Below are positions 1 to 64,000 of a stretch of DNA of 64,000 nt, in pieces. This DNA is from Nostoc sp. HK-01. Lineage in GTDB: Bacteria; Cyanobacteriota; Cyanobacteriia; Cyanobacteriales; Nostocaceae. The DNA is taken from positions 5,087,501-5,151,500 of the forward strand of contig AP018318.1 in the NCBI GenBank assembly GCA_003990705.1, in the 5' to 3' direction. The translations under genes and the position numbers were made by a program. Under the pieces are notes generated by a model. The model worked only from the letters and a program-made list of their open reading frames with translations. It was not told the origin of the DNA and did no database searches. How positions within the stretch are numbered: position 1 is the stretch's first letter; each line of letters begins with the position of its first letter.

Positions 1-175
1 AATGTAATGCTGTGAAATCTTGGGCTTCTGTCGTGCAACCAGGAGTATCATCTTTGGGATAAAAATAAAGGACAACCCATTGCCCGCTAAAATCATCTAG
101 GCTAAGTAAATTGTCATTTTGGTCAGGTGTGGAAAAAGTCGGTGCAGGTTGTCCAACTTGGGGAATGTTGCTCAT
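1..175 (-). CDS. Peroxiredoxin Q / BCP family (3' end cut by window edge)
   Basis: Translating the minus strand from the ATG at 175 gives about 58 residues starting MSNIPQVGQPAPTFSTPDQN. They contain the thioredoxin-fold segment WVVLYFYPKDDTPGCTTEA. The P-x3-T-x2-C pattern places the peroxidatic cysteine, and the following TTEA is typical of the PrxQ/BCP subfamily, thiol peroxidases that reduce H2O2 and lipid hydroperoxides using thioredoxin. The rest of the protein, including any resolving cysteine, lies outside the window. The gene is divergent from the photolyase-like gene starting at 299. The 120-bp gap between them holds two HIP1 octamers (193-200 and 223-230). Confidence 0.9.
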   Translation of the reverse strand, partial: MSNIPQVGQPAPTFSTPDQNDNLLSLDDFSGQWVVLYFYPKDDTPGCTTEAQDFTALH

Positions 176-298
176 AATGAATTGATAAAATAGCGATCGC
201 CTCAAAATTTTACCGGAAGTTGGCGATCGCTTTTATCTGGTTTGTTGAGAATGGTGCAAAATATAAGTTCACCAACCCAACTGTCATAATCTCTATTC

Positions 299-1141
299 AT
301 GCTACGTAAATTTACTGGACGCGATGAATTGATAGCTTATCTGCGAGAACAGTTCCCCCAAGCCGCAGAACGTGACAATCATATCAGCAAGATAATTGGC
401 GGACGCAAAGCTGCTCAAACAGCATTACAAAAAGTAGACCCCACCAACTACAGCAAAACCCGTAACTTTTTAACAGGTGCAGTTACAAAACTTTCACCTT
501 ATATTCGCTATGGAGTTTTGAGCCTAGCAGAAATCCGTGACTACGTGTTAGACAAGATAGAACAGCCAGAGGAGGCAACTAAATTAATTAACGAATTAGG
601 CTGGCGGGATTATTGGCAGAGATTGTATGTCAAGCTAGGTAATGGCATCTGGCAAGACCAAGAAGAATACAAAACTGGTTATACAGCGCCAGATTATGCC
701 GCAGAATTACCAACAGATATTCAAGCAGGTAGCACTGGTAGAGTGTGCATCGACAGCTTCAGCCAAGAATTGCGGGAAACTGGCTACTTACACAACCATA
801 GTCGGATGTGGTTAGCCGCTTACATTGTGCATTGGCGGCGTATTCGTTGGCAAGCTGGTGCTAAGTGGTTTTTGCAACATCTTTTAGATGGTGATCCTGC
901 CAGTAATAATATGTCTTGGCAATGGGTTGCTAGTACTTTTAGTCATAAACCATATTTTTTCAACCGCGAGAATTTAGAACGCTACACCAAAGGTGTCTAT
1001 TGTCAGAAATGTCCTCTATATGGACACTGCGATTTTGAAGGTAGCTATGAAGAATTAGAACAGCGGTTATTTCCCCAAGGAGAATTTACCAAAAAACCAA
1101 ATAGTCAAAGTTGGCAGCATGGGAAGAGAGGAAAAAAATGA
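299..1141 (+). CDS. Stand-alone FAD-binding domain of a photolyase/cryptochrome (split gene, first half)
   Basis: The 280-residue product matches only the helical FAD-binding half of photolyases and cryptochromes. Visible signatures are TKLSPYIRYGVLS (about 63-75), WRDYWQRLY (102-110), HNHSRMWLAA (165-174) and DGDPASNNMSWQWVAS (197-212), which correspond to the flavin-cradling motifs of the family. The usual N-terminal alpha/beta domain is absent, but a matching domain is encoded by the next gene, which overlaps this one by ATGA. Cysteines at 150, 235, 238 and 244 (CxxC then C) resemble the four cluster ligands of FeS-type bacterial photolyases, with a shorter last interval. Whether it repairs DNA or senses light cannot be told from sequence. 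Confidence 0.85.
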   Translation: MLRKFTGRDELIAYLREQFPQAAERDNHISKIIGGRKAAQTALQKVDPTNYSKTRNFLTGAVTKLSPYIRYGVLSLAEIRDYVLDKIEQPEEATKLINELGWRDYWQRLYVKLGNGIWQDQEEYKTGYTAPDYAAELPTDIQAGSTGRVCIDSFSQELRETGYLHNHSRMWLAAYIVHWRRIRWQAGAKWFLQHLLDGDPASNNMSWQWVASTFSHKPYFFNRENLERYTKGVYCQKCPLYGHCDFEGSYEELEQRLFPQGEFTKKPNSQSWQHGKRGKK

Positions 1142-1554
1142 ATAAACCAATTATTTGGATACACGGCGACTGTCTTAGTCCATTCAACCCGGCACTTCAA
1201 GAATACCCCAATGCTCCGGCCATTTGGGTTTGGGACGATGCTTTGATTGAGGAATGGCAATTAAGCCTCAAACGCATCACCTTTATTTATGAATGCTTGC
1301 TAGAATTGCCAGTAGAAATCCGCCGGGGTAATGTAGCCCAAGAAATTTTAGCCTTTGCTCAAGAAAATCAAGCCAATTTCGTAGTCACAGCCGAAAGTCC
1401 CAGTCCCAGATTTGATGATATCTGCGATGAAGTAGAACGTTCATTAAAATTGGAAGTATTAGCAGTGGAACCATTTTTTGAATATGACGGCTATATCGAT
1501 TTAAAACGCTTCTCCCGCTATTGGAAGGTCGCAGAAAAGTACGTTTTTGAATAA
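1138..1554 (+). CDS. Photolyase-type N-terminal alpha/beta domain protein (split gene, second half)
   Basis: The ATG at 1138 overlaps the upstream TGA (ATGA) and follows a purine-rich GAGAGGAAAAAA stretch, so it is preferred over an earlier in-frame TTG at 1111. The 138 residues begin MNKPIIWIHGDCLSPFNPAL, the strand-loop start of the photolyase N-terminal Rossmann-like domain. They continue with AIWVWDDAL and a second strand FVVTAESPSPRFDD. The domain carries no flavin site; in full-length photolyases it packs on the FAD domain and can hold an antenna chromophore. The translational coupling suggests that the two chains form one protein, with gene order opposite to the domain order of normal photolyases. 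Confidence 0.75.
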   Translation: MNKPIIWIHGDCLSPFNPALQEYPNAPAIWVWDDALIEEWQLSLKRITFIYECLLELPVEIRRGNVAQEILAFAQENQANFVVTAESPSPRFDDICDEVERSLKLEVLAVEPFFEYDGYIDLKRFSRYWKVAEKYVFE

Positions 1555-1612
1555 TAGGGCAAATTGCTGAGTACTGAGTAAGTATTCCATCCCTGCTGCC
1601 TATTCCCCATTT

Positions 1613-2263
1613 CTAAGGTGATAATCGCTCAATTTTCCAACTACCATCATCTAATAGAGTATATAGCAGGCGATCGTGTAGTCGGCTAGGACGACCTTGC
1701 CAAAACTCAATTTCGGAAGGGATGACTCTTAACCCTCCCCAATGAGGGGGACGGGGAATCTCCTGATTTTCATATTTACTCTGAAATTCCTGCATTTTTT
1801 GTTCTAACATTTCTCGGCTTTCTATAACTTCGCTTTGCTGAGAAACCCACGCACCGAGGCGACTCTTGGGCGGACGAATCTCAAAATATCCATCTGACTC
1901 TTCTTCCGAAACTTTCTCTACATGACCGCAAATTCGCACTTGGCGTTCTAGTTCTGCCCACCAAAACACTAAAGCTGCTTGAGGATTTTCAGCGAGTTCT
2001 TGCCCTTTTTGACTGTTGTAATTGGTGAAAAAGACAAAACCTCGTTCATCAAAGTTTTTCAGCAGAACCATTCTCGCTGCGGGTTTAGCATCTGGTGTTG
2101 CAGTAGCTAAAGTCATCGCATTGGGTTCTGGTAATTGCGCTGCTAATGCCTGCTCAAACCATTTTTTAAATTGTATAAATGGATTAGGATCAACTTCAGT
2201 TTCAGTTAAGTCTTGTAATGTGTAGTCTTTGCGGATGTCAGCTATGGTGGGGTTCATGGTCAT
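1613..2263 (-). CDS. pdxH: Pyridoxamine 5'-phosphate oxidase
   Basis: The 216-residue protein is the FMN enzyme that oxidises pyridoxine/pyridoxamine 5'-phosphate to pyridoxal 5'-phosphate in cofactor salvage. The split-barrel core is visible ([42 protein letters not shown]), as is the C-terminal dimerisation segment ([17 protein letters not shown], then WKIERLSP at the extreme C-terminus), all family hallmarks. Length is typical of bacterial PdxH. Two ATGs six bases apart (2263, 2257) can serve as start. It is convergent with the split photolyase pair and shows no operon partner. Confidence 0.95.
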
Positions 2264-2383
2264 GTATTTCCTCTATAACAGATACACTTATACAGGGCTT
2301 TGTTAAAAATATCTATAAATCATGCCTAGTATTAATGCCAGTTTCCCAAATTTATTCCACAAATATCTAGAGCGTTAAACCTA

Positions 2384-3481
2384 ATGCGCCGTTCAGCCTC
2401 TCTACAAACTCTGTTATTCTACGGTTTGAGCGGCCCGATTATTGCTCTCAATGTTGGGCTGCTATCGGTACTTTTCAGTTATTTCAAGCATCCCATCACC
2501 ATTTTGAGCATTGCGGCGATTTTAGCTTTTTTACTTAATTACCCAGTGAAGTTTTTTGAACGCGCTCGCATCACGCGCACACAGGCAGTAATTATAGTTT
2601 TGCTGGTGACATTAACTCTAGTGGTGATTTTGGGCATTACCCTAGTCCCCATCGTCATTGACCAGACAATTCAACTTTTAAATAAAATTCCTGACTGGTT
2701 AACCGCTAGTCAAGCAAACCTAGAACAGCTTGAGGAATTTGCCAAACGGCGACGGTTGCCTTTTTTAGATTTACGAGTCCTGAGTAATCAAATCAATGCC
2801 AGTATTCAAAATATCGTCCAACAGTTGGCTTCTAGCGTAGTGGGTGTGGCAGGAATTTTAGTCTCAGGATTATTAAATCTAGTATTAGTGGTTGTCTTGG
2901 CATTTTATATGCTTTTATATGGCGATCGCGTCTGGTACGGTTTAATTAATCTTTTGCCATCTCATATTGGCATACCTCTAACCGTATCTCTACAGCTAAA
3001 TTTTCAAAGATTCTTCTTGAGTCAACTATTACTCGGCTTATTCATGATAGTGACTCTCACTCCGATTTTTATCGGCATGAAAATTCCCTTTGCCCTATTA
3101 TTTGCCATACTCATCGGCTTATCAGAACTGATTCCCTTTATTGGGGCAACTCTTGGCATTAGTTTAGTCACACTTTTAGTTATGTTGCAAAATGGCTGGT
3201 TAGCAGTGCAAGTTGCTTTAGCCGCAATTTTTATGCAGCAAATTAAAGATAATCTCCTAGCCCCCAAATTACTAGGTGATTTTATTGGCCTCAATCCGAT
3301 TTGGATTTTTGTATCTATTTTGATGGGATTTGAAATTGCCGGATTGTTGGGTACACTTGTGGCTGTTCCCATCGCTGGTACTATCAAAGGCACCTTTGAT
3401 GCGATCAAGAATAACAAAGGAGGTAATTTCGTATCAACTGTCACTATTCCCCACGAACCACCAGAAGACCAGAGAAATTAG
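2384..3481 (+). CDS. AI-2E family (PerM/YdiK-type) membrane permease
   Basis: The 365-residue polytopic protein has hydrophobic segments near 15-55, 63-90, 150-180 and a C-terminal run of several between 210 and 340. It carries the family pattern IPFALLFAILIGLSELIPFIGATLGI followed by QQIKDNLLAPKLLGDFIGLNP, which marks the AI-2 exporter-like/PerM superfamily (former UPF0118). Members have been linked to autoinducer-2 export, Na+/H+ exchange or general export, so the substrate is unknown here. The gene stands alone. Confidence 0.9.
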   Translation: MRRSASLQTLLFYGLSGPIIALNVGLLSVLFSYFKHPITILSIAAILAFLLNYPVKFFERARITRTQAVIIVLLVTLTLVVILGITLVPIVIDQTIQLLNKIPDWLTASQANLEQLEEFAKRRRLPFLDLRVLSNQINASIQNIVQQLASSVVGVAGILVSGLLNLVLVVVLAFYMLLYGDRVWYGLINLLPSHIGIPLTVSLQLNFQRFFLSQLLLGLFMIVTLTPIFIGMKIPFALLFAILIGLSELIPFIGATLGISLVTLLVMLQNGWLAVQVALAAIFMQQIKDNLLAPKLLGDFIGLNPIWIFVSILMGFEIAGLLGTLVAVPIAGTIKGTFDAIKNNKGGNFVSTVTIPHEPPEDQRN

Positions 3482-3660
3482 GTAGGGACAGGGCAAGAAA
3501 TAACTAATGACCATTGACTATTAAGTTATCTTGCTGAAACAGCAGTATAAAAACCTAATGATATATTAGTTTGTCCATAAATAATTAAATTAACTAGACT
3601 ATTTTGCTGGGATTTGTTTCACCAACCTCAAATGACAACTTCCATAATTCGGAAATCAGA

Positions 3661-4488
3661 ATGGATGCTTCCGAGCTATTAGAGAACATCACACTCCTAA
3701 TTGACCAAGCTGAACGAGGAGAAATAGACCCTTGGGATGTCAAGGTAATTGAGGTGATTGACCGTTATTTGGAATTTATGGCACCGGAGACAACAACAAA
3801 AGGCTACGAAGCAGATTTATCGCAATCTGGACAGGCTTTTTTATCTGCATCAATGCTGGTGTTATTCAAAGCGAATACCTTGATGCAGTGGTCAACAGCC
3901 GAAGATGTTCAAGAAATTCTAGAAGATGATGGCCTGACTGATATGGAAAACGGCCTGTCACATCAACGTCGTTTGCCATTAGAGCTGCAACTGCGCCGTC
4001 GTCCATCGGCTATGCCACCACCTAAGCGCCGTGTTACCCTGCAAGAACTAATTGAGCAATTGCAGCTGATGGCAAATCAGCTAAAACTTGTCCAGAAAGT
4101 TGATAAGCCTATTCGTGTAAAGCGTCAGCCTAGTGTCCGCACCATGCGGCAGGCGCTAGAATTGGCTCACCAAGAAAATCTGACAGAAGTAGCAGGGGAA
4201 CTGGAGGAGGTATTGCGTTTTGCTGCTCAAGAATTAATGCAAGAACAAAATTATGTTAGCCTCGAACAGCTTGTACAATTGTGGTCTCAAACGAAGCAAC
4301 CTCAAGAAAATGGTTCTAGCCACCAGTCCGAACATAGTCACTTAGTTGGCGTTTTTTGGGCTTTACTGCTGTTATCTGCTCAATCGAAAGTTGAGCTATT
4401 TCAAGAGGAATTTTACCAAGAGATTCAAATTAGACTGATTACAGATGTAGCTAATATCCCAAAATCAGTAGAACAACCAATAAACTAA
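3661..4488 (+). CDS. scpA: Segregation and condensation protein A
   Basis: From the ATG at 3661 the product is 275 residues, beginning MDASELLENITLLIDQAERGEIDPWDVKVIEVIDRYL. The IDPWDV signature is the N-terminal SMC-neck-binding element of ScpA kleisins. The C-terminal part with a short winged-helix-like segment (VGVFWALLLLSAQSKVELFQEEF) should bind the SMC head. ScpA bridges SMC in the condensin that compacts and segregates chromosomes. An upstream in-frame TTG (3604) adds 19 unlikely residues and was not chosen. No smc or scpB lies nearby. Confidence 0.9.
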   Translation: MDASELLENITLLIDQAERGEIDPWDVKVIEVIDRYLEFMAPETTTKGYEADLSQSGQAFLSASMLVLFKANTLMQWSTAEDVQEILEDDGLTDMENGLSHQRRLPLELQLRRRPSAMPPPKRRVTLQELIEQLQLMANQLKLVQKVDKPIRVKRQPSVRTMRQALELAHQENLTEVAGELEEVLRFAAQELMQEQNYVSLEQLVQLWSQTKQPQENGSSHQSEHSHLVGVFWALLLLSAQSKVELFQEEFYQEIQIRLITDVANIPKSVEQPIN

Positions 4489-4912
4489 ATTACTAGTTCA
4501 TCCTAAAAATATTATGTAAATTACCCAGACATACGGAAGCTATTTTTTTAAGTTTTAGCAAATTTAGAATATACGCCTACGCTTGTAGTCTATCTCTCGC
4601 TATGGTTGCAATAACCAGCAAATTACTGTTATCCCTGTTTCTAGGAGTTACTTAGAGCAGAATCAAAACTGATGATTAAGTATCACTCGTTGAAAATGAA
4701 GAGTGCTGAGTTGAAAGACTACCCTAAAGTAGTGGAGTATCAATTAACTCAAAATAAGCAGCTTCCGCCTACTAAAGGCCGGACTTTGATCGAATACGAA
4801 AGTACTAAGTACTTTTTACCTGACTCAGGGGCTAAACGCCCCGCTACTGCTAACAGCACTCAGCATTCAGTACTGAGTAAAGTAAACTGGCTTGTGGTTG
4901 AGGAATAAATTT
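4489..4912. other. Intergenic region, no convincing gene
   Basis: This 424-bp gap contains one open frame of 78 codons (4672-4908) with no ribosome-binding site and no recognisable product. Its last third consists of repeat-like DNA: an inverted GGGGC..GCCCC element near 4829-4844 and an imperfect CAGCACTCAGCATTCAGTACTGAG string at 4855-4878, similar to interspersed cyanobacterial repeats. It more likely holds the promoter of the downstream sugar nucleotidyltransferase than a coding sequence. Confidence 0.5.
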
Positions 4913-6079
4913 ATGAAAGCGATGATTCTCGCGGCGGGTAAGGGTACTCGCGTTCGTCCAATTACTTACACGACTCCCAAACCAATGATTCCCATCTTGC
5001 AAAAGCCAGTGATGGAATTTTTGCTGGAACTTTTGCGCCAACATGGTTTTGACCAAATTATGGTCAATGTTAGCCATTTAGCTGAAGAGATTGAAAACTA
5101 TTTCCGTGACGGTCAGCGGTTTGGCGTTCAAATTGCCTATTCTTTTGAAGGCAAAATTGATGACGGAAAATTGGTAGGGGAAGCAATTGGTTCGGCGGGA
5201 GGGATGCGACGCATCCAAGATTTCTCGCCGTTTTTTGATGATACTTTTGTTGTATTGTGCGGTGATGCTTTAATTGATTTGGATTTAACAGCAGCTGTTA
5301 AGTGGCATAAATCCAAAGGGTCAATTGCAACAATCATTTCTAAGTCCGTCCCTCTAGAAGAAGTTTCTAGTTATGGTGTTGTTGTTACTGATGAGGATGG
5401 GCGCGTCAAAGCTTTCCAAGAAAAACCTTCAACGGAAGAAGCCCTCAGTACCAATATCAATACAGGGATTTACATTTTTGAGCCAGAGGTGTTTAAGTAT
5501 ATCCCTTCTGGTGTGGAATATGACATTGGTAGTCAGTTATTCCCGAAGTTGGTGGAAATTGGTGCGCCCTTCCATGCCATTCCGATGGATTTTGAATGGG
5601 TAGATATTGGTAAAGTACCAGACTACTGGCGGGCAATTCGCGGCGTATTGCTGGGTGAAATCAAAAACGTACAAATTCCTGGTCATGAAGTCGCCCCTGG
5701 TATCTATACTGGCTTAAATGTGGCTGTAAATTGGGACAAAGTGGATATCACAGGCCCAGTTTACATCGGCGGTATGACCAGAATTGAAGACGGGGCAAAA
5801 ATTGTTGGCCCAGCAATGATTGGCCCGAATTGTTGGATATGCAGTGGCGCAACTGTAGATAATAGCGTAATTTTTGAATGGTCACGCTTGGGGCCGGGAG
5901 TTCGTCTAGTTGATAAGCTGGTGTTTGGTCGTTATTGCGTAGATAAGACGGGCGCATCTATTGATGTCCAAGCTGCTTCTTTAGACTGGCTAATTACTGA
6001 CGCTCGTCAAGCACCACCAGTGCATACTCCTCTAGAACGGCAAGCGATTGAAGAATTGCTGGGGACAAACGCTAGTTAG
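4913..6079 (+). CDS. NDP-sugar synthase / mannose-1-phosphate guanylyltransferase-like nucleotidyltransferase
   Basis: The ATG at 4913 is preceded by AGGAA at 4901-4905 and gives 388 residues. The N-terminal nucleotidyltransferase domain (1-230) shows the diagnostic MKAMILAAGKGTRVRPITYTTPKP loop, the LCGDALIDLDL metal-binding motif and NINTGIYIFEPEV. The C-terminal part (about 250-340) has hexapeptide-type repeats (ARIEDGAKIVGPAMIGPNCWI region) forming a left-handed beta-helix. It transfers a nucleotide to a sugar-1-phosphate for polysaccharide or glycolipid synthesis; the exact sugar is uncertain. Many cyanobacterial homologues carry an extra phosphomannomutase-like domain, which is absent here. 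Confidence 0.88.
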   Translation: MKAMILAAGKGTRVRPITYTTPKPMIPILQKPVMEFLLELLRQHGFDQIMVNVSHLAEEIENYFRDGQRFGVQIAYSFEGKIDDGKLVGEAIGSAGGMRRIQDFSPFFDDTFVVLCGDALIDLDLTAAVKWHKSKGSIATIISKSVPLEEVSSYGVVVTDEDGRVKAFQEKPSTEEALSTNINTGIYIFEPEVFKYIPSGVEYDIGSQLFPKLVEIGAPFHAIPMDFEWVDIGKVPDYWRAIRGVLLGEIKNVQIPGHEVAPGIYTGLNVAVNWDKVDITGPVYIGGMTRIEDGAKIVGPAMIGPNCWICSGATVDNSVIFEWSRLGPGVRLVDKLVFGRYCVDKTGASIDVQAASLDWLITDARQAPPVHTPLERQAIEELLGTNAS

Positions 6080-6168
6080 TCAATTGTCAATAGTCGTTGG
6101 TCATTGGTCATTGGTGAAAAACCATTGACTATTGACTTTAGACTATTGACTTTGGACTATTAACTATT
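6080..6168. repeat. Dispersed heptamer-type repeat cluster
   Basis: The gap between two convergent genes is filled with variants of GTCATTGG / TCAATAG on one side and GACTATTGACTTT on the other. The two halves are roughly reverse complements, so the transcript could fold and may serve as a two-sided terminator. The same family recurs at 8274-8350, 21361-21430, 35350-35413, 36212-36281, 37335-37447, 52240-52270, 61503-61525 and 63664-63746. Confidence 0.7.
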
Positions 6169-8178
6169 TAGATATGTGTATCGTCTGAGACTTTGTTCGT
6201 AAGTTTGCATGAGTCGTTGAGATTCTGCAAGAGTAATGCGTTTTTCTTCTAATGCTTTCTCGCAGCGCTGGCGGATGTGTTCCACCATATCTTCTGAGTC
6301 ATACTGCACGTAGCTAACTACCTCACTCATGGTGTCGCCTTTGACGACGTGTTGAATTTGGTATCCTTTGGGTGTGAGTTGAATGTGAACGGCGTTGGTA
6401 TCTCCAAACAAGTTGTGTAAGTTCCCCATAATTTCTTGGTAAGCGCCATTCAAGAACATCCCCAAGTAATAAGGTTCTCCTGGTTGGAAGGTATGCAGTT
6501 CTAAAACTGATTTGACATCACGCAGGTCAATAAAGCGGTCTATTTTACCATCACTGTCGCAGGTGAGGTCTGCCAAAATTCCCCGCCGCGTTGGTTCTTC
6601 ATCGAGACGATGGATAGGCATAATGGGGAATAACTGGTCGATCGCCCAACAATCGGGTGCTGATTGAAACACCGATAAGTTGGCATAGTAAATGGAAGCC
6701 ATGATTTTTTCTAGGTCTTCCAGTTCGTCGGGTACGTAATCTTGCTGTCTGGTAATCTCCAGAATTTTTTGACAACAAGCCCAGTAGAGTCTCTCGGCTT
6801 TAGCTCGTTCGCGCAGGCGCAAAATGCCTAAGTTGAAGCGGCTGATTGCTTCTTCTTTAAATTGCGTCGCGTCGTGGAAAAACTCTTGGTAATTTTCTTT
6901 GTTGATTGATTGGTAAGTTTCCCACAAATAATTAATTATTGGAGATTCTCCTTCTTGTGGAGGTTCTGGGCAGTTGAGGGGAACATCGCTGGTACTGAGA
7001 ATATCAAAAATCAGTACTGATTGATGGGAGGCGATCGCTCTGCCACTTTCACTGATTAATGTGGGTACGGGAATTTGCCGTTCTGTACAGGTATCTTTTA
7101 ACTCTGCCACGATATCGTTAGCATAGTTCTGCATGTTGTAATTTTTGGAGGCGTAGAAGTTGGTTTGGGAACCGTCGTAGTCTACACCCAAGCCCCCGCC
7201 GACATCAAGATATCGCATATCTGCTCCCAACATCGCCAACTCTACATATATACGGCTGGCTTCTTGGATGGCATCTTTAATGACATTGATGGCAGAAATT
7301 TGTGAACCGATATGGAAATGCAATAACTGCAAAGAGTCCATCAATTCGGCTTCGCGCAGTTTGTCTACGGCTTCGATAATTTCTGGCATGGTTAAACCAA
7401 ATTTGGCGCGATCGCCACTGGAAGTTCCCCAGCGTCCCATTCCTTGGGTGCTGAGTTTGGCGCGCACACCTAAAATTGGTTTAATTCCCAACTGGCGATT
7501 GGCTGCAATTACCAAATCGACTTCTTCAATCTGCTCTAAAACGATAATTGGGGTTTGCCCTAATCTTTGGGCTAACATCGCCGTTTCGATGTATTCCCGG
7601 TCTTTGTAGCCGTTGCAAACGAGCATTGCGCCTGGGGTATCCAATAAAGCCAGGGCAATCATTAATTCTGGCTTGGAACCTGCTTCTAAACCAAATTGAT
7701 GGGGTTTACCAAATTTGACTAAATCTTCAATCAAATGCCTTTGCTGGTTGCATTTGACCGGAAACACACCACGATAAACACCTGGATAGTTATAACGGGC
7801 GATCGCTTTGGCAAAACAAGCATTTAGGCGCTCAATTCGGTCTTCCAAAATGTCGGAAAAGCGAATTAGCATGGGTAGCCCTAAATTACGTTGTTTTAAG
7901 GCGTTGACCAATTCAAATAAGTCAAGGGAACCCCCGCGATCGCCTTTGGGGGAAACAGTAATATGACCTGCTGCGTTAATCGAAAAATAAGGTTGTCCCC
8001 ATCCTTCAATGCGATATAATTCCTCGCTATCCTCTATTTTCCAGGCGCGAGGCAAATCGCTTGCGGTAGTGCTTGGTGGTAATAACTTTTTTTGTTTGTG
8101 ATTTTTCACTTCAGATTTATGCCCACTAGACGGTAGTAGTACCACCTCATCAGATGTAGCAGTTGACTCAACACCCAT
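6160..8178 (-). CDS. speA: Biosynthetic arginine decarboxylase
   Basis: The protein converts arginine to agmatine with PLP, the first step of polyamine synthesis. From the ATG at 8178 (GAGGT upstream) it is 672 residues, close to the usual length; an earlier ATG at 8244 lacks a ribosome site and adds 22 unlikely residues. Family signatures include VFPVKCNQQ with the PLP lysine, GLEAGSKPEL, LHFHIGSQ, YLDVGGGLGVDYDG and LISESGRAI of fold-III decarboxylases, then the C-terminal DLTCDSDGKID and GAYQEIMGNLHNLFGD. It converges with the nucleotidyltransferase gene and diverges from ndk. Confidence 0.96.
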   Translation of the reverse strand: MGVESTATSDEVVLLPSSGHKSEVKNHKQKKLLPPSTTASDLPRAWKIEDSEELYRIEGWGQPYFSINAAGHITVSPKGDRGGSLDLFELVNALKQRNLGLPMLIRFSDILEDRIERLNACFAKAIARYNYPGVYRGVFPVKCNQQRHLIEDLVKFGKPHQFGLEAGSKPELMIALALLDTPGAMLVCNGYKDREYIETAMLAQRLGQTPIIVLEQIEEVDLVIAANRQLGIKPILGVRAKLSTQGMGRWGTSSGDRAKFGLTMPEIIEAVDKLREAELMDSLQLLHFHIGSQISAINVIKDAIQEASRIYVELAMLGADMRYLDVGGGLGVDYDGSQTNFYASKNYNMQNYANDIVAELKDTCTERQIPVPTLISESGRAIASHQSVLIFDILSTSDVPLNCPEPPQEGESPIINYLWETYQSINKENYQEFFHDATQFKEEAISRFNLGILRLRERAKAERLYWACCQKILEITRQQDYVPDELEDLEKIMASIYYANLSVFQSAPDCWAIDQLFPIMPIHRLDEEPTRRGILADLTCDSDGKIDRFIDLRDVKSVLELHTFQPGEPYYLGMFLNGAYQEIMGNLHNLFGDTNAVHIQLTPKGYQIQHVVKGDTMSEVVSYVQYDSEDMVEHIRQRCEKALEEKRITLAESQRLMQTYEQSLRRYTYLNS

Positions 8179-8273
8179 TTCTGACCTCTGTGTTTCACCC
8201 ACGAATAAACAATTTAACTCATTCACTTGGTAATGGATATGCACCCAGTGATGATTTCTGAGATAAACTCTGA

Positions 8274-8350
8274 TTGGTCAAGAGTCAACGGTCAATAGTC
8301 AATCGTCAAGAATGTATTGACTTTGGATGATTGACTATGGACACTTGACT
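8274..8350. repeat. Dispersed heptamer-type repeat cluster
   Basis: Repeated TCAACGG/TCAATAG/TCAATCG heptamers are followed by ATTGACTTTGG / TTGACTATGG complementary copies in the gap between the divergent speA and ndk genes. It belongs to the same family as 6080-6168 and would lie in the 5' leader of one or both genes. Confidence 0.65.
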
Positions 8351-8384
8351 AAATAAAAATTTTATTAAGTTTTGGGAGACAGCT

Positions 8385-8834
8385 TTGGAACGCACATTTT
8401 TAGCTATTAAGCCTGATGGCGTACAACGTAAACTAGTTGGCGAAATTATCCGTCGGTTTGAAACTAAGGGTTTTACCCTTGTGGGGTTGAAGTTTCTCCA
8501 TGTGAGTCAAGAGTTGGCTGAACAACATTATGGTGTTCACCGGGCAAGACCCTTTTTTGGTAGCTTGGTTGAATTTATCACTTCTGGCCCAGTTGTAGCG
8601 ATGGTCTGGGAAGGTGATGGTGTCATTGCTTCTGCCAGAAAAATTATTGGTGCAACCAATCCTTTAACAGCAGAGCCAGGAACCATTCGTGGTGACTTTG
8701 GGATCAACATCGGACGCAACCTAATTCACGGTTCTGATGCTCCCGAAACTGCACAAACAGAAATTGCTCTGTGGTTTAAAGATGAAGAATTAGTTAATTG
8801 GCAACCACATATATTCTCTTGGTTGCACGAATAG
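8385..8834 (+). CDS. ndk: Nucleoside diphosphate kinase
   Basis: The 149-residue enzyme exchanges the gamma phosphate between nucleoside di- and triphosphates through a phospho-histidine. It starts at TTG (8385), with GGGAGA about nine bases upstream, and reads [21 protein letters not shown], the canonical N-terminus. NLIHGSD at 112-118 holds the catalytic His115. KPFF-equivalent [15 protein letters not shown] and the C-terminal W-x-E-type segment are also present. It is complete and ordinary apart from the TTG start. Confidence 0.97.
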
Positions 8835-8842
8835 AATAAATT

Positions 8843-8891
8843 AAAAGGCAAAAGTAAAAAGGTAAAGAATTTCTTTTTACTTTTGCCTTTT
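8843..8891. terminator. Bidirectional terminator between ndk and the TerC gene
   Basis: An 18-bp perfect inverted repeat (arms 8843-8860 and 8874-8891; left arm AAAAGGCAAAAGTAAAAA) with a 13-base loop lies just after the ndk stop and just before the stop of the convergent TerC gene. A-rich and T-rich arms allow intrinsic termination in both directions. Confidence 0.75.
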
Positions 8892-8904
8892 AACTTTTGA
8901 CTTT

Positions 8905-9624
8905 TTACTTTACTTCGGTTTTTTCTGGTTCGGCTTGGGGTAATGCGGTTTCATTCCGCTTAGAAAAACCCCAAGCTAAAATTATGGCGATCGCACTAAT
9001 CATTAACCATTCTGGTGGAACTAAATCATCGTTGATGACTTTCAATAGCAAGCGCAAACCCACAAAAGCTACAGTCACATAACCTGCGTCTTCCAGATTG
9101 GCATATTCATCTAACCAACGAATAAACAACCCAGCCATAAATCGCAGTGTAATGATCCCAATGGTGGCACCTGTGAGTACTAACCATCTTTCTTGGGAAA
9201 CGGCGATCGCGGTTGTAACGCTATCTAATGAAAATGCTAAGTCTGTAAATGCAATTACAGGTATGGCTTGTAAAACAGTTTTAAACCTCGGCCCGTGATG
9301 GTGAGAGTCTGATGTTTCTTCTGAGGTAAAGTGTTGAAATACCAGCCACAACAAGTAAGCTGCACCTAAAAGTTCAAATTGCCAAAAATTTTGTACCCAG
9401 GTAGCAGTCAAAATTAGGGAAATCCGTAATATGTAGGCAATAACTAAACCAAAGTTCAGCGCCTTACGTTCTAGTTCTTTGTCTTCTAGTCCTTGGGCAA
9501 TTGCCGCTAAGGCGATCGCATTGTCAGCTGATAGCACCGCCTCTAAAAACACCAGAATTAACAGGACTATAGGGGCTTCTACGCTGAAATGAAAGTGGAG
9601 ATAATCAAATATGCTGTCTAGCAT
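8905..9624 (-). CDS. TerC family integral membrane protein
   Basis: The 239-residue protein has about seven hydrophobic segments. It carries the acidic intramembrane signatures VFLEAVLSADNAIALAAIAQGL (near 27-48) and AFTDLAFSLDSVTTAIAVS, the hallmark of TerC/Alx/MeeF-type metal exporters. Relatives export manganese or load it onto exported proteins; the cyanobacterial and plant branch also includes thylakoid proteins. A His-rich loop (SHHHGPRF) follows the third segment. No yybP-ykoY manganese riboswitch was recognised upstream. Confidence 0.9.
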   Translation of the reverse strand: MLDSIFDYLHFHFSVEAPIVLLILVFLEAVLSADNAIALAAIAQGLEDKELERKALNFGLVIAYILRISLILTATWVQNFWQFELLGAAYLLWLVFQHFTSEETSDSHHHGPRFKTVLQAIPVIAFTDLAFSLDSVTTAIAVSQERWLVLTGATIGIITLRFMAGLFIRWLDEYANLEDAGYVTVAFVGLRLLLKVINDDLVPPEWLMISAIAIILAWGFSKRNETALPQAEPEKTEVK

Positions 9625-10031
9625 TCCGGGTTCTCAAGCAGAAAAATAAAAACTAACAGAATGTTTCTTCTATAAAAAGCGCAATCAATCGCTACTTTTA
9701 TCCAGCTTAACTTGTAGAGGCTGCATAATTGCGGCGATCGTATTCAAGTATTGTTGACTATTCTGTTTAAATGTATTTCATTATACACAAATTCCAGAAT
9801 ATGTTTAAAAATTTTGCTTGTAAGTAAGAAAACATTTCATATCCCCTAAAATACCTGCTAAAAAGGGGAGATTTTGAGATAATTTCCCGCTTTGTCAGTG
9901 GGCTAGGGAGGTGTATGAGAAATATTTAATGATTCTCAGACATCCTCTGAATTTTAGTTTGGTTATAACGAAGTGGAACCCAACAATTATTATTTTGTGT
10001 TACGTTCCACCCCAATTACGGTAATGCGCCG
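9625..10031. other. Intergenic region with a dispersed-repeat-like inverted element
   Basis: No gene is seen in about 400 bp. Near the end an inverted pair GTGGAAC (9973-9979) / GTTCCAC (10004-10010) flanks an AT-rich loop. The surrounding ATAACGAAGTGGAACCCAAC wording resembles interspersed elements common in Nostoc gaps. The phrase AGACATCCTCTGAATTTTAG is echoed at 16951. The upstream part should carry the TerC promoter. Confidence 0.45.
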
Positions 10032-10451
10032 CTAGAAAAATTTTCGTAAAAGATGATTGGCTAAATTCCCAACTTCTGCATTATCTATATCGTCAGCCAA
10101 CAAATTTCTGATGGCTGATAATCTGTCATTCTCATCAATAATTCTTTCACATTCTGCTAAGTTAACCGCAAAATCAAACAACGATTTTTCATTTAATTGC
10201 TGTCTTACCTGAACAGCTAATATATCGTTACTGACTAAAAATTCCTTAATCGTATCTAATAAGTGATTACCTAAAATTTCATCATGTCCCCAAGTTTCTA
10301 GCCAATCTCCATCAACATCTTCAACATATATATGCACAAAATCTAAACCATAAGTTAGCCAATCTTGTTGCATTTTGCGTGCTTTTGCTAATGCTTGGGC
10401 AAGTTTATCTAATTGTCCTTCGTAGCTTGCAGTTTCACGTTGGTTAGGCAT
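10032..10451 (-). CDS. Hypothetical protein, second gene of an unrecognised pair
   Basis: The 139-residue acidic protein has no family I recognise. It looks mostly helical, with an N-terminal amphipathic stretch (QLDKLAQALAKARKMQQDW), a central acidic segment (VEDVDGDWLETWGHDEIL) and a leucine-rich C-terminal part. No membrane segment or signal peptide is present. It lies 45 bp downstream of the 10497-11210 gene on the same strand, so the two are probably co-transcribed. Function is unknown. Confidence 0.7.
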   Translation of the reverse strand: MPNQRETASYEGQLDKLAQALAKARKMQQDWLTYGLDFVHIYVEDVDGDWLETWGHDEILGNHLLDTIKEFLVSNDILAVQVRQQLNEKSLFDFAVNLAECERIIDENDRLSAIRNLLADDIDNAEVGNLANHLLRKFF

Positions 10452-10496
10452 AAAAGCTGTGATAAGCAGTTAACTGGATGAAATACATCAAAAAAA

Positions 10497-11210
10497 CTAA
10501 GCAAATTTTAGATATTTGCCTTCAGCAAGGTAATCACTGTTATACAAAGCAACGTTGACTAACTGATTAATGAAATTAGTATCTTTGGGATTGTAACTAA
10601 CAAACAAGCCTCTTTCTATCTCCCACAAGTTAAGTGTGTTTTTCCAGTCATGATACTTTTGGTTACTTAATTCTTCAGATACGCTGGTAACTTGAATACA
10701 TAGCGGTTGATTGTTTCGACTGCTAACAATTAAATCTGTTGCCATAGAGAGGTCGGCAATATATCGCTGCCAAAAACTACCTTCTCGACTGACAATATCT
10801 TGAGCTATTGATTTAATAATATCATCATCAACTTGATTAAATTCACCGGACATCAATTTTTGCTTCCAAATATAAAATTTAGAGTCAGTTGCATTAATCC
10901 ACTTAGGAAAAAGATAACCATACCAATACCGTTCATTCGGTGTCATTTGGGCTAATTTGGCTTGTTGTTCTGCGGCTGAAGGTAAGGATTTAATTAACAG
11001 CCAAATCGTAGAATCAGTAATTACCTCTAAAAGAAACGCCAGCACGAATGGTTTGGCCGTTAGGGAACCTAATTTAATATCTTTGACCCAACGATTAATT
11101 TCATCTAATTTTTTCGCTAGATTTGGATCTATCGATGATGACTGCTCAATCAGTGATTGTAACTGCTCCTTAATCTCTTTAGCTTGCAAATGATGCCCTA
11201 CTTTGGTCAA
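10497..11210 (-). CDS. Hypothetical protein, possible nuclease-like fold, first gene of an unrecognised pair
   Basis: The 237-residue product starts at TTG (11210), or at another TTG at 11189 that has a better AGGG spacing. An N-terminal helical region (about 1-60) precedes a longer domain. Near the C-terminus, DLIVSSRNNQPLCIQVTS followed by an amphipathic helix (KYHDWKNTLNLWEI) and ERGLFVSYNP resembles the strand-turn-strand-helix core of PD-(D/E)xK-like nucleases, with Q-x-T in place of E-x-K. That likeness is weak and is inference only. Function is not assigned. Confidence 0.65.
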   Translation of the reverse strand: MTKVGHHLQAKEIKEQLQSLIEQSSSIDPNLAKKLDEINRWVKDIKLGSLTAKPFVLAFLLEVITDSTIWLLIKSLPSAAEQQAKLAQMTPNERYWYGYLFPKWINATDSKFYIWKQKLMSGEFNQVDDDIIKSIAQDIVSREGSFWQRYIADLSMATDLIVSSRNNQPLCIQVTSVSEELSNQKYHDWKNTLNLWEIERGLFVSYNPKDTNFINQLVNVALYNSDYLAEGKYLKFA

Positions 11211-11467
11211 AAATACTGAGTTTATTTAAAAAACTGTCCTTAACTTCATCATGCTATCAAATAATCCCAGGGTCAATACCCTGAATAGGTCAAAGTCTAC
11301 AATAGTAGGCTCAGACATCAGCGATCGCTCCCGATACTAAGTTCACTTTAGCAAAATCCTCCCCTGTTACTCCCAGGCGACCTGACGAACTTAATGAAAA
11401 TCTAAACACTTTCTGCCACAACTCCGCTAACAATATATTTCAGTGTTAGAAGTGCATTCATAGTTTT

Positions 11468-13441
11468 ATGTCACAGCCAACTATAGAATCAATCCTACAA
11501 GAGAAGCGTTTATTCCATCCGGCTGCGGAATTTTCGCAGAACGCCCATATTAAAAGCTTAGAAGATTACCAACAACTCTACGACAAAGCCCAGGCTAACC
11601 CGGAAAAATTTTGGGCAGACTTAGCCGCAACCGAACTGCATTGGTTTGAAAAATGGCACACTGTATTAGATTGGCAACCGCCGTTTGCTAAGTGGTTTGT
11701 TGGCGGTAAGACGAATATTTCTTACAACTGTTTAGATAGACATCTCACCACTTGGCGCAAAAATAAAGCGGCGTTGATTTGGGAAGGTGAACCAGGGGAT
11801 TCCCGGACTTTAACTTACGCCCAATTACATCGGGAAGTTTGCCAGTTTGCCAATGTATTAAAGCAGTTGGGAGTGCAGAAAGGCGATCGCGTGGGTATTT
11901 ATATGCCGATGATACCGGAAGCGGCGATCGCCATGTTAGCTTGTGCCAGAATTGGCGCACCTCATAGTGTGGTATTTGGTGGTTTTAGTGCGGAAGCATT
12001 GCGCGATCGCTTAATTGATGCCCAAGCTAAATTAGTAATTACGGCTGATGGTGGTTGGCGTAAAGATGCGATCGTTCCCCTGAAGGAACAAGTCGATAAA
12101 GCCTTGGCTGATGGCGCTGTCCCTTCTGTAGAAAACGTCTTGGTAGTCAAACGCACCGGACAAGATGTGTATATGCAGTTGGGCGGTCGTGACCATTGGT
12201 GGCACGATTTACAAAAGGGTGTGTCTGCTGATTGTCCAGCGGAACCGATGGACAGCGAAGATATGCTGTTTGTACTTTACACTTCGGGGAGTACAGGCAA
12301 ACCTAAAGGGGTTGTGCATACCACGGCTGGTTATAACTTGTACACCCATATCACCACCAAATGGATTTTTGATTTGCAAGACACTGATGTTTATTGGTGT
12401 ACTGCGGATGTGGGTTGGATTACGGGACATAGTTACATTGTTTACGGGCCATTATCTAACGGTGCAACCACGCTGATGTATGAAGGTGCGCCTCGTGCTT
12501 CTAATCCTGGGTGCTTCTGGGATGTGATTGAAAAATACGGGGTGAATATTTTCTACACTGCACCAACGGCGATTCGGGCGTTTATTAAGATGGGCGAACA
12601 CCATCCCAAAGCGCGCAACCTTTCTTCGCTGCGTTTGCTGGGAACCGTCGGCGAACCAATTAACCCAGAAGCTTGGATGTGGTATCACCGCGTGATTGGT
12701 GGCGATCGCTGTCCAATTGTCGATACTTGGTGGCAAACTGAAACAGGTGGAATTATGATTACACCGCTACCGGGGGCAATTCCCACCAAACCGGGTTCGG
12801 CGACGCGTCCCTTCCCTGGGATTTTGGCAGATATCGTTGATTTAGATGGCAATTCTTTAGGTGATAACGAAGGCGGCTATTTGGCAGTGCGCTATCCTTG
12901 GCCGGGAATGATGCGAACTGTTTACGGCGATCCTGACCGCTTCCGTCGCACTTATTGGGAACACATTCCACCCCAAGATGGCAAGTATACTTACTTTGCT
13001 GGCGATGGCGCGAGACGTGATGAAAACGGTTATTTCTGGGTAATGGGACGAGTTGACGATGTGTTGAATGTGTCGGGACATCGCCTCGGCACAATGGAAA
13101 TTGAATCAGCCTTAGTTTCTCACCCAGCAGTTGCAGAGGCGGCGGTAGTGGGTAAACCAGATGAACTCAAAGGTGAGGATGTTGTTGCTTTCGTCACCTT
13201 AGAAGGTAGTCATCAAGCCAGCGAGGAGTTGAGTAAAGAACTGAAAAAACACGTTGTGCAGGAAATTGGTGCGATCGCCCGTCCCGGAGAAATCCGCTTT
13301 ACCGATGCTTTACCCAAAACGCGATCGGGCAAGATTATGCGGCGATTGTTGCGTAACCTCGCATCTGGACAAGAAGTTTCTGGTGATACTTCCACCTTAG
13401 AAGACCGTGGCGTGTTAGATAAATTGCGCGAAGGTGCGTAA
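11468..13441 (+). CDS. acs: Acetyl-CoA synthetase
   Basis: The 657-residue AMP-forming ligase makes acetyl-CoA from acetate, ATP and CoA. The N-terminal [18 protein letters not shown], the P-loop-like [14 protein letters not shown] (about 269-282), the adenylate motif [18 protein letters not shown] and the C-terminal [13 protein letters not shown] with the catalytic, acetylatable lysine (about residue 622) are all intact. Length matches bacterial Acs. No Shine-Dalgarno sequence is evident before the ATG. It stands alone on the plus strand. Confidence 0.97.
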
Positions 13442-13473
13442 ATTATCCGGTTTGGTTGACGTTGTAATCTTTT

Positions 13474-13557
13474 GATCCCCCCAACGCCCCTTAAAAAGGG
13501 GGGCTTATAACTCTCTTTTACCCCCTTTTTAAGGGGGTCGCCGTAGGCGGGGGGATC
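13474..13557. repeat. Palindromic interspersed repeat (GATCCCCCC...GGGGGGATC type)
   Basis: The element opens GATCCCCCCAACGCCCC and closes with the near complement CGCCGTAGGCGGGGGGATC. Nested between are TTAAAAAGGGGGG and CCCCCTTTTTAAGGGGG. The whole can fold as a long imperfect hairpin. It separates the convergent acs and NACHT genes and may terminate both. Similar elements are widespread in Nostoc-type genomes. Confidence 0.75.
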
Positions 13558-13621
13558 TTAACCGAATAGTTAGGTTTGAAAAGGCTTGGTTTTTTAGTGG
13601 TGAAATTAGGGCTGATGCAGG

Positions 13622-16513
13622 TTACTCATTAGAGTTTGAATCTAAATCATCATCGAAGTCTGTGATGTCTTCTAAGTCTTCATCTTCAAAATTTGCTGGT
13701 AAAAGTTTCGGCCATTCAACAATCGCCCCTTTAAGAATCGCCCCTTTAAGAATCGCCCCTTCAAGAATCGCCCCTTCAAGATTCGCCCCTTCAAGATTCG
13801 CCCCTTCAAGATTCGCCCCTTCAAGACTCGCCTCTCGAAGATTCGCCTCTCGAAGATTCGCCCCTTGAAGACTCGCCCCTCGAAGATTCGCCTCTCGAAG
13901 ATTCGCCTCTCGAAGATTCGCCTCTCGAAGATTCGCCCCTGCAAGATTCGCCTCTCGAAGATTCGCCCGTTTAAGATTCGCCCATAGAAGAATCGCCTCT
14001 TGAAGATTTGCCTCTTGAAGATTCGCCTCTTCAAGAATCGTCTCGTGAAGAATCGCCCCTCGAAGATTCGCCTCTTCAAAATTCGCAATATAAAAATCTT
14101 TCGTAATTAAAATACAGTTTTGTAAATCTAAAAAACTGAGACAATCTAAGCACAATACATCAGCACCCCAGCTAACTCTTTGCCCATATAAACGAGAAAT
14201 CCAAGCCCCAAAAGCATTAGAAGCTTTTAGTTCTTCAGATGCTTCAGAAGTTTCAAGATCAGGCCATTCAATCTTAGAAATATTTTGCGTCACCCTGGCG
14301 CAAGCATTTAAAACAACTAACAAAGCTTCTTCGGCGTTACGCGCTTGTTGGTTAGCTTGATGAAAGTTTTTGATTTCAGGCAAAAGTTCCATTGGCATTC
14401 CGTGACGCAGCATAAAACCAATTAAATGGCATAAGCTTTGTTGCCAATTTTCAACATCTGCGGGATTTTGTAACTTGATTTCGTCATAAATGAAATCGAA
14501 CAGATACCTATTAATTGGGGATGTACCGCAAAGAATAGCCCAGTTTTTTAATGCCTCAGTTTCATCCCACCCTTCACGATGATAGCGGTCTGTTTGACGT
14601 TTATTTAACTGTTTGTGAATCCAACTTAGTTCGCTCACTATACGTCTGGCTGTGAGATATTCTCCAAAACTTTTATGAGTAAATTCAAAGGTTTTTTCCT
14701 GTTCTTGAACTCCATTCTGCCGGAAATAAAATGCTGTTAACAGACGAGTTACACCCGCTTCTGCTGCTTGCTGATACTCCTTAAATAGTTTATTGATATG
14801 ACTATTAGTGCCACATTTCTTTTCTATCTTACTTACTGTTGTAGTTCTACCGTTGCCATGCCAACAAGCTAGGGCAATTTCTTCTAAAATAAGGGCAAAC
14901 TCTTCATCATCTGCTATGTTAAACTCTTGAGCTATGGGATGTTTTTGTTTATCTCCCCAACGGCGTTCATAAACAGCTTTGAGTAAGTCTGCATAAATAG
15001 TATTTAAGTTACTATTTTCTGAAAATTCCACTTCCCCACGGTCATAACTCAAAGCAACTAGATAATTTAACAAAGGTTGAGCAGTAATTTCTATCAGCTT
15101 TCCTTGGTCTAAAGCTGGGGGTAAACCATTATATTGCTTATCCTTGGCTTGCGAATACTGCTGCCACCAAAACTGCCGTTGATCTATATCAAGCGATTTG
15201 TTTTCGTCTTTGTATTTATCCCTTTCATATTCAGGTATGAAGTAAGGCAGAATATGTAATATTTCTTGTGGGCATTTATCGAACTGATTTGTGTTGGCTT
15301 GCACTACTAATTCACGCCCAGTAATTAAAACTTGTAAGCAAGTTTCGTGCTGATTAGAGTTATCTACTTTTCTTTCTACTTTCTGAATGAATTTTTGGGC
15401 TACTTCTGCACCCTGCTTGCCCTGCATGGCAAGTTCATCTAAGCCATCAAAGATAATTAGTAACCGTGATTGATCATTATCTTCTAGGGGGTTATGTTGT
15501 AAAAAACCATTAGCTTTAACAAACTCACCCACTGCTTTAACTAAATTATCTTCAACCTCAAAACGGTGTAAAGGTATAAATAAAACTTGAATTTCTCCTT
15601 TTGCAGCTTGTTCAGCAGCAAAGATTTTGGCAAAAGAAGATTTACCACTACCAGGGCCACCACTAATTACCCGAATAGCATCTCCAGACGCAGGTTTATG
15701 TAACCAATCTTCTAGTTCAGTTTTTAAATCAACGACAACTTGCTTAAAGTTATCTTCTTCTTGACGTAGACGATCAGAATAATTATTTTTTTGAGTTTTA
15801 ATCGGGACTTTATAATAAGCCCGTAAGGGAATATAAACTTTGTCTAAGCCAAAAGTTTCATCAAATATCGGCTCTGCTACTTGTTTTTGCAACCAAGCAG
15901 TATAACGCATCCATGAGCGTTCTTGTGCATTGGCTTGAGTAAAGGGAGTATCGACTTCTTCTTTTAAACAAGCATATTTATCTGGATGTTCTGCCCATTC
16001 TTGATGTAGGGCAAAGATAAAATAAGTAGGTAGGCGATCGCTAATTGTCTGGGCTTGAACTGTAGTCAGGCTAAAATATTGCAACCAATTACTAAAAGCA
16101 TCTTTAATTGTCGCTAAAATTGGCAAAGCTTTAGGATTGTTAAAAAACTCTTGGTCAATACGCAACTCTTGACTTGCTAAGGACTCGTTGAGGCGACTAT
16201 ATAATAATTCCTGGTCACTTTGGTTTGGTTTTTCAAAGAGTAAATTTCGCTTTTCTTCTACCAAACTTAGCATTGCCTGAATTAAAGAACGGTAAATAAG
16301 CAACCAGCCTATTTCTTCTGATGTTTCTGCCAAACCAAGTGCTGCTGATGCTTCTACCAAATCTTTTGCTAACTCTGACCAATTTCCAAAACCCCCATCC
16401 ATAGCAGCTTTACCAAGAGATTTAAATAGTTCTCTAGTATCTACCGTTAGTGGTTTTTTCCAAAATCGAACAGGCTTACTAATAGATGTCCCAGATTCAC
16501 TGCTCATACTCAT
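13622..16513 (-). CDS. NACHT/STAND NTPase with C-terminal pentapeptide repeats
   Basis: The 963-residue protein has three parts. Residues 1-270 are an alpha-helical N-terminal region I do not recognise. About 275-640 is a NACHT-type NTPase with Walker A GGPGSGKSS (285-293), Walker B LLIIFDGLDEL (351-361), a sensor-like LQVLITGRE and the FEFTHKSFGEYLTARRI winged-helix-like motif typical of NACHT proteins. After a helical spacer, about 807-931 is a right-handed beta-helix of A(N/I)L-x-x pentapeptide repeats, then an acidic tail (about 935-963). STAND NTPases act as ligand-triggered oligomerising switches; bacterial NACHT proteins include antiphage defence proteins. The role here is inferred, not shown. 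Confidence 0.88.
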   Translation of the reverse strand: MSMSSESGTSISKPVRFWKKPLTVDTRELFKSLGKAAMDGGFGNWSELAKDLVEASAALGLAETSEEIGWLLIYRSLIQAMLSLVEEKRNLLFEKPNQSDQELLYSRLNESLASQELRIDQEFFNNPKALPILATIKDAFSNWLQYFSLTTVQAQTISDRLPTYFIFALHQEWAEHPDKYACLKEEVDTPFTQANAQERSWMRYTAWLQKQVAEPIFDETFGLDKVYIPLRAYYKVPIKTQKNNYSDRLRQEEDNFKQVVVDLKTELEDWLHKPASGDAIRVISGGPGSGKSSFAKIFAAEQAAKGEIQVLFIPLHRFEVEDNLVKAVGEFVKANGFLQHNPLEDNDQSRLLIIFDGLDELAMQGKQGAEVAQKFIQKVERKVDNSNQHETCLQVLITGRELVVQANTNQFDKCPQEILHILPYFIPEYERDKYKDENKSLDIDQRQFWWQQYSQAKDKQYNGLPPALDQGKLIEITAQPLLNYLVALSYDRGEVEFSENSNLNTIYADLLKAVYERRWGDKQKHPIAQEFNIADDEEFALILEEIALACWHGNGRTTTVSKIEKKCGTNSHINKLFKEYQQAAEAGVTRLLTAFYFRQNGVQEQEKTFEFTHKSFGEYLTARRIVSELSWIHKQLNKRQTDRYHREGWDETEALKNWAILCGTSPINRYLFDFIYDEIKLQNPADVENWQQSLCHLIGFMLRHGMPMELLPEIKNFHQANQQARNAEEALLVVLNACARVTQNISKIEWPDLETSEASEELKASNAFGAWISRLYGQRVSWGADVLCLDCLSFLDLQNCILITKDFYIANFEEANLRGAILHETILEEANLQEANLQEAILLWANLKRANLREANLAGANLREANLREANLREANLRGASLQGANLREANLREASLEGANLEGANLEGANLEGAILEGAILKGAILKGAIVEWPKLLPANFEDEDLEDITDFDDDLDSNSNE
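13720..14090 (-). repeat. 15-bp tandem repeat array coding the pentapeptide repeats
   Basis: About 24 near-identical 15-bp units, such as GAAGATTCGCCTCTC on the plus strand, encode the repeats of the NACHT protein. Because the unit length is a multiple of three and the units lack stop codons, long spurious open frames appear in other frames (13672-14088 minus, 13662-13868 plus). DNA-level identity between neighbouring units is higher than needed for the protein motif, which suggests recent expansion or homogenisation. Confidence 0.85.
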
Positions 16514-16613
16514 GGCAATTAAGTAAGAAATAATGCTTTAACAAATAATTAAGCAGTGTTATATCCTAAAATTTCCAAAATTCAGTTTAAAAGTTAATAA
16601 TTTGTCTGTAAAA

Positions 16614-16788
16614 GGCTCAACTTTCAGCCTCGAAGGCTCAACTTTCAGCATCAAAGGCTCAACTGTCAGCCTCAAAGGCTCAACTGTCAGCCTCAAAGGC
16701 GCAACTGTCAGCCTCAAAGGTTCAACTGTCAGCCTCAGAGGCTCAACTTTCAGCCTCAAAGGCTCAACTTTCAGCTTCAGAGGTTCAA
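16614..16788. repeat. 21-bp minisatellite, 8 full copies plus a partial one
   Basis: The unit is GGCTCAACTTTCAGCCTCAAA with variants at a few positions (ACTGTCAGCC, TCAGA). Eight head-to-tail copies run from 16614 to 16781 with a partial ninth. Each unit has short GGCT...AGCC complementary ends. The array is open in one frame on each strand (heptapeptides GSTVSLK or VEPLRLT), but no start with a ribosome site or family match supports translation. It lies about 100 bp upstream of the NACHT gene start. Confidence 0.85.
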
Positions 16789-16815
16789 AACGTGAGTTCT
16801 ACAAGTCTTTTTTGA

Positions 16816-16934
16816 CCTCACCCCAACCCCTCTCCGACGCGGAGAGGGGCTTAAATATGCTTAACTACCGACGAAAAATTGAGCTTTTGAAGCCTCTCTC
16901 CTTGTAGGGGAGAGGTTTGGAGAGGGGTTTGATT
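16816..16934. repeat. Interspersed inverted repeats (CCCCTCTCC...GGAGAGGGG)
   Basis: Two hairpin-forming units occur: CCCCTCTCC/GGAGAGGGG at 16827-16849 and CCTCTCTCC/GGGGAGAGG at 16893-16915. They are linked by TTAAATATGC-rich DNA and followed by TTTGGAGAGGGGTTTG. The wording matches gap-filling repeats seen many times in heterocystous cyanobacteria. No coding function is likely. Confidence 0.7.
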
Positions 16935-16979
16935 ATGATTTTGGACTTTTCAAACATCCTCTAAGAAAAATACAAAATA

Positions 16980-17002
16980 GGGACACAAAATTTTTGTGTC
17001 CC
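16980..17002 (-). terminator. Intrinsic terminator of the 17039-17512 gene
   Basis: An 11-bp perfect stem GGGACACAAAA (16980-16990) / TTTTGTGTCCC (16992-17002) is followed, in minus-strand direction, by TATTTTGTATTTTTC. It lies 36 bp beyond the stop of the minus-strand gene. Confidence 0.75.
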
Positions 17003-17038
17003 TGTGTCAATTATTGATGCGATCGCCTATCCTAAACT

Positions 17039-17512
17039 TTACCCAGCCACAACTTCAGTTTTCTTTTTCTTAGAACGGCGGGTAAACCTGCGTCCCATTT
17101 CATCAATCACGCTATCTAAACCAGCGACATCACCACTAGCCTTGGCATAGTTATAAACTGCTAATGCTGCTGTATATGCTTCACTACCAGATGCCATACA
17201 AGTATCATCCACCAGTTCTTGCAGTTGCGTCAAAGACAACAACACTGGATACAACGCTTCATACAGTGCTAAATCCCGCCGCATTTCTTCGATATCAAAA
17301 GAACGGGGTAAAAAGTTGGGGTTTTGTGTGGCTACTTCCAAAGCTTTGCTGACAAAGGCGCGGCTTTTATCGCCCATTTTGACTATCGTGCGGCGATCTT
17401 CTGTGGTTAAATCAATTAAAAACGGTAACTTTTCTTTGATAGTCGCAATTGCTTGCATTACTGCATCTTTATCTGCTGCGGTCAAGTTGGCACTGATGCG
17501 ATTCTCTGCCAT
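17039..17512 (-). CDS. Conserved hypothetical protein, helical
   Basis: From the ATG at 17512 the product is 157 residues, starting MAENRISANLTAADKDAVMQAIATI. An upstream in-frame start at 17554 adds 14 unlikely residues. The protein is predominantly helical and soluble, with repeated leucine-rich amphipathic stretches and a very basic tail (RRFTRRSKKKK) that could bind nucleic acid or a surface. I do not recognise a family. It is divergent from the TPR gene at 17648 and ends in a clear terminator. Confidence 0.75.
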   Translation of the reverse strand: MAENRISANLTAADKDAVMQAIATIKEKLPFLIDLTTEDRRTIVKMGDKSRAFVSKALEVATQNPNFLPRSFDIEEMRRDLALYEALYPVLLSLTQLQELVDDTCMASGSEAYTAALAVYNYAKASGDVAGLDSVIDEMGRRFTRRSKKKKTEVVAG

Positions 17513-17647
17513 ATTTACTACATCCTGATATATTCTTAACCCCAGTATTCCCAAAGTTGCAGCGCGATCGCTAATCTCTAAGGGAACGTTAGATCATACA
17601 CTTCCATCTATGATAGGGATCAGGACATTATTGAGGAGTTGAAGGCA

Positions 17648-18301
17648 ATGAAGATTCTACCTATTAGTAGCATGATCCTAACTCTAATAGCTGCAATTGG
17701 TGGATCACCATTAGTGTTAGCACTTCCCCCAAAAGTGGTGTTACAAGGAAATGCACAGATTACTGAAAAACAACCAGTTAAACTAGCACAGTTGCAAGAC
17801 GACAATAATTCAGAGCGATCGCAATTAGTGCAACAAGCGAATGCTTTATATAATCAAGGAGATTTAACAGGTGCCGAAAAAATTCTACGTAGATTGAATA
17901 AAAAATATCCCGAAGATGCTTTTGGGCATTTTCAACTAGGCAATGTACTCCTCCGCCAAAAGCAGCCTGAAGCAGCTATTTCATCATATCAAGAAGCAAT
18001 TCGCCTCAAGCCAAAATATGCCTTAGCTTATAATGCACTGGGAGTTGTTTATGCAACTCAAGACCGCTGGGATGATGCTATTAGTCAATATCGCAAAGCT
18101 TTAGAAATAAATGCTAATTATGGCGAAGCAATGACGAATTTAGGACAGGCACTATGGCAAGTTAATAAAAAAGATGAGGCGGTTGCTTCTCTAGAAAAAG
18201 CTTTAAATATTTTTAAAACCCAAAGTAGAAATGATAAGGTTTATCAAATTCAACAAATGTTAAAACAAATCAGAACTGCGGATGATCCTAGTGTGTCTTG
18301 A
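17648..18301 (+). CDS. Secreted or membrane-anchored TPR protein
   Basis: The ATG at 17648, about 10 bases after GAGGAG, gives 217 residues. A signal-like N-terminus (ILPISSMILTLIAAIGGSPLVLA) is followed from about residue 60 by four tetratricopeptide units. Examples are AFGHFQLGNVLLRQKQPEAAISSYQEAIRLKP and ALAYNALGVVYATQDRWDDAISQYRKALEINA, written here as separate helices. TPRs mediate protein contacts; the partner is unknown. A TTG at 17639 is an alternative start. Confidence 0.82.
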   Translation: MKILPISSMILTLIAAIGGSPLVLALPPKVVLQGNAQITEKQPVKLAQLQDDNNSERSQLVQQANALYNQGDLTGAEKILRRLNKKYPEDAFGHFQLGNVLLRQKQPEAAISSYQEAIRLKPKYALAYNALGVVYATQDRWDDAISQYRKALEINANYGEAMTNLGQALWQVNKKDEAVASLEKALNIFKTQSRNDKVYQIQQMLKQIRTADDPSVS

Positions 18302-18324
18302 ACAAGAATATAGATTGTATAACT

Positions 18325-19893
18325 CTAATGGGCAACTGCACCGCCAGTTGCTTTCACTTTTTTAATGAATAAAATAGCAATACCGCTGACTAACAAAGCT
18401 AGACCAATAAAATAAAAACAATCGTTAAAAGCCATAACAAATGCTTCGCGGCGGACGACATTAGAAATAGATGCGATCGCCTGATTTTGAGCAGTACTTA
18501 AATCTGCACCGCGACTGATAAAATATTGTGTCATCTGGTCAATTCGCTGTTGCGTTTCTGGGTTATATAAAGATACGGCATCTCCTAATCGATTTGAGTG
18601 AAATTGCTCTCTATTAGTTAATAAGGTTGCTAAAATAGCAATTCCTAGGGAACCACCCATATTTCGCATCATATTAAATAAACCACTGGCTGAACCTGCA
18701 TCTTTGGGATTCAAACCCGCAGTTGCAATTGATGTTAGCGGAACCATAATTAATGGTTGTCCCATAGCGCGAACTAGTTGTGACCACCGCAATTGATCTA
18801 ACCCTGTTTGATTAGTTAAACCTGCATTCATAAATGCACTAATCGCAAATAAAGTAACACCTAAAGCCACCATAAACCGCACATCAATGCGTTGCATAAG
18901 TTTGGGAATAAAAGGAATAATAAATAATTGCGGAATACCCGCCCAAATTAACACTTCACCAATTTGCAGAGCATTATATTGTTGAATTTGGGCGAGATAT
19001 AAAGGCAAAATATAAATCGAGCCATATAATCCTATTCCCAGGGAGACATTAACGACACTTGCTAAAGCAAAGTTGCGATAACGTAATAAACTTAAATTAA
19101 TAAATGGTTGCTTACGAGTTAATTCAATCAAGAAAAATAACGTCAGAAAAATTGCAGCAATAATACTCAAGCGCAGAATCAATGGTGAACCAAACCAATC
19201 TTTGCGGCTACCTTCTTCTAACACTACCTGTAAGGAACCTAAGCCAATAGCCATTGAAATAATTCCCCACCAGTCACCCTGTTTTAATAACTGTATTTGG
19301 GGTTTGACTTGCTTAATTCCATACCACACACCAGCCAGCATTAATGCCCCAGGAAATACATTGATATAAAAGCTATATTCCCAACTATAATTTTCTGTTA
19401 ACCAACCGCCTAAAGTTGGGCCAATTGATGGTGCAAAAACTGCTGTAATCGCAAATGCAGCTAATCCTATTGATTGCTTTGCTGGTGGTAATGTTGTTAA
19501 AACAACCGTTAAAGATGAAGGAATTAAAACTCCGCCTGTAAAGCCTTGCAAAGCCCGGAAAACAATCATGGAATTCAAATCCCATGCCCAAGCACAGCAA
19601 ATAGAGAAGAAAATAAATAATACTGTATTAACTAGTAAATAAAGCCTGAGAGAAAAAACCCGCGATAACCATCCTGTTAAGGGAATAACGACAATTTCTG
19701 CAACCAGATAAGCAGTAGAAATCCAAGAACCTTCTTCTAAAGTTGCGCCTAAAGATGCTTGAATTTCTTGCAATGAAGCGTTAGTAATTTGGATATCTAA
19801 AACTGCCATAAAGGCACCAAGCATACTGGCTAATACACCAATCCAAGTTCTTAACGGTATGCGTTCTGGCGCTACAGCAGAAACATTAGCCAT
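18325..19893 (-). CDS. DHA2-family MFS multidrug exporter (EmrB/QacA type)
   Basis: The 522-residue transporter has about 14 hydrophobic segments. Its first segment holds the LGAFMAVLDIQITNASLQEIQ motif of the 14-TM drug:H+ antiporter family, and later GSASGLFNMMRNMGGSLGIAI, the conserved EmrB-type segment. It should pump hydrophobic compounds out, together with the EmrA-like adaptor encoded two genes upstream (21462-22922). It is the last gene of the marR-emrA-MFS-emrB series on the minus strand, after a 204-bp gap that contains repeat-like CTCTGCGCCTCCGCACCTCTGCGTG DNA. Confidence 0.93.
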   Translation of the reverse strand: MANVSAVAPERIPLRTWIGVLASMLGAFMAVLDIQITNASLQEIQASLGATLEEGSWISTAYLVAEIVVIPLTGWLSRVFSLRLYLLVNTVLFIFFSICCAWAWDLNSMIVFRALQGFTGGVLIPSSLTVVLTTLPPAKQSIGLAAFAITAVFAPSIGPTLGGWLTENYSWEYSFYINVFPGALMLAGVWYGIKQVKPQIQLLKQGDWWGIISMAIGLGSLQVVLEEGSRKDWFGSPLILRLSIIAAIFLTLFFLIELTRKQPFINLSLLRYRNFALASVVNVSLGIGLYGSIYILPLYLAQIQQYNALQIGEVLIWAGIPQLFIIPFIPKLMQRIDVRFMVALGVTLFAISAFMNAGLTNQTGLDQLRWSQLVRAMGQPLIMVPLTSIATAGLNPKDAGSASGLFNMMRNMGGSLGIAILATLLTNREQFHSNRLGDAVSLYNPETQQRIDQMTQYFISRGADLSTAQNQAIASISNVVRREAFVMAFNDCFYFIGLALLVSGIAILFIKKVKATGGAVAH

Positions 19894-20097
19894 AGTATTG
19901 CTCCAGTTTGAGGTGCGAATAAAATTGGAAGAATATTAAAAATTTACCATTGATAGTAGGTTACAGGTTAAAGGTGACAGGTTACAGAAGAGGAATATCT
20001 AGCGATAGTCTCTTAAATCTCTCTGCGCCTCCGCACCTCTGCGTGAAATAACTTCTCAAAGTCAACACAGTTAGCAATTGAAGCTTGATTGATAAAT

Positions 20098-21360
20098 CTA
20101 CTTCCTAGCTACAATACCTCTTTGTTCATAAATAGGTATCACCATTTTTCGTAAAATAGGAAGTTGTCTACTAAAAAATATTGAACCAATAATACAAGCT
20201 ATACCATCAATTATTAATGTATTAGGAGCACCAATTATATCTGCAATTCCGCCGCCGATTAAATTGCCTATAGGTATCATGCCTAAAAATGACATTGTGT
20301 ATAAGCTCATCAATCTGCCACGTTTATCTTCTTCAACAATAGTTTGCAAAAATGTATTGCTCGCGGCAATTTGTAAAATAGTTCCTAAGCCAACAAATAG
20401 CATTGTGAACAACGATAATGGTAAAAATCGAGATAATGCAAAGGCGATCAAACCACATCCTAATATTGCTGGTGCGATCGCAATTAATTTCCCAATTCCT
20501 AAAATGGTTTGGCGCGTAGCGAGATATATTCCCCCTGATAATGCTCCCACACCTGATGCAGCCATTAAAAAGCCTAAAGTTTCCGCACCACCTTTGAGAA
20601 TTGTTTCGGCAAATACTGGCACAAGAATTGTATTTTGTAACCCCATTAAACTGACTAAAGCTGATAGCAATAAAATTGCGCGAATGGGTTGAAAGTTAAA
20701 GGCATAGATAAAACCTTCTTTAACTTTTTGTAAGGGATTACCTGAATTAACCGGAATTTTCCACGGTTTAACTGTCATCGCCAGTAACCCTGCAAGCACA
20801 GCAATATAACTCAAACCATCTATTAAAAAACAGTAAGCTACACCAACTCGCGCAATTAGTAGTCCTCCCACAGCAGGGCCAATTAGTCGCGCCCCATTAA
20901 TCATAGTTGAGTTGATGGCGATCGCATTGGCTAAATCATCTTTGCGTTCTACTAATTCGGGTACGAATGCTTGTCTGGCTGGTGCATCCAAGGCGTTAAT
21001 AAATCCTTGTAATAAGCTCAAAGCAATAATATGCCAAATTTGAATCACCCCTGTTAGTGTTAAGGTAGCTAACGCTAACGATTGGATCATCGCCATAATT
21101 TGTGTACCAATCAAGGTACGATACCGCGAAAAGCGATCTACAAATACGCCGCCCAAGGGAGCGAGAAAAAAGCTAGGAATTTGACTAGCAAATCCCACAA
21201 CTCCTAACATTAATGGTGAGTTAGTTAAGTCATACACTAGCCAAACAGTAGCTAGTTGAGTCATCCATGTGCCAATTAGAGAAATGCCTTGTCCGGCAAA
21301 AAACAAACGATAGTTTTTTGATCTGAAGGCAGGTATTTGCAACTGTTTAAATATTGTCAT
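20098..21360 (-). CDS. MFS transporter, EntS/BacE-like 12-TM exporter
   Basis: The 420-residue protein shows the MFS_3 pattern: FAGQGISLIGTWMTQLATVWLVYDLT in the first segments, then PLGGVFVDRFSRYRTLIGTQ (the D-R-x-x-R cytoplasmic loop) and DAPARQAFVPELV. Relatives export siderophores or small drugs. It lies between the emrA-like and emrB-like genes, an unusual insertion of a second pump into an EmrAB pair. A heptamer repeat cluster fills the 101-bp gap to the upstream emrA-like gene. Confidence 0.9.
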   Translation of the reverse strand: MTIFKQLQIPAFRSKNYRLFFAGQGISLIGTWMTQLATVWLVYDLTNSPLMLGVVGFASQIPSFFLAPLGGVFVDRFSRYRTLIGTQIMAMIQSLALATLTLTGVIQIWHIIALSLLQGFINALDAPARQAFVPELVERKDDLANAIAINSTMINGARLIGPAVGGLLIARVGVAYCFLIDGLSYIAVLAGLLAMTVKPWKIPVNSGNPLQKVKEGFIYAFNFQPIRAILLLSALVSLMGLQNTILVPVFAETILKGGAETLGFLMAASGVGALSGGIYLATRQTILGIGKLIAIAPAILGCGLIAFALSRFLPLSLFTMLFVGLGTILQIAASNTFLQTIVEEDKRGRLMSLYTMSFLGMIPIGNLIGGGIADIIGAPNTLIIDGIACIIGSIFFSRQLPILRKMVIPIYEQRGIVARK

Positions 21361-21430
21361 TGGTCATTTGTCATTGGTCATTTGTCCTTAGTCAATGGTC
21401 AATAGCTAAGAATTGATGACTATTGACATC
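21361..21430. repeat. Dispersed heptamer-type repeat cluster
   Basis: TGGTCATTTGTCATTGGTCATTTG runs are followed by TCAATGGTCAATAG and GACTATTGAC between the emrA-like and MFS genes. It belongs to the same family as 6080-6168 and could act as an mRNA structure separating expression of the two cistrons. Confidence 0.6.
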
Positions 21431-21461
21431 CGTCGAACTCAAGTTAATTTCACACTTTACC

Positions 21462-22922
21462 TCACTTCACTTCAACAGTAACTTCCGCAGACATCCCTGG
21501 TGTAATCCGTGAGTCGTAACCTTGCATACTCTTTTGGTCTAAAACTATTTTGACGGGGATACGTTGTACAACTTTGGTAAAGTTACCTGTAGCGTTGTCT
21601 GGCGGTAACAAGGCAAATTGCGCGCCGGAAGCTGGCGAAACACTGTCAACTCTTCCGCTAAAGGTGTGATGGGGAAAAGCATCCAGTTTCACTTCTACTG
21701 GTTGTCCTGCTTTCATCCTTTCTAATTGAGTTTCTTTGAAGTTGGCTACTACCCAATTTTCGTTATCAACGATCGCCATTAATGGTGATCCCGCTTGGAT
21801 TCTATTCCCAACTTCCACGGTTTTTTTACCAACTCGTCCGCCACTAGGAGCCGTAATGTTGGTGTAGGATAACTGCAATTGGGCATCTTTTAATGATGCT
21901 TCGGCTTGGGCGATCGCTGCTTTAGCCGCTTCGTATTGACCCCGTTTCACACTAGTATCTTGACCGCCAGCTGTCGCTTGTTGCAACCCACCTCTCGATG
22001 CTGCAAGTTTGGCTTGGGCGCTGGTGACACCTTCTTGGGCTTGTGCTAGTTGAGATTGGGCTTTGGCTACTCCAACTCTGGCTGAGGCTAACCTAGCTTG
22101 GGCTTGTTGAACTCCTTGGACAGCCGCATTTTTCTGCGCTAAAGCCACATCATAAGCTGCTTTGGCTGCATCCAACTGTTGACGCGCGATCGCCCCTTCT
22201 TTATACAAGCTGTTGTAACGGTTATAATCTGTTTCCGCTTTTTGCAAATTAGCGTTGGTTTGGGCTACTTGGGCTTGGGCGGCGGGAATTCCGGCTTGGG
22301 CTTCTTGTACTGCTGCTTGGGCGGCGGGAATTCCAGCTTGGGCTTCTTGTACTGCTGCTTGGGCGGTGGAAATTGCCGCTATTGCATTACTAACATCACC
22401 TTGCGCTTGAGTTGTCTTTCCACTAGTGGTTTCAGAACTTAAGGCAATATTGGCGGCGGCGGCTTGGGCTTGGCTACGGGCATTTTCTAAGGCGGCGGCG
22501 GCCTGCTGCACTTTACTTTGATAATCGCGGGGGTCGAGTTTGACTAATAACTGTCCCGGTTGCACTTCTTGGTTATCGTTAACTAAAACTTGGGCAACTG
22601 TTCCCGGAATTTTGCTACTAACTTGGTGAACATGTCCTGTCACCGTAGCGTTGTCTGTTTCTTCGTGGGTGGAAGCAAACTGCCAATAGTTATAACCAAA
22701 TGTACCTACGGCGATCGCACCTACACCCAAACCAGCCAAAATTAAAGGCAATCGCTTTTTACTACGAGGTTTGTCTTTTTTCTCTACCTCTGGCTGTACA
22801 TCAGTTTCTGGTGCTTCTGGTGTGGCGATCGCTGTTTCTAAAGTTTCGGTATCCGTAATCATTTCTGTTTCGACAACAGCTGTTTTCTCTTTGTTGCGTC
22901 CGTTGAAAGTAGTTGTCGTCAT
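21462..22922 (-). CDS. EmrA/HlyD-type membrane fusion protein
   Basis: The 486-residue adaptor has a cytoplasmic N-terminus rich in acidic residues, one membrane segment (about 57-80, LPLILAGLGVGAIAVGTFGY), and a lipoyl-like half motif VSSKIPGTVAQVLVNDNQEVQPGQLL. A long coiled coil with Ala/Gln repeats (AQAAVQEAQAGIPAAQ twice) is followed by the second lipoyl half and barrel (LSYTNITAPSGGRVGKK). It links an inner-membrane pump to the outer membrane. AGAGGGGAACT just before the ATG is a strong ribosome site. The exact AAVQEAQAGIP duplication reflects a 42-bp DNA repeat around 22280-22370. Confidence 0.93.
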   Translation of the reverse strand: MTTTTFNGRNKEKTAVVETEMITDTETLETAIATPEAPETDVQPEVEKKDKPRSKKRLPLILAGLGVGAIAVGTFGYNYWQFASTHEETDNATVTGHVHQVSSKIPGTVAQVLVNDNQEVQPGQLLVKLDPRDYQSKVQQAAAALENARSQAQAAAANIALSSETTSGKTTQAQGDVSNAIAAISTAQAAVQEAQAGIPAAQAAVQEAQAGIPAAQAQVAQTNANLQKAETDYNRYNSLYKEGAIARQQLDAAKAAYDVALAQKNAAVQGVQQAQARLASARVGVAKAQSQLAQAQEGVTSAQAKLAASRGGLQQATAGGQDTSVKRGQYEAAKAAIAQAEASLKDAQLQLSYTNITAPSGGRVGKKTVEVGNRIQAGSPLMAIVDNENWVVANFKETQLERMKAGQPVEVKLDAFPHHTFSGRVDSVSPASGAQFALLPPDNATGNFTKVVQRIPVKIVLDQKSMQGYDSRITPGMSAEVTVEVK

Positions 22923-22990
22923 AGTTCCCCTCTTCCTTGCTCAATCATTAGAACACGTACTATTTAGTTACAAGCTGCTCTTAGTCTTTT

Positions 22991-23006
22991 ATTTAGTATG
23001 CTAAAT
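22991..23006. promoter_or_regulatory. Candidate MarR operator upstream of the emrA-like gene
   Basis: ATTTAGTATGCTAAAT is a 16-bp near-perfect palindrome (mismatch only at the two symmetric positions inside the centre), 69 bp upstream of the emrA-like ATG. The half site ATTTAGTAT recurs upstream of marR at 23558-23566, and TATTTAGTTAC occurs at 22960-22970. Shared boxes before a MarR gene and its neighbour pump fit autoregulation; this is inference. Confidence 0.5.
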
Positions 23007-23063
23007 ATTTTCTCAAATAAATTTATACATGGCTTCACCCGAATGGGCGATTGTCATCCAGCC

Positions 23064-23531
23064 TTAAGATAGGTTAGCAATTGCTCTATTTAGCAGTTGA
23101 GAAAAGAATTCACGGTCATCGGAAGAAATACCACGCATGGCATCTTCACGTAATTCTGCGGCTAGGGGAGGTAATATTTTTTCTAAGTCTTTACCAGCAT
23201 CAGTTAACCAGATGCGCCAAATGCGGCGATCATGCACATCTCGTTCTCGACGAACTAAGCCGCGTTCTTCCATTCGGTCTAGTACGCCTGTTAACGTTCC
23301 ACCCACCTGTTGTAACTTCTCACCAATACTGGATGTGGGTAAACCATCTTCTTGCCACAAACAGCACAATACCAACCAATGAAATGGTGTTAGTCCAAAA
23401 GGCTCTAGTTTTTCAGTAAACTTCCGGGTAAGCAGTTGTGAAAGCAGCTTGATTCGATAACCTAAATTGTAAGGTGCTAAAACTTGCTGCCACGACTCTA
23501 ATGCGGTAGAATTATCAGGTTTGACAACCAT
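23064..23531 (-). CDS. MarR family transcriptional regulator
   Basis: The 155-residue winged-helix protein shows the MarR core. A helical dimer arm (YRIKLLSQLLTRKFTEKL) precedes LTPFHWLVLCCLWQEDGL and the recognition helix region GGTLTGVLDRMEERGLVRRERDVHDRRIWRIWLT, where D-x-R-D-R-R forms the beta wing. The C-terminal helices complete the dimer. It is the first gene before an efflux set (emrA-like, two MFS pumps), so ligand-sensitive repression of the pumps is likely. No clear ribosome site precedes the ATG. Confidence 0.93.
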   Translation of the reverse strand: MVVKPDNSTALESWQQVLAPYNLGYRIKLLSQLLTRKFTEKLEPFGLTPFHWLVLCCLWQEDGLPTSSIGEKLQQVGGTLTGVLDRMEERGLVRRERDVHDRRIWRIWLTDAGKDLEKILPPLAAELREDAMRGISSDDREFFSQLLNRAIANLS

Positions 23532-23557
23532 TATAAAAATTACTTAGCGTGCGTAAT

Positions 23558-23566
23558 ATTTAGTAT
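23558..23566. promoter_or_regulatory. Candidate MarR half site upstream of marR
   Basis: ATTTAGTAT lies 27-35 bp upstream of the marR start and equals one half of the palindrome at 22991-23006. The neighbouring TTACTTAGCGTGCGTAA has matching TTAC/GTAA ends. The position would overlap a promoter and suit autorepression. Confidence 0.35.
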
Positions 23567-23623
23567 AACTACAATTATTCATCTTGGCAATAGAGCGATC
23601 GCATTCAGCAATAAATTAGTAGA

Positions 23624-23643
23624 GTAGGTGCGATCGCACCTAC
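23624..23643. repeat. 20-bp perfect palindrome centred on a HIP1 octamer
   Basis: GTAGGTGCGATCGCACCTAC is perfectly self-complementary with GCGATCGC at its core. It lies just beyond the stop of the UbiH-like gene, in the gap to marR. A related, imperfect copy (CTTGTAGG...AGGCGATCGCACCCTACAAG) occurs at 33393-33443. Possible roles are terminator stem or a spread repeat seeded by HIP1. Confidence 0.7.
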
Positions 23644-23662
23644 AAAATTTGGTGTTGAATTT

Positions 23663-24931
23663 TTAAAACCGCTGTGCTAATTGCGGAGTCCGCCCCTTTA
23701 AACCAATCATTAACTTTAAGGCAAATACCTTTAATAGGGGAACGCGCTGCATCAACCATAAACCCAAACGACGCAACATCACTAAGGGTAAGATTTGGTT
23801 AGAAAACATCCGGTCTAATAAATCGGTGAAACCTAAAATTGTCAGGTTTTCTAGTTTCCGCCAGCGTTCATAGCGTTTGAGGACTTGAATTTTGCCAATA
23901 TCTTCGCCTTTAGCATAGGCTGTTTGGATAACTTGCGCTAAAGCTGCTGCATCTCGAATACCGAGATTTAAACCTTGTCCACCAACGGGATGACAGTTGT
24001 GGGCTGCATCACCAATTAATGCCAAACGGGGGAGGACATAGCGATCGCTTTGCATGAGTTGGACTGGGAAGACGAAGCGATCGCCTAATAATTCCAATTT
24101 GCCCATTTGATCACCGTAACGGCGGCTTAATTCTGCCAAAAATTGATCATCATCCAAAGCACATAAGGCTTTTGCTTCTTCATGGGGTGCTGTCCAGACA
24201 ATGCGGCAACGGTTCCCCGGTAAAGGTAAAATCGCAAACGGGCCGCTAGGCCAAAATCTTTCGTAAGCAGTATCGTTGTGGGGTTTTTCTGGTTTGACAA
24301 AAGCAACTATACAAGATTGCCAATATTTCCAACCATGAGTTTTGATACCTGCTGCTTGGCGAATAGGCGATCGCGATCCATCCGCCGCCACTAATAACTT
24401 ACTGCGGACTGTATATATCTGTTCAAAAATCTTGATATCGATTGCCACTATATCCTGCTGATGTTGTGTATTAACTACTTCCGCCGGACATAGATAATTT
24501 ACATTAGGGCATTTCTGAACAAATTCCTGCAAAGGCTGCAACAAAGCTTGGTGTTCAGCAACGTAACCTAACTCTGGTGTGTCTTTAGCAAGATCAGCAG
24601 TTGCAAATTCCACCACATCAGGATAATCCGCATCAGAAAGCCGCACATGGCGGTATTTGGCAATTTGGGGTAATATTTTGTCCCAAACTCCAATACCTTG
24701 GTAAATCAGCGCCGAAAGCAAATGGACTGCGTAAGCTTGTCCTTTAGCCACGGATGCTGATGTCACCTTGGCTTCAATTAGCAGAATATTCAAGCCAGAG
24801 TCTTTTAAAGCAGCGGCTAGGGTTAACCCAACAATTCCACCGCCGACAATTACCAAATCATAGTCGTATCCCCGTTTGTCTGCTGCGGGTTGCTGAGGGG
24901 AAAGAGTTTGAGTAAGTTGGGTTAGCGCCAT
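23663..24931 (-). CDS. UbiH/COQ6-like FAD-dependent aromatic hydroxylase
   Basis: The 422-residue flavoprotein has the three class-A monooxygenase motifs: YDLVIVGGGIVGLTLAAAL (dinucleotide-binding, about 24-42), LLVAADGSRSPIR (DG motif) and ALIGDAAHNCHPVGGQGLNLGIRD (GD motif), the last typical of the UbiH/VisC group. Relatives hydroxylate quinone precursors in ubiquinone synthesis; in cyanobacteria the substrate is probably a plastoquinone or related ring, which is inference. It stands upstream of, and on the same strand as, marR, but a HIP1-centred palindrome separates them. Confidence 0.85.
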   Translation of the reverse strand: MALTQLTQTLSPQQPAADKRGYDYDLVIVGGGIVGLTLAAALKDSGLNILLIEAKVTSASVAKGQAYAVHLLSALIYQGIGVWDKILPQIAKYRHVRLSDADYPDVVEFATADLAKDTPELGYVAEHQALLQPLQEFVQKCPNVNYLCPAEVVNTQHQQDIVAIDIKIFEQIYTVRSKLLVAADGSRSPIRQAAGIKTHGWKYWQSCIVAFVKPEKPHNDTAYERFWPSGPFAILPLPGNRCRIVWTAPHEEAKALCALDDDQFLAELSRRYGDQMGKLELLGDRFVFPVQLMQSDRYVLPRLALIGDAAHNCHPVGGQGLNLGIRDAAALAQVIQTAYAKGEDIGKIQVLKRYERWRKLENLTILGFTDLLDRMFSNQILPLVMLRRLGLWLMQRVPLLKVFALKLMIGLKGRTPQLAQRF

Positions 24932-25301
24932 TGTTAAAAGAAATTAAGCCATCTTAAATATTATTCTTACGCGATCGCCCCTGATAGAGCAAGTTGATCA
25001 ACGAATTTTCCGATTCCATCAACATAGTGAATTATTTCATTAACTTTTTTAACTATTTGCATTGGCTTAAATGTCTTAAGTGTCTTAACTGTCCTTAAAA
25101 ATAGCCAGAAAGTAAACTTATTGTACAAATACTTGCTGGATTAAGTAAGTGTTTGTAGTCTAACGTATGGCTATTTAAATACTAAAAAAACATAATTCTT
25201 ATGCCTAAAAAATAGTCTTGATTTGGCTTGTAAATATGAGCAAAATTGTGACATTTTTTGTTCTGCCCATTCAAACTACTCTAAAACTTTAAAACAGAAT
25301 A
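24932..25301. other. Intergenic promoter region between divergent genes
   Basis: No gene is seen in 370 AT-rich bases between the divergent UbiH-like gene and the oxylipin cluster. A HIP1 octamer lies at 24971-24978 and a local direct repeat TTAAATGTCTTAAGTGTCTTAACTGTCCTTAA spans about 25067-25098. The latter has three spaced GTCTTAA/GTCCTTAA boxes that could bind a regulator of the cluster. Confidence 0.45.
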
Positions 25302-26312
25302 ATGAAACGTCTTGTTATTTGTTGTGATGGAACTTGGCAACAGTTAGCTAGTCCGTATCCAAGCAATGTGGTGAAGCTGGCTCAATCAGTGAAACCAATT
25401 GCTCAAGATGGAGTTCCCCAGATTGTTTTCTATGATGAAGGAATTGGCTCTGAGAGTCAAAAGGTTTTGGGAGGAGCTACTGGATTAGGAATCGATAGAA
25501 ATATTGAAGATGGCTATCGATTTTTGGTTCTTAACTATGTTCCTGGTGATGAAATCTATTTATTTGGTTTTAGTCGTGGTGCTTATACAGTCAGAAGTCT
25601 AGCAGGAATGATCTATTGTTCAGGTTTGCTAGACCGACCTCATATAACCAAAGCACATGAAGCTTACGAGCTTTATCGTAACCGTAATGTCAAGCCTAAA
25701 GACAAGGAAGCAGTAAACTATCGCAAGACATACGGAGAAAGAGTTCCCATCACCTTGATTGGTTGTTTTGACACCGTAGGAGCGCTGGGGATTCCTGGGT
25801 TAGCTGTCTTCAAAAAGTTTCATGACCAACTTAATCAACGCTACAGATTCCATGACACTACTTTAAACAAAGATATTCAGAATGCGATCCACGCAATGGC
25901 GATCGATGAAATCCGGGAAATCTTTGATGTAACCCCAATGAAAGCTCATCCTGAGGCGACACATCAACGAGTAATTCAAAAGTGGTTTCCTGGTGAGCAT
26001 GGTTGCGTTGGTGGTGGAACTGAAGAACACAGCGGATTATCCGATGCAGCCTTACAGTGGATGATTGATTCTGTCGGTGATTTAGGATTAGGACTGGACT
26101 TCGATACAAGTGTAATTCCCACAGGTATCAACCCCAATTATGAATGTGAGTTTAAGAACGATCCTGGATTTTTTAAATTAGCAGGAATCAAGCTGCGTGA
26201 GGTTGGCGATGCTATTGAAGACATTCATGACAGTGCAATCAACCGCCTCAAAGGTCGCAAGGACTACAGACCCAAAAATTTAAAAAGCATTATTTCCAAA
26301 TTATTGGATTAA
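25302..26312 (+). CDS. DUF2235 alpha/beta-hydrolase, candidate (phospho)lipase
   Basis: The 336-residue protein begins MKRLVICCDGTWQ, the DUF2235 opening strand, and has YLFGFSRGAYTVRSLAG with the nucleophile elbow GFSRGA (Ser91). FDTVGALG (Asp157) and WFPGEHGCVGGG (His233) complete a plausible Ser-Asp-His triad. DUF2235 includes the Tle1 phospholipase effectors of type VI secretion. No signal peptide or secretion module is present, so an intracellular lipase is more likely. It lies 74 bp upstream of a fatty-acid dioxygenase gene on the same strand, which suggests release of fatty acid for that enzyme (inference). Confidence 0.85.
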   Translation: MKRLVICCDGTWQQLASPYPSNVVKLAQSVKPIAQDGVPQIVFYDEGIGSESQKVLGGATGLGIDRNIEDGYRFLVLNYVPGDEIYLFGFSRGAYTVRSLAGMIYCSGLLDRPHITKAHEAYELYRNRNVKPKDKEAVNYRKTYGERVPITLIGCFDTVGALGIPGLAVFKKFHDQLNQRYRFHDTTLNKDIQNAIHAMAIDEIREIFDVTPMKAHPEATHQRVIQKWFPGEHGCVGGGTEEHSGLSDAALQWMIDSVGDLGLGLDFDTSVIPTGINPNYECEFKNDPGFFKLAGIKLREVGDAIEDIHDSAINRLKGRKDYRPKNLKSIISKLLD

Positions 26313-26386
26313 TTCCAGATTAGGAAATTTTTTGGCGATCGCTCAAAATCAAAAATTCAAGTTCAAGCAATACATAGGTAATCATT

Positions 26387-28024
26387 ATGGCTGCTCAAAG
26401 AGACACATCTAGAGACGGTTTAAACAACAAAATTCAAACATTAGTTTTAACTAATTTTAAAGGGCTTTGGCAATTACTTCAAAGCAACGAATCTATCAAA
26501 CGTAAAGTTAACAAAGCATTACTAAATAGTCTCATCTACAAAATTCCTACTCGTCCTAATCCCTACAGTATGATGACACTAGATAAGCATATTCCTGATA
26601 CAGATAAGGAGAAGAAAACAGATACTTATACTTCCTGGGACTCACTCAACGATCGCACTTATACCGGAAGACATTTACCACCCAATCCCAAGTTAAACGA
26701 CCCAAATAATCTACCAAAGGTTGAAGACCTAGCAATTTTATTCCGCAAAAGAGACGGGAAAACAATTTACTCTAGCAAATCAACAATGCTGTTTCCCTAT
26801 TGGGTGCAGTGGTTTACTGATAGTTTCCTCCGTCTCGACCACACTAATAAATTAAAAAATACATCCAATCATGAAATTGATTTGTGTAATGTTTATGGTT
26901 TAACTAGAAAACAAACACATCTTTTACGCAGCTTTAAAGGTGGTAAATTTAAAACTCAAAAACTCAAACGGCAAGATGGTGTAGAAGAAGAATATCCTCT
27001 ATTTTATTATGCTGATCCAGCACAGGGCATAGTTGACCCGCAATTTGTCGGTCTTTATGAACCCGTCAATGATGAAAAAAGACAGCCAGCAGATAAAAAA
27101 CAATATCTGTTTGCAATGGGGGTAGAACGCGCCAATGTGCAAATTGGCTATGTCATGCTCAATACTCTCTGTCTGCGGGAACATAATCGTTTATGTGATG
27201 TATTAGCCAGTAATTATCCCGATTGGGATGATGAACGCCTCTTCCAAACTTCGAGAAATATTCTTATGGCAATTATTCTCAAAATAATTATGGAAGAGTA
27301 CATTAACCATATAACTCCTTATCACTTTAAACTATTTGCTGATCCTGAAGCTTTTACAAAAGAAAGTTGGTATCGTACCAATCATATGTCAATTGAATTT
27401 GACTTTGTTTATCGCTGGCATAGTGCGATTCCTGAAACATTTACTTGTAACGGCAAACCCACTCATGTTGCTACAACTCTCTGGAATAATAAAATATTAA
27501 TTGACCAAGGGTTAGGAGCGTTAATGGAAGAAACTTGTTCTCAACCAGGAACAAGAATTGGTTTATTTAACACGCCTGATATATTAGTTGAATTAGCTGA
27601 ATTACCTTCAATCAGACTGGGACGGGAACTGCAATTAGCCAGCTACAACGATTATCGAGAATTGTGTGGTTTCCCCAGAGTTAACAGCTTTGATCAAATT
27701 ACTGGTGATGAATTTACTCAACAGAAACTAAAAGAATTCTATGGTCATGTTGATAATATTGAGTTCTTTGTAGGACTCTACTCTGAAGATGTGCGCCAAA
27801 ATTCAACCATCCCGCCTTTAGTAGCGCGTTTAATTGGGATTGATGCCTTTTCTCAAGCACTAACTAATCCTTTGTTATCACCTAAAATCTTTAATAAAGA
27901 TACTCTTTCGCCTATAGGCTGGGAAATATATCAAACTACAAATACCGTCTCAGATTTAGTTAATCGCAACGTTCCGTCATCAGGCAAAAAGTACAAAGTT
28001 ACTTTTGATTTACATAAAGAATAG
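26387..28024 (+). CDS. COX-like heme fatty acid dioxygenase (probable linoleate 10S-dioxygenase type)
   Basis: The 545-residue protein aligns throughout with the catalytic domain of animal cyclooxygenases: LREHNRLCDVL (263-273), LFQTSRNILM, YHFKLFADPE and EFDFVYRWHSAIPETF. Tyr342 matches the catalytic Tyr385 of COX and His345 the proximal heme ligand His388. It lacks the EGF and membrane-binding modules. At the distal heme position the COX pattern Q-H-F-T-H reads Q141-W-F-T-D145, so the distal His is Asp. A Nostoc punctiforme homologue with the same neighbour is known as a linoleate 10S-dioxygenase, making the 10S-hydroperoxide. Confidence 0.88.
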   Translation: MAAQRDTSRDGLNNKIQTLVLTNFKGLWQLLQSNESIKRKVNKALLNSLIYKIPTRPNPYSMMTLDKHIPDTDKEKKTDTYTSWDSLNDRTYTGRHLPPNPKLNDPNNLPKVEDLAILFRKRDGKTIYSSKSTMLFPYWVQWFTDSFLRLDHTNKLKNTSNHEIDLCNVYGLTRKQTHLLRSFKGGKFKTQKLKRQDGVEEEYPLFYYADPAQGIVDPQFVGLYEPVNDEKRQPADKKQYLFAMGVERANVQIGYVMLNTLCLREHNRLCDVLASNYPDWDDERLFQTSRNILMAIILKIIMEEYINHITPYHFKLFADPEAFTKESWYRTNHMSIEFDFVYRWHSAIPETFTCNGKPTHVATTLWNNKILIDQGLGALMEETCSQPGTRIGLFNTPDILVELAELPSIRLGRELQLASYNDYRELCGFPRVNSFDQITGDEFTQQKLKEFYGHVDNIEFFVGLYSEDVRQNSTIPPLVARLIGIDAFSQALTNPLLSPKIFNKDTLSPIGWEIYQTTNTVSDLVNRNVPSSGKKYKVTFDLHKE

Positions 28025-28054
28025 CTGATTTTAGTTTGATTGATCAGGACAAAA

Positions 28055-28087
28055 ATATCCCCAACTTCTTTGAGAATTTGGGGATAT
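28055..28087. terminator. Hairpin between dioxygenase and lyase genes
   Basis: ATATCCCCAA (28055-28064) and TTGGGGATAT (28078-28087) form a 10-bp perfect stem with a 13-base loop, 30 bp after the dioxygenase stop and 50 bp before the next start. It has no long T tract directly after it (AAAGGTTAAAAAATATC follows), so it may be an attenuator or mRNA-stability element rather than a full stop. Confidence 0.55.
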
Positions 28088-28136
28088 AAAGGTTAAAAAA
28101 TATCTCACCATAATTATTCTATCTATCTGTTGAACA

Positions 28137-29330
28137 ATGAACCTATTTACAGAATATCCAGAACAAGACGAAGCAAAATATTGCGCTCTCATGAGTGAGC
28201 TAGTCAGAAAGAACATGGATAATCTTTATGGAGGTGAAAAGCAAAAAATTGCCAAGCGAGATACTCACTCTAAAACTCACGCTGCTGTTCAAGGTACTTT
28301 AGAAATTTTTGACTTTGATGAAGCCGCAATTAAACAAGAATTGCGTCAACGCACTTCCTTAACTGAAGCTCAAATTCAAGGAATTTCACTGAAACAAGGT
28401 TTATTTGCCAAAGCAAAACAATATCCTGTTTGGTTACGATTTGCTAGTGGTGCATTCTCCGTAAAAAATGATTATGAAGGTGATACACGCTCTATGGCGG
28501 TGAAAATCCTTGGGGTAGAAGGAGAAAGATTACCACAAAGTCATGAGTTAAAAACCCACGATATTATTGTCCACAATACAGAACTCTTTTTTGTCAGAAC
28601 TATTAAAGACTTCTACGGCTTTTTTTTGGCGATTTATCGAGCAGGTTTGTTTCCACTTTTTAAGCTGTTGGTGCTGTTATGGCTCAAGTTACATCCCTAC
28701 GAATCCAATCTTTTACAAACTAGTTTCAAACGTTTTCCTAAAAGTTTACTCACCGAACGCTATTGGAGTGCTTCAGCCTATGCAGTGGGACTCAAATCTG
28801 ATTTTGACCCATCCCAACCAGGTCGAGTTCCGGTGGAATATCCTGCTGTGATTAAATATGGGTTTACTCCCGTGTCCATTCAGGCACCTCATCAACCACT
28901 TCCTCTAGAGTCCAGACCAGAAACTGAACTTCAGAGTGTCAAAACTTCAGGTGCAGAGGACAACTACTACCGAGAAGATATTATTCAAGCTTTAGCCAAG
29001 CCTGATGCTGAATACGCTTGGGATTTTCAAATCCAATTTCAAACTAAACCAGAGATGTCGGTTGATGATTCCACCATTCCTTGGAATGAAGCAGAATCAC
29101 CCTTTTTGACAATTGGTCGTCTGACAGTTAAGCATCAGAAAGTTGACTCTCCCTTAGAAAGTGACTTTGGAGAAAATCTCAGTTTTTCTCCAGGGAATGG
29201 TCTAGCAGTACATCGTCCTGTCGGTGCGATTAATCGGTTACGCTACACTGTGTATTCCATTGTTGCTCAGTCTCGTCATAGTAAACGAGGAGTCAAATAT
29301 CAAGAACCAACTGTGGAGACAAAATATTAA
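28137..29330 (+). CDS. Catalase-related heme protein, probable fatty-acid hydroperoxide lyase
   Basis: The 397-residue protein is a small catalase-fold member. TKTHAAVQGTLEIFD-like sequence puts a Thr-His pair (Thr47-His48) at the distal heme side as in coral allene oxide synthase and related lyases. YPVWLRFASGAFSVKNDYEGDTRSMAVKILGV matches the catalase core, and R369-x3-Y373 is the proximal heme-tyrosine motif. True catalases are longer and carry V-H at the distal site. In Nostoc punctiforme the equivalent gene next to the dioxygenase cleaves the 10S-hydroperoxide into a C10 oxo-acid and C8 alcohols; assigning that activity here is by homology. Confidence 0.87.
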   Translation: MNLFTEYPEQDEAKYCALMSELVRKNMDNLYGGEKQKIAKRDTHSKTHAAVQGTLEIFDFDEAAIKQELRQRTSLTEAQIQGISLKQGLFAKAKQYPVWLRFASGAFSVKNDYEGDTRSMAVKILGVEGERLPQSHELKTHDIIVHNTELFFVRTIKDFYGFFLAIYRAGLFPLFKLLVLLWLKLHPYESNLLQTSFKRFPKSLLTERYWSASAYAVGLKSDFDPSQPGRVPVEYPAVIKYGFTPVSIQAPHQPLPLESRPETELQSVKTSGAEDNYYREDIIQALAKPDAEYAWDFQIQFQTKPEMSVDDSTIPWNEAESPFLTIGRLTVKHQKVDSPLESDFGENLSFSPGNGLAVHRPVGAINRLRYTVYSIVAQSRHSKRGVKYQEPTVETKY

Positions 29331-29465
29331 GTCAGTCTCATGACTATTTGGGTTCGGCTAAATTTGTATACATAGCAGAAAGCTGGAAACAGAAGTTAAA
29401 AACATTACTGTTTCTGGCATTCACTTTTTTAGAATGTCTGAATCTATGTGACTACAGCTATGTGC

Positions 29466-30224
29466 TTAAACAACACTCACAGACAATAACTGTTCTGACA
29501 TATCAAAATTAGATGTGACATTCTGCACATCATCTAAGCTTTCTAGAGTATCGATTAACTTTAGCAGCGATCGCGCCTGATCTGCGTCTGTCACCTCTAC
29601 ATTATTACTGGGAATCCAGCGCAATTCGGCATCAGTGACTTGAAAACCCTTATCTTTGAGGGTTTTGTTGAGAATTTCTAAATTAGCAACCTCCGTCACT
29701 ACCTCGGCCGTCTCCTCTTCCGTCATTTCATAAGACTCAGCGCCACCTTCTAAAGATGCTTCTAAAAGCTGGTCTTCATCAACCACACCTTGCACAATAC
29801 ACACACCCTTTTGGTCAAACATCCAGCTAACGCAACCAGTCTCACCCAGATTTCCACCGTTTTTACTAAAAGCCACCCGTAAATCAGCCGCCGTGCGATT
29901 GCGATTATCAGTGAGGGCTTCAATTAAAATTGCGACACCACAAGGGCCATAACCTTCGTAGCGAATTTCTTCTAGACTATGATTATCGCCGCTAAATGTA
30001 CCTGCACCTTTAGCGATCGCTCTTTCAATATTGTCATTGGGGATACCCGCCGCCTTTGCCTTTTCAATTGCTGTGCGTAGTTGAAAATTCCCGCTTGGGT
30101 CTGGTACACCATTTCTCGCCGCCAAAATAATTGCCCGCGATAACTGAGTGAAAGTCTTTCCTCTTTTGGCATCCACTACAGCCTTTTGGCGCTTAATATT
30201 AGCCCATTTACTATGACCTGCCAT
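29466..30224 (-). CDS. YebC/PmpR family protein
   Basis: The 252-residue protein begins [23 protein letters not shown], the invariant YebC N-terminus, and contains [26 protein letters not shown] and [24 protein letters not shown]. Members were described as DNA-binding regulators, and more recent work connects the family to relief of ribosome stalling. It is complete and monocistronic, divergent from the lipoprotein gene at 30347. Confidence 0.95.
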
Positions 30225-30346
30225 AATTTGAAACTATTTATGTTCTCTCCAAAGATTAGGATATACAAGTGAAGTATGAAGTATGAAGTGTGAAGTATAG
30301 AAATTTAACTTTCATTCTTCATAAGTTGCTATTCCCTGTTAGATTA

Positions 30347-31717
30347 ATGATTCATCTTCTCCAGCGAGTTTTGGCGCGATTTGTGTTTACCATTCACACA
30401 TTTAGGCGCAGAAAAAAGAAATTGCCACAATATCTTAAGCAATTACTCTTGTTATTACTGATGGGCATAGTTGCTTTAAGTGGATGTCAAAATCTGCGTT
30501 CTAGAGTCGAAGCAGATAAGGTAACTCATATAACTTTATGGCATGGTGTGAATCCACCACCAAATCGGGATGTATTGCAAAAGCTGGTAGATAAATTTAA
30601 CCAAACCCATACAGATATTCAGGTAGAGTCTTTATACATTGGGCAACAGGATCAGCAAACTCCGAAAATTTTAGCAGCTGTTGTTGGCAATGCACCCCCG
30701 GATTTATTATGGTACAACCCAACTATTGCTGGGCAATTAGTGGAACTAGGGGCGTTGATTTCTGTAGATGAGATGCTGGCAAACTCCCCAGTTAAAAACG
30801 AAATTGACCCAACTTTGTATGCGGCGATGGAATACAAAGGCCAATTATGGTCAGTTCCCTTTGCCACAAATAACCTCGGCATTTTTTACCGTCCGAGTTT
30901 GTTTAAAGCAGCAGGGATTATGGAAATTCCTCGAAACTGGCAAGAATTTCGCCAAGTTGCCAAAAAATTAACCCGTGATTTTAACAATGATGGGCAGATA
31001 GATCAGTATGGAATGTCTCTGCCTTTGGGTAAAGGAGAATTTACTGTTTTCTCTTGGTTGCCATTTATGTGGAGTAGTGGCGGTGAACTAGTGAGCGGCG
31101 ATGCCCAAAATCCCGCAGGTGTGAGATTAACCGAAAATCAAGGAGCGATCGCCGCCTTACAATTTTGGCGTAACTTAATTACAGATGGTTCCACAATGTT
31201 ATCTAGCCCAGAACGAGGATATGAAACAGACCCCTTGCTATCGGGAAAAGTGGCAATGCAAATTAATGGCCCTTGGAACTTAGGACAATTTCAAGATACT
31301 AACGTTGATTTTGGTGTTTTTCCCCTGCCGAATAACCAAAAACCGGCTACGAATATTGGCGGTGAAAATCTGTTCTTATTTAAAACCACACCAGAACGCC
31401 AAAAGGCAACATTTAAATTTGCTGAATATGCCATGAGTGCCGATTTTCAAACAGAATTAGCTCTAGGTACTGGCTATTTACCGATTAATGTAAAATCTCG
31501 CCAAAGCAGCAAATATCAGGAATTTGTCAAGAAAATACCACAAGTAAAAGTCTTTTTAGAACAAGCCCAGTATGGTCGCAGTCGTCCAATTTTTCCTGGT
31601 TACAATCGTATTTCTGATGGTATTGGACGGGCAGTTGAAGCAGTATTGTTGGGTAAACTTTCGCCAGTCGAGGCACTACAAGCCAGTCAGCAGCGTTTAG
31701 ATTTAATCTTTAAATAA
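30347..31717 (+). CDS. ABC transporter sugar-type solute-binding lipoprotein
   Basis: The ATG at 30347 gives 456 residues; an upstream GTG (30290) sits in repeat-like DNA and is less likely. A long basic N-region precedes LLLLLLMGIVALSGC, a lipobox with Cys47, so the mature protein is lipid-anchored. The body matches UgpB/MalE-like binding proteins (ITLWHGVNPPPNRDVLQKLV, NNDGQIDQYGMSLPLGKG, AMQINGPWNLGQF). The expected ligand is a sugar or glycerol-phosphate compound. No permease or ATPase gene lies next to it, so partners must be elsewhere. Confidence 0.88.
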   Translation: MIHLLQRVLARFVFTIHTFRRRKKKLPQYLKQLLLLLLMGIVALSGCQNLRSRVEADKVTHITLWHGVNPPPNRDVLQKLVDKFNQTHTDIQVESLYIGQQDQQTPKILAAVVGNAPPDLLWYNPTIAGQLVELGALISVDEMLANSPVKNEIDPTLYAAMEYKGQLWSVPFATNNLGIFYRPSLFKAAGIMEIPRNWQEFRQVAKKLTRDFNNDGQIDQYGMSLPLGKGEFTVFSWLPFMWSSGGELVSGDAQNPAGVRLTENQGAIAALQFWRNLITDGSTMLSSPERGYETDPLLSGKVAMQINGPWNLGQFQDTNVDFGVFPLPNNQKPATNIGGENLFLFKTTPERQKATFKFAEYAMSADFQTELALGTGYLPINVKSRQSSKYQEFVKKIPQVKVFLEQAQYGRSRPIFPGYNRISDGIGRAVEAVLLGKLSPVEALQASQQRLDLIFK

Positions 31718-31742
31718 AGCTAAAAATAGCCACATAAGGGAA

Positions 31743-31779
31743 AAATCTGAGCAGTGACATCTACGGCTCAGATTCTTTG
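31743..31779 (+). terminator. Hairpin after the binding-protein gene
   Basis: AATCTGAGC (31744-31752) pairs with GCTCAGATT (31766-31774), followed by CTTTGG. It lies within the 342-bp gap 31718-32059 before rplU. The remainder of that gap is AT-rich and should contain the L21 promoter and leader; I recognise no leader motif. Confidence 0.5.
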
Positions 31780-32059
31780 GTGCTGTTCTGTGTCATTATT
31801 AACTTCAGTCGAATTTGCAAAGATTACGCAAATCTGAAAAAAATAATCTGTAAATTTACCCAATAGTTTTACTTCTAATTAAATATTGACTTTAGTCTGG
31901 TTAATAAAATATAATTTTAGATTGTCTGTCTTATTCCTGCTCGGATCAGGTAGACACATCACAAAAGCTAACCACAGCGATTCATCAAGCTCAGGTATAT
32001 CGCCTTCTCTACAAGAGATTTTAGTTAGCTACCTGTACGGCAACTCTAAGGACAATTTA

Positions 32060-32458
32060 ATGACCTACGCAATTATTGAAACTGGTGGCAAACAATTAAG
32101 AGTTGAGCCAGGCCGTTTTTACGATATTGAACTGCTGACTGCTCAACCAGACGAAAAAGTTACAATAAATTCAGTACTACTAGTACACCATGATGGTGGA
32201 CTCAGCATCGGTCAGCCTTTAGTAGCAGGGGCAACTGTAGAAGGGACGGTATTGCGGCATCTTAGAGGTCGCAAAGTCCTGGTATACAAAATGAAGCCGA
32301 AGAAGAAAACCCGCAAAAAACGGGGTCATCGTCAAGAAATAACCAGACTGTTAATTAATTCCATCACTCTTAATGGTGAGGTATTTGCAGCTGCTGAAGT
32401 TGCAACAGCCGAAACTAGTGCAGCTGAGAGTTCCCCTGTGGAAACCACTGCTGAATAA
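32060..32458 (+). CDS. rplU: 50S ribosomal protein L21
   Basis: The ATG at 32060 begins [24 protein letters not shown], the standard L21 N-terminus; an earlier in-frame start (31886) would add 58 unrelated residues. The 132-residue protein has the [21 protein letters not shown]-type rRNA-binding basic loop and an Ala/Glu/Thr-rich tail (about 112-132) not needed for the fold. It forms a two-gene unit with rpmA, 26 bp downstream. Confidence 0.97.
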
Positions 32459-32484
32459 TAGAAAAATAAGCATAAAAGGAAATT

Positions 32485-32763
32485 ATGGCTCATAAGAAAG
32501 GAACAGGTAGTACACGTAACGGTCGTGATTCTAACGCTCAACGTCTAGGTGTGAAGCGTTTTGGTGGTCAAGTTGTTCGTGCGGGAAATATTCTTGTACG
32601 TCAGCGTGGTACTAAATTCCACCCTGGCAACAATGTTGGTATCGGTAGCGATGACACCTTGTTTGCCTTAGTTGATGGTATTGTTACCTTTGAGAGAAAA
32701 GGTAAATCTCGCAAAAAAGTCAGCATTTATCCAGCGGCTGCGGCTGAAGCAGTAGCCAGCTAA
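32485..32763 (+). CDS. rpmA: 50S ribosomal protein L27
   Basis: The 92-residue protein begins [20 protein letters not shown], the canonical L27 start whose N-terminal tail reaches toward the peptidyl-transferase centre. [24 protein letters not shown] follows. No Firmicutes-type cleaved N-terminal extension is present. AAGGAAATT before the ATG is a good ribosome site. It is co-transcribed with rplU and followed directly by a strong terminator. Confidence 0.98.
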
Positions 32764-32797
32764 AAATCTGGGAATTTGATTGATTACCCAGATTTTT
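32762..32797 (+). terminator. Terminator of the rplU-rpmA operon
   Basis: AAAAATCTGGG (32762-32772) pairs with CCCAGATTTTT (32787-32797), an 11-bp perfect stem ending in a T run, overlapping the rpmA stop codon. Confidence 0.85.
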
Positions 32798-32803
32798 CGG
32801 TAA

Positions 32804-32838
32804 AAAAATGAGGGTGGAAGTTACCAACCCTCATTTTT
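32804..32838. terminator. Second hairpin, bidirectional
   Basis: AAAAATGAGGGT (32804-32815) and ACCCTCATTTTT (32827-32838) form a 12-bp perfect stem. With its A-rich and T-rich ends it can stop both the ribosomal operon and the convergent membrane-protein gene ending at 32874. Confidence 0.75.
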
Positions 32839-32873
32839 ACTATTTATTGGAGCTTTAAATCTTGCGCTTCTAC

Positions 32874-33320
32874 TTACCACATAGATGTATGTATTGATAA
32901 TTCCTCGTGGAGAACTGCGCCGCAAGCTATACCTGTCAATGAAAATAAGGATGTAATCAAGAAGGCCGACCTGCCTTTAAATCCTGCTGTATGAAAATCA
33001 ATTTTTGCTAATATTGCCGCAGAAATAATTAATAACGTATCGAGAAAGAGTCGAAACCAAGCAACCATTAGGAAAAACAAAAATGCCCCGCATACGGCAA
33101 TTAAAAAAGTTCTAGTACTTGACTCAAAAAATACACTAGAATAATTAGCCATCGCTAAAAAGGGAACAGCTAAACTTGCTAACAAAATCAATACACCAAG
33201 TACCACTACTATCCAGAGAGGCCAAGGCATACGTGATTCAGATAACACCCAGCCTAGGGTAGTATAACTAACCAGTACTAGTAATAAGGATGTCCAAGGA
33301 AGTCTTTTGAAAATTGACAT
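32874..33320 (-). CDS. Hypothetical integral membrane protein
   Basis: The 148-residue protein has about four hydrophobic helices (near 8-27, 33-60, 70-105 and 118-138), with a short basic N-terminus (MSIFKRLPW) predicting a cytoplasmic start. I recognise no catalytic motif or named family. It is conserved-looking in composition and probably belongs to a cyanobacterial group of unknown function. It converges with the rplU-rpmA operon. Confidence 0.7.
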   Translation of the reverse strand: MSIFKRLPWTSLLLVLVSYTTLGWVLSESRMPWPLWIVVVLGVLILLASLAVPFLAMANYSSVFFESSTRTFLIAVCGAFLFFLMVAWFRLFLDTLLIISAAILAKIDFHTAGFKGRSAFLITSLFSLTGIACGAVLHEELSIHTSMW

Positions 33321-33654
33321 GGGTTGATTTTGTCATGAATTAAGTAAAGTGATTTTTTGCATAAATTTTCAATTACCAAGTACTTGCTCTGACTTGTAGG
33401 AGCCTTGATGTTGGTGGGAGTAAAGGCGATCGCACCCTACAAGAAAGCAAACTTTAGTTGAATGTATTTTGACGAGAATGACTTAGACTATATGTTTATC
33501 ATCCTATTTTTACAAGACGTAATCAATAGGCTGTTAGGCCAATTCTCTAAATTTACAAACAATTACGGTACAAACTAGTTAAATATTTTCGTAAACATTT
33601 GTAAACTGTTAGCAGCAGAGTAGCAAAGTATCACATCTGGATTAAGGAATTGTC
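33321..33654. other. Intergenic region upstream of cruF
   Basis: No gene is seen in 334 bp between divergent genes. An imperfect inverted repeat CTTGTAGG (33393-33400) / CCTACAAG (33436-33443) surrounds a HIP1 octamer. It is related to the palindrome at 23624-23643. The stretch near 33545-33640 is AT-rich with TTTGTAAAC-type repeats (ACAAACAATTACGG, AACATTTGTAAACTG) and probably contains the cruF promoter. Confidence 0.45.
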
Positions 33655-34563
33655 ATGAAACAACTTGTTGTCGCTGAGCGCGTAAGCCTCATCGGTCATA
33701 TTGTGTCAATGGTGTTTGGGTTAGTAGGGATATTATTGGTTGTACCCAATGCCGAACTCATTTTGAACTTGTCTGAATTTGGACAAACTGCTATGCAGTG
33801 GAGTATGGCTGGTGGCGGTGTAGTTTATATGATTTTGGGTGCAGCAGCCGTATTGTTGTATGCCTCGCGGACATTAGGTGTGGGTCGTGCTGTGGCATTT
33901 CTGCTGCCTGCTGTATTAATTTCTTTAACCAGTGAACTTTTAGGAACTAGCACAGGCTTTCCTTTTGGTCACTACCACTATTTAAGTGGCTTGGGTTATA
34001 AAATTGCTGGTTTAGTGCCGTTTACAATTCCCTTATCTTGGTTTTATTTAGGCTGTGTATCTTACTTATTAGCCCGTGCAGGTTTAGAAGTAGATACAAA
34101 ACCGAGCTTGTGGCGACATATTGGCGCGATTGGCTTGGGTTCTTTGCTGCTGACCTCTTGGGATTTTGTACTTGACCCAGCCATGAGTCAAACTACCTTA
34201 CCCTTTTGGTATTGGCAGCAACCAGGTGCTTTCTTTGGAATGCCTTATCAAAACTTTGCTGGTTGGTTAGGTACTGGCGCAGTCTTCATGACAGTAGCAG
34301 CTTTATTGTGGAAAAACCAGCCAATTAAATTTGAGCGATCGCAACTTAATTTACCTTTAGTAGTCTATTTAAGTAACTTTGCTTTTGCAACAGTTATGAG
34401 CTTGGCTGCCGGATTCTCCATTCCTGTATTACTCGGTTTATTATTAGGAGTGACTCCTGCTATTACCTTGTGGTGGAAAGCATCAGCCGCAACTACTCAA
34501 GTGACCATTGAGCCAGCAACTCAAGAAGTTTCTGTGGCCAGCGTCAAAGTTGCTTTGAAGTAG
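33655..34563 (+). CDS. cruF: Carotenoid 1',2'-hydratase CruF-like
   Basis: The 302-residue polytopic protein carries the DUF422/CruF signatures SELLGTSTGFPFGHYHY (about 101-117), PLSWFYLGCVSYLLA, SWDFVLDPAMSQ and NFAGWLGTGAVF. CruF hydrates the psi end of gamma-carotene in the route to myxol-type carotenoid glycosides, which sit in the cyanobacterial outer and cytoplasmic membranes. The glycosyltransferase partner CruG, adjacent in some cyanobacteria, is not next door here. Assignment to the family is firm; the exact carotenoid substrate is by homology. Confidence 0.83.
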   Translation: MKQLVVAERVSLIGHIVSMVFGLVGILLVVPNAELILNLSEFGQTAMQWSMAGGGVVYMILGAAAVLLYASRTLGVGRAVAFLLPAVLISLTSELLGTSTGFPFGHYHYLSGLGYKIAGLVPFTIPLSWFYLGCVSYLLARAGLEVDTKPSLWRHIGAIGLGSLLLTSWDFVLDPAMSQTTLPFWYWQQPGAFFGMPYQNFAGWLGTGAVFMTVAALLWKNQPIKFERSQLNLPLVVYLSNFAFATVMSLAAGFSIPVLLGLLLGVTPAITLWWKASAATTQVTIEPATQEVSVASVKVALK

Positions 34564-34642
34564 TAAAAGTGGGCAAAAAGTAGGGGACAATGGGGAAATT
34601 TTTCTCAGTACCCAATAGCCCTAAATTAGTCATGAACAACAA

Positions 34643-34673
34643 GATCCCCGATTTCTTCAAGAAGTCGGGGATC
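34643..34673. terminator. Hairpin downstream of cruF
   Basis: GATCCCCGATTTCTT and GAAGTCGGGGATC form a stem with one mismatch around a CAA loop, 80 bp beyond cruF. The same CCCCGAT...ATCGGGG-style element is frequent in cyanobacterial gaps, so it may be both terminator and dispersed repeat. Confidence 0.65.
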
Positions 34674-34767
34674 TGAATCTGATTAAGTCTAATTAAAATC
34701 TAAAAATTACATTTTTGAGCATATATCAAGCATATTAAAGAGATTAACAGCTGAAAGTACAGATATT

Positions 34768-35349
34768 GTGGGAACTGTTCAATTATTATGGTCTATGATT
34801 GGCTTACTCCTGACAATGGGTGGCACATTTCTGGAAGCATATAGTATCACCTTGCCTTGGAGTTGGACTCAACATGGAATTCAAACCTTTTCTTTAGGTG
34901 TCACCTTCCAAATTGGGGCGGTGCTACTTGTAGGTTGTTTGGGAGGTCAAAATGCTGGTGCGCTCTCGCAAATTGCTTACTTGGTTATGGGTTTAACCTT
35001 ACTACCAGTATTCTCCGAAGGTGGAGGTCTTGGTTATGTCAGGCTATCTCAGTTTGGCTATTTGTTAGGCTTTGTTCCTGGAGCATGGATTTGTGGATTT
35101 TTGGCTTTTCAAGCCAGACCAAAACTAGAATCTTTGGCATTTAGCTGTATTTGTGGCTTGTTAACGATTCACTTTTGCGGTATTGCTTATTTGACCATTA
35201 GTTACTTTCTTCAGTGGCAAGGTACAGAAAATATATCCTTAATCCAAGCAGTCTTGAAATACTCTTGGTTTGCCGTACCAGGACAATTAGCTGTAGTCTG
35301 TGCTGTTACCTCAATAGCTTATTTATTACGTCATTTAATGTTTTATTAG
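34768..35349 (+). CDS. BioY-like biotin transporter substrate-binding subunit
   Basis: The 193-residue membrane protein has about six hydrophobic segments and the BioY pattern LPVFSEGGGLGYVRLSQFGYLLGFVPGAW, matching the P-x-F-x-x-G-G-G ... GYLxGF motif of the S-component that binds biotin. Such proteins work alone or with an energy-coupling factor ATPase. The GTG at 34768 gives the best N-terminus; the first in-frame ATG is 34795. A 69-bp gap with heptamer repeats separates it from lspA on the same strand, a neighbourhood I recall from other cyanobacteria. Confidence 0.75.
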   Translation: MGTVQLLWSMIGLLLTMGGTFLEAYSITLPWSWTQHGIQTFSLGVTFQIGAVLLVGCLGGQNAGALSQIAYLVMGLTLLPVFSEGGGLGYVRLSQFGYLLGFVPGAWICGFLAFQARPKLESLAFSCICGLLTIHFCGIAYLTISYFLQWQGTENISLIQAVLKYSWFAVPGQLAVVCAVTSIAYLLRHLMFY

Positions 35350-35413
35350 TTATTAGTCCATTGTCAATAGTTAGACTGACTTTTGACTTTTGACTTTTGA
35401 CCAACTGACTAAC
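35350..35413. repeat. Dispersed heptamer-type repeat cluster
   Basis: TTGTCAATAGTTAG is followed by four TGACTTT-type units (GACTTTTGACTTTTGACTTTTGACC). It fills the whole gap between bioY-like and lspA genes. The GACTTTT unit is a clean heptamer repeated three times in register. Confidence 0.65.
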
Positions 35414-35418
35414 ACACC

Positions 35419-35892
35419 ATGATTTTACAAAATCGCCTGTTTTGGCTTGCTGCTTTTATCTCTTTTTTCTTAGATCAACTGACCAAATACTGGGTAGTGC
35501 AAACCTTTAAATTGGGGGAAACATTCCCACTAATACCAGGAGTATTTCACTTTACTTATGTGACTAACACTGGTGCCGCTTTTAGCTTACTTAGTGGAAA
35601 AGTTGAGTGGTTACGCTGGTTATCGTTGGGAGTCAGTTTAGGGTTGATAGCCTTGGGTATATTTGGCTCAATGTTAAGTCGTTGGGATCAGTTAGGGTAT
35701 GGTTTAATTTTGGGTGGGGCGATGGGCAATGGTATTGATCGCTTTGTTTTAGGTTATGTAGTAGATTTTCTAGATTTTCGCTTAATTAATTTTGCTGTAT
35801 TTAATATTGCAGATTCATTTATCAGTATTGGTATTGTTTGTTTACTGATAGCCTCATTTCAAAAAACCCCAACAACCCCCCGCAGAAGGTGA
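35419..35892 (+). CDS. lspA: Lipoprotein signal peptidase (signal peptidase II)
   Basis: The 157-residue, four-helix membrane aspartyl protease removes lipoprotein signal peptides after diacylglycerol attachment. DQLTKYWV (19-26), TNTGAAFSLL (49-58), GNGIDRFVLGYVVDFLDF (Asp116) and FNIADSFI (Asp132) give the conserved boxes with both catalytic aspartates. The window also contains one substrate candidate, the binding lipoprotein at 30347. Confidence 0.96.
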   Translation: MILQNRLFWLAAFISFFLDQLTKYWVVQTFKLGETFPLIPGVFHFTYVTNTGAAFSLLSGKVEWLRWLSLGVSLGLIALGIFGSMLSRWDQLGYGLILGGAMGNGIDRFVLGYVVDFLDFRLINFAVFNIADSFISIGIVCLLIASFQKTPTTPRRR

Positions 35893-35924
35893 CGCAGAGT
35901 TGAGCTATTGAACATTGACTCTAC

Positions 35925-36206
35925 TTAACTATGCTGTAAAAACTCTACTTTAGGTACTAAAGGGTCAGTAACAATAGCTACGCCAATAAAACCCCAACGT
36001 TTGAGCAAGCTACTAAGTTGGCTTCCTGGTAGAGATTCTACAGCAAAGCGATTTGCCACATCTGCTGCATGGGTGTTGAGATAGCTTAAAGCATCAAAGT
36101 TTTCTCGAAACAGCAAGATATAACCTGATTCTTCAGCGTTGGGACGCGCTGTTAAGTAACGACCGTCAGCTTTTACACGCACTAGATAATAAATATCGGA
36201 AAACAT
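35925..36206 (-). CDS. Small hypothetical protein
   Basis: The ATG at 36206 gives 93 residues beginning MFSDIYYLVRVKADGRYLTARPN. The alternative TTG at 36227 lies inside a dispersed repeat and is unlikely. The sequence predicts a mixed alpha/beta soluble domain (YYLVRVKADGRYLTA strand pair, then helices LSYLNTHAADVANRF and LSSLLKRWGF). I recognise no catalytic motif; it is probably a cyanobacterial family of unknown function. Confidence 0.7.
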   Translation of the reverse strand: MFSDIYYLVRVKADGRYLTARPNAEESGYILLFRENFDALSYLNTHAADVANRFAVESLPGSQLSSLLKRWGFIGVAIVTDPLVPKVEFLQHS

Positions 36207-36211
36207 ATTGT

Positions 36212-36281
36212 AAAAGTCCAATGTCAATAGTCAAGAGTCAATAGTTGATTGTAAATACTATGGACTATGGACTCTTGACTT
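36212..36281. repeat. Dispersed heptamer-type repeat cluster
   Basis: TCAATAG/TCAAGAG/TCAATAG units are followed by ATGGACTATGGACTCTTGACT complementary copies, between two minus-strand genes. Same family as 6080-6168, with the same two-armed layout. Confidence 0.6.
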
Positions 36282-36293
36282 ATCAGTAAATAA

Positions 36294-37334
36294 TTAAGCA
36301 TCGAGACGAATACGCGGGTCGGCGACCTTTAACATTAAATCTGCGAATAAGTTACCGACATTCAACAGCACAGCACTCATCACAAGGCTCGCCATAACTA
36401 GATACTGGTCTTTAGCGATAACAGCTTGTAAGGTTAATCTTCCTAAACCAGGCCAGTTAAAGAACTGTTCGGCGATGAATGCACCACCTAATAAACTGGC
36501 TAATTCAAAACCGAGCAAAGTAATTAGGGGGTTAATAGCATTGCGAAGGGCGTGAACGTAAATGACGCGATTTTCTGGTAATCCTTTAGCGCGGGCAGTT
36601 TGAATATAATCTTGACGCAGTACGTCTAATAATTCCCCACGGGTAATGCGTTGTAAACCTGCAAAACTGGTGATACTTAAGGCCACGGTGGGTAAGATCA
36701 TGTGCCAGCCGATATCGATAAGTTTACCAAACCAAGATAAATCAGCATGATCGATGCTGGTCATACTGCCGACGGGGAATAAAGGAGAGGTAAATTGAGC
36801 GAATATTAATAAAAATAGGGCGGTGATAAAACTGGGAAATCCTTGTCCGGCGTAGCTAATGACCTGCAATATGCGGTCTGTAGCGCGATTTTGCTTCACC
36901 GCTGCGATGATACCCAAAGGAATCGCGATCGCCCATGTCACAATTAAAGAAGCGATCGCGAGTAATAAAGTTGCAGGTACTCTCTCCCACAACAGCGAAG
37001 CTACAGAACGTTGGTAAACAAAACTGGTACCAAAATCTCCTTTGGTAAATATCCGCCACAACCATAAGAAATATTGCTCAGGCCAAGACTTATCTAAACC
37101 GAACTGTCTTCTAACTTCCTCAATGCGTTCTGGCGAAATTTTCGGATTTTGTCGGAGGGTATCTACATAATCCCCTGGAGACAATTTGATGATGAAAAAC
37201 GACAGCGCTGATGCCAACAATAAGGTAAACAACGCTTGCAATATCCGCTTTAACACATAAATAAAAGTTTCACTCGTGATTAGCCTAATTAGCCAATCTC
37301 GACTTGTCTCCAAAGAAATTTTTGTAGCTGTCAT
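36294..37334 (-). CDS. Dpp/Opp-type ABC transporter permease
   Basis: The 346-residue permease has six membrane segments and the DppB/OppB features: LASALSFFIIKLSPGDYV near the start, FGTSFVYQRSVASLLWERVPATLLLA, and the EAA-loop region LRQDYIQTARAKGLPENRVIYVHALRNAINPLITLLG that contacts the ATPase. The C-terminal NWPGLGRLTLQAVIAKDQYLVM is also standard. It imports peptides, nickel or similar solutes. Binding protein, second permease and ATPases are not adjacent, as is common for dispersed cyanobacterial transporters. Confidence 0.92.
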   Translation of the reverse strand: MTATKISLETSRDWLIRLITSETFIYVLKRILQALFTLLLASALSFFIIKLSPGDYVDTLRQNPKISPERIEEVRRQFGLDKSWPEQYFLWLWRIFTKGDFGTSFVYQRSVASLLWERVPATLLLAIASLIVTWAIAIPLGIIAAVKQNRATDRILQVISYAGQGFPSFITALFLLIFAQFTSPLFPVGSMTSIDHADLSWFGKLIDIGWHMILPTVALSITSFAGLQRITRGELLDVLRQDYIQTARAKGLPENRVIYVHALRNAINPLITLLGFELASLLGGAFIAEQFFNWPGLGRLTLQAVIAKDQYLVMASLVMSAVLLNVGNLFADLMLKVADPRIRLDA

Positions 37335-37447
37335 AGTATTTAGTCAATGGTCAATGGTCAATGGTCAATGGTCAGTGGGTGATTAACTAGTCTAATAACC
37401 AAAAACTCTAGATTTTTGACTATGGACTATGAACTTTTGACCATTGA
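37335..37447. repeat. Tandem heptamer (TCAATGG)n and complementary arm
   Basis: TCAATGGTCAATGGTCAATGGTCAATGGTCAGTGGG shows four exact TCAATGG heptamers in tandem (about 37344-37371). After a spacer, TTGACTATGGACTATGAACTTTTGACCATTGAC gives complementary copies. This is the clearest member of the dispersed family and shows that its unit is a heptanucleotide, as in the short tandemly repeated repetitive sequences described for heterocystous cyanobacteria. Confidence 0.8.
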
Positions 37448-37966
37448 CTAATATTCAATTAACGAGATAATCGGCACATCTGGCAGATTTTTCCGCCCTT
37501 GTAAATCTCGTAGCTCGATAATAAACCCAAAACCTACTAGTTCACAGTCAAGCTGTTGGACTAACTTGGCTGTAGCACTGGCTGTACCACCTGTAGCAAT
37601 CAAATCATCGACAATTAAAACTCGGCTCCCTGGGTGCAAAGCGTCTTGGTGCATTTCCAAGCAGTCAGTCCCATACTCTAATTGATATTCAATTGAGTGA
37701 ACTGCTGCGGGTAACTTACCTTTTTTCCGCACAGGAATGAACCCCGCGCCTAATTTATAGGCTAGAGGAGTGCCAAAAATAAATCCCCGCGACTCCATCC
37801 CGATAATATAATCGGCTTGGAATTCAGCTTCGTTGCATTTTTCGGCAAAAAAGTCAATAGTGTATCGCAGTCCTTCGCGATCGCGCAGTAGAGTAGTAAT
37901 ATCTCGAAATAAAATGCCAGGCTTGGGAAAATCTGGGATGTCACGAACTAGAGATTTTAAATCCAT
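37448..37966 (-). CDS. apt: Adenine phosphoribosyltransferase
   Basis: The 172-residue enzyme makes AMP from adenine and PRPP in purine salvage. [15 protein letters not shown], the adenine-side [10 protein letters not shown] (56-65), [11 protein letters not shown] and the PRPP-binding loop [15 protein letters not shown] (116-130) are all conserved. Length is typical. No ribosome site is obvious before the ATG. Confidence 0.97.
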
Positions 37967-38297
37967 AAACAGTGAAGGAGTAGGTCAGACTGGAAAAATC
38001 GTACACTATAATCTCATACGCTGGATTTGAGGCTCTAGTATCATCATCCATTGACGATAGTGAGAATCTACACCAAGCTTAAATATGGACTGGTACTTAA
38101 TAAAAGAAGGTGAACTGATGCTGGAAAAACTGAAATTTAAGTATACGCAAACTTTGTCGTAGAACAAGTTAAGTCATGTATACGTCAAGTATTATGGCTA
38201 CTGCCACAAGTTTAATGTTATTTTTTGGCTACTTATCTTAAATTTAGTTGTACTAGTTGTATCTAGTCTGTTGGAAGCGCACAAGGTAATTTATCGA
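37967..38297. other. Intergenic region between divergent apt and DUF3038 genes
   Basis: No convincing gene is seen in 331 bp. A 25-codon frame (38085-38162) lacks a ribosome site. GTATACG occurs twice (38141-38147 and 38178-38184) with AAGTATACGCAAACTT and TCATGTATACGTCAAG around it, a possible direct-repeat binding site for the downstream gene pair. Confidence 0.4.
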
Positions 38298-38924
38298 ATG
38301 AATGTCTCCGCGAGCTTAACGCCGTTCAACAGTCCCGCACCTGCATCAACGCCAATGATTCTGGATACCTTACCAGATCCGGCGATCGCAGGACAAGGAT
38401 GTCCGCCCAGAACCAGGGTGCAAATCGACCTCATCTTATTGGCCATTGAAGCTTTAGAACTAGGTGGTTCCGAAGCAATTTTGTCTTTTGCTGAAGAACT
38501 AGATTTAAAAGAGATTATTAAAAATCGGGTCAATTTATGGCGGATGCGTAGCTCTAGCCCTATGCGCCGAGCGAATATCCGCCGACCCCTAACTATTATG
38601 GAAGCCAAGGCTTTAGTAGTTATTGCTTGCTATATTGCGCGGCGGTTAACAGTTGTCATCCGCCAGATGCTCATGATATATCAGCAAATGAATGACAAGC
38701 AGATACCTCTAGAACAAAATTTGCGTTTATCTAACTACTTAGAACGCTTTCGAGCGCATTTTAAAAGTAGAATGAATGCCCGACGTTCTGGTGTACTGGC
38801 CTTAACTTCTGATGAAAAATTAGATGAGTTAGCTATTAATTTGCTAGAAAAACTACTATTTTGTACTGGTACGGCCGGAATGCAGCGGTTCTGGATTAGT
38901 CTTTTTGACGGGGAAGTGGAATGA
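38298..38924 (+). CDS. DUF3038-type cyanobacterial protein
   Basis: The ATG at 38298 gives 208 residues. After a Pro/Ala-rich start, the helical body holds IDLILLAIEALELGGSEAIL, LKEIIKNRVNLWRMRSSSPMRRANIRRPL and EAKALVVIACYIARRLTVVIRQ. I assign it to DUF3038, a cyanobacterial family of unknown function, from memory of this wording. It overlaps the next gene by ATGA, so the two are translationally coupled and probably work together. Confidence 0.68.
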   Translation: MNVSASLTPFNSPAPASTPMILDTLPDPAIAGQGCPPRTRVQIDLILLAIEALELGGSEAILSFAEELDLKEIIKNRVNLWRMRSSSPMRRANIRRPLTIMEAKALVVIACYIARRLTVVIRQMLMIYQQMNDKQIPLEQNLRLSNYLERFRAHFKSRMNARRSGVLALTSDEKLDELAINLLEKLLFCTGTAGMQRFWISLFDGEVE

Positions 38925-40384
38925 ACATTCAACGGAAGTACAGTTTACCTAACTGTACGTTGCTTTTAGAGGGTTTAAGTGATGCTTCCAGGGCGGCACA
39001 TTTACAAGAGCTACGCCCAGAATTATCAATATTGGTAAATGTAGAATGCTATATATCTGGTTATAAGCAGCCTCTGGTGGGAGGCCGAGAATTTTTTGAA
39101 AGTTTGGTCAGGGCGGTGAGTGGCTACGCCCAAGAATTTTTAAGTAATGTGCCGAATCCTCAAGCTCATAACCAAGATTCGGAATTAGTAGAACTACAAA
39201 AAATTGACCATAACCGTCATAGACTAATTATTCATGCTGAAAGCACGACAGAAGGTTTGGAGTCGAATGCTAACCAGGCTAAATCACCGATTCAAATTGA
39301 CATGAATACGGTGCAGTTATTTGATTTGGTAGAAGCTGTAGACCAGTTTTTTGCTGATACCCAAACCTTAGCAGAATTATCATTAGAGTTACAACCAGTT
39401 ACCCGACGTTATGGTGGTGCTAATGAAATTCTCCTCAAGCAAGCAGTACCAGCCAGTATTGGAGTTGCGAGTGTAGCTGTCGCTGCGGTTGCTTTTAGTT
39501 TGATTCCACCTCCCCAAATTCGCACACCAGAACCACAACCAGAAACTCAGAGTAGCGCCACGCCAACACCTATTACTACGGCGACTCCCAGCACAACACC
39601 CTCAGCGGCGAACTCTCCCTTAGCTAGTGCAACACCCATAGCTGCTACTGTCAACCCGACTCCAGCACCGACAGCAGCAACACCGCCGACAAAAGATTTA
39701 GAAGCACTGTTAAATACAGTTTCCGAAATCACCGACCCATCTCAACTACGCGCTTTGAATCGTCAGGTATGGAATCAACTTGATCCCGCATGGAGTAACC
39801 GTTCGGCAATCAAAGATGATTTAGTTTATCGTGTAGGTGTGGCTGGTGATGGTGCGATCGTTGGTTATAAGGCGGTCAATCAAGGGTCAAATGACGGCAT
39901 AGAGTTAACCCCACTACCCAAAGTACTTTACAATCCTGCTAAACGTTCGGCAATTACTAATGAACCAATAGCTCAATTTAAAGTAGTCTTTACTAACAAA
40001 GGTGTGTTAGAAGTTAGTCCTTGGCGCGGTTATGCTAGTACACCACAGGTAACTGGCAGTAAAATTACAGACTCTAATACAGTTAAAACTTTAAACCAAA
40101 AGCTATACAGTACAATTCGCCAAAATTGGAAAGGTACTCCCACCTACACAAAAGATTTGCGTTATCGAGTCGCCGTTAATAAAGAGGGCATCATTGCTGA
40201 TTATGAACCACTAAATCAGGTTGCTTTCGATTATTTCCGGGAAACTCCACTGCCAAATATGTTTCAATCCGTTTATGGTTCTAATGGTGCAGCACCGAAT
40301 AATCAAGAACCCTTAGCTCACTTCCAAGTAGTGTTCAATCCCACTGGCAAACTGGAAGTCACTCCTTGGAAAGGGTATCAGTAA
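38921..40384 (+). CDS. DUF4335-type cyanobacterial protein with a duplicated C-terminal domain
   Basis: The 487-residue protein begins MNIQRKYSLPNCTLLLEGLSD. It has a soluble N-terminal domain (about 1-170), a single hydrophobic segment (IGVASVAVAAVAFSLIPP, about 180-200), a long Pro/Thr/Ala linker (about 200-250) and two similar C-terminal repeats of about 115 residues. The repeats share LNxQxW/LYxxIxxxW, DLxYRVxVxxxGxIxxYxxxNQ, TPLP and FxVVFxxxGxLEVxPWxGY. The layout suggests a membrane-anchored protein with a repeat domain across the membrane. Family by recollection; function unknown. Confidence 0.68.
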   Translation: MNIQRKYSLPNCTLLLEGLSDASRAAHLQELRPELSILVNVECYISGYKQPLVGGREFFESLVRAVSGYAQEFLSNVPNPQAHNQDSELVELQKIDHNRHRLIIHAESTTEGLESNANQAKSPIQIDMNTVQLFDLVEAVDQFFADTQTLAELSLELQPVTRRYGGANEILLKQAVPASIGVASVAVAAVAFSLIPPPQIRTPEPQPETQSSATPTPITTATPSTTPSAANSPLASATPIAATVNPTPAPTAATPPTKDLEALLNTVSEITDPSQLRALNRQVWNQLDPAWSNRSAIKDDLVYRVGVAGDGAIVGYKAVNQGSNDGIELTPLPKVLYNPAKRSAITNEPIAQFKVVFTNKGVLEVSPWRGYASTPQVTGSKITDSNTVKTLNQKLYSTIRQNWKGTPTYTKDLRYRVAVNKEGIIADYEPLNQVAFDYFRETPLPNMFQSVYGSNGAAPNNQEPLAHFQVVFNPTGKLEVTPWKGYQ

Positions 40385-40590
40385 CTATAGCAGGGGATAG
40401 GTTACAGGTGACAGAGTTAAAAGACTTTTACTGATATTTTAGCTATCTGGGCGATCGCTCTAAAATGTCATCTATCAGCAGGCGGAATTACTAATCTATC
40501 TAAAAAAAGTTTTTAGAAGTTAGTAAAAACAACTATGTTGTTTTCGGGTAATAATAACTTTGTTACTCGATAGCGTTGCTGGTAACGAAA

Positions 40591-43500
40591 ATGACGCGCT
40601 CTCCCAATTCAGGCAATGATCAGGAGCCAACTAACCGTCGTTTATTACATTTTCTCCTTTTAAGACGTACTAGTCTGGTAGTTGGAATTATCCTGCTGGC
40701 TGGAACTGCATCGGGAATTTGGTGGGCGAGAAATTATGTATATAACGAATTAGCACCGTTAGTAGAGACAAATCTTGAACAATTACTGGGGCGACCGATA
40801 AAATTAGGTCAAGTTGAGGCTTTTTCACTTTCGAGTCTGAGATTTAGTTCTTTAGCAATACCAGCAACGCCTACTGATTCTGACCAACTGACCGCCAAAG
40901 CTGTTGATGTGCGGTTTTCTCTGTTACCAGTTATTTTCAGCCGCACACTACCTTTAAATGTCACAGTGGTGCAACCCCGTGTCTTTATTCAACAAGATCA
41001 GGATGGCCGTTGGGTAACGGCGGCGGTGAAGTCTCAAGAAGGGCAAGGTTTTATCCAAACTCAGTTACAAACACTGGAGATTGTTGATGGCAATGTAGAA
41101 TTATTACCAGCCACCGTAGCAACTAAACCAAAAGGTTCTGTAGTTATCAATCAATTTGGTGGGGTAGCGCGATTTTCACCAGATAATACACAGATTAGTT
41201 TTGAAATCAATGGTCAACTAGCTAGAGGTGGTGCAGTTAAAATTACTGGTGATACACAACCAAAAACACAACAAACTAACCTTCAGGTTGTGGCGCAAGA
41301 TTTACAAGCATCAGATGTTAGTCGATTAATTCAGTTACCCATTGTTTTGCAAGCAGGAAGGGTAAGTGCTGACTTGGGTGTGCAGATTCCCGCAGATGTT
41401 TCCGATATAGCAATTACCGGGACAGCTATTCCGCGTCAGGTGACGGCGCAAATTCAAAATATTCCCCAAAAATTTGTTAATGCTAACGGTAGATTAGTAT
41501 TTCAAGGTCAGGCGATCGCATTAGATAATCTAACCACAAACTTGGGCAAAGTCCCCCTCTTAGCCAATGGCACAGTTAATCTGAAAACAGGTTTTAACCT
41601 TTTAGCTCAGATTAGGCCAGTCAGTGCAAAAAATTTGTTAGACACTTTCAACTTCAAATCGCCAGTTGTCGCCACTGGGGAAATACAAGCAAATGTCAAG
41701 GTGCAGGGTTCTCTTCAACAGCCAGTTCTCAGCGGTACAGTCAGCAACACCAAACCTATTCAAGTTGACCGCGTTCTATTCAAAGCTGTTAATACTGACT
41801 TTCGCTTGAGTGCAGCTAAAAAAGTAACTCAAGTTGCTGTCTCTAATCTCAAACTTGTTCCCGCAGCCGGTGGTGTAATTACAGGCGGCGGTCAAGCAAT
41901 TCTTGGTGGTCAGGTAAAATTTAATGTGCAAGCTGAAGGTGTATCAGGAGATATACTGGCGCGGAGTTACGGCATAACACCACCTATTAATGTTGGCAAT
42001 GTCTCAGCCAATACTCAAATTACTGGTTTGCTTGGCAAACAACCTTTAACACTCAACATCTCTAGCCTACAAGTGCAACCACCAGCTGGCGGACAAATTG
42101 TTGGCAGAGGTCAAGTTCAGCTGGCTCCCCAAGGTAGGGTATTGTTGAATGTTCTAGCCCAAAATTTACCAGGGGATGCGATCGCTAAAACCAACAACTC
42201 TTCCTCCACAATCAAAGTTGGGAATGTATCAGTAAATACTAGAATTTCTGGCGCGTTGGGGAATTTGCGGGCTGTGGCGCAAGTACAAGCGCCTAATGCA
42301 ACTTATCCCACCATAGGCGCAGCTGTAATTACTCAACAAGGGCAGAATATCCTTTTGCCCACGGCTGTGTTTAATGTGGCAGGTAATACAATTAGGGCTA
42401 GAGGTCAGGTTGTACAGAACCGCTGGCAAGCTTTTGTGAATACTGAGCAAGTTCAGTTAAGCCGTTTTAAACAGATTCCAGAACAATTTCAAGGAGTTGT
42501 CAATAGTGCATCAGTGAATTTGTCAGGAAGCACTAAATCTTTTCAACCGGAAACTATTCGCGCCACAGCACAAGCAAACTTGAGTGTGGCAGGCGGGAGA
42601 GTTAACATCAGGGATGCTAACTTGAATAATGGTCGCTGGCAAGCCGTTGCTAATGCTTCCCAGATTCAACTCAGCCGTTTTCCGCAAGTTCCCGACCAAT
42701 TTCAGGGCGTTGTTAATAGTGCGTCGGTGAATTTATCTGGAAGTACTAAATCTTTGCAATTGGAAGCTATTCGCGCCACTGCACAGGCAAACTTGAGTGT
42801 GGCAGGCGGGAGAGTTAACATCAGGGATGCTAACTTGAATGGTGGTCGTTGGCAAGCAGTTGCAAATACTTCGCAAATTCAACTGAGTCGTTTTTCACCG
42901 CAACTGCGAGGGCGGCTTAATGGTAATGTGCAGTTAGCTGGTAATACCAAATTTTTTGCGCTTGCAGATATTCGCGCTGCGGGACAACTTCGGGCTAATC
43001 AAGGGGTGGCGCAGTTAGCACAACCATTGACAGCGCAATTTCAGTGGAATGGTAAACAGATTATTGTGCCACGAGCAACGACCCCAGGAATTAGTGCTAA
43101 TGGTGCGATCGCAGTACAATTACCAGAAACAGGTACACCGAAAATTGCTGGCTTTAATTTCAATGTTCTGGCGCAGAATTTCAACCTCAACAATACAGGT
43201 GTGCAAGTACCGGGAGACATCGCCCTATCAGGCTTTCTCGATTTTAATGGGCAAGTTACAGGTACTCTAGAAACTCCCCAAGCTACAGGTAATATTCGCC
43301 TGCGGAATTTCAATGTGAGTAACTTGGCCTTTGACCCGGTTTTAGCTGGTAGTGTCAACTTTCAAGGTGGACAAGGGGGAAGTCTGCGACTGGCTGGGGT
43401 GCAAGATAGAATAGCCTTGAACCTGGATGGAAATTATCGCCCAACTTCATTTTTACTCAAGCGCGGTCAGGCAATTAGCACAGGTAGAACCGAAGGCGAT

Positions 43501-46143
43501 AATTTAATCATCAACGCCCAACAATTTCCCATCGCTCTAGTTGGCGGCTTTATCCCTGACAATAGATTGAAACCCTTGGGCGGACAATTATCAGGAAACT
43601 TAGTTGTCAATCTGAATAATTATGCTTTGGCTGGAGACGTAGCCATTTCTCAACCGCGGGTTGCTAGAGTTTCAGCCGCAGAATTCCGCGGGAGTTTCAA
43701 TTATGCCAATGGTTCTGCAAGTTTAACTAACGGTCTTTTGCGTCTCAGAGATAGTAGCATTGCCCTCAGTGGGAATGTGCAAACTGGCAATAACCCGCAA
43801 TTTCAAGTCCAAGCTAATTTAGTGGAAACTAGAATTCAAGAAATTTTACAAGCTTTTAATATCTACAATTTTCAAGACTTGAGTACAGGAACAGAACCGC
43901 CAACTCTAGCAGGCGCAGAAGCACTCAACACTACACCTCTTAGCTTGCCTAATGCAGACTTGCAAACCCAGTTAGAATATTTCTCTAAAATTGCCACAGT
44001 AGTAACGCAACAACAACAGCAAGAGGAAAAACAAGCGCCGTCTTTGCCTAGCTTGGCAGAATTAACAGGTGCGTTAAATGGAACAATTACCGCTAGTGGT
44101 TCGTTAAAATCTGGCTTGAATGCAGGGTTTAATCTTCAAGGTGCTAATTGGCAATGGGGACAATATGCTATTAATCAAGTGATTGCTCAAGGTAATTTTG
44201 CCGATGGTGTTGTGACTCTCTCACCTTTGAGTATTGGCATAAATCAAGGATTAGTAGCTTTTACCGGACAGTTAGGCTTTGACCAACTTTCGGGACAGTT
44301 GAATGTAGCTAGTTTACCTTTATCACTGTTTCAGCCTTTCATCGCCAAATATCCCATAGATGTTACAGGTCAAGTGAATGCTGTCGCTAATTTGCAAGGT
44401 AGTTTACAAGACCCTAGAGTAAATGGCCAAGTTTCACTGGCGAATGCGACTCTCAACAACCAACCAGTGCAGACAGGACAGGTAAAATTTGCCTACAACA
44501 ATGCTCGCGCAAATTTTGATAGTACCTTACTGTTAAGCGGAACTCAACCTATCACAATTACAGGTAGTGTTCCTGCACCCTTACCTTTTGTCGCAGTACA
44601 ACCAGAAAGCAATCAAATCAGCGTTAACGCTAATGTGAGTAACGAAGGCTTAACACTGTTAAATCTGCTGACTAACAATCAAGTTGCTTGGGTAGATGGA
44701 CAAGGACAAGTCGCTGTCAATGTTGGCGGTACATTAAACCAGCCTATTATCAATGGAACTGCCACATTTAATAATGCAACTATCGGCGCTCAAGCTTTAT
44801 CTGCACCATTAACCAATGTCACAGGTACAGCGCAATTTAATGGCAATACAGTCAATGTAGAAGGTATTCAAGGTAAATACAATCAAGGGTTAGTTACTGC
44901 ATCGGGAATCTTGCCGATTTTTACACCTCAGTCTACTGCATCTAATCCGCTGACAGTATTAATAGAAAAACAATTAGATTTTCAAGTTCCAGGATTATAT
45001 GAAGGTGGTGTTAGTGGTAATGCGGTAATTCGCGGAACCGCACTCAAACCGCAAATTGGCGGAGAAATTGAACTGAGTAACGGACAAGTCATTATTGGCA
45101 ATTCCACTACGGCTAATTCAAAACCAGCAACGACAGATAGTAATAACATCAACATTAGTGCCGTAACAACAACAGCAGCTAACCCCAACACGACAACTAC
45201 AACAGAGCCTACTAACGCTGTAAATAACACCACCGTAACTAGACCTAATTTACCTGTAGAGTTTGATGATTTACGTTTGACGTTGGGTAATGATGTGCGG
45301 GTGACGAGTCAGTCTCTATTGAGTTTTGTACCAGGAGCCTTAAGTCAACCCATACTTAGCTTTAACGCCAAAGGTGACTTAACCATTAATGGAACTTTAG
45401 CCAAGCCTCTCCCAGAAGGAGTGATTCGTTTAACTGGAGGACGAGTCAGTTTATTTTCAACCGAGTTCACCTTAGAACGTGGCTATGAACAAACTGCTAC
45501 ATTTATTCCTAGTCAGGGACTTGATCCTACATTAGATGTGCGACTGTTGGCGATCGTACCGGAGACATCAGCCACGAGTAATCGCATTTTAGAATCACCT
45601 TTGTCGGGAGAAATTAGTGATGTTTCTACCACTAATTTCGGGACTTTACGTACTGTGCGCGTACAAGCCAGAGCCACAGGACGAGCCAGTGAATTAAATC
45701 AAAATTTAGAACTTACCAGTCAACCTCGCCGCAGTCAGGGAGAGATTGTGGCGTTGCTAGGTGGGTCAATTTTGAATAACTTTGCTCAAACCGGAGATAT
45801 AACGCAAGGATTAACCAATTTTGCTGGTACTACTATTTTAGGCAGTTTGCAAGGAACTATTACTGCGATCGGTCAGGCTGTTGGCTTTAGTGAATTTCGC
45901 ATCTTTCCTACTCCCATTACTGATCAAACATCAAGACGCTCATCTGTTCTTGATTTGTCAGCAGAGGGAGTGTTTAACGTTAATAGAGATTTTTCTGTTT
46001 CTTTATCCCGTCCTTTATTTAGTAGTGATGCGTCTTTTCGTTATAACGTCCTTTATCGACTGAATGATGAAATTTTGGTGCGTGGTGCAACTGATTTAGG
46101 CAGTGAGAATCTTCTGTTATTTGAGTATGAAACTCGATTTTAG
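40591..46143 (+). CDS. Giant TamB-like (DUF490) envelope protein
   Basis: From the ATG at 40591 the product is 1850 residues. One N-terminal membrane anchor (about 26-48, TSLVVGIILLAGTASGIWW) is followed by a very long series of beta-rich AsmA/TamB-type repeats. The C-terminal TamB domain contains LDPTLDVRLLAIVPE, LSGEISD and RSQGEIVALLGGSILNN. In Proteobacteria TamB bridges the membranes and supports lipid transport or outer-membrane protein assembly; cyanobacterial and plastid (TIC236) homologues have the same layout. A TTG at 40576 is an alternative start. A 71-residue unit is duplicated near residues 610-770. Confidence 0.88.
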   Translation: MTRSPNSGNDQEPTNRRLLHFLLLRRTSLVVGIILLAGTASGIWWARNYVYNELAPLVETNLEQLLGRPIKLGQVEAFSLSSLRFSSLAIPATPTDSDQLTAKAVDVRFSLLPVIFSRTLPLNVTVVQPRVFIQQDQDGRWVTAAVKSQEGQGFIQTQLQTLEIVDGNVELLPATVATKPKGSVVINQFGGVARFSPDNTQISFEINGQLARGGAVKITGDTQPKTQQTNLQVVAQDLQASDVSRLIQLPIVLQAGRVSADLGVQIPADVSDIAITGTAIPRQVTAQIQNIPQKFVNANGRLVFQGQAIALDNLTTNLGKVPLLANGTVNLKTGFNLLAQIRPVSAKNLLDTFNFKSPVVATGEIQANVKVQGSLQQPVLSGTVSNTKPIQVDRVLFKAVNTDFRLSAAKKVTQVAVSNLKLVPAAGGVITGGGQAILGGQVKFNVQAEGVSGDILARSYGITPPINVGNVSANTQITGLLGKQPLTLNISSLQVQPPAGGQIVGRGQVQLAPQGRVLLNVLAQNLPGDAIAKTNNSSSTIKVGNVSVNTRISGALGNLRAVAQVQAPNATYPTIGAAVITQQGQNILLPTAVFNVAGNTIRARGQVVQNRWQAFVNTEQVQLSRFKQIPEQFQGVVNSASVNLSGSTKSFQPETIRATAQANLSVAGGRVNIRDANLNNGRWQAVANASQIQLSRFPQVPDQFQGVVNSASVNLSGSTKSLQLEAIRATAQANLSVAGGRVNIRDANLNGGRWQAVANTSQIQLSRFSPQLRGRLNGNVQLAGNTKFFALADIRAAGQLRANQGVAQLAQPLTAQFQWNGKQIIVPRATTPGISANGAIAVQLPETGTPKIAGFNFNVLAQNFNLNNTGVQVPGDIALSGFLDFNGQVTGTLETPQATGNIRLRNFNVSNLAFDPVLAGSVNFQGGQGGSLRLAGVQDRIALNLDGNYRPTSFLLKRGQAISTGRTEGDNLIINAQQFPIALVGGFIPDNRLKPLGGQLSGNLVVNLNNYALAGDVAISQPRVARVSAAEFRGSFNYANGSASLTNGLLRLRDSSIALSGNVQTGNNPQFQVQANLVETRIQEILQAFNIYNFQDLSTGTEPPTLAGAEALNTTPLSLPNADLQTQLEYFSKIATVVTQQQQQEEKQAPSLPSLAELTGALNGTITASGSLKSGLNAGFNLQGANWQWGQYAINQVIAQGNFADGVVTLSPLSIGINQGLVAFTGQLGFDQLSGQLNVASLPLSLFQPFIAKYPIDVTGQVNAVANLQGSLQDPRVNGQVSLANATLNNQPVQTGQVKFAYNNARANFDSTLLLSGTQPITITGSVPAPLPFVAVQPESNQISVNANVSNEGLTLLNLLTNNQVAWVDGQGQVAVNVGGTLNQPIINGTATFNNATIGAQALSAPLTNVTGTAQFNGNTVNVEGIQGKYNQGLVTASGILPIFTPQSTASNPLTVLIEKQLDFQVPGLYEGGVSGNAVIRGTALKPQIGGEIELSNGQVIIGNSTTANSKPATTDSNNINISAVTTTAANPNTTTTTEPTNAVNNTTVTRPNLPVEFDDLRLTLGNDVRVTSQSLLSFVPGALSQPILSFNAKGDLTINGTLAKPLPEGVIRLTGGRVSLFSTEFTLERGYEQTATFIPSQGLDPTLDVRLLAIVPETSATSNRILESPLSGEISDVSTTNFGTLRTVRVQARATGRASELNQNLELTSQPRRSQGEIVALLGGSILNNFAQTGDITQGLTNFAGTTILGSLQGTITAIGQAVGFSEFRIFPTPITDQTSRRSSVLDLSAEGVFNVNRDFSVSLSRPLFSSDASFRYNVLYRLNDEILVRGATDLGSENLLLFEYETRF
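42418..42899 (+). repeat. 213-bp tandem duplication inside the TamB-like gene
   Basis: Two full units and part of a third, period 213 bp (71 codons), encode RWQAVANxSQIQLSRF...FQGVVNSASVNLSGSTKS...RVNIRDANLN. A 27-base stretch is identical between 42601-42627 and 42814-42840, and many other stretches differ only at third positions. This is a recent in-frame duplication that lengthens the beta-sheet rod. Confidence 0.9.
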
Positions 46144-46171
46144 TTATCAAACAATAAGCAGGGCTGATTCA

Positions 46172-46792
46172 TTACAGCCAACCGCGTAATTTTTTGTGTA
46201 CCTGCGCTAAATACCACATATAATCATCAATCTGGTATTTATCGGCAGCTTTGACTATATACTCTTGAGCTAAATTCAAGTTGTTTGCAGATTCATAATA
46301 CAATCCTAAATAAAGATGACTATAAAATTTACCTTTAATTCCTTCTGATTCACCAACAGATAAAACTTCATTTGGTGTACAATTTCCGGCAAACAAATCA
46401 TATATAAATCTCAGGACTTGTCTGGGGTCATTTTTGACTTTTAATAGAGAATTTCGTGCTGTTTGTACACCTTGCCAACGAGCTATACAAAGATATCGCC
46501 ATATAGTTTCTTCGACATCATTAGCATTTACAGTTAAATCAATTTCAAACTGTTGAGCGCCTTCCGCAAACCTTTCAGCATAATAATAAGATAAGCCCCG
46601 TTGCCAGAGATATGGTTTGAGACGAGGTTCTATTTTTTCTGCTGTGTCAAAGTCTTGAATAGATTCATCAATTTTGGCTAATTGGAATTTAACCATACCC
46701 CGCCGAATGTAAGCCTTGGGATTATCTGGTTGATTGTGAATTATATCATCCCAATGTTGTAGTTGATTGTCTAAAGAATTGGGTAAAAACAT
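46172..46792 (-). CDS. TPR-repeat protein
   Basis: The 206-residue soluble protein has tetratricopeptide units near 12-75 (PKAYIRRGMVKFQLAKIDESIQDFD, then KPYLWQRGLSYYYAERFAEGAQQFE) and again near 160-200 (FYSHLYLGLYYESANNLNLAQEYI). It has no signal peptide. TPR folds mediate contacts with other proteins; the partner is unknown. Its upstream region was separated from the divergent rhomboid genes by an IS4-type element. Confidence 0.85.
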   Translation of the reverse strand: MFLPNSLDNQLQHWDDIIHNQPDNPKAYIRRGMVKFQLAKIDESIQDFDTAEKIEPRLKPYLWQRGLSYYYAERFAEGAQQFEIDLTVNANDVEETIWRYLCIARWQGVQTARNSLLKVKNDPRQVLRFIYDLFAGNCTPNEVLSVGESEGIKGKFYSHLYLGLYYESANNLNLAQEYIVKAADKYQIDDYMWYLAQVHKKLRGWL

Positions 46793-46883
46793 AAATTATC
46801 TCAACTTGTTAGTTGTTGTACCATAGCAGTACCTCCAAGCTTGGGGAATCTAGCTCATACTCTTAGTTTAAAAGGCAGAGACT

Positions 46884-48223
46884 TCAAGGGGCGACAAGCC
46901 AGTTAAAGAGCTTGCTGTATAAGCTTCATAGCCCTTAAACCTCGCTGATAATATGCTTGCTTATTGCGACTGAAACCGGCCAGTTCCTCGACCCATGCTT
47001 GACACTCATGCCAAGCAACTATCCAATTTTGACCATATAAACCTATCCAGAAATTACTGTGACGTTTCTCATTTCTATTTTTTTCTTGGCTACGACAAAT
47101 ATATGATTCTTGTTTTTGAAATTTAGTCCTTTGTCCATGTAACCAAGCACTGGTCATAGCTAAAGCAATTAAGAATATTAAACGTACAAGTCTATCAGGA
47201 TTAGCTTGAGAACTTTCCAAATTGTAACCGCCAGTTTTACAATCTTTGAACATGGCTTCAATCCCAAAGCGTTGAGTATATATTTTGAGGGCAGTATTTA
47301 AATCAGGCAAATTAGTTAATAAATACCAAGCTTCCTTTTCTTGTTTACTTCTATACTTTCTTTTCCAGTAGACTGCTAAATTAAACCGACCAAAACCTTT
47401 TTTCTGAGTCAACTTAACATTGGGATAAAATTGACGAATACCAGGGTAAATCTCAATGCTACTTAAAGACTGAAATTTTTGTCTTTTTTCTTGAAAAGTC
47501 GTATCCTTTTTTTGACGAAATACAAAACTCTGGTTCTGCTTGTGGAGCCAATGCGCCAGTTCTACGCTATGAAATTCTCTATCCCCGATAATCACTAATT
47601 TATACTTTTTTAATAAACGGATTACTGGGCGTAATACTTTTTGCTGTTCTTCTAAGTTACTGCTACCATCTTTTTCTAATAAGCACCAATATATTGGCCA
47701 TGCTCTTTTTTGGTAAATCACACTTACCATCAATATATTATTTTCTTTCCACTGTGTTCTATCCATCGCAATTGTTAACTGTGACCCTACTTTAAAATTT
47801 TGGTTAATTATTGCTTCAATGATAGGGAACCACAACAAGACTACACTCAAAGCATTTAGTGTTAAAAACCTTTGTAAATGCCGCCTACGACTATTTTGTT
47901 GTATAGGTAAAGGTAGTGTTGCTGCTAATCTTTCTATCCTGACCTGTTTCTGATTTTGTAACAACCACACCAACATCTTCAGAGTGATTAGCTGTGCTTT
48001 ATTTAGGTATTTTTCTAAGAAGTTTTGGTAGAATGATGCCAGCATTATGACGACGGTCTTGGTCAAATTACGAGACCGTTCTTTTTTACCACGAAACTGA
48101 TCTCCACAGAAGAGTCTACTACCCCTATACAGTTCATTCTCAATAAGCATCTAATTTTTTCAAGGAGTCTGTGCCTCCCAAACCTTTATCTGTCCTGATT
48201 TAGAGGCGATTGTCGCCCCTTGA
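46884..48223. mobile_element. Intact IS4-family insertion sequence with TIRs and target duplication
   Basis: The element starts TCAAGGGGCGACAA (46884) and ends with its exact complement TTGTCGCCCCTTGA (48223), 14-bp terminal inverted repeats. The 11-bp flanks AGGCAGAGACT are identical on both sides (46873-46883 and 48224-48234), a target-site duplication; because the ends are partly symmetric, 9 or 7 bp with slightly wider IS ends are also possible. The single transposase gene is complete, so the copy may be active. It sits in the gap between the divergent TPR and rhomboid genes. Confidence 0.9.
46903..48045 (-). CDS. IS4-family DDE transposase
   Basis: From the ATG at 48045 the transposase is 380 residues; longer in-frame starts run into the IS leader. 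The catalytic triad is visible as AMDRTQW (Asp95), IIGDREF (Asp155) and the IS4 signature Y256-x2-R259-x3-E263-x6-K270. No frameshift or internal stop is seen. It cuts and pastes the element through the terminal repeats at 46884 and 48223. Confidence 0.93.
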   Translation of the reverse strand: MLASFYQNFLEKYLNKAQLITLKMLVWLLQNQKQVRIERLAATLPLPIQQNSRRRHLQRFLTLNALSVVLLWFPIIEAIINQNFKVGSQLTIAMDRTQWKENNILMVSVIYQKRAWPIYWCLLEKDGSSNLEEQQKVLRPVIRLLKKYKLVIIGDREFHSVELAHWLHKQNQSFVFRQKKDTTFQEKRQKFQSLSSIEIYPGIRQFYPNVKLTQKKGFGRFNLAVYWKRKYRSKQEKEAWYLLTNLPDLNTALKIYTQRFGIEAMFKDCKTGGYNLESSQANPDRLVRLIFLIALAMTSAWLHGQRTKFQKQESYICRSQEKNRNEKRHSNFWIGLYGQNWIVAWHECQAWVEELAGFSRNKQAYYQRGLRAMKLIQQAL

Positions 48224-48318
48224 AGGCAGAGACTAAATATCTAGCCAAGAGGTAGAAGAAATTACCAGGAATATTCGGTAATTTGAGGCTAGTTTCTCAA
48301 AAATCAGGAAAAAAGCCC

Positions 48319-49038
48319 GTGGTTCCCATTAGAGATAATAATCCTACGCAAATTACCCCTTATGTGACTTATGGTTTAATTGCCGCTAATGTTCTGGCAT
48401 TTATCTATGAAAGTAGTCTTCCACCACAAGCATTAGATGGCTTTTTACACCTGGCGGCTGTTGTTCCCCGCGAACTTAGCTTAAGCTTTGCTGGTGTTTC
48501 TGTGCATCAACCAGTACCAGAATTGGCAACTTTAATTAGCTCGCAATTTTTGCATGGTGGCTTGTTGCACTTAGCTGGGAATATGTTGTTTCTGTGGATA
48601 TTTGGTAACAACGTTGAAGATAAATTAGGTCATGCTAAATATTTGCTGTTTTATTTAGCTTGCGGTATTTTAGCGTCTTTGACCCAATGGTATTTCTCCC
48701 AAAATTCTAACATTCCGTCTTTGGGAGCTAGTGGTGCGATCGCAGGAGTTATGGGAGCATATATCCTCCGCTTCCCGAAAGCTGAGATTCTTGGTGTTGT
48801 CCCTTTAGGCATTTTCTTCCCAACTTTCCGGGTTCCTGCTTATTTCTTTTTAGGATTTTGGTTTCTCCAACAATCTTTCTACGGACTTGCCAGTTTAGAA
48901 ACTCCTACTAATATTGGTATGGAAAGCGGTGGTATCGCTTACTGGGCGCACGCAGGCGGTTTCATCTTTGGAGCGATTCTCGGCCCGGTTTTAGGTTTGT
49001 TTAGTGACAAATCTCCCGAAGAATCATGGTACAGCTAA
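48319..49038 (+). CDS. Rhomboid family intramembrane serine protease (first of two)
   Basis: The GTG at 48319, with AGGAAAAAAGCCC before it, gives 239 residues starting MVPIRDNNPTQITPYVTYG. The same start layout (AGGAAAAACACCT then GTG) is found in the paralogue downstream, which supports the choice over a TTG at 48283. Six or seven membrane helices carry HGGLLHLAGNMLFLWIFGNNVED, LGASGAIAGVMGAY (catalytic Ser138) and YWAHAGGFIFG (His211). Rhomboids cleave membrane proteins within the bilayer; substrates are unknown. Confidence 0.92.
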   Translation: MVPIRDNNPTQITPYVTYGLIAANVLAFIYESSLPPQALDGFLHLAAVVPRELSLSFAGVSVHQPVPELATLISSQFLHGGLLHLAGNMLFLWIFGNNVEDKLGHAKYLLFYLACGILASLTQWYFSQNSNIPSLGASGAIAGVMGAYILRFPKAEILGVVPLGIFFPTFRVPAYFFLGFWFLQQSFYGLASLETPTNIGMESGGIAYWAHAGGFIFGAILGPVLGLFSDKSPEESWYS

Positions 49039-49243
49039 GGCAATTTTGGATTTTAGATTGGGGCAGGGTTTATTAGTGAGCTTTGTTGCACTTCATCTGT
49101 CGTAATCATTTTATTATTTGCTGAAAGCCTTGCGGTGAATTGGTTTATACTCAGCACATTATCACAGGTGCAATTATCAAAATTTTTCAACTGCCAGTCA
49201 CACAAGCTATATTGCAGTTAATTGATAATTAGGAAAAACACCT

Positions 49244-49921
49244 GTGTTTCCACTCTATGACGAAAATCCAACGCGAATCACGCCTTATTTCACTTACGGC
49301 TTGATTGGCATGAATGTTTTAGTTTTTCTTCATGAAGTGAGTTTGTCTAATGCCCGACTAAATCTCTTTTTCAGTGAGTATGCTGTAGTACCCAAAGAAT
49401 TAACCTACAACTTTGATGGAGAATGGATAACTTTAATTACATCACAGTTTCTCCACGGTGGTTGGTGGCACTTAATCTCGAACATGGTTTTTCTTTGGGT
49501 TTTTGGCAACAATATCGAAGACCGTTTGGGCCATTTCAAATATCTAATTTTTTATTTGACATGCGGTGCTTTAGCAGCTTTGTGCCAATGGGCAATAGGA
49601 ATGAATTCTCCAATTCCTTCATTAGGCGCTAGTGGTGCAATTTCTGGGGTTTTAGGCGCGTACATCATCCGCTTTCCTCATGCCAGAATTACAACCTTAG
49701 TATTCTTAGGTTTTTTTGCAACTACAATTAGTGTTCCAGCACTGGTAGTCATCGGCATTTTCTTTGTGCAGAATGTGATATCTGGTCTTGCTAGTCTCCA
49801 AGCTGCTGCTAATATGAGCGTCCAAACTGGGGGAGTTGCTTATTGGGCGCATATCGGTGGCTTTGTTTTTGGAGTTATGCTTGCGCCCTTGTTTGGTTTA
49901 TTTAAACGCGACTATGAATAA
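49244..49921 (+). CDS. Rhomboid family intramembrane serine protease (second of two)
   Basis: The 225-residue paralogue of the preceding gene starts at GTG (49244) with MFPLYDENPTRITPYFTYGL. The HGGWWHLISN motif (71-80), GASGAISGVLGAY (catalytic Ser130) and YWAHIGGFVFG (His203) are intact. Sequence divergence in the helices between Ser and His suggests different substrate choice. The 205-bp gap before it may hold its own promoter. Confidence 0.92.
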   Translation: MFPLYDENPTRITPYFTYGLIGMNVLVFLHEVSLSNARLNLFFSEYAVVPKELTYNFDGEWITLITSQFLHGGWWHLISNMVFLWVFGNNIEDRLGHFKYLIFYLTCGALAALCQWAIGMNSPIPSLGASGAISGVLGAYIIRFPHARITTLVFLGFFATTISVPALVVIGIFFVQNVISGLASLQAAANMSVQTGGVAYWAHIGGFVFGVMLAPLFGLFKRDYE

Positions 49922-50015
49922 GCTTTAAAAAAGTGCTGAGTGGTGAATTTAAAGGGATTTGGGGCATCAAGGTTTCATTTTCCCCACCCTTGTATCCCCA
50001 AACTTTTATTCCTCA

Positions 50016-52202
50016 CTAGTTGTAAGTGTTATTCACACCTGCGGAAACTTGATCAGATTCTTCCACAATTACTGGTTCTGATGAAGAAGTTGGTAGAGGT
50101 TCTGCTGTTTCTGGTACAGTAACCTCAATATCAGCGCCATTGATAATTACACCCAACAATCCTAGTTCAGCTTCTTGTAATTGATCGATCGCTTCACCTA
50201 GCATACTTTCTTGGGTATAGTTTGGTCGTGCTACCAAGACTATGCCATCGCTGTAAGGTTGAATCAGTAACGGATCATTGGAGTAACTTAAGGGACTAGT
50301 ATCTAAAATTACTAAGTCATAACGCTCACGAGCATCTTCCATTAGTCGCCGCATTTCGCTAGATTCGATAATAGCTGGTGATTGAAGTACAGGGCCGGGA
50401 CTGGGAATAATGTATAAATTTTCTACGTCAGGTACTAAGCGAATACAATCACTCAAGCTGGCATAATAACGCAAAGGTTCTATAGTCGCGTCAGGGTCAA
50501 GATTAACTTTTAGGGATGTAGCCCGTGAAGGCGATCGCAAATCAGTTTCAATAATTAAGGTACGTTTGCCAGCACGAGCGCAAGCTACACCTAAGTTGTA
50601 AGCACTGACTGTTTTTCCTTCTTGAGCGCCAGTACTAGCAATTAAGAGAATTTTTACGTCTTTACCTGCTAGACGGCGCAAATTACTACGAAACTTTTCA
50701 TAAAATTCTAAATAAGGTGAATCAACGGAAAATACCACTGGTACTGCTTCAGATGCTAAATCATCCACGGGCATTAAAGGTATTTCGCCCAATAACACCA
50801 CTTCTCGTTGTTTCAAGCTGTCACGGATATCTTCTTGGGTTTTGAACGTTCCTTCTAGGGAACCAAGCAAAAATATTACGCCACCACCAACTAAAAAGCC
50901 TAAGAAACCACCAATTCCTAAAGTTGTTGGGATGCTCTTGACTTTGGTGGGTTCGGGAATGATTGTCGGTGTTCGGGCAACCGTCAAGCTACTAACAGTT
51001 TCTGCCTCTGCGGTTTTAGAGTCTGTCAGTTTAGCCTGCATTTGATCGTAAACTGCTTTTTTTAGAGCTACTTCCTGTTCTAAACGCGATCGCTCTAACT
51101 GTTTGTTTGGTATTAAAGAATACTCTTGTCTTAGTCGAACTTCTTCGCGGATTTGCTGTGCTAACTGTTGTTGCAGCGTATCCCGTTGGGTTTGCAAAGT
51201 TACCATCTGATTTGCTAACCCTTGTCTGGCTGGGTCTAAGTTACTTTGAGCGCGAATTCCCGAAATATCTCCAGAAAAAGGTGCGGCTGCACCACCGCCA
51301 CCAATCACTTCGTTAGCACGTTGTTGGATTAATAGTTCTGTGGCTTCTTTTTGACGTTGTAACTGAATCATCGTAGGATGTTCAGGTCGTAAATCTTTGC
51401 GTAGCAAGGCAATTTGCGATTCTGTTTGATATAACTGTGTTCGCAAATTACCCAAAATTGGGTCAGCACTTAAAGCCGAAGAAATATAAGCTTTATTAAC
51501 ATCTAAACCTAACTTTGCTTGCAAACTGCGAATTTGGGCATCAATCCCCGCAATATTTAATTGAATTTGTCGTTGTTGATTTTGGCTATTAGTGATTCCT
51601 GCTAATAAACTACCATTCTCTGCGGATAAGATTGCTGGTCGTTCGCGGCGATCGTACTGCTCTAATCTTTTTTCTGCGGTTTGCAATTCTGTTCTCGCTT
51701 GAGGTACCCGTTCTTCAATTTTTTGAATAATTGCTTTTAACCTTCCCGTGTTAATCTCACCACTCAGCTTGATCATTGCCTGCATTAATTCCTGAAGCAC
51801 CTCTTGGGCGCGTTTAGGATCAGTATCTTTATATTTCAGATCAATAACTGTAGATGCAACTTCTCCAGCCTTAGCTTTTTCGGGTAATTTCAAGGCAACA
51901 TTTGTACCAATTGTTTTTGGCTTAACATTAACTTTTGTGGCGACAGTTTCAATAATCTGATCTGACAGCAAAGCACCCTCACTTAATTCTTGCCCTTGCT
52001 GCTGAATTTCATTCCCCGTCAGCGAAAATGAAACTGGTGGACGATTATAAGTTAATGCAGCATCTGCTATGTAGTTAATCGGTGGATCTGGCTGTACAGC
52101 TACTACTGTTGACCCGGCGACAACTAGCGCAAAACTACCTAGTCCAATCCACTTGTACTTCTCGAATGCAATTAGATAGCGTTTAACAATTGGTGGGGTC
52201 AT
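50016..52202 (-). CDS. Polysaccharide chain-length/tyrosine autokinase (Wzc-like)
   Basis: The 728-residue protein fuses a Wzz-type domain to a BY-kinase. A first membrane helix (about 15-37) is followed by a long periplasmic coiled coil with Gln/Ala-rich helices (about 155-395), a second helix (about 420-445, LGIGGFLGFLVGGGVIFLLG) and the cytoplasmic kinase. The latter has Walker A STGAQEGKT (about 520-530), Walker A' LIIETDLRSP and Walker B LVILDTSPL. It lacks the usual C-terminal tyrosine cluster; only one tyrosine is in the tail. It should control exopolysaccharide polymer export with the Wza-like protein upstream. Confidence 0.92.
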   Translation of the reverse strand: MTPPIVKRYLIAFEKYKWIGLGSFALVVAGSTVVAVQPDPPINYIADAALTYNRPPVSFSLTGNEIQQQGQELSEGALLSDQIIETVATKVNVKPKTIGTNVALKLPEKAKAGEVASTVIDLKYKDTDPKRAQEVLQELMQAMIKLSGEINTGRLKAIIQKIEERVPQARTELQTAEKRLEQYDRRERPAILSAENGSLLAGITNSQNQQRQIQLNIAGIDAQIRSLQAKLGLDVNKAYISSALSADPILGNLRTQLYQTESQIALLRKDLRPEHPTMIQLQRQKEATELLIQQRANEVIGGGGAAAPFSGDISGIRAQSNLDPARQGLANQMVTLQTQRDTLQQQLAQQIREEVRLRQEYSLIPNKQLERSRLEQEVALKKAVYDQMQAKLTDSKTAEAETVSSLTVARTPTIIPEPTKVKSIPTTLGIGGFLGFLVGGGVIFLLGSLEGTFKTQEDIRDSLKQREVVLLGEIPLMPVDDLASEAVPVVFSVDSPYLEFYEKFRSNLRRLAGKDVKILLIASTGAQEGKTVSAYNLGVACARAGKRTLIIETDLRSPSRATSLKVNLDPDATIEPLRYYASLSDCIRLVPDVENLYIIPSPGPVLQSPAIIESSEMRRLMEDARERYDLVILDTSPLSYSNDPLLIQPYSDGIVLVARPNYTQESMLGEAIDQLQEAELGLLGVIINGADIEVTVPETAEPLPTSSSEPVIVEESDQVSAGVNNTYN

Positions 52203-52303
52203 AGCAGAGGCATATAGAAATAAGCGAGAGAAAGCTGGTTAATAGTCAATGGTCAAGAGTCAACTGTCATTTATGTTTCGCCAAGCCAAACAAATAAAAT
52301 GCA

Positions 52304-53716
52304 CTAATTGGAGCCACCGCCAAAAAATTGGAAGAAGCGAATAAAACTTTGAACATCAAAGAACGGCCGAGTAATTGTACTGAAGATATTAGTGATTCTA
52401 GTAATTAGGTTGCGACCAACAACAATAACATCATTATCTTGTAAGGGGACATTTTGAGAGATATCACCAGAAAGTGCTTTTTTAGCATCCAGTTTTTGCG
52501 TAATTGCGCGACCTCGTTCTGGGTCAAATCGAATTAGGGCAATATCTCGCAGGTTAGCTGTATCTAAATTAATCCCTCCCAAAGCGTCAATAAAAGTACT
52601 GCCATTCGGCAAGGTTTGTGTTACAAGTCCACCAGCCGCATAGTTTAACAAGCGGACGCGAATTTGCGGTACCGCCAAGGATGAGCGAGCAATTAGATTA
52701 CGGTCATAACCATCATCGTTGCCGACTTCTCGACGGGGTATGATCACTGCATCCCCATCTTGCAAACGCAAATTAGGTACTGAACCGCCATTTTGCAACG
52801 CTGCATATAAGTCAATATTTTGGGAAATTACAGAACCATCCATTAATGTTCGACGTACCTGCACTTGTCGGAGGTCAGCGCTCATTGTCGAACCGCCAGC
52901 TATCAGTAAAGCATCAGCAACTCTAGGTGTGGAAGAAGTAACAGGATAAATTCCTGGACGAAAAACCTCACCGCTAATTGTAATTTGTACAGGTCGTGGT
53001 GAGAATAGAGAAACTGCGATCGCTGGATCAACCATCACTCGGCTCAAACTCAAGCGAATTTTTTCTTGAGCTTCTGCCAAACTCAAACCTTGTATGGATA
53101 AAATGCCCACCTGTGGCACAACAATATTGCCTTCGGGGCTAATTTGGGCTTGAAAACTTAAATCTTGCCGCAAGCCAGTCAATGACAAAACTACTACGGG
53201 ATTAACTACATAACGATTAAATAACAAGCGAATCTTTTCTTGAGCTTCTAGCAAAGTTAAACTTTGTAGTGGCACTGTACCTAGTAGTGGCACTGCAATA
53301 TTACCTTCTGGATTAATGGAAGCGGCAAAACTTAAATCTGGAAAGCGTTGAACCACAACATTAATCGAATCTCCCGGCCCTAAGCGATAAGCACCAGGAG
53401 GACGTTGAAACGCCACACTAATTACATCTCCTGGCCCTAATAGATAACGGTTGAGTTGAGAAGAAACTGCACCACTTTCATTGGGCAATACACCATCAGC
53501 ATTGGGTGGTGGTGAAGGAGGCTGTAGCGGGGATTCTTCAGTCGCCGGATTTGCAGGTGGTAGCGACGGAAATTGTTGTCTTGGCGAAGTTTCAGAAGAT
53601 GGTAAAGATTGAGCGACAACAGGTTGCATAGAGTTGGTCAGCCAAACACCTGCCTGAAAACTGACAAAACATAAAGTGCTAAATGCACGTACATAAGGAT
53701 GGGAAGCTATAAACAT
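52304..53716 (-). CDS. Wza-like polysaccharide export protein with duplicated Poly_export domain
   Basis: The 470-residue protein has a signal peptide (cleavage likely after QPVVAQS, about 36) and a Pro/Ser-rich linker. Two tandem Poly_export segments follow, each with SPEGNIxVPxxGxxxxxxLxLxEAQEKIRL, then SLBB-type beta-grasp domains (ISGEVFRPGIYPV, LLNYAAGGLVTQTLPNGST, LQDNDVIVVGR). It forms the outer-membrane passage for exopolysaccharide. GDxI/GPGD appears twice in a row (YLLGPGDVISV, YRLGPGDSINV), so the duplication starts at the very front of the domain. Confidence 0.9.
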   Translation of the reverse strand: MFIASHPYVRAFSTLCFVSFQAGVWLTNSMQPVVAQSLPSSETSPRQQFPSLPPANPATEESPLQPPSPPPNADGVLPNESGAVSSQLNRYLLGPGDVISVAFQRPPGAYRLGPGDSINVVVQRFPDLSFAASINPEGNIAVPLLGTVPLQSLTLLEAQEKIRLLFNRYVVNPVVVLSLTGLRQDLSFQAQISPEGNIVVPQVGILSIQGLSLAEAQEKIRLSLSRVMVDPAIAVSLFSPRPVQITISGEVFRPGIYPVTSSTPRVADALLIAGGSTMSADLRQVQVRRTLMDGSVISQNIDLYAALQNGGSVPNLRLQDGDAVIIPRREVGNDDGYDRNLIARSSLAVPQIRVRLLNYAAGGLVTQTLPNGSTFIDALGGINLDTANLRDIALIRFDPERGRAITQKLDAKKALSGDISQNVPLQDNDVIVVGRNLITRITNIFSTITRPFFDVQSFIRFFQFFGGGSN

Positions 53717-53920
53717 CGGTGCCGTAAAGCTGTATTGAGAATTGGTTCTGCTGAGTCGTTATTTGATGTTGGAAATAACTTTTATATTGGTTTTGAGTTG
53801 CAGAATTGATTATAGAAAAGCATGAAAATTTTTATCTTGCCATTCTCTGAAATTATTGGATCAAAGATAGCAGTTTATCCACACTACTAGTTGATTTCTC
53901 ATATTTTCAAACATACTTAA

Positions 53921-54643
53921 CTATAAAGCGTTTGCCATCAATGTGGTTTGCACCGCTTCACCCAGAGACTGAGCTAAAGATTTAGTATTTTCTACTTCTC
54001 CCAAAGGCTCCATTGGTATCAAAATACTTACAGCTACCCAAGGAGTCCGATGTTTCTGCCACTGCGTCAACTGATCTGTAAAAAACCAGCGTAAAGGTGA
54101 TGGGTCTCCACCATTGCGGAAAGCATACCATTGCAAGGTAGCAAAGGTATCTTGTTGTGTCGAAATCCGCAAAAATCTAGCTTTGACTCGCGCTTCTGGA
54201 TGGGAAGCTGAATTTTGAGCCTGTTTCACTGGAAATTCCAGAGAGCGTTCTTGAGCTATATCCCATTTTCCCCAACGCAATCTCCCCCAGCCGTTAATCT
54301 CCGTCCATTCCACTTCAGGTTGATCCTTTGGCCCATTCTGTGGCAGTAATAGTAATATCACCTGAGTTTGCGAAGTTGCTTGTTTGAGGATTTGCAACGA
54401 CCATTTATGTTCGCCAATTTGTTGTTCGCTTTGCTGAACCGTTTCCCAGCCAGGAATAGTTAATCCGGTTTTGCGTATTTTTCTTAATTCCTTGAGAGTG
54501 GTGACAGGTGGTGGCTGTTTCCATTCCCAGCGTCCACTGAAGTAACCGGAAACTCCGCCCATTGCCAATAGTAGTAGCAACAATACTAGAGCTACTATAT
54601 ATGTCACCTGTTTTTCTTTGAGAACCTTAGAAAAGGAAATCAT
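53921..54643 (-). CDS. Cyanoexosortase A system-associated protein
   Basis: The ATG at 54643 gives 240 residues; the TTG at 54658 adds five. One N-terminal membrane helix (about 17-40, YIVALVLLLLLLAMGGVSGYF) precedes an extracytoplasmic domain rich in Trp (WETVQQSEQQIGEHKWSL, WTEINGWGRLRWGKWDIAQ), resembling EpsI-like companions of exosortases. It is placed just downstream of the exosortase gene on the same strand, as in characterised cyanoexosortase A loci. Its biochemical role is unknown. Confidence 0.78.
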   Translation of the reverse strand: MISFSKVLKEKQVTYIVALVLLLLLLAMGGVSGYFSGRWEWKQPPPVTTLKELRKIRKTGLTIPGWETVQQSEQQIGEHKWSLQILKQATSQTQVILLLLPQNGPKDQPEVEWTEINGWGRLRWGKWDIAQERSLEFPVKQAQNSASHPEARVKARFLRISTQQDTFATLQWYAFRNGGDPSPLRWFFTDQLTQWQKHRTPWVAVSILIPMEPLGEVENTKSLAQSLGEAVQTTLMANAL

Positions 54644-54832
54644 CAGTAAAATTTGCAATATTTACGCAAGATTTTACTGAAAAAATGGCACTCTGAGTTC
54701 AGTAAAAGTAGCAGTCTCTAATGGGGGCTTTATAGATTACTAGGCTGAAATTGCTGGAAACGCTATGTGGATCAATGAAATTTCTCCAAACTTTTTCTGA
54801 AAAACAATTAATCTGTAACCTCTGATTTTCTG

Positions 54833-55732
54833 TTAGTTCTGCTCGTCTATTGGTTCTACAGCTTCTGGTTCTACTAAAAAATTGCTGTTCATCCAGTTGA
54901 GTAATGGGACTAATAATAAAAGCATACAAGCAGAGTAAACATCACCGCCCCAGCTGTCGTGTAACCATTTAAATGCGGCTTCATTACCTGTGCCATGAAA
55001 GTAACTGAGAAAAGTGTTGCGGATGATGTTGGCAGTAACGCTAATAACAACAGCCATACATATAAACCAAGCACTAATGCGGCGCGAAGCCAAAGTACCA
55101 GTCCAATACAGCAACATCAAGCTGACGTAGAGAGTGGTAAACAACATTTTTAGCCCCGCACAATAGGGAGCAACTTCTACAATGCGTCCGCTGACATAAA
55201 TATTGATTTCATCAACGGTGACTTGCATCCCAATTTGGTTGAGGATGAACCCTGCTGTACCTGCAATAAAACTTTGCAAGGGTAAAGTGTAGGGAACTAA
55301 TAGATATGGAACAAAGATAGGAGTTGCCAAAAATAATAATACCAAGGGAAATCCTTGTAATTGTAAGCCTGCTATGCCTTTAAACCACAGGCACAATCCG
55401 GTTAAGATGATTGGCAAAGAAAGGTTAACCCAATCGGCAATACCGCTAAGATAAAATACTCCGCCGATTAAAAGCAAAAAAGCACCCACAGGATGAGTGC
55501 TATCTGGTAAACGTTGCCACTGTTTGCGATTCAACCAACTCAGGTAAGCTGCAAATGGTATACCGATAATTCCGTGGCTAAAATATTCGTGTTCTATACT
55601 GATACTTTTGTTTAACCAACCATCAAGCCAGTGGAGCAAAAGAGGAGCATACAATAATCCCAAAACTCCTAAAATGGCTATACTCAGTAATTGTTGTGTG
55701 CTTCTAATTTGAATTTGTTGTGGAATTGCCAT
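54833..55732 (-). CDS. Cyanoexosortase A
   Basis: The 299-residue, about eight-helix membrane protease/transpeptidase has the exosortase triad in APYCAGLKMLF (Cys191), IIRNTFLSYFHG (Arg238) and WLHDSWGG (His258). Exosortases process PEP-CTERM-type proteins during their export to the surface and usually lie in exopolysaccharide loci, as here beside Wza- and Wzc-like genes. No PEP-CTERM substrate gene is in the window. I assign the cyanobacterial A subtype from the adjacent companion and overall sequence. Confidence 0.87.
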   Translation of the reverse strand: MAIPQQIQIRSTQQLLSIAILGVLGLLYAPLLLHWLDGWLNKSISIEHEYFSHGIIGIPFAAYLSWLNRKQWQRLPDSTHPVGAFLLLIGGVFYLSGIADWVNLSLPIILTGLCLWFKGIAGLQLQGFPLVLLFLATPIFVPYLLVPYTLPLQSFIAGTAGFILNQIGMQVTVDEINIYVSGRIVEVAPYCAGLKMLFTTLYVSLMLLYWTGTLASRRISAWFICMAVVISVTANIIRNTFLSYFHGTGNEAAFKWLHDSWGGDVYSACMLLLLVPLLNWMNSNFLVEPEAVEPIDEQN

Positions 55733-55884
55733 GATTTTAAAGTATTGAAGAATTCAGAATTCAGGATTCAGAAGACTATCAAATCAAAAGATAATAGGCG
55801 AGTATTTTATTGATTCAACCATCAGGAACCACAAATTCAATGCTGAATTCTAGCTCCTGAATCCGATTCCTGAATTCTTTGTTG

Positions 55885-57054
55885 TTAAACGGATAACAAC
55901 TGTTGTTGTTCACCACTCATGATTGATGTAATCTCTGCCACGACTTCTTTAATTTGACTACTACTTAAACCAGGATACATGGGTAAAGATAATATCTGCT
56001 TTGCTAGTTTTTCAGATTGAGGAAAATCGCCTGGTTGATAGCCTAAGTAGGTGAATGCTGGTTGTAAATGGCAAGGAATGGGGTAGTGAATTCCGGTTTG
56101 AATTCCGGCTGCTGTGAGTTTGTCCTGAATTTGCTGGCGGCGTTCAGGTGAAGAAATATCATCAATTTTAATCACGTAGAGATGATAAACATGTCCTGTA
56201 CCGCTTTGATTTTCTATGGGGATAATACCAGCAGATGCTAAGGAGGCTAATTCAGTATCGTACTGTTGGGCGATAGAATTGCGATCGCTATTCCACTGTT
56301 GTAAATGAGGTAATTTTGCCAGTAAAATTGCTGCTTGTAAGGTATCTAAGCGGCTATTTGTTCCTGATTCTATATGCACATACTTTTGCGCTGCACCGTA
56401 GTTGCGTAAGCGCACCATTTTTTGAGCAATCTCTGGATCTTTTGTAATTAGCATTCCGCCATCGCCAAAAGCCCCTAAATTTTTGCTGGGGTAGAAGCTA
56501 AAAGCAGCAGCAATACCCACAGAACCTGCCTGATACCCTTCTCGTTCAGCTAGATGGGCTTGGGCTGCATCTTCAAAAATTAAGAGTTTGTGGGTAGCCG
56601 CAAAATCCAACAACTGTTTTGGTGATACCATCTGCCCATAAAGATGGACGGGAATAATTGCTTTGGTATGAGATGTAACTACTTTAGCTGCGGCTGCTAA
56701 ATCAATTAAGGCTGTCTGAGGATCACAATCAACCAGAATTGGTTTAGCCCCTACACGTAATACGCCTATTAATGTGGCGACAAAAGTGTTAGCTGGCAGA
56801 ATTACTTCATCACCAACACCAATATTACAAGCTTGTAAACCAAGAGCGATCGCATCGGTTCCTGATGCTACACCTACACCATAGTCTGCACCTGATGCTG
56901 TGGCAAAGGCTGTCTCAAAATCTGCAACTGCTTTACCTAAAACAAAATCTCCTCGATGTAATACACTATTGATTGCTTGTTCTAATTGATTTTGAATTGG
57001 TTGATGTTGTAAATTCAGGTCTACGAAAGGGACTCGAACAACCATTTTATTCAT
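55885..57054 (-). CDS. DegT/DnrJ/EryC1/StrS-family sugar aminotransferase
   Basis: The 389-residue PLP enzyme begins VPFVDLNLQHQPIQNQLEQAI and carries GVASGTDAIALGLQA, IPVHLYGQMV, IFEDAAQAHLAE and SFYPSKNLGAFGDGGML with the PLP lysine. Members aminate keto-sugars bound to nucleotides for surface polysaccharides. Its place upstream of the exosortase gene ties it to the envelope block. Repeat-like ATTCAGGATTCAG/CTGAATCC DNA fills the 152-bp gap to the exosortase gene. Confidence 0.92.
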   Translation of the reverse strand: MNKMVVRVPFVDLNLQHQPIQNQLEQAINSVLHRGDFVLGKAVADFETAFATASGADYGVGVASGTDAIALGLQACNIGVGDEVILPANTFVATLIGVLRVGAKPILVDCDPQTALIDLAAAAKVVTSHTKAIIPVHLYGQMVSPKQLLDFAATHKLLIFEDAAQAHLAEREGYQAGSVGIAAAFSFYPSKNLGAFGDGGMLITKDPEIAQKMVRLRNYGAAQKYVHIESGTNSRLDTLQAAILLAKLPHLQQWNSDRNSIAQQYDTELASLASAGIIPIENQSGTGHVYHLYVIKIDDISSPERRQQIQDKLTAAGIQTGIHYPIPCHLQPAFTYLGYQPGDFPQSEKLAKQILSLPMYPGLSSSQIKEVVAEITSIMSGEQQQLLSV

Positions 57055-57732
57055 TGATGATTATGCCTCAAAATCTCAATATTAAACTTGACAACAATTA
57101 AAATTAATCCTGTTGTTTAACCATAATATTTAAACAGCAATAATGGGTAAAACCTCAGTAAATATTTGGTGAATTCTGCTTTTAATTTTGATTATTTTTA
57201 ATCGAAATATCACGTATTCTGAAAAATCAATATACATGTAAATTGGATTTATTTTTCTTGAATGCACGTTGTTAACTTTCTCAAGAATGGCATTTTTTAT
57301 TAGTGGCTAAATACTGAACAAATCTAGACTATGTTTTGATTTTTCTCAAAACATAGCTTTCGATTCCATTAACTGAGCAACAGTATTTTTACGTAAAAAG
57401 CAAATTTTAAATCCACAATCATTGCGTAGATATATCAGAAACTCCTAGTTTTTACTCTATGTATAAAATCAACTAAGGAAAAATACTTTTATACCAATTC
57501 TAAGATTATTTTACCCAGGTAAAATTGGAAACTAACGTTCTCTGACATTAAAACTTCGCTTAATCACAACATCCTACCAGATCACGGTATTTTCCACAGT
57601 TGTATAAAATTTCTATGCGATTATTGTTTGTCGAGGGCAAAATTGGGGAATGCTTAACTATAGGAAATCATAACCAGGCAACATTGGTTATATATATTAC
57701 AATATCGACGAATTATCAAGGTAGCGGTGGCA
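57055..57732. other. Long intergenic region with a regulatory palindrome
   Basis: No gene is seen in about 680 AT-rich bases between divergent genes. The palindrome ATTTTACCCAGGTAAAAT (57508-57525, 8-bp arms, CA centre) lies about 210 bp upstream of the GAF-kinase-like start and looks like a dimeric regulator site. A further pair TTTTGATTTTTCTCAAAACAT lies near 57333-57353. The length suits long leaders or an unrecognised small RNA. Confidence 0.5.
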
Positions 57733-59286
57733 ATGGTAGAGCCTGAAAACAAATTATTTGCTCTTAAGGATGGTTGGGCCTCTCAGGAAACGAGAGAACA
57801 ACAACGACTCACAGTATTATCTGAACTGGGTTTGCGGCAACCTGAAACAATTCCAGTCTTTGAGGAAGCTACTCAAACGGCTGCCCATTTTTTGGAAGCG
57901 CCAATTTCCATATTGGGATTTGTAGATCAGGAGCGCCACTGGTTCAAGTCATCTGTAGGTTTATCCAGACTAGGATTGATGAATCATTTGGCGCAAAACC
58001 GTCAGTTGTTGCGTCGAGAATCTTTCTGCACCCAAGTAGTAGAATCTTGTAGAGAATTAGTTATTAACGATACTCAAAAGTACAGTAATAATACTATTGT
58101 TACTAGTAAATTAGTTCAGGAATATGGCATTCGCGCTTATTTGGGAGTGCCATTAATTGATTCTTCAGGGCATTGTTTAGGTGCTTTGGCAGTTATGGAT
58201 TTGGTACCGCGCGAATTTAAAAATCGAGATATTGAATTTTTACAAATCATAGCTCGTTGGAGCATGAGTGAATTTGAGCGGAATCGACTCCTGCAAAGTA
58301 GATCAGAAAAGAGTAATCATAAAAGCGCGTCTACTTTGTTTATTAATGAAGAAGCTACCAATAGCTTAAAATTAACATCAGCGACTTTAGAAAAAGAATC
58401 ACGTTCTACTAGACAACTAAAATTAGAACTTTTAGGGCAACTTACGCAAGAGTTACGCACTCCTTTAACATCAGTATTAGGTATGGCTAGTGTCTTAGGT
58501 CGAGAAATTTATGGGCCTTTGACAACTAAGCAAAGAGAATATCTAGAAATTATTCAACACAGCGGGCGTTACTTACTTTCTTTAGTTAACGAGATTACTG
58601 AATTAGGCACAGTAGATGAAAATTCACTGGTACTAAACATAGCTCCAGTAGACATTGAAATGTTATGTCAACAAGCTATTAATAGTCTAGAAGAACCTGC
58701 TAACCGTCGGGAGCAAGATATTCGCCTCTCAATAGAACCTGGGCGTGGTCGCATTTGGCCTTTAGACAAAGACAAGGTGCGACAAATACTTTACCACATG
58801 GTTTTCAGTGTTATTCAATTATCGGCAACAGGTAGTATTGTGAGAATTCACGTCTCTTACAAGGAAAATATACTCACCATTACTGTTTGGGTTTCACATC
58901 CTTGGTTGGGAGATGGGATTACTGAAGTTGATCCCTATTTTCGTCTTCATCCCCTATCTCTACTGGAACTTGCCAACGAAGCGGCATCTTACAGTACTTA
59001 TTCCACAAACCAAGATGAGTTAGGCGGTTTATCAATCACACTAGAACAATCACCAAACTTGACTGATTCCTACTCAGATTTGTTAAGTGTAAACCCTGAT
59101 CTGGAGTTAGTTAAGAGTAATAATAGTTTATCCCGTGAAAGCTTAGGTTTGTTACTAAGTTGTCAGTTAGCAGAATTGCATGGTGGGCAAATTTCGATCC
59201 AAGGTTCAGCAGAATCAGGACACCGTTATGTACTTTCTTTGCCGCTACAAACTGCTACTACTACTGAAGCCGTTAACGATATTTAA
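57733..59286 (+). CDS. GAF-domain protein with a degenerate histidine-kinase module
   Basis: The 517-residue protein (ATG at 57733; GTG at 57727 possible) has an N-terminal GAF domain (about 35-185, LEAPISILGFVDQERHWFKSS ... YLGVPLIDSSGHCLGALAVMD), a short coiled linker and a HisKA-like segment. Where active kinases have S-H-E-L-R-T-P-L, this one reads T-Q-E-L-R-T-P-L, so the phospho-acceptor His is Gln (residue 239). The ATPase half is also worn: the N-box Asn is missing (HMVFSVIQLS) and the G boxes read SHPWLGDGIT and ESLGLLLSCQ. It is probably a non-catalytic sensor or scaffold. Confidence 0.85.
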   Translation: MVEPENKLFALKDGWASQETREQQRLTVLSELGLRQPETIPVFEEATQTAAHFLEAPISILGFVDQERHWFKSSVGLSRLGLMNHLAQNRQLLRRESFCTQVVESCRELVINDTQKYSNNTIVTSKLVQEYGIRAYLGVPLIDSSGHCLGALAVMDLVPREFKNRDIEFLQIIARWSMSEFERNRLLQSRSEKSNHKSASTLFINEEATNSLKLTSATLEKESRSTRQLKLELLGQLTQELRTPLTSVLGMASVLGREIYGPLTTKQREYLEIIQHSGRYLLSLVNEITELGTVDENSLVLNIAPVDIEMLCQQAINSLEEPANRREQDIRLSIEPGRGRIWPLDKDKVRQILYHMVFSVIQLSATGSIVRIHVSYKENILTITVWVSHPWLGDGITEVDPYFRLHPLSLLELANEAASYSTYSTNQDELGGLSITLEQSPNLTDSYSDLLSVNPDLELVKSNNSLSRESLGLLLSCQLAELHGGQISIQGSAESGHRYVLSLPLQTATTTEAVNDI

Positions 59287-59585
59287 TCACAAGCTACTTT
59301 TTGTGAATCTACCCAACTATTCATTTTTCTCCTTTAATCAGCATCGCCTGATGAATCATACTAGTATGAAGAGGCATAAGTAAAAATATAAAAACCTTAA
59401 ATTTCAATTTTTTGCCAATTTTTAGATGTGATCTTCCTATTTTTGCCCAGAGACACTTGTGTCTTGGCACGAAAGTTTCTCTAATAAATTTGCCATCTTC
59501 GTTGTTACCTGTTTATAATCACCCGCATTATGATTAAGTGCAAGTTCTGCTTGTGCAGATCTGCTCATTAAATGCAGCGTGTTTT

Positions 59586-61013
59586 ATGAATTTAGCCTGG
59601 CAACGATTTACTTTATCTGATTTACCACTCAAAGAATACCTCGCTACTAGCTACTTACGCCGTTTTGCGGTTGGTTTGTTCAACTCGTGGCGGCAAAGCA
59701 GCATTCTGATGCAGTCGGGAGACATGATTGCAGCTGCTTTAATCAGCTTAGTTTATGCTCTTGCACCTTTTGTTTCAAGTACATTGATCGGGTTACTGCT
59801 GACAGCATGTGTAGGATTCTGGCTGTTGTTGACTTTATCTGATGAGCCAGTACCAGCAACTGTTCCGTTAGTTACGCCTATTCACTTATTGGTATTGCTT
59901 TATTGGGGAATTGCTGTAGTAGCTACAGCGTTATCACCAGTAAAAAAGGCCGCTTTGAACGACTTGGTGACATTAACACTATATTTGTTGCTGTTTGCCC
60001 TTTGTGCTAGGGTACTCAGGTCGCCGCGACTCCGGTCTTTGATTATTACCTTATATCTACATATATCGCTAATTGTTAGTGTATATGGATTACGGCAATG
60101 GTTTTTTGGCGCTGCCCAATTGGCTACATGGGTAGACCCGGAATCACCTTTGTCTAAAACAACCAGAGTTTATAGTTATTTGGGTAATCCTAATTTGTTA
60201 GCTGGATATTTAATGCCAGCTGTTGTTTTGAGTTTAGTAGCTATTTTCGCTTGGCAAGGTTGGATTAAAAAAGCTTTGGCATTGACTATGCTAGTTGTGA
60301 ATAGTGCCTGCTTAATTTTGACTTTTAGCCGTGGCGGGTGGATAGGGCTAGTAGTGGCAATTTTAACTGCGATCGCATTATTAGTTTATTGGCGGAGTCT
60401 AGAACTCCCGCGTTTTTGGCGTACTTGGTCACTGCCGATAATTTTGGGAGGTACCCTGGGATTATTGCTCCTAGCAGTCATATTTGTGGAGCCAGTCCGA
60501 CTGAGAGTTTTTAGCATTTTTGCTGATCGCCAAGATAGCAGTAATAATTATCGCCGTAATGTTTGGGATGCTGTCTTTGAAATGATTCGCGATCGCCCGA
60601 TTATTGGCATTGGCCCCGGTCATAATGCTTTTAATAAAATCTACCCACTTTATCAACATCCTCGTTATAGTGCTTTAAGCGCCTATTCAATTCTGCTAGA
60701 GGTGGCTGTTGAAACTGGCTTTATTGGTTTAGCTTGTTTTCTGTGGCTAATCTTAGTCACCTTTAACACAGCATTGTTACAACTGCGAAGATTGCGAGAA
60801 TCGAGAAATATCCAAGGATTTTGGTTAATCGGTGCTTGTGCTACTTTGCTGGGGATGTTAGCTCACGGTACAGTGGATACAATTTGGTTCCGGCCTGAAG
60901 TCAATACCCTTTGGTGGTTAATGGTTGCTATAATTGCCAGCTACTGGGTGCCGCTAAATCAAAACAATAGCCAACCGATTAATTCCTCTAACCTAGATTC
61001 AGCTACTAGTTAA
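59586..61013 (+). CDS. ictB: IctB family membrane protein (O-antigen-ligase-like fold)
   Basis: The ATG at 59586 gives 475 residues with about 10-12 membrane segments. VYSYLGNPNLLAGYLMPA, CLILTFSRGGWIGLV, FADRQDSSNNYRRNVW and IIGIGPGHNAFNKIYPLYQ are the conserved stretches of cyanobacterial IctB, which was first linked to bicarbonate accumulation. The fold is that of Wzy/WaaL-type ligases, so a role in glycan transfer remains possible. It follows the GAF protein at a 299-bp distance that shows no gene. Confidence 0.9.
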   Translation: MNLAWQRFTLSDLPLKEYLATSYLRRFAVGLFNSWRQSSILMQSGDMIAAALISLVYALAPFVSSTLIGLLLTACVGFWLLLTLSDEPVPATVPLVTPIHLLVLLYWGIAVVATALSPVKKAALNDLVTLTLYLLLFALCARVLRSPRLRSLIITLYLHISLIVSVYGLRQWFFGAAQLATWVDPESPLSKTTRVYSYLGNPNLLAGYLMPAVVLSLVAIFAWQGWIKKALALTMLVVNSACLILTFSRGGWIGLVVAILTAIALLVYWRSLELPRFWRTWSLPIILGGTLGLLLLAVIFVEPVRLRVFSIFADRQDSSNNYRRNVWDAVFEMIRDRPIIGIGPGHNAFNKIYPLYQHPRYSALSAYSILLEVAVETGFIGLACFLWLILVTFNTALLQLRRLRESRNIQGFWLIGACATLLGMLAHGTVDTIWFRPEVNTLWWLMVAIIASYWVPLNQNNSQPINSSNLDSATS

Positions 61014-61090
61014 GAGTAAATAAATTGGGCAAGTTGAATTTGAAACTTGCCCATGTCTTATGCTGAATTTTTGAGTTCTGTCTTGTTGCA

Positions 61091-61369
61091 CTAGTCCCTG
61101 TAACTAGTAGCACCAGGAGCGTTAGGGTCACGATAACGGCTAGGTTCGTCGTTATGTTTTCTACCCGCTAAACCAGCTAAACCTAGCAGACCGAGTAATC
61201 CTAACCAACCCCAATCAAAATCATTGCGATCGTAAGTAGTTGTGCGTGGTGCATTACCAGTGGTAGTAGTAGTGTTGTCCTGAGCTTGTGCAGGCAATGT
61301 TAAAGGCATAATTGCCATCCCTAATGTTAGTACTCCAGCGCTAACAGCTTTAGTAAGGTTGCTTTTCAT
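61091..61369 (-). CDS. Small WGxxGxxG-CTERM-type protein
   Basis: The ATG at 61369, after GAGGAACTTCACC, gives 92 residues. A signal peptide (about 1-30, ending LPAQAQ) is followed by a Thr/Asn-rich stretch, then D-W-G-W-L-G-L-L-G (Trp53) and a hydrophobic helix ending in Arg-Lys-His. The motif matches the WGxxGxxG C-terminal sorting-like signal. Unusually, about 20 charged residues (NDEPSRYRDPNAPGATSYRD) follow the helix, whereas such signals normally end soon after the basic cluster. Processing enzyme and role are unknown. Confidence 0.78.
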   Translation of the reverse strand: MKSNLTKAVSAGVLTLGMAIMPLTLPAQAQDNTTTTTGNAPRTTTYDRNDFDWGWLGLLGLLGLAGLAGRKHNDEPSRYRDPNAPGATSYRD

Positions 61370-61531
61370 GGTGAAGTTCCTCATTGGTTCCAAAGTTACT
61401 CACCAATGTATCGAGTCCTAACGCAACCAGAATCAATCTGTAGCTATAAACTAGGTTGTTTATCAACTCACGCTGAAGTATGAAGTATGAAATTTCCTAC
61501 TTCTACGTCTTGACTAATGACTATTGACAAT

Positions 61532-61999
61532 TTAATAATTTTTCATTGCTCTTTGAATATCGCGTTGATCTTGACGGCGTTTGATGTCTTCTCGCTTGTC
61601 ATGGGTTTTTTTACCTTTACCAAGGGCAAGACTAACTTTTACCCAACCTCGCTTGAGGTACATTTTTAAAGGTACTAGTGTCAAACCTTGTTGTTCGACT
61701 TTGCCAATTAACTTACGAATTTCTTGACGATGCAGTAGTAGCTTACGCGTGCGTCTTGGTTCATGATTGAAATATTGCCCACTAGCATTGTATGGAGAAA
61801 TATGCACATTGAGTAGCCATAGTTCCCCATCACGAATCAAACCATAACCATCTTGTAGATTTACCTTGCCGGCACGAATAGACTTAACCTCTGTTCCGGT
61901 CAACTGAACGCCAGCTTCATAGGTTTCCAAGATTTCATACAAATAACGGGCTTGACGATTGTCGCTAATAACTTTGTAACTGTCGCTTTTTTCACTCAT
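61532..61999 (-). CDS. smpB: SsrA-binding protein
   Basis: The 155-residue protein guides tmRNA to stalled ribosomes for trans-translation. NRQARYLYEILETYEAGVQLTGTEVKSIRAGKVNL is the OB-fold start, LLNVHISPYNASG and RTRKLLLHRQEI follow, and the C-terminal basic tail GKKTHDKREDIKRRQDQRDIQRAMK reaches the decoding site. It is complete and typical. The tmRNA gene is not in the window. Confidence 0.97.
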   Translation of the reverse strand: MSEKSDSYKVISDNRQARYLYEILETYEAGVQLTGTEVKSIRAGKVNLQDGYGLIRDGELWLLNVHISPYNASGQYFNHEPRRTRKLLLHRQEIRKLIGKVEQQGLTLVPLKMYLKRGWVKVSLALGKGKKTHDKREDIKRRQDQRDIQRAMKNY

Positions 62000-62474
62000 T
62001 GATATTTTTATAACTTTAAATGTGTTGCCAAAATCGTTTAGACTACCTTGTGAATTTATAGAGGCGTATTAAACTACTATAAATTAATTATTTGCTGAAT
62101 ATCAGTGTTATCCTATTAATCTAGCTTTTTATAACCATCAATTAAAATGTTATTTGCCGACTACTTGCGGCATTATGATTAATAAAGTCGATATTCTTTA
62201 CATTATGGTGAGTGAATACTTTATATTAGTTGCGTGTTGTTAAGAATTACAAAAGTCTCTATGCCTGACAAGCACTGGCTATTAAACCTACGTTAAACTG
62301 CTTGAGCAACTTCTAATGATTTAATATTTTCTTTAGAAATTCCCTATCGGACAGTCATTAACTAGTAATCCTGTCATAGTATGAAACATAAGAACACTAT
62401 TATTGCCTGTGTTCACTGAAACAGTTCGTAGACGCAAATTTCTAAGTAACAAACATGCTAGGGGTGTACTGTCC
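62000..62474. other. Intergenic promoter region between smpB and the response regulator
   Basis: About 475 AT-rich bases without a recognised gene lie between divergent smpB and the response-regulator gene. An in-frame upstream start at 62403 lacks a ribosome site. TCTTTACATTATGG (62194-62207) resembles half of an RpaB-type HLR1 site, but the second half is not clear. Nothing else stands out. Confidence 0.4.
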
Positions 62475-63158
62475 ATGCCCTTGACGATCCTTGTGGTGGA
62501 TGACGACCTGGGCACTCGTCTGTCTATTAGTGATTATCTTGAACTGTCTGGCTACTCGGTGATCACAGCTAATGACGGTCAAGAGGCTTTGGCAATGGTA
62601 GAAGAATACCATCCTGATTTAATTGTCACTGATATTGTCATGCCAAGGATGAATGGCTATGAATTGGTACGTCGGGTGCGCCAACAACCAGGATTCCGCT
62701 TATTGCCTGTAATTTTATTAACAGCACGTACCAAAACCCAAGAGAGAATTCTAGGTTATCAGTCGGGGTGTGATTTATATTTACCAAAACCGTTTGAGTT
62801 GGAGGAGTTAGCTGCGGCGATTCGCAATTTGTTGGAGCGATCGCAAATTATTCAATCAGAGTACCGGGTTTCCCATAAAGAAAATGTCACTACTTCAACC
62901 CCAGCAACAGCACTAGAAGCTCATAACTCTGTATTTACCCATCTAGAAAAACCTGAGTTTTTCTCATCTCTGACTTCTAGAGAACAAGAAGTTCTCGAAC
63001 TACTGACTCATGGCTTGTCTAATGTCGAAATGGGTCAACAGTTACACCTGAGTTCGAGAACAGTAGAAAAGTACGTTAGTAGTTTATTAAGAAAAACCGC
63101 TACCAGTAACCGGGCTGAACTGGTGCGGTTTGCCATCAAACATGGTTTAGTAGAATAG
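62475..63158 (+). CDS. Response regulator with REC and LuxR-type HTH domains
   Basis: The ATG at 62475, following AGGGGTG, gives 227 residues. The receiver domain (3-120) has acidic residues DDD at 9-11, phospho-acceptor Asp53 in LIVTDIVMPRMNG, and LPKPFE with the conserved Lys. The C-terminal part (about 160-227) is a LuxR/NarL helix-turn-helix (LTSREQEVLELLTHGLSNVEMGQQLHLSSRTVEKYVSSLLRK). The arrangement matches the Ycf29-like regulators kept in some plastids. No histidine kinase gene is adjacent; the nearest, at 57733, is degenerate. Confidence 0.92.
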   Translation: MPLTILVVDDDLGTRLSISDYLELSGYSVITANDGQEALAMVEEYHPDLIVTDIVMPRMNGYELVRRVRQQPGFRLLPVILLTARTKTQERILGYQSGCDLYLPKPFELEELAAAIRNLLERSQIIQSEYRVSHKENVTTSTPATALEAHNSVFTHLEKPEFFSSLTSREQEVLELLTHGLSNVEMGQQLHLSSRTVEKYVSSLLRKTATSNRAELVRFAIKHGLVE

Positions 63159-63176
63159 GTGCTGGCGCTATATCAA

Positions 63177-63659
63177 TTAAGCTTTTAATTGCTGATTATT
63201 AATCTCCTGAAGTAGCCCTTCACAAGCATCAACCAGTAAATCAATAACTTGATTAAATCTCTCTACGCCGCCGTAGTAGGGATCAGGAACTTCTTTCAGG
63301 CTATGTCGAGTACAAAAATCACACATTAAGCGTACTTTGTCGTGATATTTGCCAGTTGGGTCAAGGGTGAGAATATCCTCATAATTATCTTTATCCATTG
63401 CCAAAATTAAATCAAACTCTTGAAAATCTGACTTGGCAAACTGTCTGGCTCGACCACGCAGTTGAATTCCCAATTTAGCCGCCGCCGCACTCATCCGACG
63501 GTCAGGCTGACTACCAATGTGGTAGCTAGATGTCCCAGCAGAATCACAGCAGATGCTGCTACTTAATCCAGCCTGATCAATCAGATGATTCATGATGTTT
63601 TCCGCCGATGGCGAACGACAAATGTTCCCCAGACAGACAAACAATAGCTTGTAGGGCAT
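63177..63659 (-). CDS. Low-molecular-weight protein-tyrosine phosphatase
   Basis: The ATG at 63659 gives 160 residues beginning MPYKLLFVCLGNICRSPSAE. The P-loop C9-L-G-N-I-C-R15-S is the catalytic CX5R, and Asp126 in VPDPYYGG is the general acid. Such phosphatases often reverse the action of Wzc-type tyrosine kinases or bacterial arginine/tyrosine phosphorylation. A Wzc-like kinase lies about 11 kb away in the window, but a functional tie is only inferred. An in-frame extension to 63689 is unlikely. Confidence 0.93.
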   Translation of the reverse strand: MPYKLLFVCLGNICRSPSAENIMNHLIDQAGLSSSICCDSAGTSSYHIGSQPDRRMSAAAAKLGIQLRGRARQFAKSDFQEFDLILAMDKDNYEDILTLDPTGKYHDKVRLMCDFCTRHSLKEVPDPYYGGVERFNQVIDLLVDACEGLLQEINNQQLKA

Positions 63660-63663
63660 AGAT

Positions 63664-63746
63664 ATTTTTTGTCCTTTGTCACTTGTCATTAGTCATTTGC
63701 CATTTGTACAAACCAATGACTAATGACTATTGACCAATGACTACTA
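63664..63746. repeat. Dispersed heptamer-type repeat cluster
   Basis: GTCCTTTGTCACTTGTCATTAGTCATTTGCC is followed by AATGACTAATGACTATTGACCAATGACTAC, filling the gap between the YbaB-like and phosphatase genes. The two arms are complementary, as in the other members. Confidence 0.65.
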
Positions 63747-63747
63747 A

Positions 63748-64000
63748 TTAAAATCCAGGCAGTTCGAGTCCACTGGTTAATTCTTCCATACGTTCCCGCA
63801 TTGTTGCTGTGGACTTGTTATACGCATCTTTCATTGCCACTGTTATGAGATCAGAAAGTAGTTCTGATCCTTGTGCTAAAGCATCGGGAGAAATTTCGAC
63901 TCGCTTCGGTTCTTGGTTTCCGCTGACAATCACCTTGACCAGACCACCGCCAGCTTCTCCTTGAATTTCCATTTGCTCCAATTCTTCTTGGAGTCGCTTT
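63748..64000 (-). CDS. YbaB/EbfC family nucleoid-associated protein (5' end cut by window edge)
   Basis: The frame is open to the window edge; the visible part reads [29 protein letters not shown] then [11 protein letters not shown] and ends [19 protein letters not shown]-type strands and the following amphipathic helix are the YbaB/EbfC tweezer-like dimer. Members bind DNA and shape the nucleoid. About 30 N-terminal residues are missing beyond the edge. It is probably transcribed ahead of the phosphatase gene. Confidence 0.93.

What the first reader, a model, noticed from the sequence alone, without database searches (positions are those of the whole stretch)
25302..29330. Apparent three-gene oxylipin cluster: lipase-like hydrolase, COX-like dioxygenase, catalase-related lyase
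Seen: three same-strand genes with 74- and 112-bp gaps encode a DUF2235 hydrolase with a full Ser-Asp-His set (Ser91, Asp157, His233), a COX-like heme dioxygenase keeping the catalytic Tyr342 and proximal His345, and a catalase-related protein with Thr47-His48 and R369-x3-Y373. Known: in Nostoc punctiforme the last two enzymes act in tandem, making linoleate 10S-hydroperoxide and cleaving it to a C10 oxo-acid and C8 alcohols such as 1-octen-3-ol; DUF2235 includes phospholipases. Inference: the first gene releases the fatty acid substrate, so the cluster is a self-contained lipid-to-volatile pathway, perhaps for signalling or grazer defence.
Basis: partly seen in the sequence, partly recalled or inferred. 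Interest (0 to 1): 0.75.

Follow-up and report, generated by a model that had tools for sequence, protein, structure and literature searches.

The report
Bacterial lipase–COX-like oxylipin gene cassette
Cyanobacteria carry a compact set of genes that probably cut a fatty acid out of a membrane lipid, oxidise it with a relative of our cyclooxygenase and break it into small volatile molecules; the lipid-cutting gene turns out to be a regular partner of such pathways and is sometimes fused to the oxidising enzyme.

Summary
The last two genes resemble the known Nostoc punctiforme pair (linoleate 10S-dioxygenase, catalase-related 10S-hydroperoxide lyase). The new part is the first gene. On a tree of the window gene and 80 named loci, one DUF2235 (Tle1-like hydrolase) clade holds 51 rows, window included; 48 have a fatty-acid oxygenase on the same strand within 7 kb downstream: 40 the COX-like dioxygenase, 6 of these fused to it in one ORF, and 8 a lipoxygenase, 5 of these with a P450. 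Outside the clade 2 of 30 do, though 6 of those 30 have under 2 kb of downstream DNA. The cassette sits in about ten different flanking contexts. What the two kinds of pathway share is free fatty acid, so substrate release is the best reading of DUF2235. Lipase activity, co-transcription, products and ecological role are untested. One search for DUF2235 with lipoxygenase found no paper; the library lacks most subscription papers, including the 2014 paper on the pair. Verdict: a real, conserved, modular oxylipin gene set with an unassigned lipase module; new variant of a known kind.

The parts
25302..26312 (+). DUF2235 / Tle1-like alpha/beta hydrolase (336 aa), Ser91-Asp157-His233; proposed acyl hydrolase that frees the fatty acid
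   Evidence: Pfam PF09994; AF2 pLDDT 89.4; Foldseek best matches are Tle1-type chains, TM-score to the query 0.40-0.52; triad conservation; neighbourhood
26313..26386 (+). 74-bp gap DUF-DOX; no terminator- or promoter-like site found by a simple scan; the corresponding stretch is a coding linker in six fused relatives
26387..28024 (+). COX-like haem dioxygenase (545 aa), Tyr342/His345, Asp145 in place of the COX distal His; probable linoleate/oleate 10S-dioxygenase
   Evidence: Pfam PF03098; phmmer to COX-2 E 6e-62; motif match to the published 10S-DOX
28025..28136 (+). 112-bp gap DOX-CAT with a strong stem-loop at 28055-28087; a C-G rich form of the stem is present 28 times in the genome
28137..29330 (+). 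Catalase-related haem protein (397 aa), Thr47-His48, Asn147, Arg369-x3-Tyr373; probable 10S-hydroperoxide lyase
   Evidence: Pfam PF00199 27.0 bits vs cut-off 25; conservation

Best explanation
A three-step oxylipin gene set. Step 1 (inferred): the DUF2235 protein, a serine alpha/beta hydrolase of the Tle1 type, releases C18 unsaturated fatty acid from a membrane glycerolipid. Step 2 (by homology to the characterised N. punctiforme enzyme): the COX-like dioxygenase makes the 10S-hydroperoxide. Step 3 (by homology): the catalase-related protein cleaves it to C8 alcohols such as 1-octen-3-ol and a C10 oxo-acid (the oxo-acid is recalled from the 2014 abstract). DUF2235 is not a bystander: its clade is a dedicated supply module combined either with a COX-like dioxygenase plus catalase-related lyase or with a lipoxygenase, often with a P450, and it is sometimes covalently joined to the dioxygenase. 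Shown here: genes, residues, conserved linkage, partner exchange, fused frames. Inferred: every enzymatic step in this organism.
For: (1) Of 386 cyanobacterial genomes, 16 have the dioxygenase, 12 have a close lyase orthologue (E < 1e-140), and 11 of those 12 carry DUF2235 directly before the dioxygenase. (2) Of 80 named loci fetched with DUF2235 as query, 47 of 53 with at least 60.5% identity lie before an oxygenase, against 2 of 27 below; a fully supported tree clade of 51 rows holds 34 DOX, 6 fused, 8 LOX and 3 without (L129 of these ends 35 bp after the gene), and shuffled context labels never clustered as well (0 of 200). (3) Six loci have DUF2235 and DOX in one ORF of 902-944 aa; the DOX tree needs at least two changes for this, most simply two separate fusions. 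(4) In the 386-genome set the 5 DUF2235 genes of at least 72% identity that lack DOX are all followed by a lipoxygenase-family gene on the same strand, 4 of 5 also by a P450 (one lipoxygenase and two P450s were named by Pfam, the rest by blastp cluster). (5) Two DOX loci without DUF2235 carry a patatin-like phospholipase in the same gene run, as if one lipase replaced another. (6) Fold and triad match Tle1-type hydrolases.
Against: No activity data for any DUF2235 of this clade. Clade members L110 and L120 have no oxygenase nearby. Four of the 16 genomes with DOX have neither DUF2235 nor the lyase beside it, and in G360 the DOX-lyase pair stands without DUF2235. Two Acaryochloris plasmid DOX genes (56% identity) show no lipase or lyase, and of five alphaproteobacterial relatives read (31-40% identity) four have a catalase-family or P450 neighbour but none a recognised lipase. 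In Microcoleus L132/L134 the DUF2235 part evolves fast relative to L113 (dN/dS 0.8-1.0) while DOX does not. The DOX-CAT gap is long in some genomes (20-648 bp). The fold match is partial (TM-score at most 0.52) and the protein lacks Tle1's membrane-anchoring modules.
Confidence: 0.72

Rival explanations
1. DUF2235 is a thioesterase (acyl-ACP or acyl-CoA hydrolase) rather than a lipase: it supplies the same free fatty acid, but from the biosynthetic pool.
For: Generic alpha/beta hydrolase fold; after the six best chains the next Foldseek matches include TesA thioesterases.
Against: Tle1-type matches rank far higher (E down to 2.8e-10 against 2.7e-4); the named, studied member Tle1 is described as a phospholipase (passage of PMC13133936).
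Confidence: 0.12
2. DUF2235 works downstream: it removes already oxidised acyl chains from membrane lipids, or hydrolyses an ester or lactone of the product.
For: It shares gene runs with lipoxygenases and dioxygenases, some of which may act on esterified lipid (general knowledge); the tests here cannot order the steps.
Against: The second-step enzymes differ between the two kinds of gene run (catalase-related or P450), so a product-specific hydrolase should not be shared; the published 10S-DOX oxidised oleate and linoleate (passage of PMC13049297).
Confidence: 0.12
3. A polymorphic-toxin or T6SS-effector gene, or another unrelated hydrolase, that happens to sit beside the known pair.
For: The Pfam family is named after a T6SS effector domain, and a 2012 survey lists DUF2235 among toxins that act on lipids, cyanobacteria included (passages of PMC3482391).
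Against: None of the 14 window neighbours searched is a T6SS or toxin-system component; linkage kept in about ten flanking contexts, fused frames in six loci and lipoxygenase partnership make chance very unlikely.
Confidence: 0.03

Closest known systems
Nostoc punctiforme linoleate 10S-dioxygenase (Npun_R5469; UniProt B2J5P4 in PMC13049297) and catalase-related 10S-hydroperoxide lyase (Npun_R5468)
   Same: Neighbouring dioxygenase and lyase genes; YRWH, F143-TDS-F147, Tyr305, Thr310, Ile483, Ala487 and Gln490 of the published motif are identical in the window
   Different: Published G469 is Val in the window; in the N. punctiforme NIES-2108 orthologue (L131) the lyase has Thr-Asn where the window has Thr-His. 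The passages seen do not mention DUF2235; the 2014 primary paper was not held. A review passage speaks of a cyanobacterial catalase-haem dioxygenase fusion protein (PMC11719350).
T6SS phospholipase Tle1 and relatives (PDB 6sjl, 6ski, TleB 9j3f; 4o5p is titled uncharacterized and recalled as Tle1)
   Same: Alpha/beta hydrolase catalytic domain with Ser-Asp-His
   Different: 336 aa instead of about 520-780; TM-score only 0.40-0.52; no secretion or immunity gene recognised beside it; sits in metabolic gene runs
Cyanobacterial lipoxygenase of PDB 5ek8 (titled Lipoxygenase; recalled as a Cyanothece enzyme)
   Same: The lipoxygenase of L088 is a full-length relative (1063 bits) and stands in the place of the dioxygenase behind the same DUF2235 clade
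   Different: Non-haem iron enzyme with P450 partner(s); not in this window's cluster
Mammalian cPLA2-COX cascade (recalled) and fungal DOX-P450 fusions (PMC13049297 passages)
   Same: Lipase, then COX-family oxygenase, then a haem enzyme acting on the peroxide; fusion of successive enzymes in fungi
   Different: Here the fused partner is the hydrolase upstream of the oxygenase, in bacteria

Membership tests
DUF2235 / PF09994 (Tle1-like catalytic domain) | Profile match over the curated cut-off | tested here: met
   274.6 bits vs 27, residues 2-256 on profile 1-286 of 287
DUF2235 / PF09994 (Tle1-like catalytic domain) | GxSxG serine with Asp and His | tested here: met
   S91 95/95, D157 94/95, H233 95/95
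DUF2235 / PF09994 (Tle1-like catalytic domain) | Phospholipase/acyl-hydrolase activity | not testable with these tools
   needs an assay
T6SS Tle1 effector | Membrane-anchoring domains D2-D4 beside the catalytic domain | tested here: not met
   336 aa, one Pfam domain over 2-256; module description from a passage of PMC13133936
T6SS Tle1 effector | VgrG, adaptor or immunity genes alongside | tested here: not met
   4 upstream neighbours against NCBIfam and 10 further neighbours against Pfam: none; one of the ten (32874-33320) had no match, and not every small ORF was searched
Linoleate 10S-dioxygenase (COX-like) | Catalytic Tyr and proximal His in YRWH | tested here: met
   55/55 rows including the window
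Linoleate 10S-dioxygenase (COX-like) | Substrate-site residues listed for B2J5P4 | tested here: inconclusive
   F143, F147, Y305, T310, I483, A487, Q490 identical; G469 is Val
Linoleate 10S-dioxygenase (COX-like) | Product 10S-hydroperoxide | not testable with these tools
   needs enzyme and chiral HPLC
Catalase-related fatty acid hydroperoxide enzymes | Thr-His at the distal haem, distal Asn, proximal Arg-x3-Tyr | tested here: met
   T47-H48, N147, R369, Y373; the meaning of these residues is recalled; the 2016 paper on Thr-His was seen only as a reference title
Catalase-related fatty acid hydroperoxide enzymes | 10S-hydroperoxide lyase activity | not testable with these tools
   needs an assay
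Single operon | One transcript across both gaps | not testable with these tools
   The scan shows no terminator- or promoter-like site in either gap, but it also finds fewer promoter-like sites than shuffles (5 vs 13.3) and none before the first gene, so it says little; the DOX-CAT gap holds a strong stem-loop

The most novel reading that the evidence does not exclude
One clade of Tle1-like hydrolases is the general substrate-release module of cyanobacterial oxylipin gene sets, exchangeable between COX-like and lipoxygenase pathways; in Microcoleus, Tychonema and Lyngbya it is covalently joined to the COX-like enzyme, giving a single bifunctional lipase-dioxygenase that hands its fatty acid directly from membrane to oxygenase.
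Probability: 0.45. Interest if true: 0.75.

Novelty: new variant of a known kind. Interest (0 to 1): 0.58.

Why it matters
I met no assigned enzyme for the release of free unsaturated fatty acid into bacterial COX- and LOX-type pathways in the passages and listings I saw (not a systematic review). A conserved, fusible hydrolase gene makes that step directly testable in a laboratory Nostoc, suggests a metabolic role for a DUF2235 clade of a family better known from toxins and T6SS effectors, and would give a bacterial counterpart of the phospholipase-cyclooxygenase cascade, including a hydrolase-COX-like fusion.

Tried and rejected
Structure of the fused protein: AlphaFold2 gave mean pLDDT 48.5 and pTM 0.42 with the dioxygenase half unfolded, so nothing is said about contact or channelling. 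The stem-loop in the DOX-CAT gap was considered as a specific attenuator; the C-G rich version of its stem occurs at 28 places in the genome, so it is treated as a dispersed palindrome. A toxin or T6SS reading was rejected on neighbourhood. Replacement of the COX distal His by Asp145 was at first thought new; it is in the published motif F143-tds-F. A 16-bp overlap of the lyase gene with the fused gene in L104, L108 and L111 rests on a TTG start; with the ATG that fits the family the lyase begins 23 bp after the stop, so the overlap is dropped.

Papers: ten searches. Those that bear directly on the DUF2235 link: DUF2235 with lipoxygenase, 0 papers; no listed paper held DUF2235, hydrolase and cyclooxygenase together. 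PMC3482391 holds DUF2235 and cyanobacter; its two DUF2235 passages concern toxins. The 2014 primary paper could not be read, so a mention of the upstream gene there is not excluded.

Rows and overlaps: the named set is the best 80 of 485 relatives; it shares at least six records with the unnamed 386-genome set, judged by equal contig lengths (L099/G376, L115/G300, L108/G203, L111/G336, L125/G019, L133/G360), and the two sets are not added together. The LOX and P450 references were taken from DUF2235 neighbours found first, so that classification is post hoc; the low-identity loci are its control, and 6 of the 30 rows outside the clade have under 2 kb downstream. The 17 genomes whose best match is at or below 58% identity were not examined for neighbours. 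L134 begins at a contig end and lacks the DUF2235 N-terminus.
Full report
WHAT IS THERE. The first protein is a PF09994 hydrolase (DUF2235; the Pfam entry is now called T6SS_Tle1-like_cat), the second a haem peroxidase-superfamily protein whose best solved relatives are cyclooxygenases (E 6e-62 to COX-2), the third a weak but over-threshold catalase relative without a solved sequence relative at E 0.001. The nearest named DUF2235 is that of Nostoc sp. LEGE 06077 (100%), and the window's genome has one PF09994 match, this one.

THE KNOWN PART. In N. punctiforme the neighbouring genes Npun_R5469 and Npun_R5468 encode a dioxygenase that makes 10S-hydroperoxides of oleate and linoleate, and a catalase-related lyase that cleaves the linoleate product to 1-octen-3-ol (passages of PMC13049297, PMC9579011 and PMC6307994; the 2014 primary paper was not held). 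The window enzyme matches the published substrate-site residues of that dioxygenase (B2J5P4) at F143, F147, Y305, T310, I483, A487 and Q490 and differs at position 469, where Gly is Val. Asp145 stands where COX has its distal His, in 55 of 55 rows. The lyase keeps N147, R369 and Y373 in 50 of 50 rows; Thr47-His48 is less constant (41 Thr; 44 His, 6 Asn), and the six Asn rows include N. punctiforme NIES-2108. So chemistry is assigned by homology, and product identity in this strain is not shown.

THE NEW PART: DUF2235 IS A REGULAR PARTNER. Among 386 cyanobacterial genomes the dioxygenase was found in 16, DUF2235 relatives in 34 and close lyase orthologues (E < 1e-140) in 12. Every DUF2235 gene of at least 72% identity in this set, 16 of 16, is next to or a few genes before an oxygenase: 11 the dioxygenase and 5 a lipoxygenase-family gene.

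NAMED GENOMES AND TREE. A scan of GTDB genomes with a DUF2235 alignment found 485 relatives, of which the best 80 were kept as named loci. With at least 60.5% identity 47 of 53 have an oxygenase on the same strand within 7 kb downstream (39 DOX, 8 LOX); below that, 2 of 27. On the maximum-likelihood tree one clade of 51 rows, the window included (support 100/100), holds 34 DOX, 6 fused, 8 LOX and 3 others (L110, L120, and L129, which ends 35 bp after the gene). Outside it 2 of 30 rows, the Oscillatoria pair L141 and L142, are DOX neighbours, which may be a separate recruitment of a more distant DUF2235; 6 of those 30 have under 2 kb downstream and could hide a partner. The four context labels need 10 changes against a shuffled mean of 35.9 (0 of 200 as low). 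Of the 39 named clade loci with DOX, 36 also have the lyase; the exceptions are L102, L123 (both genes broken) and L132 (contig ends).

PARTNER EXCHANGE. The LOX label needs 3 changes on the tree, at least 2 of them forced by well-supported branches. Nostoc sp. CHAB 5844 (L088) has a 90%-identical DUF2235 followed by an NTF2-like gene, a P450 and a lipoxygenase, and Tolypothrix FACHB-123 (L092) an 84% one followed by a lipoxygenase, both among DOX-associated relatives. Of the 8 LOX loci 5 also have a P450 (L088, L122, L124, L125, L148). The L088 lipoxygenase is a full-length relative of PDB 5ek8 (1063 bits). Okeania L117 has a different lipoxygenase, 1.3 kb downstream, and then a catalase-related gene just under the Pfam cut-off. 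Conversely, of 6 genomes with a lipoxygenase at 64% identity or more to that of L070, 5 have DUF2235 before it, counting the query genome; G072 has none. The dioxygenase is also exchanged: G167 and G376 share the chromosomal place, and their DUF2235 and lyase are 83-86% identical to the window's, but their dioxygenases belong to different clades, 56% against 87%.

FUSION. In six named loci (L104, L108 Tychonema, L111 Lyngbya CCAP 1446/10, L113 Microcoleus vaginatus HSN003, L132, L134) DUF2235 and the dioxygenase form one open frame of 902-944 aa, with a fast-evolving linker of roughly 45-60 residues that still ends in the ancestral dioxygenase N-terminus. In L132 the ATG at that junction is gone; in the other five a Met remains there, so internal initiation is possible. 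The fused rows need 2 changes on the dioxygenase tree and 3 on the DUF2235 tree. The lyase ATG follows 23 bp after the stop in L104, L108 and L111. Fused frames are a common sign of successive or interacting enzymes (general knowledge).

NOT JUST SHARED DESCENT OF ONE LOCUS. The 48 DUF2235-DOX loci examined fall into 11 groups when joined by any shared flanking gene and 21 when two are required. One of the 11 (L132) lies on a 3.7-kb contig with hardly any flank, so about ten contexts is a fair count; short contigs inflate the second number.

WHY SUBSTRATE RELEASE. The COX-like and lipoxygenase gene sets differ in oxygenase and in the enzyme that would handle the peroxide. What they share is free unsaturated fatty acid as substrate. 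A hydrolase kept in both is therefore best placed before the oxygenase. The fold agrees in part: the AF2 model (pLDDT 89.4) matches first Tle1-type chains and a Legionella protein of unknown function, at TM-scores of 0.40-0.52, with thioesterases far behind by E-value. Two of the four dioxygenase genomes without DUF2235 and lyase alongside carry a patatin-like phospholipase in the same gene run, consistent with a second, unrelated lipase in the same role. This is inference; no call measured activity.

AGAINST. L110 and L120 are clade members without an oxygenase nearby; the G005 and G197 dioxygenases have neither DUF2235, lyase nor a recognised lipase next to them in the parts examined. Of 12 plasmid records with a dioxygenase relative, 8 were opened and 7 carried annotation: two Acaryochloris ones show neither lipase nor lyase; of five alphaproteobacterial ones two have a catalase-family and two a P450 neighbour, the fifth (Ruegeria) neither, and none a recognised lipase. 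Some cassettes look broken: L123 has incomplete DUF2235 and dioxygenase frames, L145 a split DUF2235, L086 a dioxygenase split by a transposase gene. In Microcoleus L132 and L134 the DUF2235 part shows dN/dS of 0.97 and 0.83 against L113, while the dioxygenase shows 0.15 and 0.21 (from the dN and dS).

TRANSCRIPTION. The simple scan shows no promoter- or terminator-like site inside either gap, but it finds fewer promoter-like sites than shuffled sequence and none before the first gene, so it says little. The DOX-CAT gap holds a stem-loop (z -4.2 for the 55-base core, -1.4 for the whole gap), which is a 15-pair stem (G-U allowed) in five close relatives; its C-G rich form occurs at 28 places in the genome. 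Gaps in 34 unfused named loci: DUF-DOX median 80 bp (26-278); DOX-CAT in 33, median 180 bp (20-648). Co-transcription is likely for the first two genes and plausible for the third.

VERDICT. The enzyme pair is already known; the conserved, exchangeable and fusible hydrolase module is not described in the papers my searches reached. New variant of a known kind; interest moderate to high because it turns an unassigned step into a simple test.

Noticed in passing
window 28055-28087: Strong stem-loop in the DOX-CAT gap; in five close relatives it is a 15-pair stem with sequence changes on both sides. The C-G rich form of the palindrome occurs at 28 places in the genome.
   Followed up: partly
window 23663-24931: UbiH-family FAD hydroxylase (PRK07364 equivalog) lies beside the cassette in Nostoc (upstream, divergent) and also in Tychonema/Lyngbya L108/L111 and MAG L104 (downstream, convergent), 58% identical between the two lineages: same neighbour, opposite sides.
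   Followed up: partly
window 18325-23531: MarR-family regulator with weak OhrR similarity, then an EmrA-like adaptor and two MFS transporters, close to genes that would make organic hydroperoxides; whether it senses oxylipins is unknown.
   Followed up: no
L067 7711-15284; L069 5315-12297: Dioxygenase without DUF2235 in gene runs with DUF4331, cation efflux, GMC oxidoreductase and a patatin-like phospholipase, in two genomes with different gene order.
   Followed up: partly
L088 8120-10221; L070 8651-10378: The L088 LOX gene run holds an NTF2-like protein (DUF6841) before the P450; in L070, L072 and L073 a single 575-579 aa ORF may join the two, judged by length and by the P450 match lying in the C-terminal part of the L070 protein.
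   Followed up: partly
L131, L083, L091, L093, L106, L107 (lyase genes): Distal His48 of the catalase-related lyase is Asn in six rows, all 80-86% identical to the window protein; effect on product unknown.
   Followed up: partly
L189, L193, L190, L191: Alphaproteobacterial plasmids carry distant dioxygenase relatives beside a catalase-family gene (Paracoccus yeei, Methylobacterium currus) or a P450 (Rhizobium, Sinorhizobium); the Paracoccus one also has a RoxA-like cytochrome c gene upstream.
   Followed up: partly
G000:C1:195564-197411 (L174): The window's genome has a lipoxygenase relative (41% identity to that of L070) elsewhere on the chromosome; the genome's only PF09994 match is the window one, so it is not beside it.
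   Followed up: no
L086 8361-11345: In G099 the dioxygenase gene is interrupted by a DDE transposase gene between two otherwise alignable pieces.
   Followed up: no
L120 4476-6437: The clade member without an oxygenase in Nostoc sp. CCCryo 231-06 follows a ricin-type lectin plus amine-oxidase-like protein.
   Followed up: no
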